A DNA stretch of 49,536 bases, taken from contig JAFTRV010000007.1 of NCBI GenBank assembly GCA_017462065.1, positions 1 to 49,536 of the forward strand, in the 5' to 3' direction. This document shows, in pieces, positions 1 through 49,536 of the stretch (positions are counted from its first letter, which is position 1; each line of letters starts with the position of its first letter). The translations under genes and the position numbers were made by a program. A model generated the notes under the pieces. The model saw only the letters and a list, made by a program, of their open reading frames with translations, had not been told where the DNA came from and did not search any database. Source of the stretch: Bacteroidaceae bacterium. Its GTDB lineage: Bacteria > Bacteroidota > Bacteroidia > Bacteroidales > Bacteroidaceae.

Positions 1-71
1 AGCCTGTCTTTATATTGAGTGATACCCCTACGAGTTGGCTGTTGTAAGTTCTTTTAAGGCTTCTGACTTGG

Positions 72-94
72 TGCGTCTCTTAGTTCGAGACGCA
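72..94. other. Hairpin in the leading intergenic region
   Basis: Positions 1-303 hold no gene. This 8-bp perfect inverted repeat (TGCGTCTC, loop TTAGTTC plus one T, GAGACGCA) is followed by ACAATTTTCC, so it could end transcription from a gene left of the window. A second hairpin, GTCTCT-AACTA-AGAGAC at 245-261, shares the GCGTCTCT word and lies about 40 nt before the first start codon, in the probable 5' leader of the secreted protein gene. The rest of this stretch is AT-rich and shows nothing else that I recognise. Confidence 0.4.
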
Positions 95-303
95 ACAATT
101 TTCCTATAAATCGCTACAAAATTAGCAAATTTTAGATACAAACAAACGGTTATTACTTAAAACTTTAGGAATTGTGGTCATAAATTAACTAAATTGTTGT
201 AAAAAAACCACCACAACTGCTCAATTTTCTCATACTTTATTTGCGTCTCTAACTAAGAGACTAATATTTACTAGAAATTAATTGTTTTAAACCTTAATAA
301 CTT

Positions 304-2556
304 ATGAGAAAATTTACTTTATTGGTAGCATCTTTGTTTATAACAATAGGTGCTATGGCTCAGAATTTTGTTGAGCCGCAGGTAGGCAGGTACTACATTA
401 TTAAAGGTACGCATTCTACAAATCCGTGGTTGACGGCAACTGTAGAAAGTGGCGGTATCGATGTTGCTGCAAATGAATCTGGCGCAGCAGTCTTCTTAAG
501 AACAGCGAATGGTCTGCAAGCTGTTTCAACAGGTAAGTATATTGGTATAAACGGAGGTCAAATCTCTTTGGTCGATGCGGAAACTCCGGTGACATTTGAG
601 GCGACCGGCACGAACAATATGTATGCCATAAAGGTAAATAACAATAACGAACGTTATCTTCATAATAACCAATCCGATTATACAAGAGAAGGTACGAAAG
701 GTGCCTCCAGTAACAACGCTTTCGGTTTTATTGAGTTTATGGCCGACGGCATATACACTATAAATAATGTGTATGATAATCGTGGTACATTATGTTATGG
801 CGTTTATAATGGGGCGGAATACTTTGGTCTTACCGATATTACATTGACAGCTGGCGGTACGAACTACGCACAAAACAACGTTTCCGTGGAAAATACGGCA
901 AACAAATATTGGTATGTGGTTACAACGACTAATGGAACATATTTGTTCAACCTCGGCAAGCATATGTTCTTGCAGAATTGCAGCCAAACAGCGGCTCTGG
1001 ATGCGAATTCTCCGGAGAAGGCTGCTTGCGGTGACGCTGTAGCTGTGCATGGGTGGGAAAAGAGAGATACTTATGTATGTATAAAGGATGGCAGCAACTA
1101 TCTCTCATTCTCTTGCGGCTGGGCGCCAAACGATGGACAGGTAAGGTGGGTCGGAACTTATGAAGCGGAAGGAAACAACCTGACTCTTACTCCCGTAACC
1201 GGTGTCGAGGCAAACTATGCAGATGCTATCGCTACAGTAAATAAGAAGATTGAACGCAATGAGCTGAAAATAGCTTTAAACTCACTCATTGAGCAGGTTG
1301 TGGCTTGGAATGCTGCAGGCATTATCGGTGAAGGTGTAGGCCAGCGTTCTTCAACTAACGAGAATGCCGTAAATGATTTCAATGCAATAGTCGAATACTA
1401 CAATGGTATTACAAATACAACAGAGCCTTCTGCAATTCAGGAAAAGATAGACGAACTGCAGGCTATTATCGATTCATACTCAATCATAAACATGCCTGTA
1501 GACGGTAAGGCTTATACATTCAAGAATGTACAGAAAGACGCACCGGCAAAAACTACATGGATTGTAGCTGCAGAAAATACCTTGAACCTTACTATGACTG
1601 AATCTGAAGCTACTCCATTTATTTGTCGCAAGCTTGATGATGGCAAATATGCATTTGTAAACAATGCAGGTAAATATCTTTGCTGGAGAAGTTCAAGTGC
1701 TGGAGGTATTAGAGATGCATATGATACGTCTGAAAAAGCTTGGACCGATGTTACTATTACTAAAATGACTACAGCTCAAAATGTTTCAGGCGATCTTACT
1801 TCAACAAGATATGTGTCTGTTTGGGCTCGTAGATATGAAGCTGGTGGTGATGGAGTTCTAATTGTCAAGAAAGAAGCTGACGGCACGTTGCCAACATTCA
1901 ATACATCAAGCGGCGATTATTGGGGAACAGACTTCTCTTCTGCATTCATTATGGATGAGGTCGAATACGCCAATAAACCCGTCTTGAACGCAGTAGGTAC
2001 AAGCCCGTTGCTTACAAGCGAGTTGCACAACACTGCAATGGCTACATTCAGCGCTCCTTTTGCGACAGTGGTTCCTGAGGGCGTTACAGCATACTATGCA
2101 ACCGCAGGCGACGGCTTTGTAACACTTAATGCTGTTGCCGCTACCGCTGCAGTTCCTGCAAATACCGGTGTTGTTTTGGTTGGCACAGAGGCCGGTAGCA
2201 TAACAATGGCTCCTGCGGCAGGCGAAACGGCGGCGACTATCGAGAATAATGTTCTTGCACATTCAGCAGGCGCGGCAAAGGACATTCCCGCAAACTCATA
2301 TATTCTTTCAGCGTTTAACGGCGAGGCCGGTTTCTATCGTACTTCTGCCGGTACTCTTGCGATGAACAAGGCTTATATCGCAGCCGAGTCACAGAACCAG
2401 TCAATCGAGGTTCGCTTCCCCGGCACAACTGCAATCGAGGAGGTGAAAGGTGAAAACGGCGTAGAGGCTGTCTACGACCTCCAGGGCCGCAGAATCAACG
2501 AGATTACCAAGCCCGGCATCTATGTTGTAGGTGGCGTCAAGAGAGTTGTGAAGTAA
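304..2556 (+). CDS. Secreted protein of unknown function with type IX-like C-terminal sorting tail
   Basis: A 750-residue protein with an N-terminal signal peptide (MRKFTLLVASLFITIGAMA, probable cleavage before Gln20). The first 300 residues are rich in Gly, Asn, Thr and Tyr and look like beta-sheet, possibly beta-trefoil or lectin-like; a helical stretch follows at about 300-395, then another beta-rich block with YAFVNNAGKYLCW. The last 35 residues (VYDLQGRRI, KPGIYVVGG, VKRVVK) match the C-terminal tail common on Bacteroidota exported proteins, which resembles the Por/type IX sorting domain. No catalytic motif is visible. The N-terminal half uses more AT-rich codons than the C-terminal third, which is repetitive in Ala, Thr and Val. 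A carbohydrate-binding or adhesive surface role is plausible but only inferred. A peptide gene lies 111 nt downstream on the same strand. Confidence 0.8.
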   Translation: MRKFTLLVASLFITIGAMAQNFVEPQVGRYYIIKGTHSTNPWLTATVESGGIDVAANESGAAVFLRTANGLQAVSTGKYIGINGGQISLVDAETPVTFEATGTNNMYAIKVNNNNERYLHNNQSDYTREGTKGASSNNAFGFIEFMADGIYTINNVYDNRGTLCYGVYNGAEYFGLTDITLTAGGTNYAQNNVSVENTANKYWYVVTTTNGTYLFNLGKHMFLQNCSQTAALDANSPEKAACGDAVAVHGWEKRDTYVCIKDGSNYLSFSCGWAPNDGQVRWVGTYEAEGNNLTLTPVTGVEANYADAIATVNKKIERNELKIALNSLIEQVVAWNAAGIIGEGVGQRSSTNENAVNDFNAIVEYYNGITNTTEPSAIQEKIDELQAIIDSYSIINMPVDGKAYTFKNVQKDAPAKTTWIVAAENTLNLTMTESEATPFICRKLDDGKYAFVNNAGKYLCWRSSSAGGIRDAYDTSEKAWTDVTITKMTTAQNVSGDLTSTRYVSVWARRYEAGGDGVLIVKKEADGTLPTFNTSSGDYWGTDFSSAFIMDEVEYANKPVLNAVGTSPLLTSELHNTAMATFSAPFATVVPEGVTAYYATAGDGFVTLNAVAATAAVPANTGVVLVGTEAGSITMAPAAGETAATIENNVLAHSAGAAKDIPANSYILSAFNGEAGFYRTSAGTLAMNKAYIAAESQNQSIEVRFPGTTAIEEVKGENGVEAVYDLQGRRINEITKPGIYVVGGVKRVVK

Positions 2557-2574
2557 GTAGCCCCACCCTCCAAA

Positions 2575-2602
2575 GTTGAGGGCTGAGAGTTTAGAGTTGA
2601 GG
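2575..2602. repeat. Two 14-nt repeat units (GTTTAGAGTTGAGA type)
   Basis: Two adjacent 14-mers, GTTGAGGGCTGAGA and GTTTAGAGTTGAGG, lie just after the stop codon of the secreted protein gene. The same 14-mer dimer occurs again at 4339-4366. It sits between the secreted protein and the small peptide gene and does not look coding. Confidence 0.6.
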
Positions 2603-2612
2603 AAACATGTAG

Positions 2613-2634
2613 GGGCAAACCGGCGTGTCTGCCC
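2613..2634. repeat. Short hairpin with GGGCA/TGCCC arms, dispersed-repeat type
   Basis: The text around GTAGGGGCAAACC and GTGTCTGCCCGG forms a small stem (GGGCA with TGCCC). From memory, very similar sequences are scattered in many copies between genes of Bacteroidales genomes; only this copy is visible in the window. It separates the secreted protein gene from the peptide gene. Confidence 0.4.
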
Positions 2635-2667
2635 GGCACAAAGAACCAAAAATAAATTAGGAATAAT

Positions 2668-2826
2668 ATGAAAAAGAATTATACAGCTCCTCTTATGACA
2701 GAGGTAAACGTAGAGGCAGAGAACATGCTCGCTGCGTCAATTATTAAAAGTGAAAATACACTGACTACCAATCAGGCCTGGAGCAACGAGAACCGTGGCT
2801 CATGGGGCGACTTGTGGAGCAAGTAA
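2668..2826 (+). CDS. 52-residue peptide, MKKxYxxP family, function unknown
   Basis: Short open frame with an ATG preceded by the AT-rich leader typical of this phylum (AATAAATTAGGAATAAT). The peptide starts MKKNYTAPLMTEVNVEAENM, continues LAAS, and ends in a polar, Trp-rich tail (WSNENRGSWGDLWSK, three Trp). The start pattern MKK.Y..P followed by a Val/Glu-rich stretch and a Leu-Ala-Ala-Ser step is one I recall from many 45-80-residue hypothetical proteins of Prevotella and relatives; no function is known to me. It has no signal peptide of normal hydrophobicity and no transmembrane segment. It follows the secreted protein gene by 111 nt on the same strand and is followed by a terminator at 2980, so the two may share a transcript. 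A precursor of a processed peptide is possible but not shown. Confidence 0.65.
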   Translation: MKKNYTAPLMTEVNVEAENMLAASIIKSENTLTTNQAWSNENRGSWGDLWSK

Positions 2827-2887
2827 GGCCCCTCCCTAACCCTCCCCATGGAAGGAGACCGGATAGCTTGCAAGCGGTAGCGTAGTC

Positions 2888-2914
2888 ATCTTAGTGACCT
2901 TAGTTATCTTAGCT
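2888..2914. repeat. Three 9-nt units around CTTAG
   Basis: Tandem ATCTTAGTG, ACCTTAGTT and ATCTTAGCT. A longer, related array with the same CTTAG core is at 4371-4452. It lies directly after the peptide gene, in the 264-nt stretch before the histidine kinase. Confidence 0.55.
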
Positions 2915-2937
2915 ATCAAAGAAAATATTATACAAGC

Positions 2938-2963
2938 TTAATAATGAATCTTTTCATTATTAA
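2938..2963. other. 11-bp perfect hairpin
   Basis: TTAATAATGAA pairs with TTCATTATTAA around a TCTT loop. It is AT-only apart from one G-C pair, lies just before the terminator at 2980, and may stabilise the 3' end of the peptide transcript. Confidence 0.4.
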
Positions 2964-2979
2964 ATTAGGTTTAAATTGG

Positions 2980-3009
2980 AAGGTACCCGCCTGTGAAGGC
3001 CGGTACCTT
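2980..3009 (+). terminator. Probable terminator of the secreted protein/peptide unit
   Basis: AAGGTACC and GGTACCTT form an 8-bp stem, extended by GCC/GGC after a C-C mismatch, with loop TGTGAA, followed by TTTGCC and later a CTCTTTTT stretch. It closes the region after the small peptide gene. Confidence 0.55.
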
Positions 3010-3090
3010 TGCCTGTAAAATGCTCTTTTTCCTCTCCTAATATACTAAACCGTAGATTGTTCCGTTATTTTTTTTGAAATATGATGTGTC

Positions 3091-4239
3091 ATGAAGTGGT
3101 TCAGTAATTTTCATAATGTAAAGTATCTGCTCATTCTTGTCGCTGCTCTGATAGCTGCGGCATCTCTCTTTGTGTCGGATATTCTTGTGAAGGACCTTGA
3201 GCGTGAAGAGAGAAACAAAATGATGGTATGGGCGTCGGCGATGAGCTCTCTTATCAATGCCGACCTGAACGAGAACGTCGCTCTTGAACAGAACATCCTG
3301 AGCAGTAATAACACTATCCCGGTTATTCTTACCGACGACAAAGGCTCAATCATCCAGTATAACAATATTGAGATTGCCGCATCAAAGGATACTCTTGCCG
3401 TACTCATGGAACGTGTCGCCGAAATGCGCGGCAAAGGGAATGTTATCCCGATTTCTGTCGAGGGGCTTGAGGGACAGTATGTCTGTTACGACGACTCTGA
3501 AATTCTTATCCGCCTTTCAAATTATCCTTATGTGCAGCTCGCTGTCGTGGTGCTGTTCTTCGTGATATGCATCGTTGCTGTGGTAAGCTCTAAGCGTGCC
3601 GAACAGAACCGTGTGTGGGTTGGTCTCTCTAAAGAGACTGCGCACCAGCTGGGAACGCCGATATCTTCTCTTATGGCGTGGATGGAGATTCTTAAGAGCA
3701 AATATCCCGACGACTCTCTGCTGAATGACATGGGACACGATGTGGAGCGTCTGCAAAGGGTGGCTGAGCGTTTTTCAAAGATTGGCTCTATGCCCGAGCC
3801 TGCTGCTGAGGATATCGTGACTGTGGTCGAAAGGGCGGTGGAATATATGAAACGCCGTAGCCCGGCAAAGGTGCAGTATGTCGTGGAGTTCCCGAAAAGG
3901 CCTCTGATAGTGCGCATGAATGCTCCGCTGATAGAGTGGGTGATCGAGAATCTGTGCAAGAATGCGATAGATGCCATGAACGGTGACGGGGTAATAACGG
4001 TATCGGTGTCGCATGACAGTTCTAAGGCTTATGTCGAGGTCGCTGACACGGGAAAGGGTATTCCTAAGGGCAAACGCAATCGTGTGTTCGACCCTGGCTT
4101 CACAACCAAGAAACGTGGCTGGGGACTCGGGTTGTCGTTGGCCAAAAGAATTATGGAGGAGTACCATAAGGGGAAAATCTTTGTCAAGAAAACTGCTCCC
4201 GGCAAGGGCGCGACATTCAGAATGGAACTGAGGAAATAA
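3091..4239 (+). CDS. Membrane sensor histidine kinase (orphan)
   Basis: A 382-residue kinase with membrane segments at about 10-32 and 147-167 that flank a sensor region of about 115 residues with no domain I recognise. The phosphoacceptor is His185 in the H-box KETAHQLGTPISSL. The ATP-binding domain shows the N box (NLCKNAIDAM, about 287-296), G1 (VADTGKGIP, 317-325), an F box (FDPGFTTK) and G2 (GWGLGLSL, 343-350). There is no HAMP domain: only about 15 residues separate the second membrane segment from the H-box. No response regulator gene is adjacent, so its partner must be elsewhere. The TAA stop forms the start of a heptamer repeat array. The kinase assignment is firm; the signal is unknown. 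Confidence 0.92.
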   Translation: MKWFSNFHNVKYLLILVAALIAAASLFVSDILVKDLEREERNKMMVWASAMSSLINADLNENVALEQNILSSNNTIPVILTDDKGSIIQYNNIEIAASKDTLAVLMERVAEMRGKGNVIPISVEGLEGQYVCYDDSEILIRLSNYPYVQLAVVVLFFVICIVAVVSSKRAEQNRVWVGLSKETAHQLGTPISSLMAWMEILKSKYPDDSLLNDMGHDVERLQRVAERFSKIGSMPEPAAEDIVTVVERAVEYMKRRSPAKVQYVVEFPKRPLIVRMNAPLIEWVIENLCKNAIDAMNGDGVITVSVSHDSSKAYVEVADTGKGIPKGKRNRVFDPGFTTKKRGWGLGLSLAKRIMEEYHKGKIFVKKTAPGKGATFRMELRK

Positions 4240-4335
4240 CGATTAACGATTAACGAGGAACGAGGAACGAGGAACGATGAACGAGTAACGAGTAACGTGG
4301 AACGTTTAACGATTAACGATTAACGAGGAGCGAGT
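4238..4335. repeat. Fourteen 7-nt tandem repeats, consensus AACGA(T/G)(T/G)
   Basis: Fourteen consecutive heptamers occupy exactly 98 nt: AACGATT, AACGAGG, AACGATG, AACGAGT, AACGTGG, AACGTTT, and a last variant AGCGAGT. The first unit shares its AA with the kinase stop codon TAA. The units vary mostly at positions 6-7. No protein, hairpin or promoter explains the array, and it is not a CRISPR, since there are no spacers. Confidence 0.9.
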
Positions 4336-4338
4336 AAA

Positions 4339-4366
4339 GTTTAGGGTTGAGAGTTTAGAGTTGAGA
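4339..4366. repeat. Two 14-nt repeat units, second copy of the GTTTAGAGTTGAGA dimer
   Basis: GTTTAGGGTTGAGA is followed directly by GTTTAGAGTTGAGA. This is the same dimer as at 2575-2602. It lies between the heptamer array and the CTTAG array. Confidence 0.75.
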
Positions 4367-4370
4367 GATT

Positions 4371-4452
4371 ATCTCCCTTAGTCACCCTTAGTAGCCCTTA
4401 GTTGCCTTTAGCCCCTTAGTCTTCCTTAGTTGCCCTTAATTATCCTTAGCCA
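4371..4452. repeat. About eight degenerate units around CCCTTAGT
   Basis: Successive 9-11-nt units share a C(C)CTTAG core (CCCTTAGTCA, CCCTTAGTAG, CCCTTAGTTG, then CCTTTAGCC, CCTTAGTCTT, CCTTAGTTG, CCCTTAATTAT, CCTTAGCCA). It is the longer relative of the array at 2888-2914. This part of the 4240-4835 gene-free stretch shows no coding signal. Confidence 0.7.
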
Positions 4453-4568
4453 CCTTTGACAATGCCGTCTTATCGCAACCCAAGCGGTGCCACGTTGCGG
4501 TACTATGCTTGACCAATTGCTGCCGGCACTGTCGAAGCTGACGCTTTAACCCCACTCTGTGGGCTTGA

Positions 4569-4630
4569 AGTTGCTTACGCTCGCAGTGAGATTACAAGTA
4601 AACTTGTATCTCGCTCGCTTACTCGCAACT
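4569..4630. repeat. Large imperfect inverted repeat
   Basis: A 62-nt sequence folds back on itself: outer arms AGTTGC and GCAACT, inner arms ACAAGT and ACTTGT around AA, with further matches such as GAGAT/ATCTC and GCTCGC/GCGAGC after small shifts. It sits between the repeat arrays and the yceD promoter region. It resembles dispersed intergenic repeats I recall from Bacteroidales, and could also terminate or process read-through from the kinase side. Confidence 0.55.
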
Positions 4631-4714
4631 TTCTCCTTTCATGCTTATCCATTAATTTTTGCCTTGTTCCGAAGTTTTTTTGTCAATTTAGGCGTTTCTA
4701 AAGAATTTTATTAC

Positions 4715-4722
4715 TATCTTTG
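4715..4722 (+). promoter_or_regulatory. Possible -7 element upstream of yceD-rpmF
   Basis: TATCTTTG matches the Bacteroidota -7 consensus TAnnTTTG and lies 113 nt before the yceD start. No good -33 TTTG sits at the ideal distance, so the call is tentative. Confidence 0.35.
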
Positions 4723-4835
4723 TGACCTAAATTCGGATAGTAAGGGTGGTTTGTGCTGCTTTTGTAGCATAAATTATTGATAATATTGATTTTATAGAGC
4801 AACTTATATTATTGTAGTGTTGATTTAGTGTAGCG

Positions 4836-5375
4836 ATGGGAAGATTTAATAAATATAATGTTGACCTTAAGGGATTGAAAACAGCGTCCCTGAATCTTGA
4901 ATTTGACCTCGATAATGCCTTTTTTGGCGATATCGATGGAGAGGAGTTTCAAAAAGGTGCTGTCAAGGCCTTTGTAACAGTGAAAAAGAATCGTGACGTT
5001 TTCGATTTTCACTTTGCCTTGAAGGGTACCGTGGTTGTTCCCTGTGACCGCTGTCTCGACGACCTTGAGATAGATGTGGAGACAGAGAACACTTTGAGAG
5101 TGAAACTTGGTGACGAGTATGCCGACGAGGGCGATATCGTTGTCGTGCCGGAACAGGATGGCGACCTTAATATCGCATGGTATCTCTACGAGTTCATTGT
5201 CTTGGCGTTGCCAATGAAGCGTGTGCATGCACCGGGCAAGTGCAACCACGAAATGACGGGCCGCCTGAAAAGACACTCCGCCGAAAACGACAGCAACGAT
5301 GCTGGCAGCGAGGAACAGTATTATGACCCTCGTTGGGAAGGTTTGAAGAATATACAAATTGATGAAGATAATTAA
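4836..5375 (+). CDS. yceD: DUF177/YceD family protein
   Basis: A 179-residue soluble acidic protein of the YceD/DUF177 family, whose genes almost always precede rpmF; family members are linked to 23S rRNA or ribosome assembly. The family signature is visible as a beta-rich middle with VVVPCDRCLDDLEI (about 69-82) and an acidic central stretch. The C terminus (YYDPRWEGLKNI) is a common ending, the WxxL part being shared by bacterial YceD proteins. rpmF follows after 12 nt, so they are almost certainly co-transcribed. The exact biochemical role is not settled. Confidence 0.88.
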   Translation: MGRFNKYNVDLKGLKTASLNLEFDLDNAFFGDIDGEEFQKGAVKAFVTVKKNRDVFDFHFALKGTVVVPCDRCLDDLEIDVETENTLRVKLGDEYADEGDIVVVPEQDGDLNIAWYLYEFIVLALPMKRVHAPGKCNHEMTGRLKRHSAENDSNDAGSEEQYYDPRWEGLKNIQIDEDN

Positions 5376-5387
5376 AAAGTAAGAAAA

Positions 5388-5573
5388 ATGGCACATCCTA
5401 AAAGAAGACAATCAAAGACAAGAACTGCCAAGAGAAGAACTCATGACAAGGCAGTAGCTCCTACATTGGCAATTTGCCCTAACTGTGGTGAGTGGCATGT
5501 ATATCACACCGTATGTGGTGCGTGTGGTTATTACAGAGGCAAGCTCGCTGTAGAGAAGCAGGCTGCAGTCTAA
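5388..5573 (+). CDS. rpmF: 50S ribosomal protein L32
   Basis: A 61-residue ribosomal protein starting MAHPKRRQSKTRTAKRRTHD, the standard L32 basic N terminus. It carries a zinc ribbon with two CxxC pairs (CPNC and CGAC), so it is the zinc-binding form. It binds the large subunit near the peptidyl transferase region. It is translated from the yceD-rpmF transcript, which ends at the terminator from 5627. In Bacteroides relatives I recall fabH following rpmF and preceding era; fabH is not present here. Confidence 0.97.
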   Translation: MAHPKRRQSKTRTAKRRTHDKAVAPTLAICPNCGEWHVYHTVCGACGYYRGKLAVEKQAAV

Positions 5574-5626
5574 ATAATTAATCTTCTGCATGGGCAAAAG
5601 CTCGTGCGGCAGTTATGTACGTAAGC

Positions 5627-5662
5627 AAAAACGCACCACGGCATTGTTGTGGGTGCGTTTTT
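5627..5662 (+). terminator. Terminator after rpmF
   Basis: An 11-bp perfect stem, AAAAACGCACC with GGTGCGTTTTT, around a 14-nt loop, ending in T residues. It separates yceD-rpmF from era, whose ATG is only 20 nt further on. Confidence 0.85.
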
Positions 5663-5681
5663 CGCTATATAAAGAAATCAT

Positions 5682-6566
5682 ATGCATAAAGCCGGTTTTG
5701 TAAATATTGTAGGCAACCCCAATGTGGGCAAATCGACGCTGATGAATCTGCTTGTAGGCGAGAGAATATCAATCGCCACATTCAAGGCTCAGACCACGCG
5801 CCACCGTATCATGGGTATACTTAACACCGATGACGCACAGATAGTGTTTTCCGACACCCCTGGCGTGCTTAAGCCCAACTACAAGCTGCAGGAGGCGATG
5901 CTGCGCTTCTCACGTTCAGCGTTGAGGGACGCCGACGTGTTGCTGTATGTGACCGACATGGTCGAAAGTCCCGAGAAGAACAGCGACTTCATCGACGAGG
6001 TACGCAAGCTCGATGTGCCTATCCTTGTGCTCATAAACAAGATTGACCTGGGCAATCAGAGCGAGCTGGTGAAAAAGGTCGAGCAATGGCATGCCATTCT
6101 TCCCGAGGCGGAGATACTTCCCATTTCGGCTTTGGCAAAGTTCAATGTCGATGTAGTGATGAGACGCATCATGGAGCTGTTGCCGCCGTCGCCGCCCTAC
6201 TTCGACAAGGACCAGCTTACAGACAAGCCGGCGCGTTTCTTTGTCACGGAGATTATCCGTGAGAAGATACTCCTGCACTACGACAAGGAGATACCCTATG
6301 TGTGCGAGGCTGCTGTCGAATATTTCAAGGAGAAAGAGGGCAGCATATATATCAAGGCTCTCATTTACGTAGAGCGTGAGTCGCAGAAAGGCATTATTAT
6401 TGGCCACGAAGGCGTTGCGCTTAAGCGTGTGGCGACAGACGCCCGCCGTGAGCTTGAGAAGTTCTTCGGCAAGAAGATATTTTTGGAGATTTATGTAAAG
6501 GTCGATAAGGACTGGCGTAACAGCGACCGTCAGCTGCGCCGTTTCGGGTACGACCAAAAAGATTGA
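5682..6566 (+). CDS. era: GTPase Era
   Basis: A 294-residue ribosome-assembly GTPase that binds the 3' end of 16S rRNA and aids 30S maturation. G1 is GNPNVGKS (11-18), G2 Thr lies in QTTRHR (38-42), G3 is DTPG (58-61), G4 is NKID (119-122), and G5 SAL is near 150. The C-terminal KH RNA-binding domain covers about 200-290 ([14 protein letters not shown]-like region near 265-275, VKVDKDWR after it). Length is usual for the family. der starts 4 nt after the stop codon, so the two GTPases are co-transcribed. The short gap to the terminator at 5627 leaves little room for a promoter, so partial read-through from rpmF may feed this operon. Confidence 0.97.
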
Positions 6567-6570
6567 TGAT

Positions 6571-7884
6571 ATGGGAAATTTGGTAGCGATAGTAGGGCGT
6601 CCCAACGTGGGCAAGTCCACTCTGTTCAACCGTTTGACAGAGACTAAGCAGGCGATTATATCAGACGAGGCGGGAACAACAAGAGACCGTCAGTATGGCC
6701 GTTGCCAGTGGTGCGGCAAGGAGTTCTCTCTTGTCGATACCGGCGGCTGGGTGCGTAACTCGGACGACGTCTTTGAAGAGGCGATATGCGACCAGGTTAC
6801 ATTGGCGCTCGAAGAAGCCGATGTGATACTCTTTGTAGTTGATGCCATAAATGGCGTGACAGACCTTGACATGGAGATGGCCTCAATGTTGCGCCGTTCC
6901 AAAAAGCCTGTTCTCCTTGTTGCCAACAAGGTAGACACATACGAGATGCAGTATACCGCCGCCGAGTTCTACGGGCTTGGCTTGGGCGACCTCTTCTGCA
7001 TATCGGCAGCCAACGGAAGCGGTACGGGTGACCTGCTCGACGAGGTGGTGTCAAAGTTCACGAAGGACGCCGAAGAGGCTCCCGAGGAGGATATACCCCG
7101 TTTTGCTGTCGTGGGCCGTCCTAACGCCGGACAGAGCTCTATAATAAACGTCTTCCTCGGCGAGGAGAGAAATATCGTAACGAACATTGCCGGAACGACA
7201 AGAGACTCAATCCTGACACGTTACACAAAGTTCGGTTTCGACTTCTATCTTGTCGATACAGCCGGAATACGCAAGAAGGGCAAGGTGAACGAGGATATCG
7301 AGTACTATTCGGTGCTGCGTTCGATACGTGCCATTGAGAACAGCGACGTCTGTATTCTCATGATTGACGCTACACGAGGCATTGAGTCGCAGGACCTCAA
7401 TATCTTCTCTATCATCCAGCGTAACCAGAAGAGCCTTGTCGTTGTGGTGAACAAGTGGGACTTGGTTGAGGACCGCAGCGAGAAGGTGCAGAAATTCTTT
7501 GAGAATGCGATAAGGGAGAGAGTCGCCCCGTTCGTCGATTTCCCCATTATCTTCACCTCGGCCGTTACGAAACAGCGTGTCTTCAAGGTGCTTGAAAAGG
7601 CGAAAGAGGTGTATCTGAACTCAAAGACAAAAATCTCTACAGCCAAGTTCAACGAGACCATGCTGCCTATCATCGAGGCCTTTCCGCCTCCATCGATAAA
7701 GGGCAAGTATATAAAGATAAAATACTGCATGCAGCTGCACGAGACTCGTGTGCCGTCGTTCCTCTTCTTCGCCAACCTGCCGCAGTATGTACGTGACCCG
7801 TACAAGCGTTTCTTGGAGAACAAGATCCGTGACCACTGGAATTTCAACGGAGTGCCAATGAACATATTTATTAGACAGAAATAA
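6571..7884 (+). CDS. der: Ribosome-assembly GTPase Der (EngA), with altered Walker A in domain 2
   Basis: A 437-residue double GTPase needed for 50S subunit assembly. The first G domain has G1 GRPNVGKS (9-16), DTGG (56-59) and NKVD (119-122). The second has G3 DTAG in [12 protein letters not shown] and G4 NKWD, but its G1 reads GRPNAGQSS (182-190): the P-loop Lys is replaced by Gln188 (codon CAG at 7132-7134). The C-terminal KH-like domain ends PMNIFIRQK. All other motifs are intact and the frame is open, so it is not a pseudogene. The last codons and the stop are part of a hairpin and are the founder unit of the tandem repeats at 7861-8098. Confidence 0.96.
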
Positions 7885-8098
7885 ATATGTTCAATGAAAT
7901 AGGCCGAACGCAGTTCAGGCCAATTTCCTTTGTCCAAACATATTTATTAGACAGAAATAGGCCGAACGCAGTTCAGGCCAATTTCCTTTATGCAAAACAT
8001 ATTTATTAGGCAGAAATAAATATGTTCAATGAAATAGGCCGAACGTAGTGCAGACCAATTTCCTTTGTCCAAATATATTTATTAGGCAGCAATGAGGA
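7861..8098. repeat. Tandem duplication of the der 3' end, about 3.3 units
   Basis: Unit 1 (7861-7936, 76 nt) begins inside der at the codons for NIFIRQK. Unit 2 (7937-7995) lacks an internal 17-18-nt piece, unit 3 (7996-8071) is full length with scattered changes, and unit 4 (8072-8098) is partial. Full units hold two stem-loops: AACATATTTATT/AATAAATATGTT (7861-7891, including the stop codon) and the GGCC-rich hairpin. Only unit 1 is translated. The rest of the 7885-8215 gap is the palindrome from 8096. Confidence 0.88.
7896..7927 (+). terminator. GGCC hairpin after der, possible terminator
   Basis: GAAAT-A-GGCC-GAAC-GCA-GTTC-A-GGCC-A-ATTTC folds into a 13-bp stem with two A-A mismatches, followed by CTTTG. 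The same hairpin recurs in the next repeat unit (about 7960-7985) and, degenerated, in the third (about 8031-8062). The T tract is weak, so it may act as a transcript 3'-end stabiliser more than as a strong terminator. Confidence 0.45.
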
Positions 8099-8190
8099 TG
8101 TCTCAAAAGCCCTATTTTTGAACGAGTAATCCCCGATAGAGTATATTCTAACGGGGATTGCATTCTTTGTAAAATGACTTTTGAGTCACC
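8096..8190. mobile_element. MITE-like palindromic element of 95 bp
   Basis: The ends GGATGTCTCAAAAG and CTTTTGAGTCACC are imperfect terminal inverted repeats (CTCAAAAG/CTTTTGAG exact). The similarity continues inward over most of the length, and the centre is an 8-bp perfect stem, AATCCCCG/CGGGGATT (8128-8159), extended by TAGA/TCTA. There is no coding capacity and no clear target duplication. I recall near-identical elements in many Bacteroidales genomes. It lies between the convergent der and mlaF genes and could serve as a two-way terminator. Confidence 0.6.
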
Positions 8191-8215
8191 CTTATCTTAT
8201 TATTAATATTCTTGT

Positions 8216-8977
8216 TTATTTCCGCATTCCCATCTCCTTTACCTTTCTGACAAGGTCCGAAGAGAACAGGAAACTGTTGAGCGTCTCGTTGTCGGTGTGC
8301 AGAATTTCGTTCTTGTTGCCTTCCCATGACAGCTTGCCGTCGGCAAGGAACAGAATGTGGTCGCCGATGCCCATTACGGAGTTCATGTCATGAGTATTCA
8401 CGACAGTTGTAATATTGTACTCCTTTGTGATGTCATGTATCAGTTCGTCAATTCTCAGAGATGTCTGCGGGTCGAGGCCTGAGTTAGGCTCGTCGCAGAA
8501 GAGGTATCGTGGCTCAAGCGCTATGGCACGTGCTATGGCCGCACGCTTCTGCATGCCTCCCGACAGTTCGTCGGGCGACTTGTCCTGCGCCTCGAGAAGG
8601 TTTACACGGTCAAGGCAGAACTGCGCGCGCTTTACACGCTCTTTGTATGTCATTGTCGAGAACATGTCGAGCGGGAACATCACGTTCTCAAGAACGCTCA
8701 TGGAGTCGAAGAGGGCGGCGTTCTGGAACAGCATGCCAATCTCTCGTCTTAGCAGCATCCTCTCTTTCTTGTTGAAGCTGATGATGTCGCGCCCGTCATA
8801 TATGACCTTTCCGTTGTCTGGGTTTAAAAGTCCAACGATGCACTTGAGCAGCACGGTCTTTCCTGCGCCGCTCTTGCCAATGATAAGGTTGGTCTTGCCA
8901 TTGTCAAAGAGAGCGCTTATGTCGTTCAGCACAACCTGGTTGTCGAACTTCTTGTATATTGAAGATATCTCTATCAT
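8216..8977 (-). CDS. mlaF: Mla-type ABC transporter ATP-binding protein
   Basis: A 253-residue ATPase for a phospholipid (MCE/Mla-type) transporter that helps keep outer membrane lipid asymmetry. Walker A is GKSGAGKT (34-41), signature LSGGM (138-142), Walker B YLFCDEP (158-164), and the H-loop His is at 196 (NTHDMNS, typical of MlaF rather than nutrient importers). Its ATG overlaps the mlaE stop codon by 1 nt (TAATG), so translation is coupled. No MCE-domain (MlaD) gene is adjacent, as the next gene on this strand is absent and der converges on it. The family call is strong; the substrate is inferred. Confidence 0.88.
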   Translation of the reverse strand: MIEISSIYKKFDNQVVLNDISALFDNGKTNLIIGKSGAGKTVLLKCIVGLLNPDNGKVIYDGRDIISFNKKERMLLRREIGMLFQNAALFDSMSVLENVMFPLDMFSTMTYKERVKRAQFCLDRVNLLEAQDKSPDELSGGMQKRAAIARAIALEPRYLFCDEPNSGLDPQTSLRIDELIHDITKEYNITTVVNTHDMNSVMGIGDHILFLADGKLSWEGNKNEILHTDNETLNSFLFSSDLVRKVKEMGMRK

Positions 8978-9726
8978 TATTGCATGAGTAATTGTGTGAG
9001 TATCATGTCGGCGAACAGTATGAGAGCGCTGCAGCTGACAACAGCGTTAGTGCTTGCCTTGCCCACCTCTAACGAGCCGCCCGACACACGGTAGCCGTAG
9101 AACGATGAAACGCTTGTTATGATGAAGGCGAAAGCTACGGACTTTATCACGCTGCACCAGATATACCATTGCTGGAATTCGTACTGAAGGCCGACCATGA
9201 GGTCCTCGGGAGTCATTATCCCAGTGAATTTTCCTATGGCGAACGCGCCTGCCGTTCCGGCTGCGATGCTGAATATTACAAGCATGGGAATCATTGCCAT
9301 GAGTGCCGAAACCTTTGGCAGAATAAGAAAACTCGCTGAATTTACGCCCATTATCTCCAAAGCGTCAATCTGCTGAGTCACGCGCATGGTGCCGATTTCC
9401 GATGTTATGTTCGAGCCAACCTTGCCGGCAAGTATAAGACACATGATAGATGACGAGAACTCAAGGATAAGTATCTCGCGTGTTGAATAGCCTACAACCA
9501 TTTTCGGCATCCAGGGGCTTTCGATGTTCAGCTTGAGCTGAATGCATATTACCGCTCCGATAAAGAATGATATGAGAAGCACGATGGGTATCGAATTCAC
9601 GCCAAGCTGGTACATCTCCTGCAACATCTGGCGAAAGAATACCCTCCACTTTTCAGGGATAGAAAAAACCCTTTTCATGAGCAGGATATACTCTCCGAAC
9701 GTTTTTATTGAATCGACAAGTATCAT
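8977..9726 (-). CDS. mlaE: Mla-type ABC transporter permease
   Basis: A 249-residue inner membrane permease of the MlaE/YrbE family with about five or six hydrophobic segments and the family core around LILEFSSSIMCLILAGKVGS and IGTMRVTQQIDALEIMGV (about 88-128), which forms the lipid-handling cavity in MlaE. It is the first gene of the minus-strand mlaE-mlaF pair. A -7-like TAACTTTG lies 45 nt upstream. The gene is divergent from lptB, with about 200 nt between the start codons. Confidence 0.88.
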   Translation of the reverse strand: MILVDSIKTFGEYILLMKRVFSIPEKWRVFFRQMLQEMYQLGVNSIPIVLLISFFIGAVICIQLKLNIESPWMPKMVVGYSTREILILEFSSSIMCLILAGKVGSNITSEIGTMRVTQQIDALEIMGVNSASFLILPKVSALMAMIPMLVIFSIAAGTAGAFAIGKFTGIMTPEDLMVGLQYEFQQWYIWCSVIKSVAFAFIITSVSSFYGYRVSGGSLEVGKASTNAVVSCSALILFADMILTQLLMQ

Positions 9727-9770
9727 CTTTACTTATGTATAAAAACAACTTACGCTTTCTGTTTATGCGG

Positions 9771-9778
9771 CAAAGTTA
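9771..9778 (-). promoter_or_regulatory. Possible -7 element of mlaEF
   Basis: On the minus strand this reads TAACTTTG, a match to TAnnTTTG, about 45 nt upstream of the mlaE start. No -33 motif is placed well. Confidence 0.4.
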
Positions 9779-9861
9779 CTAATTTTTGTTTTCACGTAGT
9801 GTTAATAAATGCAACAATCTTTACAATAACAGCCTTTTGACCTCGGAAAGAGAACCTTTTG

Positions 9862-9892
9862 TTGTGTGAAAGACAAAAATAGATTATCTTCG
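9862..9892 (+). promoter_or_regulatory. Probable promoter of lptB
   Basis: A -33 TTG at 9862-9864, a 20-nt spacer and a -7 element TATCTTCG (one change from TAnnTTTG) at 9885-9892, 33 nt before the lptB start codon. It points away from the mlaEF promoter. Confidence 0.5.
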
Positions 9893-9924
9893 CCATTGGA
9901 AAATTCAATAAAAGAACAGGAAGT

Positions 9925-10704
9925 ATGGGTGATGTGTCGATGAGCAACGATGACAGAATGGTGCTGCGTACCGAAAATCTTGTCAAGCGTTACGGCAAGC
10001 GTACTGTGGTGAACAATGTCTCTTTCAATGTGAAGCAGGGCGAAATCGTAGGCTTGCTCGGTCCTAACGGAGCGGGAAAGACCACATCGTTCTATATGAC
10101 GACAGGCCTTGTGGTCCCCAACGCCGGCCGTATATTTCTTAATGACGACGAGATAACGAGACACCCGGTTTATAAGCGTGCCCGAGCGGGCATAGGCTAT
10201 CTTGCCCAAGAGGCGAGCGTGTTCCGCAAGATGACTGTCGAGGACAATATCGCATCGGTGCTTGAACTTACAGGCAAGCCAAAGGAGTACCAGCGAGAAA
10301 AGCTCGAGAGTCTTATCGAAGAGTTCCGTCTGCAGAAAGTGAGGAAAAACCTCGGCGACCGTCTTTCGGGAGGCGAGCGCCGTCGTACTGAAATAGCCCG
10401 TTGCCTTGCTATCGACCCAAAATTCATCATGCTTGACGAGCCTTTTGCCGGCGTAGACCCTATCGCCGTCGAGGATATCCAATATATTGTGTGGAAGCTC
10501 AAGGACAAGAATATCGGCATCCTTATCACCGACCACAACGTACAGGAGACTTTGAGCATTACCGACAGGGCCTATCTGCTTTTTGAAGGACGCATCCTCT
10601 TTGAAGGCACTCCCGAAGTGCTTGCCGAGAACTCGATTGTCCGCGAGAAATATCTCGGCCGTGACTTCGTGCTGAGGAAACGTGATTTCCAGGTGAATTA
10701 TTGA
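9925..10704 (+). CDS. lptB: LPS export ABC transporter ATP-binding protein LptB
   Basis: A 259-residue ATPase that powers LPS extraction from the inner membrane with LptF/LptG. Walker A GPNGAGKT (46-53), signature LSGGE (147-151) followed by RRRTEIAR, Walker B FIMLDEP (167-173) with PFAGVDP, and H-loop His204 in [10 protein letters not shown], all typical of LptB. A shorter start at Met6 (9940) or Met12 is possible, since the family core begins near LRTENL. The lptF/G genes are not in the window. The protease gene follows after 43 nt. Confidence 0.95.
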
Positions 10705-10747
10705 TTACACTGCATTTTTACAAAATTGTTTCGGATAACAAACTGCT

Positions 10748-13700
10748 ATGAAAAAACTTCTTCTTATGTTCGTGGCCGTTCTTGTATCGGTCCAAGTGTC
10801 TTTAGCCCAGCAGACGGCTGTTATCGACAGCGAACTGCAACAGGCGCTTGATAATGAATCAGCAGAGTTGATAAATGTCAATATTGTCCTGAAGTCCGAA
10901 GCCGACAAGACAAAATTAAAGGCGTTGAAAAAAACGGCCGCCAGAAGAGAGACTGTAAGCGGTGCAGTCGTCGGCGTACTTAAGAAGCATGCCGAAAACA
11001 GCCAGGCGGCAGTAATGGCCCTTCTTGTTGAGGCCGAAAAGGAGGGAAAGGCAAGTGAAATCTCGTCGCATTGGATGTCGAACGGCATAACCTGTAATGC
11101 CACAAAAGAGGTTATATATCAAATGGCTTCGCATCCCGATGTGTTGGCTATCGGATATAATAAGGAACTGAAGGTCGTCGAAAGCGTTGATGAGTATGAC
11201 GTTGAAGCTGCGGCAAACGAGTATAAAGCTACGCCGCATGTGATTCAGGTGGGTGCCGATGATGTGTGGTCGCAAGGCTATACAGGCAAGAATGTTGTAG
11301 TGGCGGTGCTTGACTCAGGAACTAACCCCGACCATTACGACCTTAAAGACCATCTTTGGGTGGGATATGCCGACACGGACGGTGACGGAGAGAAAGACGA
11401 CATGATAAATGGCTGGAACTTTGTTTCGGACAATTCAAATATCGCCGACGATTACGGGCATGGAACGCATTGTGCCGGTATCGTTTGCGGAGACGGAACT
11501 GTGGGCAATATCACAGGCGTTGCTCCCGACGCTACGCTTATGACAGTAAAGATAGTGAACAGAGCCGGAGGCGGCTCGGTTGCGCAAATGATTTCCGGCG
11601 TGGAGTTCGCCGTGGAGAATGGCGCTCATGTGCTAAGCATGTCGTTAGGCTATAAGCAGTCACAGATAGGAACAGCCGACATCGTGGCGCTTAGAAGAGC
11701 GTTTGAGAACACATTGGAAGCGGGTGTCGTTGTATGTGCGGCAGCCGGCAATGACGGAAATACGCAAGGGGATCTCAAGAATATTGACTACCCTGCAGCC
11801 TGCCCTCCGCCATATATTCACCCTGACCAGGCTGTGAATTCGGGCGGCAAGACAAGCGTAATTTGTGTGGGTTCTGTAAACTCCAATGATGAATATGCAA
11901 AAACTTCGTCTATAGGTCCTGTCACGTGGCAGGGTACCGAGTTTGGCGACTATCCTTACGATGATACGCGTATAGGCCTTATACGTCCCGATGTCTGTGC
12001 GCCCGGCGAACTCATATATTCGCTTAAATATGACGAGAACAACAAGTATAAGTTAATGTCGGGTACATCACAGGCTACTCCTTGCGTTGCGGGTGTTATT
12101 GCCTTGATGCTTGAAAAGAATCCGGCCCTGACTCCTGCACAGATATGCGAAACATTGGAGACAACCGCAAAAAAGCTCTCCGAGAAGAAGGATAATTATA
12201 CAGGTTCCGGTCGTGTGGACGCATTGGCTGCCGTAAACAGCGTAGAGGCTGAGGGCGCAAAGCCTTTTATTGAGCTTGTAAGCTGCTCGCCGGCTGTTGT
12301 CGCTCCCGGCAAAAACATAAATGTCGATTTTGAATTGCTCAATAGCGGTAATGGTGACGCTGATGAGAATGTCGTGGCAAGGCTTATCGCCAATGACCCG
12401 TATGTGGCGATTGTCAATGGCGAGCTTGACTTTGGTAAGATTGCGGGTGGTAAGAGCGTTGCTGGCAACTTTGTCATAGCCGCAGCCGAGAACACTCCGA
12501 ACGGTCATACTGCATATATGAAAATAGTCATTGCGTCGGGCGGGAATCTCCGTCATTGCGATGTGGCTGTCAAGTTTGTAAACGAGGCGAAGATTGTTTG
12601 TACTCCTTTAACGCAGGAATCGCTTGTGCCGGGGAGCAACAAGGTTGTAGTGAACGTGAAAAACTGCGGCACTGCGGCGACAGAGGGCGAAACCGGAGTC
12701 GCAATCAGTACGGCCTCGCCCTATGTGACGGTTGTGAACGGAGAGACTCTGTTAGGCACAATTGGAGTGAACGAAACGAAGATGGTTGAATTCATCGTCG
12801 ATGTTATTGACGAGGCCCCCGACAACAGCTCCGTAAGTTTCGATGTCTTTGCGACTCCTGGCAACAATGCCGCCGTAAAGAATATTATATATGAGTTCGA
12901 ACAAGGCTTTGACGATAGCGGTCATTTGACGGATGGCTTCAGCGGTTGGACAACGTTCGATGCGAGTGATGACGGCAGGAGTCATCCGTGGTGGCATTCC
13001 TCAATGGCAGGAACGCATCGGTTATACGACTTAAAGGATTCTTATTCAGGCGAGGGCCATTTTATGAGTGAGACTTACTGTCAGGCGTCGATGATTGAAT
13101 ACACGCAGCCCATAGACAATTATCTGGTTTCTCCAAAAGTGAGAATTGCCCCAAACAGCAGTTTCAGTTTTGTTGCCCGAGTTCATGGTGAGTGGTATGG
13201 CGAGCATTTCGGCGTCGCCGTCTCGGAAAAAGGCAATAGCTCAGCTGCCGACTTCACGACAATAAAGGAGTGGACTATCAATGCGAGTGACGGCAATGGT
13301 TGGATAAGGTATGAGGTTGATTTGAGCGAGTATGTCGGAAAGGATGTCTATGTTGCGATACGTCACTATTTTACAGACCGGCAATGGGAGGAACTCGACA
13401 ATGGCTACGATGTGTATATCCTGCATGTCGATGATGCCGAGTTCAAGAACGTGATAGACCTCTCTTCGGCATTTGTTTATAACAACTACAGCTATTTCTC
13501 GCTTAATGTCGAAGGCAACCCGTTGCCCGCTCCTGATGGCGTGGCGGCTACGGTTGTAGACGGCCGGACTATAGCTTTGTCGTGGACAGCTGTGCCTAAT
13601 GCTCAGGCATATAATATCTATCGTGACGGGGAATTCTTGGCGACGGCAAGCGCTTTGAGTTATACCGATACGGGGCTTGCATCTGATACTGAATATGTCT

Positions 13701-14245
13701 ACAGTGTTTCTGCCGTGTATAACGGCAAGGAATATGAACGTTCAGCCGGTGTGACGGCTGTGACCGGAAAGGCCGACTATAGCGTGAAAATCCTTTCTGT
13801 CGCACCCGGCGCTCTTTCGGTTGGAGAAAATGTCATAGAGATTACGCTCGTGAACAATGGAATTTACGAGCAGAAGTCGAGAAGCACCGTTACGCTCGCG
13901 ACAGACGATTCGTATGCCGAAATTGTAAATCCGACAGCCGGAATGAAGTACCTTAAAGTCGGCGAAGAGTATACATGCCGTTTTACGGTTATGATAAAAG
14001 ATGATATTCCTGACGGCCATGCTGTAAAGTTCAATCTGAACGTTACGGAGCTTTTTGAGGACAAGAACAGTTGGGATTGCCCGTTCTCGGTGGTCTTTGG
14101 AGACTCCGACGTCTCTACAACGATTGAGAGCCCCCGGGAAGAGGACGAAGCCGCTGAGGTGTACGATATGAGCGGGCGACGCATAGTAAAGCCGACAAAG
14201 GGAATATACGTCGTGAATGGCAAGAAGGTGTATGTAAGGCAATAA
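10748..14245 (+). CDS. Secreted subtilisin-like serine protease (S8), multidomain, type IX-like tail
   Basis: A 1165-residue exported protease. Signal peptide MKKLLLMFVAVLVSVQVSLA; propeptide region about 25-160. The S8 catalytic domain spans about 170-500 with Asp189 (VLDSGTNP), His238 (YGHGTHCAG), oxyanion Asn335 (AAAGNDG) and Ser441 (MSGTSQATP). Then come two CARDB-like Ig domains (about 505-720), a jelly-roll domain like the gingipain cleaved-adhesin module (about 725-905, GFSGWTTFD), a fibronectin III domain (about 925-1015) and another CARDB-like domain. The C terminus (VYDMSGRRI, KGIYVVNGKK) is the type IX-like sorting tail also seen on the first protein of the window. All catalytic residues are present, so it should be active at the cell surface or outside. 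It may cleave host or dietary protein; the substrate is unknown. Confidence 0.93.
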   Translation: MKKLLLMFVAVLVSVQVSLAQQTAVIDSELQQALDNESAELINVNIVLKSEADKTKLKALKKTAARRETVSGAVVGVLKKHAENSQAAVMALLVEAEKEGKASEISSHWMSNGITCNATKEVIYQMASHPDVLAIGYNKELKVVESVDEYDVEAAANEYKATPHVIQVGADDVWSQGYTGKNVVVAVLDSGTNPDHYDLKDHLWVGYADTDGDGEKDDMINGWNFVSDNSNIADDYGHGTHCAGIVCGDGTVGNITGVAPDATLMTVKIVNRAGGGSVAQMISGVEFAVENGAHVLSMSLGYKQSQIGTADIVALRRAFENTLEAGVVVCAAAGNDGNTQGDLKNIDYPAACPPPYIHPDQAVNSGGKTSVICVGSVNSNDEYAKTSSIGPVTWQGTEFGDYPYDDTRIGLIRPDVCAPGELIYSLKYDENNKYKLMSGTSQATPCVAGVIALMLEKNPALTPAQICETLETTAKKLSEKKDNYTGSGRVDALAAVNSVEAEGAKPFIELVSCSPAVVAPGKNINVDFELLNSGNGDADENVVARLIANDPYVAIVNGELDFGKIAGGKSVAGNFVIAAAENTPNGHTAYMKIVIASGGNLRHCDVAVKFVNEAKIVCTPLTQESLVPGSNKVVVNVKNCGTAATEGETGVAISTASPYVTVVNGETLLGTIGVNETKMVEFIVDVIDEAPDNSSVSFDVFATPGNNAAVKNIIYEFEQGFDDSGHLTDGFSGWTTFDASDDGRSHPWWHSSMAGTHRLYDLKDSYSGEGHFMSETYCQASMIEYTQPIDNYLVSPKVRIAPNSSFSFVARVHGEWYGEHFGVAVSEKGNSSAADFTTIKEWTINASDGNGWIRYEVDLSEYVGKDVYVAIRHYFTDRQWEELDNGYDVYILHVDDAEFKNVIDLSSAFVYNNYSYFSLNVEGNPLPAPDGVAATVVDGRTIALSWTAVPNAQAYNIYRDGEFLATASALSYTDTGLASDTEYVYSVSAVYNGKEYERSAGVTAVTGKADYSVKILSVAPGALSVGENVIEITLVNNGIYEQKSRSTVTLATDDSYAEIVNPTAGMKYLKVGEEYTCRFTVMIKDDIPDGHAVKFNLNVTELFEDKNSWDCPFSVVFGDSDVSTTIESPREEDEAAEVYDMSGRRIVKPTKGIYVVNGKKVYVRQ

Positions 14246-14330
14246 GATCTTTTGTGAAATCTTTAATCTGCCGGAAGCTCTTTTCGACAGGCTATTTTAT
14301 CCTTTGCGGTTCAACTAAATTGCATTTTGC

Positions 14331-14361
14331 TTGATTTTGTGCCTAACTTGTTGTATTTTTG
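14331..14361 (+). promoter_or_regulatory. Probable promoter of tig-clpP-clpX
   Basis: A -33 TTG (14331-14333), an exact 20-nt spacer and a -7 TATTTTTG (14354-14361). The tig ATG is 102 nt downstream, giving a leader of roughly 95 nt. The 14246-14463 gap shows no clear terminator for the protease gene. Confidence 0.55.
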
Positions 14362-14463
14362 CACGCTCTAAATTCGGCATATAGTATGCTGTGCATAGAA
14401 ACTGCAACGCTCCGGCATTGCGGTTCCCTGTGAAGACAAAGGAAATTATTTAAATATTTTATA

Positions 14464-15810
14464 ATGGAATTTACACTTAAAAATCAGGACGCTACAAGCG
14501 CAATCCTCTCTGTGACTATTCAGGAGGCAGACTATTCAGCATTGGTTGAGAAACAGTTGAAGAACTTCCGTCAGAAGGCTAATATCCCCGGTTTCCGTCC
14601 GGGCATGGTACCTATGGCTCTTATCAAGAAGCAGTACGGTACAGCCGTAAAGGCCGAGGAGATAAACAAACTCTTGCAGACCAAGATTTTCGAGTACATC
14701 AGAGAGAACAAGGTCGATATGCTCGGCGAGCCTCTTCCTATCGAGGAGCAGCAGGCAGGCATCAACATGGCAGAGGACAAGGACTTTACATTCGAGTTCG
14801 AGATTGCTCTTGCTCCTAAGTTCGACGCTGTCCTTGACAAAGAGGACAAGCTCACATACTACAAGATACAGCCAACCGATGAGATGATCGACGGTCAGGC
14901 TAACGCTTACGCTCAGCGTTGCGGCGAGTACAAGCAGGTTGAGTCTTATGAGAACGGCGACATGCTTAAGGGTACATTGGCCGAGTCTATCGAGAACGGC
15001 ATTGTTGTACGCGAGGCTGTAATGATGCCTTCATATATGAAGAACGACGAGCAGAAGGCTCTCTTTGCGGGCGTTAAGGTGAACGACGTGGTTACATTCA
15101 ACCCGACAACTGCGTTTGACGGCAATGAGGCGGAGCTCTCATCGCTTCTGAAAATTGAGAAGGGCGAGGTTAAGGCTCACGCAGGCGAGTTTACGTTCAC
15201 TGTTTCTGAAATCACTCGTTTCGTGGCAAGCGAGCTGAATCAGGATGTGTTCGACGCTGCTTTCGGCAAGGATGCCGTTAAGAGCGAAGAGGAGTTCCGT
15301 GCTAAGATTGCCGAGCAGTTCGCAAGCCGCTTCGAGGTTGAGAGCGACTATAAGCTTCTCATGGACGTACGTTCACACTTGATGAACAAGATAGGCAAGC
15401 TCGAGTTCAATGAGTCAATCTTGCGTCGTATCATGGATATGAACAAGGGCGAGGGCGCTGAGTCGGTAAGCGAGGAGGATTTCCAGAAGAGCCTTACAGA
15501 GCTTTCATGGCACCTTGTTAAGGAGCAGCTTGCCAAGAAGTTCGAGATTAAGATTGACGACAACGATGTTCTCGGCGTAGCTAAGGAGGCTACACGTGAC
15601 CAGTTCGCTCAGTACGGCATGGCTAATGTTCCCGACGACCTGCTCGAGAACTACGCTAAGGAGATGCTTAAGCAGGACAAGACACGCGAGGCTCTTATCA
15701 ACCGTGCGGTAGACGTTAAGCTTATCCAGGCTATCAAGGGCGTCGTTACCTTGAGAAACAAGAAGGTATCTGTTGAGGATTTCAACAAAAAGGTATCTGA
15801 AAACGCTTAA
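14464..15810 (+). CDS. tig: Trigger factor
   Basis: A 448-residue ribosome-bound chaperone. The N-terminal ribosome-binding domain has the conserved signature NIPGFRPGMVPMALIKKQYG (about 40-59; GFRxGxxP in the family). The central region (about 150-255), which is a FKBP isomerase domain in proteobacteria, is divergent as in other Bacteroidota, and the C-terminal helical arms (about 260-448) follow. The gene uses a narrow set of preferred codons (GAG, AAG, GCT, CTT), fitting high expression. clpP begins 30 nt after the stop and clpX 10 nt after that, the classic folding and degradation operon. Confidence 0.95.
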   Translation: MEFTLKNQDATSAILSVTIQEADYSALVEKQLKNFRQKANIPGFRPGMVPMALIKKQYGTAVKAEEINKLLQTKIFEYIRENKVDMLGEPLPIEEQQAGINMAEDKDFTFEFEIALAPKFDAVLDKEDKLTYYKIQPTDEMIDGQANAYAQRCGEYKQVESYENGDMLKGTLAESIENGIVVREAVMMPSYMKNDEQKALFAGVKVNDVVTFNPTTAFDGNEAELSSLLKIEKGEVKAHAGEFTFTVSEITRFVASELNQDVFDAAFGKDAVKSEEEFRAKIAEQFASRFEVESDYKLLMDVRSHLMNKIGKLEFNESILRRIMDMNKGEGAESVSEEDFQKSLTELSWHLVKEQLAKKFEIKIDDNDVLGVAKEATRDQFAQYGMANVPDDLLENYAKEMLKQDKTREALINRAVDVKLIQAIKGVVTLRNKKVSVEDFNKKVSENA

Positions 15811-15840
15811 TTAGGTAAACCCTTTAATTTGATTTGATGT

Positions 15841-16509
15841 ATGGAGAGAGATGATTTCAGAAAATATGCAACCAAGCACCTCGGCATGAACAGCATGGTG
15901 CTTGACGACGTGATTAAAGCCCAGTCGCAGTATTTGAACCCTTATATTCTTGAGGAGAGGCAGTTGAATGTTACTCAAATGGATGTCTTCTCACGTCTTA
16001 TGATGGACAGAATCATCTTTCTTGGTACACAAATCGATGATTATACAGCGAATACCCTTCAGGCTCAGTTGCTCTACCTCGATTCTGTAGACAGCGGCAA
16101 GGACATATCGATATATATCAACTCTCCCGGCGGCTCGGTATATGCCGGTCTTGGCATATACGACACAATGCAGTTCATCTCGAGCGATGTCGCTACTATC
16201 TGTACCGGCATGGCTGCAAGCATGGCTGCAGTGCTGCTTGTAGCCGGTGCCGAGGGCAAGCGTTCGGCTCTCACCCACAGCCGTGTAATGATACATCAGC
16301 CTCTTGGCGGTGTTCAGGGTCAGGCAAGCGACATCGAGATTACCGCCCGTGAGATACAGAAGCTGAAGAACGAACTCTATACAATCATATCGGACCACAG
16401 CAAGCAGCCTTTTGACAAGGTTTGGGCCGACAGTGACCGTGATTACTGGATGACGGCACAGGAGGCACAGGAGTATGGTATGATTGACAGAGTGCTTATA
16501 CGTAAATAA
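15841..16509 (+). CDS. clpP: ATP-dependent Clp protease proteolytic subunit
   Basis: A 222-residue serine peptidase. The catalytic triad is Ser127 (GMAASMAA), His152 (MIHQPLGG) and Asp201 (DRDYWMTA); the spacing matches E. coli ClpP exactly (25 and 49 residues). The oxyanion and substrate strand is seen in YINSPGGSVYAGLGIYD. The 20-30 N-terminal residues may be a processed propeptide. It forms a tetradecamer capped by ClpX, encoded 10 nt downstream. Confidence 0.97.
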   Translation: MERDDFRKYATKHLGMNSMVLDDVIKAQSQYLNPYILEERQLNVTQMDVFSRLMMDRIIFLGTQIDDYTANTLQAQLLYLDSVDSGKDISIYINSPGGSVYAGLGIYDTMQFISSDVATICTGMAASMAAVLLVAGAEGKRSALTHSRVMIHQPLGGVQGQASDIEITAREIQKLKNELYTIISDHSKQPFDKVWADSDRDYWMTAQEAQEYGMIDRVLIRK

Positions 16510-16519
16510 GTGACAAGGA

Positions 16520-17740
16520 ATGGCTGAGAAGGGAAGAAAACGCTGCAGTTTCTGCGGCAGGACCGAAGACCAGGTCGCACTGCTTATAGCCGGCATGACC
16601 GGGCATATATGCAATGAGTGCGTGGAGCAGGCCCATACGATACTGCGTGAGGCCGAGATGCTTCCGAAGAGCGACTTTGAGCTGTCGGAACTGCCAAAGC
16701 CTAAGGAGATAAAGGCTTTCCTCGATGAGTATGTAATAGGTCAGGACGAGGCTAAGTGCGCATTGGCGGTGTCGGTGTATAATCACTACAAGCGTCTTAT
16801 GCAGAACGGTGCCGCTAATGATGTGGAGATAGAGAAGAGCAACATCATAATGGTCGGCAGCACGGGTACGGGAAAAACCCTTCTGGCACGCACTATAGCA
16901 CGTCTGTTAGAGGTCCCTTTCACTATTGTCGATGCGACGGTGCTAACTGAGGCCGGTTATGTGGGCGAGGATATCGAAAGCATTCTGACACGTCTGCTGC
17001 AGGTTGCCGACTACGATGTCGAAAAGGCGGAGCGGGGCATTGTGTTCATTGACGAGATAGACAAAATCGCGCGCAAGAGCGACAATCCGTCAATAACGCG
17101 TGACGTGAGCGGAGAGGGCGTTCAGCAAGGCTTGCTGAAGCTGCTCGAAGGCTCGGTTGTGAATGTGCCTCCCCAGGGCGGCCGCAAGCATCCCGACCAA
17201 AAGATGATAGCTGTCAATACAAAGAATATCCTCTTTATTTGCGGCGGCGCTTTTGACGGAATAGAAAAGAAGATTGCCCAGCGTCTCAACACTCATGTCG
17301 TAGGCTATAACTCGGTGCAGAACAGCCAAAAGATTGACAAGGGCGATATGATGCGTTATATCGCTCCGCAGGACTTGCGCTCTTTCGGGCTTATCCCCGA
17401 AATAGTAGGCCGCCTGCCAATACTTACATCGCTGCGTCCTCTTGACAGGGAGGCTCTCCGCAGAATTCTTACGGAGCCTAAGAACTCTATCATCAAGCAA
17501 TATGTGAAGCTTATGGAGATGGACGGCGTTAAGCTCTCTTTCGATGCGGCGACGCTTGACTATATTGTCGATACGGCGGTTGAGTATAAGCTGGGAGCCA
17601 GAGGCTTGCGCTCTATCGTTGAGACGATAATGATGGACAAAATGTTCGAGGTGCCGTCAAACGGCGCGAAGAGCTGCAAGATAACAAAAGACTACGCAAG
17701 GAAACAGGTCGAAAAGAATATCTCTCTGGCCGGTATCTGA
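16520..17740 (+). CDS. clpX: ATP-dependent Clp protease ATP-binding subunit ClpX
   Basis: A 406-residue AAA+ unfoldase. The N-terminal zinc-binding domain has Cys9, Cys12, Cys31 and Cys34. Walker A is GSTGTGKT (113-120), Walker [11 protein letters not shown] (about 174-183), pore loop GYVGED follows Walker A by about 25 residues, and sensor 2 GARGLRSI is near the C terminus. It unfolds tagged proteins and feeds them to ClpP, the gene just upstream. Transcription ends at the strong terminator from 17767. Confidence 0.97.
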
Positions 17741-17766
17741 CATAGGCTTTTTGATGGCTTATAGAA

Positions 17767-17808
17767 AATCTCTTTCGAATTCCAATGGGAACGAAAGAGA
17801 TTTTTTTT
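17767..17808 (+). terminator. Terminator after clpX
   Basis: An 11-bp perfect stem, AATCTCTTTCG/CGAAAGAGATT, with a 14-nt loop, followed by eight or more T in a row. A classic intrinsic terminator. Confidence 0.9.
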
Positions 17809-17868
17809 ATGCCAATCGCCGTCGTAGCGTCATTTTGCTGTTTTTGTGAAAAATATATTTGAAAAAAG

Positions 17869-17900
17869 TTGTGTGTTTTATTTATATATTTATAACTTTG
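17869..17900 (+). promoter_or_regulatory. Probable promoter of recQ-guaB
   Basis: A -33 TTG (17869-17871), a 21-nt AT-rich spacer and a -7 TAACTTTG (17893-17900), 23 nt before the recQ start codon. Confidence 0.5.
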
Positions 17901-17923
17901 TTTTCAAATAGGCGTATTGTAAA

Positions 17924-20098
17924 ATGACAAAGAAGTATAATTTGACAGAGGTCCTGAAAGCTAATTTCGGGTTTGATACGTTTAAAGGGGATCAAGAGGC
18001 AGTCATCAAGAATCTTTTCGAGGGGAATGACGCCTTTGTCCTTATGCCTACCGGGGGCGGCAAGTCCTTATGCTACCAGCTCCCCTCTCTTGTTATGGAA
18101 GGTACCGCCATTGTGATATCTCCATTGATTGCCCTGATGAAAAATCAGGTGGATGCAATACGTAATCTCAACGAGGAAGACGGCGTAGCCCATTTTCTTA
18201 ACTCTTCGCTTACGAAGCAGGCTGTCGATGCCGTGAAAGAGGATGTGCTTTCGGGCAAAACGAAACTGCTCTACGTGGCTCCCGAGTCTTTGACAAAGGA
18301 AGAGAATGTGGAATTCCTCAAGAGCATAAAGATTTCGTTCTACGCTATCGATGAGGCGCACTGCATTTCGGAGTGGGGGCATGACTTCCGCCCGGAATAC
18401 CGCAGAATACGTCCTATAATAAACGAGATAGGAAAGGCTCCCATAATTGCGCTTACAGCTACGGCTACGACAAAGGTTCGTGACGACATCAAGAAAAATC
18501 TCGGCATTCAGAATGCTCCCGACTTCAAATCGTCATTCAACCGTCCTAATCTCTACTACGAGGTACGTCCCAAGAACAAGGATGTAGACAAGGAGATAAT
18601 AAAATACATAAAGTCAAATCCCGGAAAGTCGGGTATCATATATTGCCTGAGCCGCAAGAAGGTCGAAGAGCTTGCCGAGATACTGCAAGCAAACGATATA
18701 TCGGCAAAGCCATATCACGCAGGAATGGATTCTGTCCTGCGCTCGCAGACTCAGGACGACTTTATAATGGAAAAGATTGACGTCATTGTCGCTACTATCG
18801 CTTTCGGCATGGGTATCGACAAGCCTGACGTACGTTACGTTATACACTACGACATACCCAAGAGTCTCGAGGGCTATTATCAGGAGACCGGCAGGGCCGG
18901 GCGTGATGGCGGCGAGGGACAATGCATTACATTCTACAACAACAAGGATTTGCAGAAGCTCGAGAAATTCCTCGAAGGCAAGCCGCTTGCCGAACAATAT
19001 ATCGGCAGACAGTTGTTGAGAGAGACTACAGCGTATGCCGAATCATCGGTATGCCGCAGAAAACTATTGTTACATTATTTTGGCGAGAATTACGACGTGG
19101 AAAATTGTGGAAATTGTGACAATTGTCAGTCACCCAAGAAGCAAGTCGAAGCAAAAGAGATGCTCGAAACAGTAATAGAGACTGTGCTTGCGTTAAAAGA
19201 GAATTTTAAGGTAGAATATATTATCGATGTCCTCATGGGCAAGGAGACCGCCGACATCATTTCGCACAGGCACGACGAGCTGGAGTGCTTCGGATGCGGT
19301 GATGACGAAGACGCTAAACGCTGGAATGCGGTAATACGCCAGGCGTTGATAGCCGGTTATCTTGACAAGGATGTCGAGAACTATGGCATAATAAAGATTA
19401 CCAAGCAGGGCAAGGAATTCATGAAAAAGCCCGTCTCTTTCAAGATTGTCGAAGACAAGGACTTTGACGAGGAGGAGACCATCATACAGACAAGCAGCAC
19501 CTTCGCTGTGGACCCCGAACTGTATGCGATGCTGAAGAACCTTCGCAAAAAGCTTTCGAAGCAGCTTGAACTGCCTCCGTATGTGATATTCCAGGACCCG
19601 TCGCTCGAGGCTATGGCCACTACATACCCTATAACCATCGAGGAACTGAAGAATATCCCCGGCGTGGGCGAGGGCAAGGCAAAAAGATACGGCGAGGAGT
19701 TCTGCGCCTTGATAAAGCGTCACTGCGAAGAGAATGAGATTGACCGTCCCGAAGATATCCGCATAAGAACAGTCGCCAACAAGTCTAAGCTGAAGGTCGC
19801 TATAATAAATGCCATAGACCGTCAGGTGGCCCTTGACGACCTTGCGATAAGCAAAGGCGTGGAATTCGACGAGTTGCTCGATGACATCGAGTCTATTGTA
19901 TATTCGGGAACGAAGCTCAACATAGATTATTTCCTTGAGGAGATTCTCGACGAGGAGAACTTGCTCGAGATATATGACTACTTCAAGAATTCCGACACGG
20001 ACAACATCGACGTCGCTGTCGAGGAGCTCGGTGGCGAGTACAGCGAAGAGGAAATCCGCCTTGTACGTGTCAAGTTCATTTCAGAAATGGGAAACTAA
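17924..20098 (+). CDS. recQ: ATP-dependent DNA helicase RecQ
   Basis: A 724-residue 3'-5' DNA helicase for recombination and fork repair. Walker A MPTGGGKS (41-48), DEAH box (143-146), motif VI near GRAGRDG, a RecQ zinc site with CRRK and CGNCDNC (about 378-402), a winged-helix (RQC) region and an HRDC domain (about 530-605, IPGVGEGKAKRYG). An acidic C-terminal extension of about 110 residues follows the HRDC domain and is longer than in E. coli RecQ (about 610 residues in total); this longer form is common in Bacteroidota. guaB starts 21 nt after the stop. Confidence 0.95.
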   Translation: MTKKYNLTEVLKANFGFDTFKGDQEAVIKNLFEGNDAFVLMPTGGGKSLCYQLPSLVMEGTAIVISPLIALMKNQVDAIRNLNEEDGVAHFLNSSLTKQAVDAVKEDVLSGKTKLLYVAPESLTKEENVEFLKSIKISFYAIDEAHCISEWGHDFRPEYRRIRPIINEIGKAPIIALTATATTKVRDDIKKNLGIQNAPDFKSSFNRPNLYYEVRPKNKDVDKEIIKYIKSNPGKSGIIYCLSRKKVEELAEILQANDISAKPYHAGMDSVLRSQTQDDFIMEKIDVIVATIAFGMGIDKPDVRYVIHYDIPKSLEGYYQETGRAGRDGGEGQCITFYNNKDLQKLEKFLEGKPLAEQYIGRQLLRETTAYAESSVCRRKLLLHYFGENYDVENCGNCDNCQSPKKQVEAKEMLETVIETVLALKENFKVEYIIDVLMGKETADIISHRHDELECFGCGDDEDAKRWNAVIRQALIAGYLDKDVENYGIIKITKQGKEFMKKPVSFKIVEDKDFDEEETIIQTSSTFAVDPELYAMLKNLRKKLSKQLELPPYVIFQDPSLEAMATTYPITIEELKNIPGVGEGKAKRYGEEFCALIKRHCEENEIDRPEDIRIRTVANKSKLKVAIINAIDRQVALDDLAISKGVEFDELLDDIESIVYSGTKLNIDYFLEEILDEENLLEIYDYFKNSDTDNIDVAVEELGGEYSEEEIRLVRVKFISEMGN

Positions 20099-21601
<1,503 letters not shown>

Positions 21602-23026
21602 ATGATTAAGATGAAGAGGATTTATATATCATTCCTGTGCCTGTTCGCCGCATTGTCAATGCATGCTCAGCAGGCCGACCCTGTGCTGATGACTGTAAAC
21701 GGCAAGGATGTGCGTCGCTCGGAATTCGAATATGCTTTCAACAAGAACAGCGAGAGCGTGAGTGACGATGCTATGACAGCCGAGGAGTATCTGCAAATGT
21801 ATATCGACTTCAAGCTGAAGGTCGCTGAGGCTGAGGCTTTGAAGCTCGATACTATGGCATCTTTCAAGGAGGAGTACAAGAAAGACCGCAGCCTGCTTGC
21901 GGAAAGCTATCTTACCGACCCTGACTATGTCGAGAAAGAGGCATATAAAATCTATGCCAAAGACTCTGCGACAATTGGTAAAGAGGGCTTCGTAAACGTC
22001 AAGCACATCTTCTTTATGGCAAGGCAGAAAGAGGACTTGGCTACGGTAGAGCTCTCAAGGGCAAGAGCCGACTCGGCATATGCGATGCTTGCCGAGGGCC
22101 GTTCTTTTGACGAGGTGGCGACGTTCTTTAATATCCCTCCGATGGCGGTCCAGCCATTCGAGATTATCAGAGGCCAGGTATACAACGAATTCGAGACGGC
22201 GGTCTTTTCGTTGAAAGACGGCGAGTATTCACGGCCGTTCGAGTCTCCCGCAGGCTTCCATGTGGCGATGCGTATCTCTTCGCGTCCGTTCGGAAGCTTT
22301 GACGAATACCGTCCTGCGATAATCAAGATGCTGGAGCAGCAGAACATACAGGAGCAGGCCCGCATGAAAAAGGGCTACGACCTTGTCGAGGAGTTCGGCG
22401 GCAATATGACTCCGCAAGAGGCTCTTGCGAGAGAGGATAGCCTGCTCGAAGAGAAATACCCTGAGTTCCGTAACCTTATGAGAGAGTATTACGATGGTCT
22501 GCTCTTCTTCGAGGTGTCGGCTCGGGAGGTGTGGAACAAGGCTTCGGGGGACGAGGCCGGTCTAAGCAAGTATTTTAAGAAGAATAAGAAGAAATACATG
22601 TTCGACGCTCCCCGTTTCCGTGGCGCAGTCATTCATGCCAATTCGCCGGAAAATCTTGATATGATAAAGACCATGCTCGCAGGAAAGCATGCGAACGACT
22701 ACAAGGCGGTCATCGAGGAGAATTTGCCAAAAGACTCTGTAAAGACCGTGCGTGTCGAGGTCGGCATGTTCTCTGTCGGCGACAATGCTTGGGTCGATAA
22801 GCATGCCTTCGGTCAGGGCGAGGGCGGCGAGTACCGTAAGGGGCTCGGTCATGTCGATGTCGTAGGCACGGTCATAGAGGAGCCGGAGTCGTACAAGGAC
22901 GTGAAGGGCATTATCCTTAACGATTATCAGAAGTACCTCGAAGAGAAGTGGGTAAAGAAGCTCCGTAAAAAATACAAAGTTAAGGTTGATAAAGAGGTTT
23001 TAAAAACAGTTAATAACCACAATTGA
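21602..23026 (+). CDS. Periplasmic parvulin-type peptidyl-prolyl isomerase
   Basis: A 474-residue exported protein; signal peptide within MIKMKRIYISFLCLFAALSM, cleaved around HAQ (Met4 is an alternative start). A SurA-like N-terminal helical region (about 30-125) precedes a PpiC/parvulin domain at about 131-228 (VNVKHIFFM to PAGFHVAMRI). The C-terminal 240 residues form a second chaperone-like part. It probably helps fold outer membrane proteins in the periplasm. It is the first of three related genes in a row; its start codon touches the guaB stop. Isomerase activity is inferred from the domain. Confidence 0.85.
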   Translation: MIKMKRIYISFLCLFAALSMHAQQADPVLMTVNGKDVRRSEFEYAFNKNSESVSDDAMTAEEYLQMYIDFKLKVAEAEALKLDTMASFKEEYKKDRSLLAESYLTDPDYVEKEAYKIYAKDSATIGKEGFVNVKHIFFMARQKEDLATVELSRARADSAYAMLAEGRSFDEVATFFNIPPMAVQPFEIIRGQVYNEFETAVFSLKDGEYSRPFESPAGFHVAMRISSRPFGSFDEYRPAIIKMLEQQNIQEQARMKKGYDLVEEFGGNMTPQEALAREDSLLEEKYPEFRNLMREYYDGLLFFEVSAREVWNKASGDEAGLSKYFKKNKKKYMFDAPRFRGAVIHANSPENLDMIKTMLAGKHANDYKAVIEENLPKDSVKTVRVEVGMFSVGDNAWVDKHAFGQGEGGEYRKGLGHVDVVGTVIEEPESYKDVKGIILNDYQKYLEEKWVKKLRKKYKVKVDKEVLKTVNNHN

Positions 23027-23053
23027 CATGTATTATATCCCCTCAATATTTCG

Positions 23054-23061
23054 TATATTTG
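23054..23061 (+). promoter_or_regulatory. Possible -7 element before the second parvulin-like gene
   Basis: TATATTTG matches TAnnTTTG and lies 135 nt before the lipoprotein start, in the only gap longer than 50 nt inside the envelope gene block. This suggests that the block from 23197 onward can be transcribed on its own. Confidence 0.35.
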
Positions 23062-23196
23062 CCTTACGGCAGATATAGTTTGTCACTCGCTGTGAAAAAT
23101 ATTCAAGCAAGCTTGATATTTCTCTCTCGTGTCTTCTATATTCGCAATATACAATGAGTTGCAAAAGGAGTATTGTCGGGAAACCGGTGCGTTTAA

Positions 23197-24048
23197 ATGA
23201 AAAGAATATCACTCTTTATAACCGTTATAATGGCAGTTCTCGCTCTTGCGTCATGCAATAGCGAGAATGCTCATAAAGGTAGGGTGCCCCTTGCTGCCAT
23301 AGGTGACGCCTTTCTATACAAAGATGAGGTGGAGCTGATGTATGCGGCCTATGGACAGGGTACGGACAGCGTGGCTTTCTTTGATGATTACGTTGAACGT
23401 TGGGTGGCGGAGCGCCTGTTCTACAAGAAAGCCGAAGAGAATGTCGTTTCTACCACCGAAATAGACAATATGGTCGAGAACTACAGGCGAGGCCTTATAT
23501 TGAGCATTTATCAGGACAGGCTCATAGACCAGCAGCTCGTCCCGGACATCTCACAGGATGAGATTGCCGCTTTTTATGATGCCAATGAGTCGATGTTCGA
23601 GCTTGAAGAGCCTATGTTCAAAGGGTTGTTCATGAAAGTGTCGGACAAATCGCCCAACCTCAGTCGTGTGCGTGCATGGTGCATGCGCAGGGGCAGTGAG
23701 GACCTCGAGCGTCTTGAAAAGTACAGCCTCTCCTATCAATCGACATACGAGAGCTTTCTCGAGGAGTGGCGTACCGTCGCCGATGTCGCCAAGCTGACCC
23801 CGATAACAGAATACCAGCTCAGCGAGAGGCTCAAGAAGAGAGAGACCATAGAGTTCAAGCACGACGGCAGTACATATTTTGTCTGTGCCGATACGATTAT
23901 ACATAAAGGTGACAGAAAACCTCTGGAAATGGTATCGGCAGAGATCGTGGACCTGCTCGTGAACTCAAAGAGAGTGGATTTTATAAAGGAAAAAAAGGAG
24001 GCCCTTTATAACGATGCGTTGATTAAGGGTGACGTGACGGTTTTTTGA
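23197..24048 (+). CDS. SurA/parvulin-like lipoprotein
   Basis: A 283-residue lipoprotein: signal peptide followed by the lipobox LALASC, with Cys20 as the lipidated residue. The body is mostly helical and acidic and resembles the SurA/PrsA N-terminal chaperone fold (YVERWVAERLFYKKAEE, then LILSIYQDRLID), but I see no complete parvulin catalytic domain. Homologues in related genomes are often named peptidylprolyl isomerase by context. It sits between two clear parvulin genes and ends 28 nt before the next, so a role in outer membrane protein folding is likely. Confidence 0.75.
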   Translation: MKRISLFITVIMAVLALASCNSENAHKGRVPLAAIGDAFLYKDEVELMYAAYGQGTDSVAFFDDYVERWVAERLFYKKAEENVVSTTEIDNMVENYRRGLILSIYQDRLIDQQLVPDISQDEIAAFYDANESMFELEEPMFKGLFMKVSDKSPNLSRVRAWCMRRGSEDLERLEKYSLSYQSTYESFLEEWRTVADVAKLTPITEYQLSERLKKRETIEFKHDGSTYFVCADTIIHKGDRKPLEMVSAEIVDLLVNSKRVDFIKEKKEALYNDALIKGDVTVF

Positions 24049-24076
24049 AAGAAGCGCTAAGGCATAATAATTATAT

Positions 24077-25435
24077 ATGAGAAAGTTTTTATTTTTAGTA
24101 ATATTGTCTGCTTTGCAGCTTGTGCATGTATCGGCGCAGGACAATGTGATAGACCGTGTGGAATGGGTCGTTGGCGACAAATGTATCCTGCGTTCCGATA
24201 TTGAAGAGGCGATACGCTTTTGGCAAGGCAACGGCAGAAAGTTCGAGGGCGACCCGTATTGCGTCGTAGGCGAAGACCTTGCGATACAGCAGCTGTTCGT
24301 TCATCAGGCCGCTCTTGACAGCATAGAGGTGGACGAGACGGATATAATGCGCAAGGTTGAAGCTCAGATGAGCTACGTGATGCAGAAGATAGGCTCCAAA
24401 GAGAAGATGGAGGAGTACTTTGACAAGACATCGTCCGAAATCAGGGAGATGTACCGTGAGCAGCTCTATAACATGGAGATGATGGAGCGTATGAAACAGT
24501 CGATAGTTGGCGAAATAAAGGTGTCGCCAATTCTCGTACGCCGCTATTTCGAGTCTTTGCCAAAAGACAGCCTGCCTTTTATACAGCAGCAGGTCGAGGT
24601 GCAGGTGATAACTCTTGAGCCCGAAGTGGATGTCGATGAGCTTGAACGTGTGAAGAGCGAGCTTCGTGAGTACACGGAACGTGTGACAAGCGGAGAGACA
24701 AGCTTCTCCACGTTGGCGCTTCTCTATTCCGAGGACCCGGGAACGGCTCGTGTCGGCGGAGAGCTCGACTTCATGGGGCGTGGCCAGCTGCAGCCCGAAT
24801 TCGCTACGGTGGCGTTTAATCTGACCGACCCCGGAAAGGTTTCCAAGATAGTGGAGACGGAATACGGCTTTCACATCATCCAGCTCATAGAAAAGCGAGG
24901 CGACCGTGTGAAGGTGCGTCATATATTAAGGAAACCCCGCCTCTCGACCGACAATGTAAAGAAGATGCTTCTGCGTCTTGACTCTATCGCAACCGATATC
25001 CGTGACGAGAAGTTTACCTTCGAGGAGGGCGCGGCGGTCATATCTCACGACAGGGAGACCCGTAACAATTACGGTATAATGTATAACAAGGAGACCGCTT
25101 CGTCTCATTTCAAGCTCGACGAGCTGCCTGTGGACATCGCGCGTGTTGTGGACAATCTCAAGGTGGGTGAAATCTCTCAGCCGTTTACATGGATGCTCGA
25201 CAACGGCAAGACGGTGTGCGCCATTGCCAAGCTTAAGTCCAAGACAGACGCTCATGTGGCGACGATAAAGGATGACTACGAAACGTTGCAGTATATGTAT
25301 CAGGCCAAGCTGAGCGAGGAGCGTATAAACGAGTGGATAAAGGAGAAGCAGCAGAATACCTATGTGAGGATAAATCGTGACAGTCACGAATGCGAGTTCC
25401 TCTATCCTAACTGGAAATTCTACGAGGATAAATAA
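24077..25435 (+). CDS. surA: SurA-like periplasmic chaperone/peptidyl-prolyl isomerase
   Basis: A 452-residue exported protein; signal peptide MRKFLFLVILSALQLVHVSA. A SurA N-terminal chaperone domain (about 22-165, with VVGDKCILRSDIEEA) precedes one clear parvulin domain (about 173-283, GTARVGGELDFMGRGQL and YGFHIIQLIEKR) and a second, more divergent one from about 285 (VRHILRKPRL). This is the SurA architecture; it escorts unfolded outer membrane proteins to the BAM complex. It is the third protein of the parvulin cluster. The OstA-like gene follows after 11 nt. Confidence 0.88.
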   Translation: MRKFLFLVILSALQLVHVSAQDNVIDRVEWVVGDKCILRSDIEEAIRFWQGNGRKFEGDPYCVVGEDLAIQQLFVHQAALDSIEVDETDIMRKVEAQMSYVMQKIGSKEKMEEYFDKTSSEIREMYREQLYNMEMMERMKQSIVGEIKVSPILVRRYFESLPKDSLPFIQQQVEVQVITLEPEVDVDELERVKSELREYTERVTSGETSFSTLALLYSEDPGTARVGGELDFMGRGQLQPEFATVAFNLTDPGKVSKIVETEYGFHIIQLIEKRGDRVKVRHILRKPRLSTDNVKKMLLRLDSIATDIRDEKFTFEEGAAVISHDRETRNNYGIMYNKETASSHFKLDELPVDIARVVDNLKVGEISQPFTWMLDNGKTVCAIAKLKSKTDAHVATIKDDYETLQYMYQAKLSEERINEWIKEKQQNTYVRINRDSHECEFLYPNWKFYEDK

Positions 25436-25446
25436 ATACGGTGCCG

Positions 25447-27075
25447 ATGCGCAGGTTGTTGCTGGTTTTGTTTGCTGTATCGCTCGCATCCGTCGCTAAG
25501 CCTCAGGACAGCGTGCAGGTAAATAACTCTTCGGAAAAGCCGAAGAGTTATATTCACATGCTCCACACCGACATCACCCGCTTCGACAAAGCGATAAACC
25601 CCGACGCTTGGATACTTGTGGGCAACGTGCGTTTCAGACGTGACAGCATGTATATGTACTGCGACAGCGCTCACTATTTCCAGAAGCAGAACTCCTTCCA
25701 GGCATTCGGCAATGTCAGGATGGAGCAGGGCGACACTCTTTTTCTTTATGGCGACTATCTCGACTATGACGGCGACGTGAACATCGCCCGTGTGAGGAAC
25801 CGTGTACGTCTTGTAGACAAGAATTCGGTGCTGACTACGGACAGCCTCGACTTCGACAGGAACGAGAACCTGGGTTACTTCTTCGAGAACGGCACATTGA
25901 CCGACCGGGAGAGTACGCTGAGGTCGTACTATGGGGAATACGATGTGGATACCAAAGAGGCGCTGTTCCATTTTGATGTCGTGCTTGAACATCCCGACTT
26001 TAAAATGTTCTCCGACACGCTCAGGTATAACACCGAAAGCAAGATGGCGACAATCCTGGGGCCGACCAGGATGTATAACGACGACAGCGAGGTCTATTCC
26101 GAAAGGGGGCGTTACAACACAGCGTCGAAACATGCTTTCCTGCTCGACCGCTCCGTGATATACAACGACGACAAGGACGTTACCGCCGACTCGATATTCT
26201 ATGATATGGATAAAGGCTACAGCGAGGTGTTCGGGAATATCGTATACAACGATACGGTTAATCGCAACATGCTGTCGGGAGAATATGCCTTTCTCGACGA
26301 GGTGGTCGATTCCGCCTACGTCACAGGCCATGCTGTCGTGACCGACTATTCGCAACGGGATTCTCTTTTCATGCATGCCGACACGATATGGGCGGTCTCC
26401 TACAATGTCGATACCGACTCGCTTTACCGAAAGATAAAGGCGTATCACAAGGTCAGCGCATGGAGCAAGAGCATGCAGGCCGTGTGCGACTCGCTCGTCT
26501 TTGACTCGCGCGACAGTTGCATGACAATGTATCGTGACCCGATTCTTTGGAACGAGGGCGTACAGCTGCTCGGCGAGCTTGTCAAGGTATATATGGATAC
26601 GGCGACAATCGACTGGGTGCATGTGATAAACCAGACATTGTATGTTGAGCCTCTCGACTCGTCCAATTACAATCAGATAAAGGGCAAGGAGATGAAATTC
26701 TTCTTCAATGAGGGCAAGCTGAGAGAGATGCAGGTAATAGGCAGCGTGGACATTGTCTTTTACCCGATAGACAGCGACAGCACGTATATCGGCATGAACA
26801 CGACAACGGCGGGAACGGCCATAGCTTATGTCGAAAGCGGGCAGGTCGAAAAGGTCGTGGTGCCGAAAGAGTCAAAGGGCGTTCTCTATCCCATGAGCCA
26901 AAGGCCCGACGATAAAAAGTTTCTCGACACGTTCGCATGGTTCGACTATGTGCGTCCGCAGAGCAAGGAGGATATATTCATCTGGCGAGGAAAGGGCTCG
27001 GACAAGGTGCTTAAGACAATAAGACGGGAGAATATTCCGTTGCCCACGTTAGACCGATTTAAAAAGAAGAAGTAG
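25447..27075 (+). CDS. OstA/LptA-like periplasmic protein
   Basis: A 542-residue exported protein starting at ATG 25447 (MRRLLLVLFAVSLASVAK, signal peptide); an in-frame GTG at 25441 is the alternative. The sequence is made of repeated short beta strands with the OstA N-domain rhythm (DTLFLYGDYLDYDGD, LTTDSLDFDRN, DVTADSIFYD, YSEVFGNIVYND), as in LptA and the N terminus of LptD. It lacks the LptD barrel, so it is probably a periplasmic LPS-bridge component or a relative. It follows surA closely, and the next gene begins 1 nt after its stop. It is longer than E. coli LptA (185 residues), as is usual for Bacteroidota OstA-like proteins. Confidence 0.85.
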   Translation: MRRLLLVLFAVSLASVAKPQDSVQVNNSSEKPKSYIHMLHTDITRFDKAINPDAWILVGNVRFRRDSMYMYCDSAHYFQKQNSFQAFGNVRMEQGDTLFLYGDYLDYDGDVNIARVRNRVRLVDKNSVLTTDSLDFDRNENLGYFFENGTLTDRESTLRSYYGEYDVDTKEALFHFDVVLEHPDFKMFSDTLRYNTESKMATILGPTRMYNDDSEVYSERGRYNTASKHAFLLDRSVIYNDDKDVTADSIFYDMDKGYSEVFGNIVYNDTVNRNMLSGEYAFLDEVVDSAYVTGHAVVTDYSQRDSLFMHADTIWAVSYNVDTDSLYRKIKAYHKVSAWSKSMQAVCDSLVFDSRDSCMTMYRDPILWNEGVQLLGELVKVYMDTATIDWVHVINQTLYVEPLDSSNYNQIKGKEMKFFFNEGKLREMQVIGSVDIVFYPIDSDSTYIGMNTTTAGTAIAYVESGQVEKVVVPKESKGVLYPMSQRPDDKKFLDTFAWFDYVRPQSKEDIFIWRGKGSDKVLKTIRRENIPLPTLDRFKKKK

Positions 27076-27076
27076 T

Positions 27077-27373
27077 ATGGGAATGTTCAAGACAAGAGAG
27101 CCGCGCAGGTTCAATCATAAATATATTTTTGTTGATGAGCGAAAGGAGAAGCTCGACCGCATCGTAGAGAACGCAAAGCGTGACTTGGGCATGCTTCCGC
27201 CCGAAGAGGGCGGCTACCGTGAGCGTCTGCAAGGGGCGTTCCTGAGCGACGCATCTCATGTGTCGCGTCGCAAGGCTAACGGAACGCGTGTGACAACCCG
27301 TGTCGCCGTGGCAGGCCTGTTCGTGTGCGTATTCCTGTTGTACTACCTTTTGCGTGGGGTGTTGTCGTTTTAA
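27077..27373 (+). CDS. Small membrane-anchored protein, function unknown
   Basis: A 98-residue protein: a basic, polar N-terminal part (about 1-72, MGMFKTREPRRFNHKYIF) and one hydrophobic segment at about 76-95 (VAVAGLFVCVFLLYYLL) ending right at the C terminus. It looks tail-anchored with the N terminus in the cytoplasm. It starts 1 nt after the OstA-like stop and ends 11 nt before mutL, so it belongs to this operon. I recall a similar short gene before mutL in related genomes but know no function. Confidence 0.75.
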   Translation: MGMFKTREPRRFNHKYIFVDERKEKLDRIVENAKRDLGMLPPEEGGYRERLQGAFLSDASHVSRRKANGTRVTTRVAVAGLFVCVFLLYYLLRGVLSF

Positions 27374-27384
27374 AGATAATTGCA

Positions 27385-29232
27385 ATGAAAGATATTATAC
27401 AGTTGTTGCCCGACTCCGTTGCCAACCAGATAGCCGCAGGCGAGGTTGTCCAGCGTCCCGCCTCAGTGGTGAAGGAGCTGATGGAGAATTCCATCGATGC
27501 GGGAGCTTCACGAGTGCAGGTGATTGTTAGTGACGGCGGCAGGACATTGATACAGGTGGTAGATGACGGAAAGGGCATGTCGGAGACAGACGCACGTCTT
27601 GCTTTCGAGCGTCATGCGACATCGAAGATAAGATGTGCCGACGACCTCTTCTCGCTCTCTACAATGGGCTTTCGTGGCGAGGCGTTGGCGTCTATTGCGG
27701 CAGTGTCGCAGGTGGAGCTTGTCACACGTCGGCCGGGCGACGAGCTTGGCACGCAAATCATGCTCTCGGGGCCTGTTCTTGAGATGCAGGAGCCTGTAGC
27801 GGCTCCGGCAGGCAGTAACTTTAAGGTCAAGAATCTTTTCTTCAATATTCCTGCAAGGCGAAAGTTCCTTAAATCGACGCAGACGGAATTCAACAACATA
27901 GTAACGGAGTTTGAAAGAGTAGCGCTTATAAACAGCGATGTCGAGTTCTCTCTTTCGCACAATGGCACGGAAATCATCTCGCTGCCGCCATCTTCGTTCC
28001 GCCAGAGGATTGTAAATCTCTTTGGCAAGAAACTGAACCAACAGCTTGTCGAAGTTGAGGTAAACAGCTCCTTGATAGATATAAAAGGCTTTGTCGGCAC
28101 CCCGGAGAGCGCCAAGAAAAAGGGTGTTCAGCAGTTCTTCTTTGTAAACGGCAGGTATATGCGTCACCCCTATTTCGCCAAGGCCGTGAACGGCGCCTAT
28201 GAGGATATAATACCTCAGGGCGAGCAGGTTCCTTTCTTTTTATGCATAAACGTGGACCCTTCACGCATTGACGTAAATATCCACCCCACAAAAACTGAAA
28301 TCAAGTTCGAGGACGAGCCGAGCCTGTGGAAAATAATATCGGCCGCGGTTCGTGAGTCGTTGGGCCGCTTCAATGCGGTGCCGAGCCTCGATTTCGACGA
28401 TGACAATATTCCCGATATCCCTGTGATGGAGATATCTTCGTCCGACAATGCTCCCGTTTCGGCGCCTCGCATATCATATACCCCGGGCTATAATCCGTTC
28501 AAGAAACACATGCCCGATTACAGAAAGAACGACAACTCCTGGAGTTCTCTTTACGAGGGCGTCTCGGACGAAAAGAGGCTCGACCTTTCGCCTTTTGAGG
28601 ATATCGCCGTGCCGGAAACACCCTCGATGGAGGCGGCGTCTTCGTCCGAATCGTTAATATCGGAAGAGTACGTCCCCATGTCGCAATACAAAGGGCAGTA
28701 CATTCTCATACCTGTAAAGTCGGGCCTTATGTGGGTGCATCAGCGTCGGGCGCATATAAGGGTGCTGTTCGAGAAATACAAGGCTCAGATAGCGGCAAGG
28801 CATGCGGCTTCGCAGGGACTGCTTTTCCCTGAAAGGGTAGAGGCCGCATTGAACGAGGCTGCGACAATCGAGAATATACAGGACGAACTTTCGTACTTGG
28901 GCTTTGACATATCCTCTCTCGGCGGCGGAACGTTCGTGATAAACGGAGTCCCTGCGGGCATCGACGGGCTTGAGCCTGCACGGCTGCTCATGGAGATTGT
29001 GCATGGGGTGTTGGAGCAGACAGGCGACGCCAAGGCGAAGATTGACGATAGCGTGGCTCTCTCAATGGCTAAGGAGGTCGCTATTGTAGCCGGGCAGGTG
29101 CTGTCGGCCGAAGAGATGACAAGCCTTGTCGATGAACTCTTCAGAACTTCTATGCCGGCGATTACTCCTTATGGCGCAAAAATAATACACATATTCCCGG
29201 ACACGGATATCGAGAAGCATTTCTCCAAATGA
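27385..29232 (+). CDS. mutL: DNA mismatch repair protein MutL
   Basis: A 615-residue mismatch repair ATPase; the start at ATG 27385 (MKDIIQLLPDSVANQIAAGE) matches the family, so longer GTG-started frames are not used. GHKL motifs: ELMENSIDAG (31-40), VVDDGKGM (58-65) and GFRGEAL (95-101). A linker rich in Ser, Pro and Asp (about 345-455) leads to the C-terminal dimerisation domain. Its usual metal/endonuclease signature DQHAxxE is changed to HQRRAHI (in WVHQRRAHIRVLFEKY). It is the last gene of the envelope operon; no clear terminator follows. Confidence 0.95.
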   Translation: MKDIIQLLPDSVANQIAAGEVVQRPASVVKELMENSIDAGASRVQVIVSDGGRTLIQVVDDGKGMSETDARLAFERHATSKIRCADDLFSLSTMGFRGEALASIAAVSQVELVTRRPGDELGTQIMLSGPVLEMQEPVAAPAGSNFKVKNLFFNIPARRKFLKSTQTEFNNIVTEFERVALINSDVEFSLSHNGTEIISLPPSSFRQRIVNLFGKKLNQQLVEVEVNSSLIDIKGFVGTPESAKKKGVQQFFFVNGRYMRHPYFAKAVNGAYEDIIPQGEQVPFFLCINVDPSRIDVNIHPTKTEIKFEDEPSLWKIISAAVRESLGRFNAVPSLDFDDDNIPDIPVMEISSSDNAPVSAPRISYTPGYNPFKKHMPDYRKNDNSWSSLYEGVSDEKRLDLSPFEDIAVPETPSMEAASSSESLISEEYVPMSQYKGQYILIPVKSGLMWVHQRRAHIRVLFEKYKAQIAARHAASQGLLFPERVEAALNEAATIENIQDELSYLGFDISSLGGGTFVINGVPAGIDGLEPARLLMEIVHGVLEQTGDAKAKIDDSVALSMAKEVAIVAGQVLSAEEMTSLVDELFRTSMPAITPYGAKIIHIFPDTDIEKHFSK

Positions 29233-29318
29233 TTGCCAATACGGCATTCTTTGTGTTAAAAAAGATTAATGTGCTAAAAAACGAACTCCATATTGCTATT
29301 GACTTTATCAAATTTATA

Positions 29319-29326
29319 TAATTTTG
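29319..29326 (+). promoter_or_regulatory. Possible -7 element of the OmpA-family gene
   Basis: TAATTTTG matches TAnnTTTG, 142 nt before the start codon. The long leader holds a CCGGCT/AGCCGG hairpin near 29400-29425, which could affect stability or translation of this abundant mRNA. Confidence 0.35.
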
Positions 29327-29467
29327 TAGCAAAAGTTTGGTTAATTGTTTCATTGCAGTTACTCTGTATGCGATTTTCCAAGCAAACAAAAATTAAAAGC
29401 CGGCTGTTTTATATGGGTAGCCGGTAGTAAGTAAAAAAGAATTTGATAAATTTTAATTGGTTTAAGT

Positions 29468-30610
29468 ATGAGAAAGTTTATGATTTCGCTAGCTATTGCT
29501 AGTATGGCTATGTTCTCTTATGCACAGGAGACAGTCACAGAGGTCGTAGTTCCCACAAAGAAGCACAGTGTTGAAACTAACCGTTTCGGCGCTAACTGGT
29601 TCATTTCGGTTAACGGCGGTATCAACCTCTACAACGGTGTTGTAACAAATGGCGAGAATCCTTTCAAGCATCTCTCTCCTAATCTTAATGTATATTTCGG
29701 TAAGTGGCATACTCCGGGCTTTGGTTGGAGAGCTGGCTACAATGGCTTGAACATGAAGCCTTTCGATGGTGGTGAGCACTATGCTTTGGCAAACTTCCAC
29801 TTCGATGCTTTGTTCAACCTTACTAACCTTTGCTGCGGTTACAAAGAGGACCGTATCTATAACGCAATTCCTTATGTAGGCTTCGGTTGGGCAGGTCGTA
29901 CATATAAAGATGGCAGCAATGAACTTACAGGTACATTGTCAGCGAACTATGGTCTTATCAACACTTTCCGTGTTGCTAAGCGTTGGGCTATCAATCTTGA
30001 GTTGTCCGGTGCATTCTTCCGCAACGGTTTCAGCGGCAGAGCAGGCAACCAGGGTCACGATATGATGTGGTCAGCTTCTGTCGGTGTAACATACCGTCTT
30101 GGCAAGCCCGACTGGAACCCGACAACAGACGTAGACGCTCTCCAGGCTATATATGGCGGCATCATCGCAGGCCTTGAGAACGACTTGAACAACGCTAACC
30201 AGCAGAACCAAAAGGCTCAGGGCGAAATCGCTAACCTCAAGAACGAGCTGAAGAGCCTCAACAACAAGTACACAGAGCTTGCAAACGCTCCGCGCTATGT
30301 TGATTTGAAGCAGTCTACATTCTTCCCCTTCGGCTCGGCTAAGCTCGACTCTAAGAGAGAAGAACTTAACATCAAGGCTTACGCAGAGGCTGCTAAGGCT
30401 GCAGGCGTTAAGCTCCGTGTAATCGGTTTCGCAGATACAATCGGCGCTGAGGAGTACAACTTGAAGCTTTCACAGCAGCGTGCTGAGGCTGTAGCTGAGA
30501 TGTTGAGAGCTAACGGCGCGGAGGTTGCTGCAGTTGTTGGCCAGGGCGAGTCAAGCGAGTACACCACAAAATACTTGAACCGTCGTGTCATCATCGAGGT
30601 TGCTAAGTAA
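29468..30610 (+). CDS. OmpA-family outer membrane protein
   Basis: A 380-residue outer membrane protein. Signal peptide MRKFMISLAIASMAMFSYA; beta-barrel domain about 30-215 with alternating aromatic strands (FGANWFISVNGGINLYNG, WAINLELSGAFFRNGF); a helical, probably coiled-coil linker rich in Asn/Gln/Lys (about 232-270, NANQQNQKAQGEIANLKNEL); and a C-terminal OmpA peptidoglycan-binding domain (about 280-378) with YNLKLSQQRAEAVAEMLRANG and NRRVIIEV. The codon use is very biased (AAC, GGC, GCT, CGT), like that of an abundant protein. It is transcribed alone, between a long leader and the terminator from 30633. Confidence 0.94.
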   Translation: MRKFMISLAIASMAMFSYAQETVTEVVVPTKKHSVETNRFGANWFISVNGGINLYNGVVTNGENPFKHLSPNLNVYFGKWHTPGFGWRAGYNGLNMKPFDGGEHYALANFHFDALFNLTNLCCGYKEDRIYNAIPYVGFGWAGRTYKDGSNELTGTLSANYGLINTFRVAKRWAINLELSGAFFRNGFSGRAGNQGHDMMWSASVGVTYRLGKPDWNPTTDVDALQAIYGGIIAGLENDLNNANQQNQKAQGEIANLKNELKSLNNKYTELANAPRYVDLKQSTFFPFGSAKLDSKREELNIKAYAEAAKAAGVKLRVIGFADTIGAEEYNLKLSQQRAEAVAEMLRANGAEVAAVVGQGESSEYTTKYLNRRVIIEVAK

Positions 30611-30632
30611 TAACACTACCTTTAGATATCAG

Positions 30633-30660
30633 AAAAGGCGAGCTGCAAGCTCGCCTTTTT
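30633..30660 (+). terminator. Terminator after the OmpA-family gene
   Basis: AAAAGGCGAGCT pairs with AGCTCGCCTTTT (12 bp) around GCA, followed by T residues. Strong intrinsic terminator. Confidence 0.9.
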
Positions 30661-30700
30661 CTTTATATTTTAAATTTTTCAAGAAAAAAGCCGCAAAATA

Positions 30701-30732
30701 TTTGGTCGGTATAATATTTTGCTGTACTTTTG
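30701..30732 (+). promoter_or_regulatory. Promoter of the tRNA-Val pair
   Basis: TTTG (30701-30704), an exact 20-nt spacer and TACTTTTG (30725-30732): the best match in the window to the Bacteroidota -33/-7 promoter. The first tRNA begins 27 nt downstream. Confidence 0.7.
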
Positions 30733-30759
30733 CATCGCAAATGAGAATTGCGACATATT

Positions 30760-30834
30760 GGACGTTTAGCTCAGCTGGTTTAGAGCATCTGCCTTACAAG
30801 CAGAGGGTCGGCGGTTCGAATCCGTCAACGTCCA
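30760..30834 (+). tRNA. tRNA-Val (anticodon UAC), copy 1
   Basis: A 75-nt cloverleaf: acceptor GGACGTT/AACGTCC, D arm GCTC/GAGC, anticodon stem TCTGC/GCAGA with loop CTTACAA (anticodon TAC), T arm with GTTCGAATCC, discriminator A. The CCA end is not encoded. Identical to the next tRNA. Confidence 0.97.
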
Positions 30835-30848
30835 CACTTTGAAATATC

Positions 30849-30923
30849 GGACGTTTAGCTCAGCTGGTTTAGAGCATCTGCCTTACAAGCAGAGGGTCGG
30901 CGGTTCGAATCCGTCAACGTCCA
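30849..30923 (+). tRNA. tRNA-Val (anticodon UAC), copy 2
   Basis: A 75-nt exact duplicate of copy 1, 14 nt downstream. Both share the promoter at 30701 and the terminator at 30933. It reads GUA and, by wobble, other Val codons. Confidence 0.97.
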
Positions 30924-30932
30924 CGATACCAG

Positions 30933-30959
30933 CCTGCGCAAAGCGTAGGTTATTTTTTT
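30933..30959 (+). terminator. Terminator after the tRNA pair
   Basis: CCTGCGC-AAA-GCGTAGG forms a 7-bp stem with one G-T pair, followed by TTATTTTTTT. It ends the tRNA transcript. Confidence 0.8.
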
Positions 30960-31031
30960 GTTATATGCCGATAGTGAAAGTTGTCTAATTTTATGCTGTT
31001 GGCATTATTTTTGACAAACTTTGTGCCGGCA

Positions 31032-31064
31032 TTGAGTGTTTATGGCTAAAAAGTGCTATTTTTG
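31032..31064 (+). promoter_or_regulatory. Possible promoter of purB
   Basis: A -7 TATTTTTG at 31057-31064, with a TTG 22 nt upstream at 31032-31034; the spacer is slightly long. The purB start codon is 30 nt downstream. Confidence 0.45.
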
Positions 31065-31094
31065 TAACGGAAAAACGCTTTTATAAATAGTATA

Positions 31095-32441
31095 ATGGAA
31101 CTTAATCTTCTGACAGCAATATCGCCCGTAGACGGACGTTACAGGGGTAAGACGGCGGCTCTCGCAAACTATTTCTCGGAGTTCGCTCTTGTTAAGTATC
31201 GTGTATTTGTCGAAATAGAGTATTTCATCGCCCTTTGCGAACTTCCGATACCGCAGCTCGGCGGCATCGACAAGTCGATATTCCCTTCGTTGCGTGAAAT
31301 TTACAATAGCTTCAGCCTTGATGACGCTGCGCGTGTAAAGGATATCGAAAAGGTTACCAATCACGACGTGAAGGCTGTGGAGTATTTCATAAAGGAGAAA
31401 TTCGATGCAATCGGCGGGCTCGACGCATACAAGGAGTTCATACACTTCGGCCTTACATCGCAGGATATAAACAATACGTCTATCCCATGCTCGATAAAGG
31501 ACGCTCTTGCCGAGGTCTATTATCCCGCAATGGAGGAACTTATTGCACAGTTGAAAGAGTATGCCGATGCATGGAAGGATATTCCTATGCTCGCGCGCAC
31601 TCATGGCCAGCCGGCCTCGCCCACACGCCTGGGCAAGGAGGTGATGGTGTTCGTGTACCGTCTCGAGACACAGCTTGCCGAACTCAAGAAATGCGTTATA
31701 TCTGCCAAGTTCGGCGGAGCGACAGGCAATTTCAACGCTCATCGTGTGGCATACCCTTCAATTGACTGGAAGGCCTTTGCCAACAAGTTTGTTCAGGAGA
31801 GCCTCGGCCTGCAGCGCGAGCAGTATACTACTCAGATTTCGAACTATGATAATCTCGCAGCGCTGTTCGATGCCATGCGTCGTGTGAACGTCATTATCAT
31901 GGATATGGACAAGGATTTCTGGCAGTATATATCCAACGAGTTCTTCAAACAGAAAATCAAGGCCGGCGAGGTCGGCTCAAGCGCCATGCCTCACAAGGTC
32001 AATCCTATCGACTTCGAGAACAGCGAGGGCAACCTCGGCATTGCGAATGCGATACTTGACCACCTTGCGATGAAGCTGCCTATCTCGCGTCTTCAGCGCG
32101 ACCTTACCGACTCTACCGTCTTGCGTAATGTCGGCGTTCCTATGAGCCACATGCTTATAGCTATAAAGAGCTCATTGACGGGTCTGCGTAAGCTGCTGTT
32201 GAACAAGGATGCGATATATGACGAACTCGACAACTGTTGGAGCGTATGCGCCGAGGGCATTCAGACAATACTGCGCCGTGAGGCCTATCCGAACCCTTAT
32301 GAGGCGCTCAAGGCTCTTACGCGCACCAATGAGGGCATAAACAGGAATACTCTCCTTGATTTCATCAATGGCCTTGACGTTTCGGAGAGCGTCAAGGAGG
32401 AGCTGCGTGCCATAACCCCGCATTCATATACAGGACTATAA
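31095..32441 (+). CDS. purB: Adenylosuccinate lyase
   Basis: A 448-residue enzyme of the fumarase/aspartase superfamily that acts twice in purine synthesis (SAICAR to AICAR, and adenylosuccinate to AMP). It shows the N-terminal SPVDGRYRGKTAAL, the TSQDINNTS loop (about 122-130), the ARTHGQPASPT region with the catalytic His (about 172-182), and the superfamily signature GSSAMPHKVNPIDFEN with the flexible Ser loop (about 295-310). It belongs to the longer E. coli-like form (about 450 residues). guaB and purD are also in this window but in other operons. Confidence 0.96.
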   Translation: MELNLLTAISPVDGRYRGKTAALANYFSEFALVKYRVFVEIEYFIALCELPIPQLGGIDKSIFPSLREIYNSFSLDDAARVKDIEKVTNHDVKAVEYFIKEKFDAIGGLDAYKEFIHFGLTSQDINNTSIPCSIKDALAEVYYPAMEELIAQLKEYADAWKDIPMLARTHGQPASPTRLGKEVMVFVYRLETQLAELKKCVISAKFGGATGNFNAHRVAYPSIDWKAFANKFVQESLGLQREQYTTQISNYDNLAALFDAMRRVNVIIMDMDKDFWQYISNEFFKQKIKAGEVGSSAMPHKVNPIDFENSEGNLGIANAILDHLAMKLPISRLQRDLTDSTVLRNVGVPMSHMLIAIKSSLTGLRKLLLNKDAIYDELDNCWSVCAEGIQTILRREAYPNPYEALKALTRTNEGINRNTLLDFINGLDVSESVKEELRAITPHSYTGL

Positions 32442-32527
32442 TATAATTGATATAAGGTATCGGCCGGTTGTGAAATTGGCCGTGCAGTAAATAATTTGGA
32501 CCGTGAGGTTCGTAAAATATTTATCAG

Positions 32528-33730
32528 ATGAACAATTACAGAGGTAAGAGCCAAGACGGCAATTCGCCGCACGGCAACAGAGAGAGGGCTTCGTTCAACC
32601 CTAATTTCGGTGGTGACAACAAGCTGAGACAGCGCCCTCGTTTTAAGAGAGACGTAGAAGAGCGTCCGCAGTTCGTGCGTGTAGGCCGTGGCGGCGATTC
32701 TCGTGGCGGAAATAACCGTTTCAACAGCTATGAGCGTGGCGGGTACAATCCCGAAAACAACCGTTTCGGCGGTGAGAGAAATCCGTTCGGCAACGGCGCT
32801 TCCGGTTCTAAGCCGGCGGCAGGCTATTCAAGAAACGGCGGCAGCCGCGGCAACGGCTATCGTAACAATGACAATGCGGCATCATCGTCTTACGGCGCCG
32901 AACGTCGCAGTAACTACGGCAGCAAAGGAAATAGAAAGGGAGCGTACGACCCTAACGCTAAATACAGTGCAAAGAAGCGTGCTACATACCGTGAAGCGGT
33001 AATTGACCCTAACGCACCGTTGCGTCTTAACAAATTCCTCTCAAACGCAGGCATCTGCTCGCGCCGTGAGGCTGACAACTATATCGAGGCAGGCCTTGTG
33101 ACTGTCAATGGCGTTGTCGTTACTGAGCTTGGCACAAAGGTGACGCCGAACGACGACGTGCGTTTCAACAATGAGCGTATAAACCCGGAACGCAAGGTGT
33201 ATGTACTGCTCAACAAGCCGAAGGATTGCGTCACGACAGTTGATGACCCGCAGGAACGCAAGACCGTGCTCGACTGCTTGCGTGGCATCGGCAAGGAGAG
33301 AATATATCCTGTCGGCCGACTCGACAGAAACACGACAGGCGTTCTGTTGCTTACCAACGATGGCGACATGGCGGCGAAGCTGACGCACCCCAAGTTCATG
33401 AAAAAGAAGATATACCATGTTACGTGCGACAAGAATGTAGCGATGTCGGACATGGACCTGCTGGTCAGCGGCATTGAGCTTGAGGACGGCCCTGTATACG
33501 CCGACGAGGTGTCATACGTGAACGAGGCCGACCGCTCTCAGATAGGCATAGAGATACACTCAGGCAAGAACCGTATCGTACGCCGCATGCTCGAGCATCT
33601 CGGCTATCGTGTGAACAAGCTCGACAGAGTTCTGTTTGCCGGCCTTACCAAGAAGAACCTGCGTCGCGGCGACTGGCGTTATCTTATCGATAAAGAGATA
33701 AACATGTTGCGCATGGGCGCTTACGAATAA
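32528..33730 (+). CDS. RluB/RsuA-type pseudouridine synthase with disordered N-terminal extension
   Basis: A 400-residue rRNA pseudouridine synthase. Residues 1-155 are a low-complexity extension rich in Gly, Asn, Arg and Ser (GRGGDSRGGNNRF, SRNGGSRGNGYRNN). Then come an S4 RNA-binding domain (165-205, LRLNKFLSNAGICSRREAD) and the catalytic domain with Asp266 in GRLDRNTTG and the LTNDGDMAAKLTHP motif. It probably modifies 23S rRNA (RluB-like), though RluE/F or RsuA specificity cannot be excluded. The Gly/Arg-rich extension may bind RNA. Its stop is 51 nt before the asnS start. Confidence 0.92.
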   Translation: MNNYRGKSQDGNSPHGNRERASFNPNFGGDNKLRQRPRFKRDVEERPQFVRVGRGGDSRGGNNRFNSYERGGYNPENNRFGGERNPFGNGASGSKPAAGYSRNGGSRGNGYRNNDNAASSSYGAERRSNYGSKGNRKGAYDPNAKYSAKKRATYREAVIDPNAPLRLNKFLSNAGICSRREADNYIEAGLVTVNGVVVTELGTKVTPNDDVRFNNERINPERKVYVLLNKPKDCVTTVDDPQERKTVLDCLRGIGKERIYPVGRLDRNTTGVLLLTNDGDMAAKLTHPKFMKKKIYHVTCDKNVAMSDMDLLVSGIELEDGPVYADEVSYVNEADRSQIGIEIHSGKNRIVRRMLEHLGYRVNKLDRVLFAGLTKKNLRRGDWRYLIDKEINMLRMGAYE

Positions 33731-33781
33731 TAAGTTTAATCAATTGGCATGCGGCAGCATGCCTTGCAACACAATAATCGT

Positions 33782-35185
33782 ATGAAAACGATAAAACGAA
33801 CAAGAATTTCCGACCTGCTGAAGAGTTGCCAGGCCGGCGTGGAGGTAAACGTTAAGGGCTGGGTAAGAACTCGCCGCAGCAGCAAACAGGTCGCTTTCGT
33901 GGCGCTCAACGACGGCTCGACAATAAAGAACATTCAGATTGTCATCGACGCTGACAAGTTCGACGAGGAACTTGTGAAGCAGTTCACGACAGGCGCATGC
34001 CTCAGCGTGAACGGTATGTTGGTGGAGTCTATCGGCGGCGGTCAGTCTGTCGAGATTCAGGCGACCGAGATAGAACTGCTCGGCGCATGCGACAATACTT
34101 ATCCGTTGCAGAAGAAGGGCCAGACAATGGAGTTCATGCGTACGGTGGCGCATCTTCGTCCCCGCACGAACACTTTCGGCGCAGTGTTCCGTATCCGCCA
34201 CAATATGGCGTATGCTATCCATAAGTTCTTCCACGACAAGGGCTTCTACTATTTCCACACTCCGCTGATAACGGCTTCGGACTGCGAGGGCGCTGGTCAG
34301 ATGTTCCAGGTGACTACAATGAACCTGTACGACCTTAAGAAGGACGAGGACGGCAGCATAATATATGACAACGACTTCTTCGGCAAGCAGGCGAGCCTTA
34401 CCGTGTCAGGTCAGCTCGAGGGCGAGCTGGCGGCGACAGCGCTCGGAGCGATATACACATTCGGCCCAACCTTCCGTGCCGAAAACTCCAATACGCCTCG
34501 TCACCTTGCCGAGTTCTGGATGATTGAGCCGGAGGTCGCATTCAACGACATCAACGACAATATGGAGCTTGCCGAAGAGTTCATCAAGTACTGCGTTCAG
34601 TGGGCTCTTGACAACTGCCTTGAGGATATCACATTCCTTAACAATATGATAGACAAGGAACTCTTGGAGCGTCTGCGTTCAATCGTGAATACTGAATTCG
34701 TTCGCTTGAGCTACACCGATGGTATAAAGATTCTTGAGGATGCGGTAGCTGCGGGCCACAAGTTCGAGTTCCCCGTTTACTGGGGCGTGGACTTGGCTTC
34801 GGAGCATGAGCGCTATCTCGTGGAGAGTCATTTCAAGCGCCCGGTAATCCTTACCGACTATCCTAAGGAGATAAAGGCGTTCTACATGAAGCAGAATGAG
34901 GACGGAAAGACTGTTCGTGCAATGGACGTTCTCTTCCCGAAAATCGGTGAAATCATCGGCGGCTCAGAGCGTGAGGCCGACTACGACAAGCTGTTGAAGC
35001 GTATCGAGGAGATGAATATCCCAATGAAGGACATGTGGTGGTATCTCGATACACGCCGTTACGGCTCATGCCCGCACTCTGGTTTCGGCCTCGGCTTCGA
35101 GCGTCTGCTCCTGTTCGTGACCGGCATGGCGAACATACGTGACGTGATACCGTTCCCGCGTACTCCGAACAATGCGGAATTCTAA
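33782..35185 (+). CDS. asnS: Asparaginyl-tRNA synthetase
   Basis: A 467-residue class II aminoacyl-tRNA synthetase; I use ATG 33782 ([15 protein letters not shown]) since the 11 residues encoded before it (from 33749) are not part of the family. The N-terminal OB-fold anticodon domain (about 15-105, [21 protein letters not shown]) precedes the catalytic core with motif 2 ([21 protein letters not shown]) and motif 3 ([12 protein letters not shown], near the C terminus). The [11 protein letters not shown] form and length fit AsnRS rather than AspRS. The palindrome at 35196 follows the gene. Confidence 0.95.
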
Positions 35186-35195
35186 TAAAAGCCCA

Positions 35196-35227
35196 AACGC
35201 TCCAAAAACAGCTGTTTTTGGAGCGTT
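35196..35227. terminator. Perfect 32-nt palindrome after asnS
   Basis: AACGCTCCAAAAACAG is followed at once by its exact reverse complement, giving a 13-bp stem with a CAGCTG loop. There is no long T run after it, but the A/T-rich inner arm and position 11 nt after the stop support a terminator role. Confidence 0.75.
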
Positions 35228-35325
35228 CGTGCTTAATAATGTAAAGCGGGCATAATTAAATCGCCTGCTTGTTGCCTTGTTTTACGAAATAAACTTAAAA
35301 GGCTTTTATTTCTGCGATAAAATTG

Positions 35326-35342
35326 TTATACTCGCAGTATAA
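35326..35342. promoter_or_regulatory. Small palindrome just before the mannose-1-phosphate guanylyltransferase gene
   Basis: TTATACT-CGC-AGTATAA, 7-bp exact arms, ends 17 nt before the start codon. No TAnnTTTG promoter is visible in this gap. It may be an operator, a leader hairpin or chance. Confidence 0.3.
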
Positions 35343-35359
35343 AGCAAAAACAAGTAAGT

Positions 35360-36463
35360 ATGCAAGGTGTCGGCAACAAACCCGAAAATAATTTTTGTGT
35401 AATAATGGCAGGAGGGCAGGGTACCCGTCTGTGGCCTTTGAGCCGCAAATCCTATCCCAAGCAGTTCCATGACCTGCTGGGCTGTGGCAGGACTCTTCTT
35501 CAGCAGACATATGACCGCTACTCCCGCATAGTGCCTAAGGAGAATATAATCATCTCCACTCATGTCGATTATGCGGCGCTCGTACGTGAGCAGCTGCCCG
35601 AAGTGCCCGACTCTATGATTGTGCGCGAGCCGGCTTTCAGGGGCACGGCGCCGAGCATAGCCAATCTTGCGTGTCATATACGTACGATAAATCCAGAAGC
35701 GAACATCGTGGTCGCTCAGAGCGACCAGCTCGTGCTCGATGAAAGCAAGTTCATCGACGTCGTGAGCAAGGGACTCGATTTCGTTTCCGACAACAACAAG
35801 CTCGTGGTGATAGGAATAAAGCCTACATGTCCCGAAACACGTTACGGATACATTCAGGCTCAGGGCGAGCCCGAAAGAGGCATGTTCTACAAGGTGCGCA
35901 CCTTTACCGAAAAGCCTGCCATTGAGTTCGCCCGTGTCTTTGTCGAGAGCGGCGAGTTCTATTGGAATTCGGGCATATATATATGGAACGTGCAGGCTAT
36001 TATCGACACTATGTCACGTTTCCTGCCCGACATGATGGCTGAGCTCGAGGATATATACCGCCGCATACCCGACCGCGCGCAAAGACGCAAGCAGGCGTAT
36101 GAGATATATACATCCTTCCCTACGGCTTCCGTGGACATGAGCGTTATGGAAAAGGCCGACAACGTTCACCTTGTCGTGGGCGAGTTCGGTTGGGCCGACA
36201 TCGGAACATGGGACACCCTCTATTCTTCTCTGCCAAAGGACGCTAACGGCAATCTCTTTGTCGGCGGCGGGGCTCTTGTGTATGACTGCAAGGACAATAT
36301 GGTAGTGCTGCCCGGCGGCAAGCTGCTTGTCATGCAAGGAATAGAAGACCTGCTTGTGGTCGATTCCAAAGATATAATAATGATATGCAAGAAGGGGAAC
36401 GAGGCCGATATCCGCAAGTTCTTGAATGATGCGAAGATGAAACTCGGTGATAATATGGCATAA
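35360..36463 (+). CDS. manC: Mannose-1-phosphate guanylyltransferase (single-domain)
   Basis: A 367-residue sugar nucleotidyltransferase making GDP-mannose from mannose-1-phosphate and GTP for glycan or exopolysaccharide synthesis, and for GDP-fucose in Bacteroidales. The N-terminal pyrophosphorylase signature GGQGTRLWPLSRKSYPKQF (18-36) is clear, followed by FTEKPAIEFA (sugar-binding part) and FGWADIGTWDTLY. It lacks the C-terminal cupin isomerase domain of the bifunctional ManC/AlgA type. It stands alone between asnS and the methyltransferase gene. Confidence 0.92.
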   Translation: MQGVGNKPENNFCVIMAGGQGTRLWPLSRKSYPKQFHDLLGCGRTLLQQTYDRYSRIVPKENIIISTHVDYAALVREQLPEVPDSMIVREPAFRGTAPSIANLACHIRTINPEANIVVAQSDQLVLDESKFIDVVSKGLDFVSDNNKLVVIGIKPTCPETRYGYIQAQGEPERGMFYKVRTFTEKPAIEFARVFVESGEFYWNSGIYIWNVQAIIDTMSRFLPDMMAELEDIYRRIPDRAQRRKQAYEIYTSFPTASVDMSVMEKADNVHLVVGEFGWADIGTWDTLYSSLPKDANGNLFVGGGALVYDCKDNMVVLPGGKLLVMQGIEDLLVVDSKDIIMICKKGNEADIRKFLNDAKMKLGDNMA

Positions 36464-36653
36464 AGGAATAATTTTGAAGAGCATGCCATGCTTTTGTTGA
36501 TTTGCATCGCTTTTTTTTGTTACTTTGCAATAAATTACGGATATGGACAGGGCTTGCGGAGTGAAAACCGGGTTTGTCCCTTTTTCATTGCCTGTTTGAC
36601 TGCGTTTCCGTGAAATATTCGAGGGGTGTTCCTCAATATCTTTTTGACAATTT

Positions 36654-38204
36654 ATGGGAGAATTCGAATTAATCGCAAAGACTTTTCAGGGGCTTGAAGA
36701 GGTCTTGGCAAAAGAGTTGGTAGCACTTGGCGCCAACAATGTTCAGTTGGGACGTCGCATGGTGTCATTTACAGGTGACAAGGCGTTGATGTATAAGGCT
36801 AATTTCCATCTCCGCACGGCGGTGCGTATCTTAAAGCCGATAATGCATTTCAAGGCTGCCAATGCCGACGAGGTATATGAAGTGATAAAGTCTGTCAATT
36901 GGGAAGAGTATCTCGATTGCAATTCGACATTCTCGGTCGATTCGGTCGTTTACAGCGATGTCTTCCGCCATTCCAAGTTCGTAGCATACCGTGTCAAGGA
37001 TGCCATAGCCGACTACTTCAACGAGAAGATGGGCAAGCGTCCCTCGGTACGCCTGAATAATCCCGACCTGATATTCCACATACACATAGCCGGCGAGGAG
37101 TGTACTCTTGCGTTCGACAGCTCCGGCGAGTCCTTGCACCGCCGAGGCTATCGTGTCGAGACAGGCGCCGCTCCTATCAACGAGGTGCTTGCCGCCGGCA
37201 TGATAATGCTGACAGGGTGGAACGGCGAATGTGACCTTATAGACCCTATGTGCGGCTCAGGCACAATCCCCATCGAGGCGGCTCTCATAGCACGCAACAT
37301 CGCGCCGGGAGTGTTCCGTCAAGGATATGCCTTCGAGAAGTGGAAGGACTACGACAGCGAACTCTTCAAGTCGATATATGATGACGACTCGGCCGAGCGT
37401 GAGTTCAAGCATAAGATATACGGCTATGATGTGGACGGCCGCATGGTGGCTTGCGCGCGACGCAACGTGAAGTCGGCGATGATGGGAGACATAATAGAGA
37501 TTGAATGCCGTGATATAAAGGATTTCGTCGAGCCGGCGGAAAAGGCTATTATGATTGTTAATCCGCCATACGGCGAGCGTCTTATGTCGGACAATATTCT
37601 TCAGGTGTACAAGGAGCTCGGCTCTCGCCTGAAGCATGCGTTCCAGGGCAACGAGGCGTGGATAATAAGCAGCAACTATGACTGCTTCGACCAGATTGGC
37701 CTTAAGGCTTCGGCAAGAGTGCCCCTCTATAACGGCGACCTCGACTGCGAATTCCGCAAGTACGAACTGTTCCAGGGCAAGTACAAGGGTTTCCGTGACG
37801 AGGGCAATGCTCTGAAGAAAGAGTTCGCTCCGCTGAAACGCAAGTCACGTCTTACAGGTCTTGACGGTGAGGAACGCCCTTCACGCAGGGAGCGTGCCAC
37901 AGACGATTTCTCAAGCGAGATCGACAGTGAGTCTATGCGTCGTCGTCGTGAATTGGAATCTTATTTCAACACTTACAGGTCACGAAAGCCACAGAGGCCT
38001 TCTCAAGCAAGAGAGAGCGAAGCGGAGTATAGAAACGATGACTTCCGCCCAAGAGGAACAAGACGCAGTGATTTCGATTACACGTCACGCAATAGCAACA
38101 GAAGCTACAGAGGCGACAAGGACGGCAATTACAAGAAAGAGGGGTATCGCAAAAACTCCGGCGACTTCAAGCCTTTGCGCGGCGGCAAGCGTGACAAAAG
38201 ATAA
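36654..38204 (+). CDS. THUMP-domain rRNA guanine-N2 methyltransferase with charged C-terminal tail
   Basis: A 516-residue SAM-dependent RNA methyltransferase of the RlmL/YpsC (COG0116) type. N-terminal ferredoxin-like/THUMP RNA-binding part (about 1-155), SAM site DPMCGSGT (197-204), acidic motif YGYDVDGRM (about 257-263), catalytic NPPYGER (303-309). The predicted product is m2G in 23S rRNA (near G2445 in E. coli); the exact site is inferred. Residues from about 395 to 516 form a low-complexity tail rich in Arg, Ser, Asp, Gly and Asn (RRGKxxRR-like, NSNRSYRGDKDGNYK), missing in the family core. purD starts 32 nt after the stop codon. Confidence 0.92.
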   Translation: MGEFELIAKTFQGLEEVLAKELVALGANNVQLGRRMVSFTGDKALMYKANFHLRTAVRILKPIMHFKAANADEVYEVIKSVNWEEYLDCNSTFSVDSVVYSDVFRHSKFVAYRVKDAIADYFNEKMGKRPSVRLNNPDLIFHIHIAGEECTLAFDSSGESLHRRGYRVETGAAPINEVLAAGMIMLTGWNGECDLIDPMCGSGTIPIEAALIARNIAPGVFRQGYAFEKWKDYDSELFKSIYDDDSAEREFKHKIYGYDVDGRMVACARRNVKSAMMGDIIEIECRDIKDFVEPAEKAIMIVNPPYGERLMSDNILQVYKELGSRLKHAFQGNEAWIISSNYDCFDQIGLKASARVPLYNGDLDCEFRKYELFQGKYKGFRDEGNALKKEFAPLKRKSRLTGLDGEERPSRRERATDDFSSEIDSESMRRRRELESYFNTYRSRKPQRPSQARESEAEYRNDDFRPRGTRRSDFDYTSRNSNRSYRGDKDGNYKKEGYRKNSGDFKPLRGGKRDKR

Positions 38205-38236
38205 CAGAGCCTGTTTTACAGTAAACCAAAGATATC

Positions 38237-39505
38237 ATGAAAATATTGCTTTTAGGAAGCGGCGGCCGTGAGCATGCGCTCGCTTGGAAGATAGCTCAAA
38301 GCCCGAAAGTCGAAAAATTATATATCGCACCGGGCAACGCCGGTACAAAAGAGGTCGGCGAGAATGTCAATATCGCTGTGTGTGATTTTGACGCCATAGC
38401 GGACTTTGTGCTTGCGAACGGAGTAAGCATGGTTGTTGTCGGTCCCGAAGACCCGTTGGTAAAGGGCGTCTATGACTATTTCAGCAACGATGAACGCTTG
38501 AGCGGCATCGCTGTCATCGGTCCGAGCAAGGCTGCGGCAGAGCTTGAGGGCAGCAAGAGCTTCGCAAAGGAGTTTATGCAGCGTCACTCGATACCTACGG
38601 CGGCATACAAGGCGTTTACTGCCGCTGAAAAGGAGGATGCCTATCGTTTCCTCGAATCGTTGAAGGCTCCTTATGTGCTTAAGGCCGACGGCCTTTGCGC
38701 CGGCAAGGGCGTGCTCATACTGCCTACTCTCGACGAGGCGAAGCAGAGCCTTGACGAGATGTTCGACGGCATGTTCGGAGACTCATCGGCAACAGTGGTG
38801 ATAGAGGAGTTCCTCGACGGCATCGAATGCTCTGTGTTTGTTCTTACCGACGGCAAGGATTACGTCATACTGCCCGAGGCAAAGGACTACAAACGTATCG
38901 GTGAGGGCAATACAGGCCTGAATACAGGCGGCATGGGGTCGATATCTCCTGTACCTTTTGCTACTAAGGAGTGGCTCGGCAAGGTCGAGGAGAGAATAAT
39001 AAAGCCGACCGTTGATGGCCTTGTTAAGGATAACCTTCTTTATAAGGGCTTTATCTTCTTCGGTCTTATAAATGTCGAGGGCGAGCCTATGGTTATTGAG
39101 TATAACGTGCGTATGGGCGACCCTGAAACGGAATCGGTAATGCTAAGGCTGAAGAGCGACATTGTCGAGCTTTTTGAAAAGGTCGCTGCCGGAACGCTTG
39201 CCGGTACAAGGGTTGAGTTTGACGAAAGGACGGCCGTGTGTGTCATGCTGGTTTCGGGAGGTTACCCCGAACACTATGACAAGGGCTTTGAGATTACAGG
39301 CATTGAGAATGTCAAGGACAGCGTTGTGTTCCATGCCGGTACGGCGGAAAAAGAGGGAAAGGTCGTTACTGCGGGCGGTCGTGTGATAGCTGCCGTTTCA
39401 TACGGGGCGACACGTGCCGAGGCGCTCGAAAGGTCTTTCCGTTCAGCAAATGCGATAAACTTTGAAAAGAAATACTTCAGAGGGGATATAGGTTTTGACT
39501 TATAA
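38237..39505 (+). CDS. purD: Phosphoribosylamine-glycine ligase
   Basis: A 422-residue ATP-grasp enzyme for the second step of purine synthesis (phosphoribosylamine, glycine and ATP to GAR). It starts [19 protein letters not shown], the family's N-terminal motif; the ATP-grasp region has [12 protein letters not shown] (about 152-163), the [11 protein letters not shown] motif and [10 protein letters not shown] (metal-binding). The C terminus is normal. The next gene, a membrane protein, overlaps its end by 11 nt, so translation may be coupled. Confidence 0.97.
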
Positions 39506-40463
39506 GAAGACACTATTGGGCCGTTTCGTGTCGAACAGGTTCACCCCGTTGATGCTATTCGGCATATCGTTCTTGTTGTGGCTTGTCGGTTTCTTCGTCG
39601 GCAGGTCCGGCGCTGAGTCTGCATTCATGGGATATGAGTCGGGCAACGTTCTGCAGTATCTCTTGTCGTTATTGCTGTTCGCCGCCTCTTCTGTAGTTGT
39701 TTCTTCGTTCCATCTCTTTGAGAGACGTATATACTGGCTTGCATCGCTCGTCTTTGCCTTAATAGCTGTTTCGTTGTTCATTCATGGAGATTTGGCGTGC
39801 GCAGTATCGCTCCTTTTGTTTGTGGTTCTCCTTAGCTGCCTTTTCTCCTGCGTGCAGGGCTGTGACAATCGCCGAAGCCTCTTCTCGATATTCGCATTGT
39901 TCGGAGCAGCCTCGTTCTTCTATCCGCAGTTCATGACCCTGTTGCCAGTATTGTTGCTTTATATATACATGTCCGGGTTGGTTGGCACGAAAGGGCTTCT
40001 GTCGGCTCTCTTGGGCTTGCTGCTTCCGTTCTGGTTTATATTCGGGGCTATATATATATGGCCGGAGGCTGCCGGTTTTGCCGGTGACTTCTATGCCCGG
40101 GTATCCTGCCTTGCTTCTGCGGGCGGCAGGCACTTGTCCGTGACTGACGCTGTAGCAGCCGCCGCATGGCTGGCGGTAACCCTGCCGTACGCCGCTCTTT
40201 TTACCGGCTCGGCCGTGCCCGGAAAGCCTTACCTGAGAAAGCGATTGCAGTTCCTTATGCTGCTTGATATATATCTGTTCGTTCTGTCAATGATATATAC
40301 AAACGATTTCGAGATATATTATACATGGAGCTTGCCAATTAAAGGTGTAATGCTCTCATATATATACACTTCTAAGATTACCTTTTTTACAAGATACTAT
40401 TTTGTTTTAATTAATATAATCTGGCTATTATTAGCGCCTTTAGAGTTATGGTTGATGTATTAG
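39495..40463 (+). CDS. Multi-pass membrane protein (DUF6427-like), TTG start
   Basis: A 322-residue hydrophobic protein with about eight or nine predicted membrane segments and very few charges between them. The first codons, TTG at 39495 (translated as Met), overlap purD by 11 nt. I prefer this start over Met20 (39552), since the first 19 residues ([20 protein letters not shown]) look like the N-terminal motif of a family I recall as DUF6427; the family call is tentative. It overlaps the next gene by 16 nt, so both are translated in succession with purD. No catalytic motif is seen and its function is unknown. Confidence 0.65.
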
Positions 40464-40918
40464 TAGATTTTTTTAAGGATTACGGGTATTGGGGAATGGG
40501 TGTCCTCTCTTTCCTGTCTGGAACTATCGTGCCAATAGCAAGCGAAGCCCTGCTTGTACTTTTTCTGAACTTGGGGCTTAATGCTATCGGAATTACTTTG
40601 GTGGCTACTTTGGGAAACACCTTAGGCGGCATTACATGCTTCATGCTCGGCTCTCTTGCGAGCAAGGAGTGGGTGATGAAGTTCTTCAAGATTCCCGAAA
40701 GACGTATGGCACGTGCCGACAGAATGATTGAGAAGTACGGCTATTGGACGGCTGCGATATCTTTTGTGCCTGTCATTGGCGAGACGTTACTTGTTACGCT
40801 CGGCGTGCTTCGTGCCAATAAGCCTAAGGTAATTGCCGTTATGGCGTTAGGCAAGCTCCTGCGTTATGCCCTTATAACAATTTCTTATATAGGAATTGCC
40901 AAGTTCTTCGGCTTCTGA
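40448..40918 (+). CDS. YqaA/DedA-family membrane protein
   Basis: A 156-residue inner membrane protein of the SNARE-associated/DedA type, close to YqaA, with about four hydrophobic segments. Visible family features: MGVLSFLSGTIVPIASEALL, then GNTLGGITCFMLGSLASK (the re-entrant glycine-rich part) and VPVIGETLLVTLGVLRANK. Members are linked to lipid flipping or membrane homeostasis. It overlaps the preceding gene by 16 nt. It converges with the radical SAM gene, with only 10 nt between them. Confidence 0.85.
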   Translation: MVDVLVDFFKDYGYWGMGVLSFLSGTIVPIASEALLVLFLNLGLNAIGITLVATLGNTLGGITCFMLGSLASKEWVMKFFKIPERRMARADRMIEKYGYWTAAISFVPVIGETLLVTLGVLRANKPKVIAVMALGKLLRYALITISYIGIAKFFGF

Positions 40919-40928
40919 TTGCCGGTCA

Positions 40929-41705
40929 TCAGTATGACGCCGACGCTTTGATGCCCTCTTTCTCAAGCAGGGCGACAATACGGTCAAGCTCCTCTCGGGT
41001 AGCTTTTCTGAGTTCCCGCTGAGGCGTCTCGCGGTCAATGGTGTATATCATAACCTCTCGGGGCGATATTCTCTTCACCGCATCTATCCAGGGCATGACA
41101 TGCCTGTCTCCTGTATTGTCGGCGTCCTTGCCGTTTACTATGCCTTTGAGGAACATTGTCTGTATTACAGCCTTGCCCTCAAAGGCTTTCATCTGTTCTA
41201 TTATTGCGTCGAGGTCATATCCCGCTGCAGGGCGGTCAAGAAAGGCGATGTAGTCTTTGTCTACGGTGTCGAGCTTCAGGATATTGTTGTCCACTCTCTT
41301 CAAGGCTTCAAAAACCTTTGGCCTTGTTATAAGCGATGCGTTCGTGAGAACGCTTATCCTGGCGTTAGGGCAGTGTTTGTCACGAATGCGTATGGTGTCA
41401 TCAATAATCTCGTCGAATTGAGGGTGGATGGTGGGCTCTCCGTTCCCTGCAAAGGTAAGCACGTCGGGGCAGACGCCTTCGCCGTTCATCTCTATCAGCT
41501 TCTTTTCAAGGGCTTCGGCCACTTCGGAACGTGTCGGCAGGCTCTTTCTTGTCTTGTGCGATGCGTTAAAGCCGCACTCGCAGTAGAGGCAATCGAATGT
41601 GCATGCCTTGCCGTCGTCGGGTAGCAGGTTAATGCCCAATGATACTCCTAAACGGCGGCTCTTTACCGGGCCGAATATCGGTGAGGGGTATATTATCGTT
41701 GCCAT
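40929..41705 (-). CDS. Radical SAM protein
   Basis: A 258-residue radical SAM enzyme. The [4Fe-4S] motif is C-TFD-C-LY-C (Cys35, Cys39, Cys42), with the SAM-binding region NGEPTIHP (about 90-97, the GGE-like motif). It resembles small stand-alone radical SAM proteins of the wybutosine/TYW1-like group (COG0731) found near translation genes, but the substrate is unknown to me. It begins MATIIYPSPIFGPVKSRRLG. It is 109 nt after the RNase HI gene on the minus strand; the gap shows no clear promoter. Confidence 0.8.
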   Translation of the reverse strand: MATIIYPSPIFGPVKSRRLGVSLGINLLPDDGKACTFDCLYCECGFNASHKTRKSLPTRSEVAEALEKKLIEMNGEGVCPDVLTFAGNGEPTIHPQFDEIIDDTIRIRDKHCPNARISVLTNASLITRPKVFEALKRVDNNILKLDTVDKDYIAFLDRPAAGYDLDAIIEQMKAFEGKAVIQTMFLKGIVNGKDADNTGDRHVMPWIDAVKRISPREVMIYTIDRETPQRELRKATREELDRIVALLEKEGIKASASY

Positions 41706-41814
41706 CTGTCTGAATATACTTGGTAATTACTGTTCGGTCAGGCTCTCATCTCCTTTGAACGCTTTATGAGACTTTTAGTTCAGGATGTACCGATTGCCTG
41801 GCCCTCCCTTTTTG

Positions 41815-42444
41815 TCATTTCCTTCCAAAGTCGGCTGGAATTTCTCCCCACCTGTCGGTCTTCCATTTGTAGAGCGTTGTACTCCAGCTGTTCTCTTTGA
41901 GCCACTTTTCGGCACGTTCTATGTACTTGAAAAGCTCCTCGCTCTTGTTGTCGCGAGGCAACTTTGTCTTGCATTTCCCGCTCTTTATCCATAGCAGGGC
42001 ATTGCGGCTGTCGGAATATATGGGCATCTCAAGCCCTTTCTGCTTCAGCAACGCCAGCCCATGAACTATCGCAAGGAACTCGCCGATGTTGTTGGTGCCG
42101 AACATTGGACCGAAGTGAAAGACCTCTTCGCCGGTGCCGATATACACGCCCCTGTATTCCATCATTCCCGGGTTGCCGCTGCATGCGGCATCAACAGCCA
42201 ACGCATTCCTGATAATCTCTGCAGGGTATGCCCCCGGCGTTGCCGCCTTTTGCGGGTTTTTCTCTTTGTTCCCGATATATTCGTGCGGCGACGAACTATA
42301 TGCTTTTTCTGCCGCTTCCATGCTGTCGAACGATTTGTAGAGAGCCTGCTTTACCCCCTCTATCTGCGCCTTGCACTCCTCCCAGCTTGTATATATCCCG
42401 GGGACAAGGCCGTTCCAGACAACATAAAAACGTCTTTTTGCCAT
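41815..42444 (-). CDS. rnhA: Ribonuclease HI with viroplasmin domain
   Basis: A 209-residue enzyme that degrades the RNA strand of RNA-DNA hybrids. The N-terminal viroplasmin/caulimovirus-type domain (about 1-50, KRRFYVVWNGLVPGIYTSW) resembles eukaryotic RNase H1 and is joined by a linker to the RNase H domain (about 75-209), with Asp85 (AVDAACSGNPG), Glu122 (NNIGEFLAI) and Asp145 (YSDSRNALLW) as catalytic acids. This two-domain form is common in Bacteroidales. It starts 8 nt after the argS stop codon, so the two are co-transcribed. Confidence 0.94.
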   Translation of the reverse strand: MAKRRFYVVWNGLVPGIYTSWEECKAQIEGVKQALYKSFDSMEAAEKAYSSSPHEYIGNKEKNPQKAATPGAYPAEIIRNALAVDAACSGNPGMMEYRGVYIGTGEEVFHFGPMFGTNNIGEFLAIVHGLALLKQKGLEMPIYSDSRNALLWIKSGKCKTKLPRDNKSEELFKYIERAEKWLKENSWSTTLYKWKTDRWGEIPADFGRK

Positions 42445-42452
42445 AGTGCCTG

Positions 42453-44243
42453 TTACATTCTTTCGGGAACTTCAATGCCGAGCAGCCCCATAGCGGTCTT
42501 GATGACCTTGCCTACATTTCTTGTAAGCAGCACTCTGAATGCTTTGGCAGCCTCATTCTCCTCTTTGAGAATGCTGAAGTCGTGGTAGAACTGGTTGTAC
42601 TCCTTCGCAAGGTCGTACGCATAGTTCGCAATGTCCGAAGGCGAGTAGTCTGTGCCGGCCTCTTTTACTATTGCTGGGAATTCGTTGAGCATGCGTATCA
42701 AGCCGCACTCCTTCTCGCTGATGCTGTCGGGTACGGCCATCTCAAGCTTTACTCCGGCCTCGGCGGCCTTACGCTCAATTGAGCGTGTGCGTGCATATGT
42801 GTACTGTATGAACGGGCCTGTATTGCCGTTGAAGTCAATGGACTCTTTGGGGTTGAACAGCATGTTCTTGCGTGCATCGACCTTCAGCATGAAGTATTTG
42901 AGGGCTCCGAGTCCTATGATGCGGTTAATCTCGGCCTTCTCCTCGGCTGTTAGGTCGTTGAGCTTGCCGCCAAGCTCATCCGATGTCTCCTTTGCGGTTC
43001 TTATCATCTCGTCCATGAGGTCGTCGGCATCAACGACTGTTCCTTCACGGCTCTTCATCTTGCCCTCGGGCAACTCTACCATGCCGTAAGAGAAATGCAC
43101 GAGTCCCTTGCCCCATGAGAAGCCGAGCTTGTCGAGCAACAGTGAGAGTACCTGGAAGTGGTAGTTCTGCTCATTGCCCACTACATATACCATCTTGTCG
43201 ATAGGGTAGTCACGGAAGCGGAGCTGGGCGGTACCTATGTCCTGGGTCATATACACCGATGTTCCGTCACTGCGCAGCAACAGTTTCTCGTCGAGTCCGT
43301 CATTTGTAAGGTCCGCCCACACCGACTCGTCCTCTCTGCGGTAGAAAATGCCCTTCTCAAGGCCGCCGAGAACTGTTTCCTTTCCAACAAGGTATGTGTC
43401 GCTTTCGTAGTATATCTTGTCGAAATCAACGCCGAGGCGTTTGTATGTCTCGTCGAAGCCTTCGTATACCCAATTGTTCATCTTCTCCCACAAGGCACGT
43501 ACCTCCTTGTCGCCGGCTTCCCACTTCACGAGCATGCCGCGGGCCTCGGCCATAAGAGGAGACGCCGCCTCGGCCTCTTCCTTGCTCAAGCCTTTCTCCA
43601 TAAGCTCGTTCAGCTCCTCCTTATAGTGCTTGTCGAACGCTACGTAGTAGTCTCCGATAAGGTGGTCGCCCTTTTTGCCGCTGCTCGCAGGCGTCTCGCC
43701 CTCGCCCCATTTCTGCCATGCAAGCATGGACTTGCAGATATGTATTCCTCGGTCATTGACGATGTTGGTCTTGACAACCTTATTGCCGTTCGCTGCGATT
43801 ATGTTCGAGAGCGCATAGCCGAGCAGGTTGTTGCGTATGTGTCCTAAGTGAAGAGGCTTGTTGGTGTTGGGAGACGAATACTCTACCATGACGAGAGGCG
43901 AATTCTCGTCCGCTGGGGTTATGCCCCATTGTTCCTCTTTCTCAATCTCATTCAGCAATCCTATCCAATAGCTCGGGGATATTGCAAGGTTAAGGAAGCC
44001 CTTAACTACATTGAACGATGATATTGCCGGAACATTGTTCTTCAAGAACTCTCCAATCTCCTGCGCTGTATCCTCAGGGCGTTTTTTCGACAACGAAAGG
44101 AACGGGAACACTACAAGGGTGAAATCTCCTTCGAACTCCTTGCGTGTCTTCTGCAATTGTATCTTTTCTGCGTTGAAGTCGGCACCGTAAAGGCTTTTTA
44201 CCGCCTCAACGACGCATTGTGCCAATGTTGCTTCAATGTTCAT
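42453..44243 (-). CDS. argS: Arginyl-tRNA synthetase
   Basis: A 596-residue class I aminoacyl-tRNA synthetase. HIGH motif HLGH (132-135, in SPNTNKPLHLGHIRNN), and a degenerate KMSKS site (KMKSREGT) after the WGKGLVHFSYGMVELPEG region. The N-terminal Add1 domain (about 1-105) and C-terminal DALR anticodon domain (about 470-596, ending GLLGIEVPERM) are present. It is the first gene of the minus-strand argS-rnhA-radical SAM block. Confidence 0.96.
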   Translation of the reverse strand: MNIEATLAQCVVEAVKSLYGADFNAEKIQLQKTRKEFEGDFTLVVFPFLSLSKKRPEDTAQEIGEFLKNNVPAISSFNVVKGFLNLAISPSYWIGLLNEIEKEEQWGITPADENSPLVMVEYSSPNTNKPLHLGHIRNNLLGYALSNIIAANGNKVVKTNIVNDRGIHICKSMLAWQKWGEGETPASSGKKGDHLIGDYYVAFDKHYKEELNELMEKGLSKEEAEAASPLMAEARGMLVKWEAGDKEVRALWEKMNNWVYEGFDETYKRLGVDFDKIYYESDTYLVGKETVLGGLEKGIFYRREDESVWADLTNDGLDEKLLLRSDGTSVYMTQDIGTAQLRFRDYPIDKMVYVVGNEQNYHFQVLSLLLDKLGFSWGKGLVHFSYGMVELPEGKMKSREGTVVDADDLMDEMIRTAKETSDELGGKLNDLTAEEKAEINRIIGLGALKYFMLKVDARKNMLFNPKESIDFNGNTGPFIQYTYARTRSIERKAAEAGVKLEMAVPDSISEKECGLIRMLNEFPAIVKEAGTDYSPSDIANYAYDLAKEYNQFYHDFSILKEENEAAKAFRVLLTRNVGKVIKTAMGLLGIEVPERM

Positions 44244-44288
44244 TCTATAATCAGTTTTATTTGTTCGTCAATCTTACAATATTCTGTG

Positions 44289-44296
44289 CAAAGTTA
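44289..44296 (-). promoter_or_regulatory. Possible -7 element of argS
   Basis: Read on the minus strand it is TAACTTTG (TAnnTTTG), 45 nt upstream of the argS start. It faces the rhomboid gene promoter at 44413. Confidence 0.4.
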
Positions 44297-44412
44297 CGAA
44301 ATATATATTGTTTTCTCTCTTTCAATCGTGTTTAAATAATAAAATTTAGTTATAGAAATTTAAATAAGAGGCTTTGTCGGCATTTTGGAAACTCAAACTC
44401 ACGACTTTGTAT

Positions 44413-44420
44413 TATCTTTG
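44413..44420 (+). promoter_or_regulatory. Possible -7 element of the rhomboid pair
   Basis: TATCTTTG matches TAnnTTTG, about 99 nt before the chosen start of the first rhomboid gene. A TTTGG lies further upstream than ideal. Confidence 0.35.
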
Positions 44421-44518
44421 CAAAAAGTGCGGAGCAATGCTGCGTTCACGTTTGTCTCTCAAGAGAACGCGGCGTGTATGACGGCTCTGTAACGAATAAT
44501 TCAACTTTGCCTTTCATT

Positions 44519-45247
44519 ATGAACGGAATACCGGTTGTAACCAAAAACCTTTTGGCAATAAATGTGCTGATGTTTCTGGCTGCTATAGTAGCTAAAAAAT
44601 ACGGAATAGACCTGGAAAATATTCTTGGCCTGCATCTTTACATGTCGGCCGACTTCCACCCCTATCAGCTGGTGACGTACATGTTCATGCATAGCGGCTT
44701 TACGCATGTATTCTTCAATATGTTCGCACTCTTCATGTTCGGGCGTACATTGGAGTATGTCTGGGGCCCTAAGCGGTTTCTTACATTCTACATCGTTGCC
44801 GGTGTAGGAGCAGCCTTGATTCAGGAGGCTGTAGGCGCAGTCCGCTATTTCTCGTTGATAGAGGGAATGGACGCCGAGGCTGTGAATATGGTGTTCGAAG
44901 AGGGCAGCGCCGTGCTGCATCGTGGCTTGAACTACAGCCTACCTGCGTTGGGGGAGCTCAATCTTGTGCTGAACTCCATAACAGTGGGAGCTTCGGGCGC
45001 CGTGTATGCGATATTGCTCGGTTTTGGCATGCTGTTCCCGAACGAGAAGATGTTCGTATTCCCCATTCCGGTGGCGATAAAGGCAAAGTACTTCGTAATC
45101 GGGTATGCTGTCATTGAGCTGTACCTCGGTACTGTCGGCACTCCCGACGGCATCGCTCACTTCGCTCACCTCGGAGGAATGCTCTTCGGTTTGATACTTA
45201 TACTGCTTTGGCGCAGGAACGGTAAAATAAACGGCCCGTATGTTTGA
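44519..45247 (+). CDS. Rhomboid intramembrane serine protease, first of two
   Basis: A 242-residue membrane protease. I use ATG 44519 (MNGIPVVTKNLLAINVL); the earlier in-frame GTG at 44474 would add 15 non-conserved residues. The family core is MFMHSGFTHVFFNMFALFMF (about 55-74), with the catalytic Ser159 in GASG (157-160), and His217 in AHLGG. Six membrane segments are visible. The roughly 40-residue insert at about 108-148, between the segments before the catalytic Ser, is longer than usual. It overlaps the second rhomboid gene by 8 nt. Confidence 0.9.
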   Translation: MNGIPVVTKNLLAINVLMFLAAIVAKKYGIDLENILGLHLYMSADFHPYQLVTYMFMHSGFTHVFFNMFALFMFGRTLEYVWGPKRFLTFYIVAGVGAALIQEAVGAVRYFSLIEGMDAEAVNMVFEEGSAVLHRGLNYSLPALGELNLVLNSITVGASGAVYAILLGFGMLFPNEKMFVFPIPVAIKAKYFVIGYAVIELYLGTVGTPDGIAHFAHLGGMLFGLILILLWRRNGKINGPYV

Positions 45248-46136
45248 TAAATTATTAAGAAGATTCAAGACCGAAGATGTCGTCGGCAAGTATATATTTG
45301 TCAATGCGGCAGTGTTTATAATCATCGTTTTTATCGGTGTTTTTTCCGTGCTTTTCAATCTCGGGGAGGCGGGGAACTCCATTGTGAGGTTTCTTGAGCT
45401 GCCCTCCTCCTTGCAACAGTTGCTCTCCCGCCCCTGGAGCCTTCTTACATATATGTTCGTGCATAAGAATTTTATGCACATTCTATGGAATATGGTGTCG
45501 CTCTATGTGTTCGGGAAAATATTCTTGAACTTCTTTTCGGTGCGTCATTTCGTCGGCACTTATATATTGGGAGGGTTGTCAGGTGGCGTTGCCTTTGTCC
45601 TTGCGTACAACCTGTTTCCTTATTTCGCTCCTTATGTCGAGAACTCATATCTTGTAGGCGCATCCGCGGCAGTCCTGGCTATCGTTGTGGCGTCAGCGGT
45701 CCGTAATCCCGACTATCGTATTAACCTTGCGTTTGTCGGCTCTGTAAAGCTCTCCGCATTTGCCGTAGTGACGGTTGCCATATCATTCTTTATGATTTCA
45801 GGCAGCAATGCCGGCGGGAATATAGCGCATCTTGGCGGTGCCGCTGCGGGTTGGCTTGTAACAAGCATGCTGAACAAGGGCGTCGATTTGACTTCTGTCG
45901 TGAACAAGCCGATAGACTGGGTCGTAAAGCTTTTCAGCGGAAAATGCAGGCCCCGCAGGAAAAAGCCGAAATTTACATATTCGAAAGGCGGGCGGAATGC
46001 TGACTACGAGTATAATGCGAGGAAGAGGGCTGCCGAGGACGACATTGACAGAATTCTCGACAAGATAAAAAAAGGAGGCTACAACTCCCTCAGCGAAGAT
46101 GAGAAAAAGCGCCTTTTCGATGCCTCAAAGAGGTGA
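45240..46136 (+). CDS. Rhomboid intramembrane serine protease, second of two
   Basis: A 298-residue rhomboid. The core HKNFMHILWNMVSLYVFG (75-92), Ser142 in GASAA (140-144) and His197 in AHLGG form the dyad; the motif lacks the usual Gly after Ser (GASAA, not GASG) but the nucleophile is kept. The last 90 residues are cytoplasmic and basic-acidic (KCRPRRKKPKF to KKRLFDASKR, with a helical EDDIDRILDKIKKGGYNSLS). The gene starts inside the end of the first rhomboid gene, and the pair is probably translated together. A terminator follows at 46154. Confidence 0.9.
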   Translation: MFDKLLRRFKTEDVVGKYIFVNAAVFIIIVFIGVFSVLFNLGEAGNSIVRFLELPSSLQQLLSRPWSLLTYMFVHKNFMHILWNMVSLYVFGKIFLNFFSVRHFVGTYILGGLSGGVAFVLAYNLFPYFAPYVENSYLVGASAAVLAIVVASAVRNPDYRINLAFVGSVKLSAFAVVTVAISFFMISGSNAGGNIAHLGGAAAGWLVTSMLNKGVDLTSVVNKPIDWVVKLFSGKCRPRRKKPKFTYSKGGRNADYEYNARKRAAEDDIDRILDKIKKGGYNSLSEDEKKRLFDASKR

Positions 46137-46153
46137 TGCCTGAAACTCTGCAT

Positions 46154-46180
46154 AAAACCGCATTCCTATGCGGTTTTTTT
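46154..46180 (+). terminator. Terminator after the rhomboid pair
   Basis: AAAACCGCAT/ATGCGGTTTT forms a 10-bp stem with loop TCCT, followed by T residues and TTTGTTTC. Confidence 0.9.
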
Positions 46181-46274
46181 GTTTCATGGCCCTGAATCTC
46201 AAATTTGTTCGTCTATATTTATAAATAAATAAATAAAAAGATGGTCAATGTCGTGCGTTTTGAGAAAAAAACAC

Positions 46275-46282
46275 TATATTTG
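46275..46282 (+). promoter_or_regulatory. Possible -7 element of secDF
   Basis: TATATTTG matches TAnnTTTG, 51 nt before the secDF start. A TTTG lies upstream, but too close (12 nt) for a standard -33 box. Confidence 0.4.
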
Positions 46283-46332
46283 CACGATTTTGGCAAAAGC
46301 AACAGAATAAATCACAATAAAATTTAATAGAA

Positions 46333-49164
46333 ATGCAGAACAAAGGATTTGTAAAAGTATTTGCAGCACTGCTGACAATCGTATGTTTGTTCTACCTCTC
46401 ATTCTCTGTCGTTACAAGCTATCACGCAGGTAAGGCCGAAGAGTGCGCTCAGGGCAGCAAGCATTACATGGATTCTATGCAGAACAAGAAAGTCTGGCTT
46501 GGAATTTACTCATTGAAAGAGTGCCGCGAATTGGAGATTGGTCTTGGTTTGGACCTTAAAGGCGGTATGTATGTCATTATGGAAGTCTCTGTTTCTGACA
46601 TCGTTAAGGCGTTGTCAGGCAACAAGGAAGACGCGGCTTTCAAGACAGCTTTGGAAAATGCGCGCGTGGCTACCATCAATGGCGGAGACTACATAACAGC
46701 GTTTATCAACGAGTATCATAAGGCAGCCCCGGGCAGCAACTTGGCATCGCTCTTCGCTACATTCGACCTGAAAGACAAGGTTTCTCAGAACTCTACGAAC
46801 AAAGAGGTCGAGGATGTGTTGCGCAGCGAGGTAAAGGCGGCTGTTGATAACTCATACAACGTATTGCGTTCACGTATCGACCGCTTCGGCGTTGTTCAGC
46901 CTAACATTCAGGCTATCGAAGGCGGTCTGGGCCGTATCATGATTGAGCTTCCGGGCGTTAAGGACCCCGACCGTGTACGCAAGCTCCTCCAGGGCTCGGC
47001 TAACCTCGAATTCTGGGAGACATATACGCTCGATGAGATAGCAAAGGAGATATATCCCGCATTGCAGGACCTCGACAGCAAGCTTGCCGCTGCAAGCAAC
47101 GATTCTGTCGCTAATCCCTTGATGTCACGCATCATCGGTCTTAACAGCTCGCTTTGCACAGTGGGTGCCGCTCATTACAGCGATACAGCAGCTATCAACA
47201 GAATGCTTGCGACAGAAGAGGCTAAAATAGCCCTTCCTCGTGACCTTCGCCTTATGTGGAGCGTTGAGGCCTATGACGGCGACTCAACAAGAACTATCTT
47301 TGAGTTGAACGCAATCAAGGTTACAGAGCGTAGCGGCAGAGCCCCGGTAGAGGGTGACGTTATCTCTGACGCTAAGGCCGGCTTTGACCAGAACGGCGCT
47401 CCTTGCGTCGATATGCAGATGAACGTAGACGGTTCAAGAAGATGGGCTAACCTTACAAAGAAGAATTTGCACCGTGCTGTAGCGATCGTGCTCGATGGCT
47501 ACGTTTACAGCGCTCCTACTGTTCAGTCTGAAATCACAGGCGGTCGCTCACAGATTACCGGCAACTTCACAATCGAGGCTACTCAGGACTTGGCGAACGT
47601 GCTTCGCTCAGGTAAGATGGCAGCTCCTGTACGCATCGTTCAGGAGGAGGTAGTAGGTCCTTCTTTGGGTCAGAAGTCAATCGAGCAGGGTGTTGTTTCG
47701 TTCATCGTGGCATTTGTGCTCCTTATGGTTTACATGTGCGCGATGTACGGTGTAATCCCGGGCTCTGTAGCTAACCTTGCGCTGTTGCTCAACCTCTTCT
47801 TTACGATGGGCGTGCTTGCGTCGTTCCAGGCTGCATTGACAATGTCCGGTATTGCAGGTATCGTTCTTACATTAGGTATGGCGGTCGATGCCAACGTGCT
47901 TATATACGAGCGTACAAAAGAGGAACTGCGTGCGGGCAAGGCTGTTCGTGCGGCTCTTTCTGACGGTTATAAGAACGCATTCTCAGCAATCTTCGACTCT
48001 AACTTTACATCAATCATAACCGGTATCATCCTGTTCAACTTCGGTACAGGTCCTATCAAGGGCTTCGCTACGACATTGATTATCGGTCTGTTGTGTTCAT
48101 TCTTTACGGCAGTGTTCGTTACACGTGTAATCTTCGAGCACTTCATGGACAAGAACAAGTGGCTGAATCTTACATTTACGACAAAGATCTCAAAGAACCT
48201 CATGAGAGAGCCGAACTTCAACTTCCTCGGCGCTTCAAAGAAGTCTTTGATTATATTCGGCATCGCTATTCTTGCTATGGTCGCATCGTTCGTGTTCCGT
48301 GGCTTGAGCCAGAGCATCGACTTTACCGGCGGACGCAACTTCGTCGTTCAGTTCGAGAAGGAGGTTGAGCCTGAGACCGTGCGTGCCCTGCTGAAGGAGA
48401 AGATAACCGAGGACAATGTTCAGGCTATCGCTCTCGGTACAGACGGCAAGACTATCCGTGTTACAACGAACTACATGATAAACGATACGGCAAAGTTGGC
48501 CGACGACAATATCTCTAAGTTCCTTTACGATTCGTTCATGGAGGGCGGTCTTCTTAGCGAGGACTTGACATTGGAGACGTTCCGTGACTACGACAACCAC
48601 GAGGGCGGTTCAATCATCAGCTCTCAGAAGGTTGGTCCGAGCATGGCTGAGGATATCCGCAACGGAGCTATCATAGCTGTGATGTTCGCTCTTATCGCAA
48701 TCTTCATCTACATTCTTGTACGTTTCCATAACGTGGCATACAGCATCGGCTCAATATTCGCCCTCGCTGTTGACGTTGTAATGATTATGGGTTGCTACTC
48801 ATTGCTGCACGGCATTCTTCCTATGTCATTGGAGGTAGACCAGACATTCATCGGTGCTATCCTTACCGCTATCGGTTACTCAATCAATGACAAGGTGGTT
48901 ATCTTTGACCGTATACGTGAGTTCTCTCACCTCTATCCGAAGCGTGACAAGTTCGACCTCTTCAACGCCTCGCTGAACACTACGTTGTCTCGTACAATCA
49001 ATACATCATTGAGTACTTTGATTGTGCTGGTATGTATCTTCATCCTCGGTGGTGACAGCATCCGTAGCTTCTCGTTCGCTATGATTCTTGGTGTTGTATT
49101 CGGTACATTGTCTTCACTCTTCATTGCTGCGCCTATCGCATACAGCATCATAAGAAAGAAGTAA
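46333..49164 (+). CDS. secDF: Protein translocase subunit SecDF (fused)
   Basis: A 943-residue fusion of SecD and SecF that uses the proton gradient to pull proteins through the Sec channel; it contacts SecYEG and YidC. The SecD part (about 1-610) has LGLDLKGGMYVIMEV near the start, a large periplasmic P1 domain, and the GMAVDANVLIYERTKEELRAG motif after its fourth membrane segment. The SecF part starts near residue 628 (FNFLGASKKSLIIFG), with IDFTGGRNFVVQF and a GYSINDKVVIFDRIREF motif. About twelve membrane segments in total. Preferred codons are used throughout, as for an abundant protein. The fusion is usual for Bacteroidota. Confidence 0.96.
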   Translation: MQNKGFVKVFAALLTIVCLFYLSFSVVTSYHAGKAEECAQGSKHYMDSMQNKKVWLGIYSLKECRELEIGLGLDLKGGMYVIMEVSVSDIVKALSGNKEDAAFKTALENARVATINGGDYITAFINEYHKAAPGSNLASLFATFDLKDKVSQNSTNKEVEDVLRSEVKAAVDNSYNVLRSRIDRFGVVQPNIQAIEGGLGRIMIELPGVKDPDRVRKLLQGSANLEFWETYTLDEIAKEIYPALQDLDSKLAAASNDSVANPLMSRIIGLNSSLCTVGAAHYSDTAAINRMLATEEAKIALPRDLRLMWSVEAYDGDSTRTIFELNAIKVTERSGRAPVEGDVISDAKAGFDQNGAPCVDMQMNVDGSRRWANLTKKNLHRAVAIVLDGYVYSAPTVQSEITGGRSQITGNFTIEATQDLANVLRSGKMAAPVRIVQEEVVGPSLGQKSIEQGVVSFIVAFVLLMVYMCAMYGVIPGSVANLALLLNLFFTMGVLASFQAALTMSGIAGIVLTLGMAVDANVLIYERTKEELRAGKAVRAALSDGYKNAFSAIFDSNFTSIITGIILFNFGTGPIKGFATTLIIGLLCSFFTAVFVTRVIFEHFMDKNKWLNLTFTTKISKNLMREPNFNFLGASKKSLIIFGIAILAMVASFVFRGLSQSIDFTGGRNFVVQFEKEVEPETVRALLKEKITEDNVQAIALGTDGKTIRVTTNYMINDTAKLADDNISKFLYDSFMEGGLLSEDLTLETFRDYDNHEGGSIISSQKVGPSMAEDIRNGAIIAVMFALIAIFIYILVRFHNVAYSIGSIFALAVDVVMIMGCYSLLHGILPMSLEVDQTFIGAILTAIGYSINDKVVIFDRIREFSHLYPKRDKFDLFNASLNTTLSRTINTSLSTLIVLVCIFILGGDSIRSFSFAMILGVVFGTLSSLFIAAPIAYSIIRKK

Positions 49165-49176
49165 TAAATACCATAA

Positions 49177-49224
49177 TTACATAAAATCACCGCCACAAGA
49201 ATTTGTGGCGGTGATTTTATGTAA
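49177..49224 (+). terminator. Terminator after secDF
   Basis: A 22-bp perfect stem: TTACATAAAATCACCGCCAC, AA, loop GAAT, then the exact complement, followed by AAAGG. A very stable hairpin which can act on both strands. Confidence 0.92.
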
Positions 49225-49349
49225 AAAGGTCTGCCTTTTAGGATTCTCGGGCTCACCAGCAAAGTCTGGGGGGAATAGAATGTTTCATTCTTATTGCAAC
49301 TTACCCTTAATCAGTTGTCGTTTATTCTTTTTGTAGTCGTTCTATCTTG

Positions 49350-49370
49350 TACTTTTGTAGCACAAAAGTA
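49350..49370. repeat. Palindrome TACTTTTGT-AGC-ACAAAAGTA
   Basis: Two 9-nt exact arms around AGC; the left arm is also a perfect -7 element (TACTTTTG). The following bases (CAAAAAGCCCGGCAC, then GTCGCAAGCGAC and CGGTCAAACCGG) resemble dispersed intergenic repeats in Bacteroidales. The stretch 49225-49536 holds no gene that I can support; the reverse frame over 49311-49532 is probably a by-product of this repeat. Confidence 0.5.
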
Positions 49371-49536
49371 CCAAAAAGCCCGGCACAGGGAAGAACAGTC
49401 TGCCGGTTCTTTGCTCACAAGTCGCAAGCGACATTCCTCGGTCAAACCGGCATTGTCATAAAAGGCTTCTCTTTGACATTCGGGGCTCCGGAGAGGCATG
49501 TTGTATTGCGTTTTAGGGAAATATAACGGCATACAA

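What the first reader, a model, noticed from the sequence alone, without database searches (positions are those of the whole stretch)
2668..2826. 52-residue MKKxYxxP peptide gene beside a type IX-tailed secreted protein
Seen: an intact frame with an AT-rich start region, the conserved-looking start MKKNYTAP, and a C terminus with three Trp and no signal peptide. It lies on the same strand as a secreted protein with a sorting tail and is followed by a terminator. Known from memory only: many similarly short MKK.Y..P proteins occur in Prevotella-type genomes without a described function. Inference: the constant N-terminal half and variable tail would suit a precursor processed into a short product, or a cytoplasmic partner of the export system.
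Basis: partly seen in the sequence, partly recalled or inferred. Interest (0 to 1): 0.7.

Follow-up and report, generated by a model that had tools for sequence, protein, structure and literature searches.

The report
Small two-ended partner of surface proteins
A 52-amino-acid gene in a gut Bacteroidales bacterium belongs to an uncatalogued, multi-copy family of tiny proteins that mostly sit beside genes for exported surface proteins, which suggests an unknown helper in how these bacteria build their surface.

Summary
The gene is real and belongs to an uncatalogued family. Relatives occur in 36 of 44 genomes of the genus and 196 of 301 of the family. Scans of 63 members against Pfam, NCBIfam and PHROGs gave nothing better than stray hits of E 0.049. 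Both ends are under purifying selection. The tail motif, searched alone, occurs 119 times in 44 genomes against 0 for the reversed pattern; of 103 uncut distinct copies examined, 102 carry the MKKxYxxP-type start. 66 of 74 main-type copies with upstream sequence follow a protein with a T9SS-like sorting tail; a sister type precedes a fimbrillin-like lipoprotein gene in 10 of 12. In two species the N-terminal module at that sister locus is replaced by a signal-peptide-like start plus dockerin. Best reading: a bipartite accessory made alongside each surface cargo, probably acting at the envelope (0.36). Compartment and activity are untested. C39/double-glycine processing is disfavoured: no C39 peptidase in the own (84% complete) genome or in 39 of 44 of the genus.

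The parts
304..2556 (+). Upstream surface cargo: 750-aa protein with signal-peptide-like start (MRKFTLLVASLFITIGAMAQ) and a C-terminal T9SS-like tail
   Evidence: ORF; no significant Pfam or NCBIfam family (weak ricin-B-lectin-like match E 0.054); tail search of the own genome gave 35 hits at E <= 1
2464..2553 (+). Sorting-tail segment of the cargo, EAVYDLQGRRINEITKPGIYVVGGVKRVVK
   Evidence: Read; the same pattern ends 44 of 46 judged upstream proteins in relatives. TIGR04183 (type A sorting domain) reached only by 1 of 43 tails, E 0.041, not by this one
2668..2826 (+). The 52-aa two-ended small protein
   Evidence: homologues; selection
2668..2739 (+). Conserved N-terminal module, codons 1-24, MKKNYTAPLMTEVNVEAENMLAAS
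   Evidence: 3 of 72 nucleotides vary and no residue does in 4 own-genome copies; positional counts over 101 members; pN/pS 0.23 in near pairs
2740..2793 (+). Variable linker, codons 25-42
   Evidence: Alignments
2794..2817 (+). Conserved C-terminal motif RGSWGDLW (family consensus RGxWG[ND]LW)
   Evidence: pN/pS 0.12-0.13 with many synonymous codons
2979..3010 (+). Strong stem-loop about 150 bp after the stop codon, possible terminator
   Evidence: z -3.66 for window 2965-3030; not called by the consensus scan

Best explanation
The gene encodes one copy of a multi-copy family of two-ended small proteins, most of them encoded beside one surface-exported protein. SHOWN: two conserved ends joined by a variable linker; purifying selection on both ends; physical linkage either just downstream of a cargo with a T9SS-like tail (rarely a dockerin) or, in a sister type, upstream of a fimbrillin-like lipoprotein gene; and in two species replacement of the N-terminal module by a signal-peptide-like start plus dockerin at what the following gene indicates is the same locus. 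INFERRED: the pair is co-expressed; the N-terminal 24 residues are a targeting or docking module whose role can be taken over by a signal peptide plus dockerin; the RGxWG[ND]LW end is the recognition end; and the protein works at the cell envelope as an accessory in export, folding or surface assembly of its neighbour, in roughly one-to-one dose with it.
For: Family and distribution. Both ends fixed: tail motif 119 v 0; 102 of 103 uncut tails have the family start, by a permissive pattern, and the remaining one reads EKKYLAP without an ATG there; 80 of 80 ORFs picked by the N-terminal pattern in genus-type loci end in W[GSA][NDS][LIVMF]W (many of these loci had been fetched by either end, so this count is not independent). 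Selection: pN/pS 0.12-0.13 at the tail and 0.23-0.46 at the N-terminus, by closeness of the pairs. Linkage: 66 of 74; in a second family of the order (f111) 16 of 22 by pattern plus one dockerin, median gap of the 16 26.5 bp. Fimbrillin-like linkage: 16 of 19 sister-type genes, the fusion included, the other three having at most 534 bp of sequence left, against 1 of 83 main-type genes with >=600 bp downstream; a more distant member precedes a Pfam fimbrillin-like protein (PF13149). Swap: own C55 and G010; the own-genome fusion overlaps by ATGA the stop of a tail-bearing gene. T9SS co-occurrence; SprA is present in the own genome.
Against: The 52-aa protein has no recognisable export signal (over 101 members the mean of the hydrophobicity maxima is 0.99, though at least one member reaches 2.46). 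The envelope reading rests on two swapped loci, and one of these (G010) has lost the Trp tail, so the tail may not be needed there. One own-genome member lies 152 bp after an ORF without a tail (L002), and 8 of 74 main-type genes did not meet the tail pattern. 19 of 196 family-positive genomes show no SprA: 17 of them have six or fewer matches, but G294 has 7 and G053, listed as 100% complete, has 15. Co-transcription was not shown.
Confidence: 0.36

Rival explanations
1. The protein stays in the cytoplasm and acts before export: a small chaperone or regulator that tunes synthesis, mRNA stability or Sec delivery of the cargo encoded beside it.
For: No signal peptide or hydrophobic segment in the window's protein; encoded close to cargo with signal-peptide-like starts; found with two different surface systems that would share the Sec step.
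Against: A general cytoplasmic factor would not need many related copies per genome (up to 17 in the genus and 22 in the family) unless dose or cis action matters. At two loci the N-terminal module is replaced by a signal-peptide-like start plus dockerin.
Confidence: 0.3
2. A hitchhiker: the small gene is copied together with the cargo's 3' end by recombination and has no functional link to the cargo's export.
For: In the own genome the first 72 bases of four copies differ at 3 positions, and the three with upstream sequence also share much of the spacer and tail-coding DNA. The own-genome tails most like the window's are those with a small gene or with the contig ending soon after them. Contigs often break here: of 84 places 15 lie within 300 bp of the 5'-side contig end and 7 of the 3'-side end, against 1.5 expected per side. 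Tail-like repeats follow the gene in several relatives.
Against: The pairing holds in a second family of the order with very different sequences and a median gap of 26.5 bp; purifying selection; a second linkage to fimbrillin-like genes.
Confidence: 0.17
3. A peptide precursor: residues 1-24 are a leader removed at the AxS site, giving a secreted signal or antimicrobial peptide that ends in the Trp motif.
For: Small residues at 22-24 (A in 86, A in 69 and S in 92 of 101 members); short linker; multi-copy.
Against: The would-be product end is the most conserved part. No C39 peptidase in the own genome or in 39 of 44 genomes of the genus, while 36 of 44 carry the family. The RiPP survey of Bacteroidales ties such precursors to C39 transporters with GG motifs (PMC10352776, passages). 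Neighbours were not searched systematically for modifying enzymes; none is among the Pfam hits of 36 upstream proteins.
Confidence: 0.1
4. Not a gene, or conserved only as an RNA/DNA element.
For: In WGNLW-type members the last codons tend to pair with sequence after the stop (mean z -2.63 for 98 ends v -0.38 for 150 of 591 control ends).
Against: Synonymous codons vary widely while residues stay fixed. The other tail type shows no hairpin (25 ends, mean z -0.32), and the window's own 3' end folds no better than shuffles (z +1.41).
Confidence: 0.02

Closest known systems
Type B CTD cargo with its cognate PorP/SprF partner (T9SS)
   Same: A T9SS cargo gene and a dedicated partner usually clustered with it (PMC10202324, passages).
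   Different: PorP/SprF are outer-membrane beta-barrels; this partner is about 52 aa without a signal peptide, and its cargo tails look type-A-like by eye rather than type B.
Double-glycine leader peptides / bacteroidetocins and RiPP precursors of Bacteroidales
   Same: Short genes with a conserved N-terminal segment ending in small residues.
   Different: No GG motif, no C39 peptidase found in the own genome, and the C-terminal end is conserved instead of variable.
T9SS type A sorting domain (TIGR04183 / PF18962)
   Same: The upstream cargo ends with a GxY and Lys-rich segment resembling motifs D and E (the motif letters by eye; their role from PMC10202324 section 12).
   Different: Only 1 of 43 tails reaches TIGR04183, weakly (E 0.041); the 52-aa protein itself carries no such tail.

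Membership tests
T9SS type A CTD protein (for the upstream cargo) | Match to TIGR04183 or PF18962 | tested here: not met
   1 of 43 tails, E 0.041, not the window's; no sorting-domain family listed at 0.01 for 36 proteins
T9SS type A CTD protein (for the upstream cargo) | Signal-peptide-like start, terminal G-x-Y and Lys-rich end, T9SS core present in the genome | tested here: met
   (in 43 tails G and Y invariant, last Lys >=90%); SprA found in the own genome. Secretion itself not testable
PorP/SprF partner of type B cargo | Outer-membrane beta-barrel of PorV-like type | tested here: not met
   52 aa, no signal peptide, no Pfam/NCBIfam match
Double-glycine leader peptide (bacteriocin/RiPP) | GG/GA-type cleavage motif with a C39 peptidase transporter in the genome | tested here: not met
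   Residues 22-24 are mostly AAS; PF03412 not found in the own genome or in 39 of 44 of the genus; the own genome is 84% complete
Lasso peptide (NF033528) | Score over the curated cut-off | tested here: not met
   11.2 bits against 33, residues 1-11 only
Phage-encoded protein | Match to a PHROGs family | tested here: not met
   0 of 63 members at E 0.01
This small-protein family (defined here) | MKKxYxxP start, S near position 24, Arg a few residues before a C-terminal Trp, 50-60 aa | tested here: met

The most novel reading that the evidence does not exclude
A new class of dedicated mini-partners for Bacteroidota surface proteins: about 55-aa, signal-peptide-less, two-ended proteins, one per cargo, serving both T9SS cargo and fimbrillin-like lipoproteins, with an N-terminal module that works as an unrecognised non-Sec targeting signal, interchangeable with a signal peptide plus dockerin.
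Probability: 0.2. Interest if true: 0.85.

Novelty: new variant of a known kind. Interest (0 to 1): 0.55.

Why it matters
T9SS cargo and fimbrillin-like lipoproteins are main ways in which Bacteroidales dress their surface. A tiny protein encoded beside many of these genes, conserved at both ends over at least two families of the order, present in many copies per genome and missing from the protein-family libraries searched, would be an overlooked part of cargo expression, export or assembly. The linkage makes a direct test possible: delete one small gene and follow its neighbour.

Tried and rejected
Tried with little or no result: Pfam, NCBIfam and PHROGs scans of the small proteins; literature searches for the family, the motif or a small T9SS partner listed no paper that by title, abstract start or the passages read describes it; the library holds only open-licence PMC papers and most listed papers were seen as listings only. 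Order-wide searches with the narrow and the broader model found few genomes (7 and 10 of 393, own genome included), so the distribution given is a lower bound set by a short model.

Considered and rejected: random ORF; C39-processed peptide; RNA-only element; phage origin.

Limits: the SprA association is not corrected for phylogeny. In one search the members were picked by patterns that include the Trp positions, so residue conservation there is partly selected; the synonymous variation is not, and make the reverse test by the tail alone. In one search the start pattern was permissive. Counts by my patterns differ between calls because rows without upstream sequence were set aside: 13 with none and 13 with only a short ORF, of 72; 20 of 117; 16 main-type with no room plus 8 cut by a contig edge, of 111. 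The 74 include one gene with no ORF >=100 aa upstream, two with the neighbour on the other strand and five with another same-strand ORF (one dockerin; two followed by a fimbrillin-like lipoprotein; L333 tail-like by eye). In one search two rows counted as 'other' (L015, L199) also look like tails by eye. The weak order-wide hits outside f111 were looked at only in part.

Full report
What is there. The frame at 2668-2826 (+) is intact, 52 codons, and reads MKKNYTAPLMTEVNVEAENMLAASIIKSENTLTTNQAWSNENRGSWGDLWSK. It lies 111 bp after a 750-aa protein (304-2556) with a signal-peptide-like start and the ending YDLQGRRINEITKPGIYVVGGVKRVVK, and 264 bp before a histidine kinase gene (3091-4239). The window is one contig of a 2.08-Mb, 84%-complete genome. 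The 80 named relatives kept are mostly MAGs labelled Bacteroidaceae or Bacteroidales from ruminant cecum, colon or rectum; a few bear other labels (Rikenellaceae, Alistipes, Oscillospiraceae).

It is a family. The own genome has four copies with the same first 24 residues and at least two more divergent members. With E <= 0.01, 36 of 44 genomes of the genus have a match, and with a profile 196 of 301 genomes of the family, in 23 of 30 genera. Outside the family, strong multi-copy sets appear in one other family of the order (f111); weaker hits elsewhere were checked only in part. Scans of 63 members gave no PHROGs hit and only stray Pfam and NCBIfam hits of one member each, best E 0.049.

Anatomy. 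Residues 1-24 (MKKxYxxP....V.V....MLAAS) and the end RGxWG[ND]LW plus a few residues are conserved; the linker between them varies in sequence and length. The tail-coding pattern alone occurs 119 times in 29 of 44 genomes of the genus and its reversed control 0 times. I examined 114 of these 119 places (the other five are own-genome copies already seen): 111 distinct tails, 8 cut by a contig edge, 102 of the remaining 103 with the family-type start by a permissive pattern, and one reading EKKYLAP without an ATG there. Of the five own-genome places left out, four are ordinary members and one is the fusion described below. From the other side, 80 of 80 MKK.Y..P ORFs of 40-90 aa in the genus-type loci end in W[GSA][NDS][LIVMF]W, but many of these loci had been fetched by one or the other end.

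Selection. Over 77 proteins, pN/pS is 0.13 at the tail and 0.46 at the N-terminus; for pairs with 80% or more N-terminal identity 0.12 and 0.23. Tail codons vary widely at synonymous sites (Leu by six codons, Gly by four). This is protein-level constraint. In the 24-row wider alignment M1, Y5, P8, S24 and the first Trp are invariant, although in f111 the end reads for example RNSLWGDDE or RNSDWSDFEGN.

Neighbours. In the named loci, 46 of 72 genes had an upstream ORF of >=100 aa or one cut by the contig edge, and 44 of those 46 end in the tail. In a wider pattern-based set of 117 genes, 97 had upstream room: 76 tail, 2 dockerin, 19 other, far or opposite; the background for other ORFs in the same loci was 15 of 189. 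In the tail-motif census, 66 of 74 main-type genes with upstream sequence follow a tail protein. In f111 it is 16 of 22 by pattern plus one dockerin, and the gap is short (median 26.5 bp over the 16), which suggests an operon. The upstream proteins differ widely (ricin-lectin-like in 9 of 36, F5/8 type C-like in 5, LRR_5 in 1). The tails are named T9SS-like by motif; TIGR04183 is reached by only 1 of 43, weakly, although the review read here describes the last residues (motifs D and E, with Lys) as the key part of the type A signal (PMC10202324 section 12). SprA, a T9SS core protein, is present in the own genome and in 233 of 301 genomes of the family. Family presence and SprA: 177 both, 19 small only, 56 SprA only, 49 neither; odds ratio 8.2, p 1e-12, not corrected for phylogeny. 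Against a strict tie, G053, listed as 100% complete, has 15 matches and no SprA.

A second linkage. A sister type with the linker DSDD[ST]EFG is followed by a fimbrillin-like lipoprotein gene (lipobox and a TRA motif) in 16 of 19 cases, the fusion included; the other three have at most 534 bp of contig left. Main-type genes with 600 bp or more downstream show this in 1 of 83. In the census the figures are 10 of 12 for the sister type and 2 main-type genes. Three downstream proteins of the sister type were scanned and gave no Pfam hit naming them fimbrillins; a more distant member (L243) precedes a PF13149 fimbrillin-like protein over its cut-off. The label fimbrillin-like for the sister type thus rests on motifs.

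A natural swap. In the own genome (C55) and in G010 the gene in front of that lipoprotein begins instead with a signal-peptide-like segment and a dockerin (own copy: PF00404, E 1e-9; the G010 copy is 57% identical over residues 6-97). The own copy ends GAPDSDDSEFGGAHERRGTWGNLWNK, homologous to the linker and tail of the small gene that other species have there; the G010 copy keeps DSDDSEF but lacks the Trp tail. The own fusion overlaps by ATGA the end of a tail-bearing gene. The simplest reading is that the N-terminal 24 residues and the signal peptide plus dockerin do comparable jobs; that is inference.

DNA-level facts. In the own genome the first 72 bases of four copies differ at 3 positions while linkers differ strongly; for the three copies with upstream sequence much of the spacer and tail-coding DNA is shared too. 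Contigs tend to end here: of 84 places 15 lie within 300 bp of the 5'-side contig end and 7 of the 3'-side end, with 1.5 expected per side. This points to recent copying or gene conversion of a 3' cassette, and is why a hitchhiker reading is kept as a rival. In WGNLW-type members the end of the gene tends to fold with the sequence after it (98 ends, mean z -2.63; 150 of 591 control ends, -0.38; 25 other-type ends, -0.32). The pairing partly follows codon changes (own pairing better than swapped tails in 54 of 89). The window's own 3' end is not exceptional (z +1.41).

How it may work. Shown: two fixed ends, selection, two surface-protein linkages, one kind of swap. Inferred: co-expression, location, binding partners. 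A C39-processed peptide is disfavoured because the own genome (84% complete) and 39 of 44 genomes of the genus show no C39 peptidase, while Bacteroidales RiPP precursors are reported with such transporters (PMC10352776, passages). I commit to an accessory of the neighbouring surface protein acting at the envelope (0.36), with a cytoplasmic pre-export helper close behind (0.30).

What is known. The nearest known arrangement is type B T9SS cargo clustered with its PorP/SprF partner (PMC10202324, passages); that partner is a beta-barrel and not related. The literature searches made here listed no paper that describes the family (listings, plus passages and one section).

Noticed in passing
L016, L024, L029-L032, L036, L069, L073, L138 (3' of the small gene): An intergenic repeat follows the small gene and carries a second DNA copy of the Trp-tail codons, in most cases with a stop; L031 has a tandem array of several such units. 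Its origin is unexplained.
   Followed up: partly
window 2612-2634 and the same place before the C49 and C39 own-genome copies: A short inverted repeat (GGGGCAAACCGGCGTGTCTGCCC in the window) lies between cargo and small gene and is shared by these copies.
   Followed up: no
window 10748-14245: 1165-aa subtilisin-like protease with a choice-of-anchor J domain and a T9SS-like tail; no small family gene was seen in the 700 bp downstream.
   Followed up: no
window 3091-4239: Sensor histidine kinase in front of a YceD-like gene (4836-5375, weak match) and, by eye, rpmF- and era-like genes; whether it is the T9SS regulator PorY was not tested.
   Followed up: no
window 4240-4340 and 4480-4660: Simple AACGATTAACGAGGAACGAGG-type repeats and a palindromic repeat that resembles by eye the one 3' of the C39 and C66 copies.
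   Followed up: no
window 30760-30924: Two tandem tRNA-Val (tac) genes.
   Followed up: no
L201/L203 (G433:C28): Two family members in tandem after one cargo gene.
   Followed up: no
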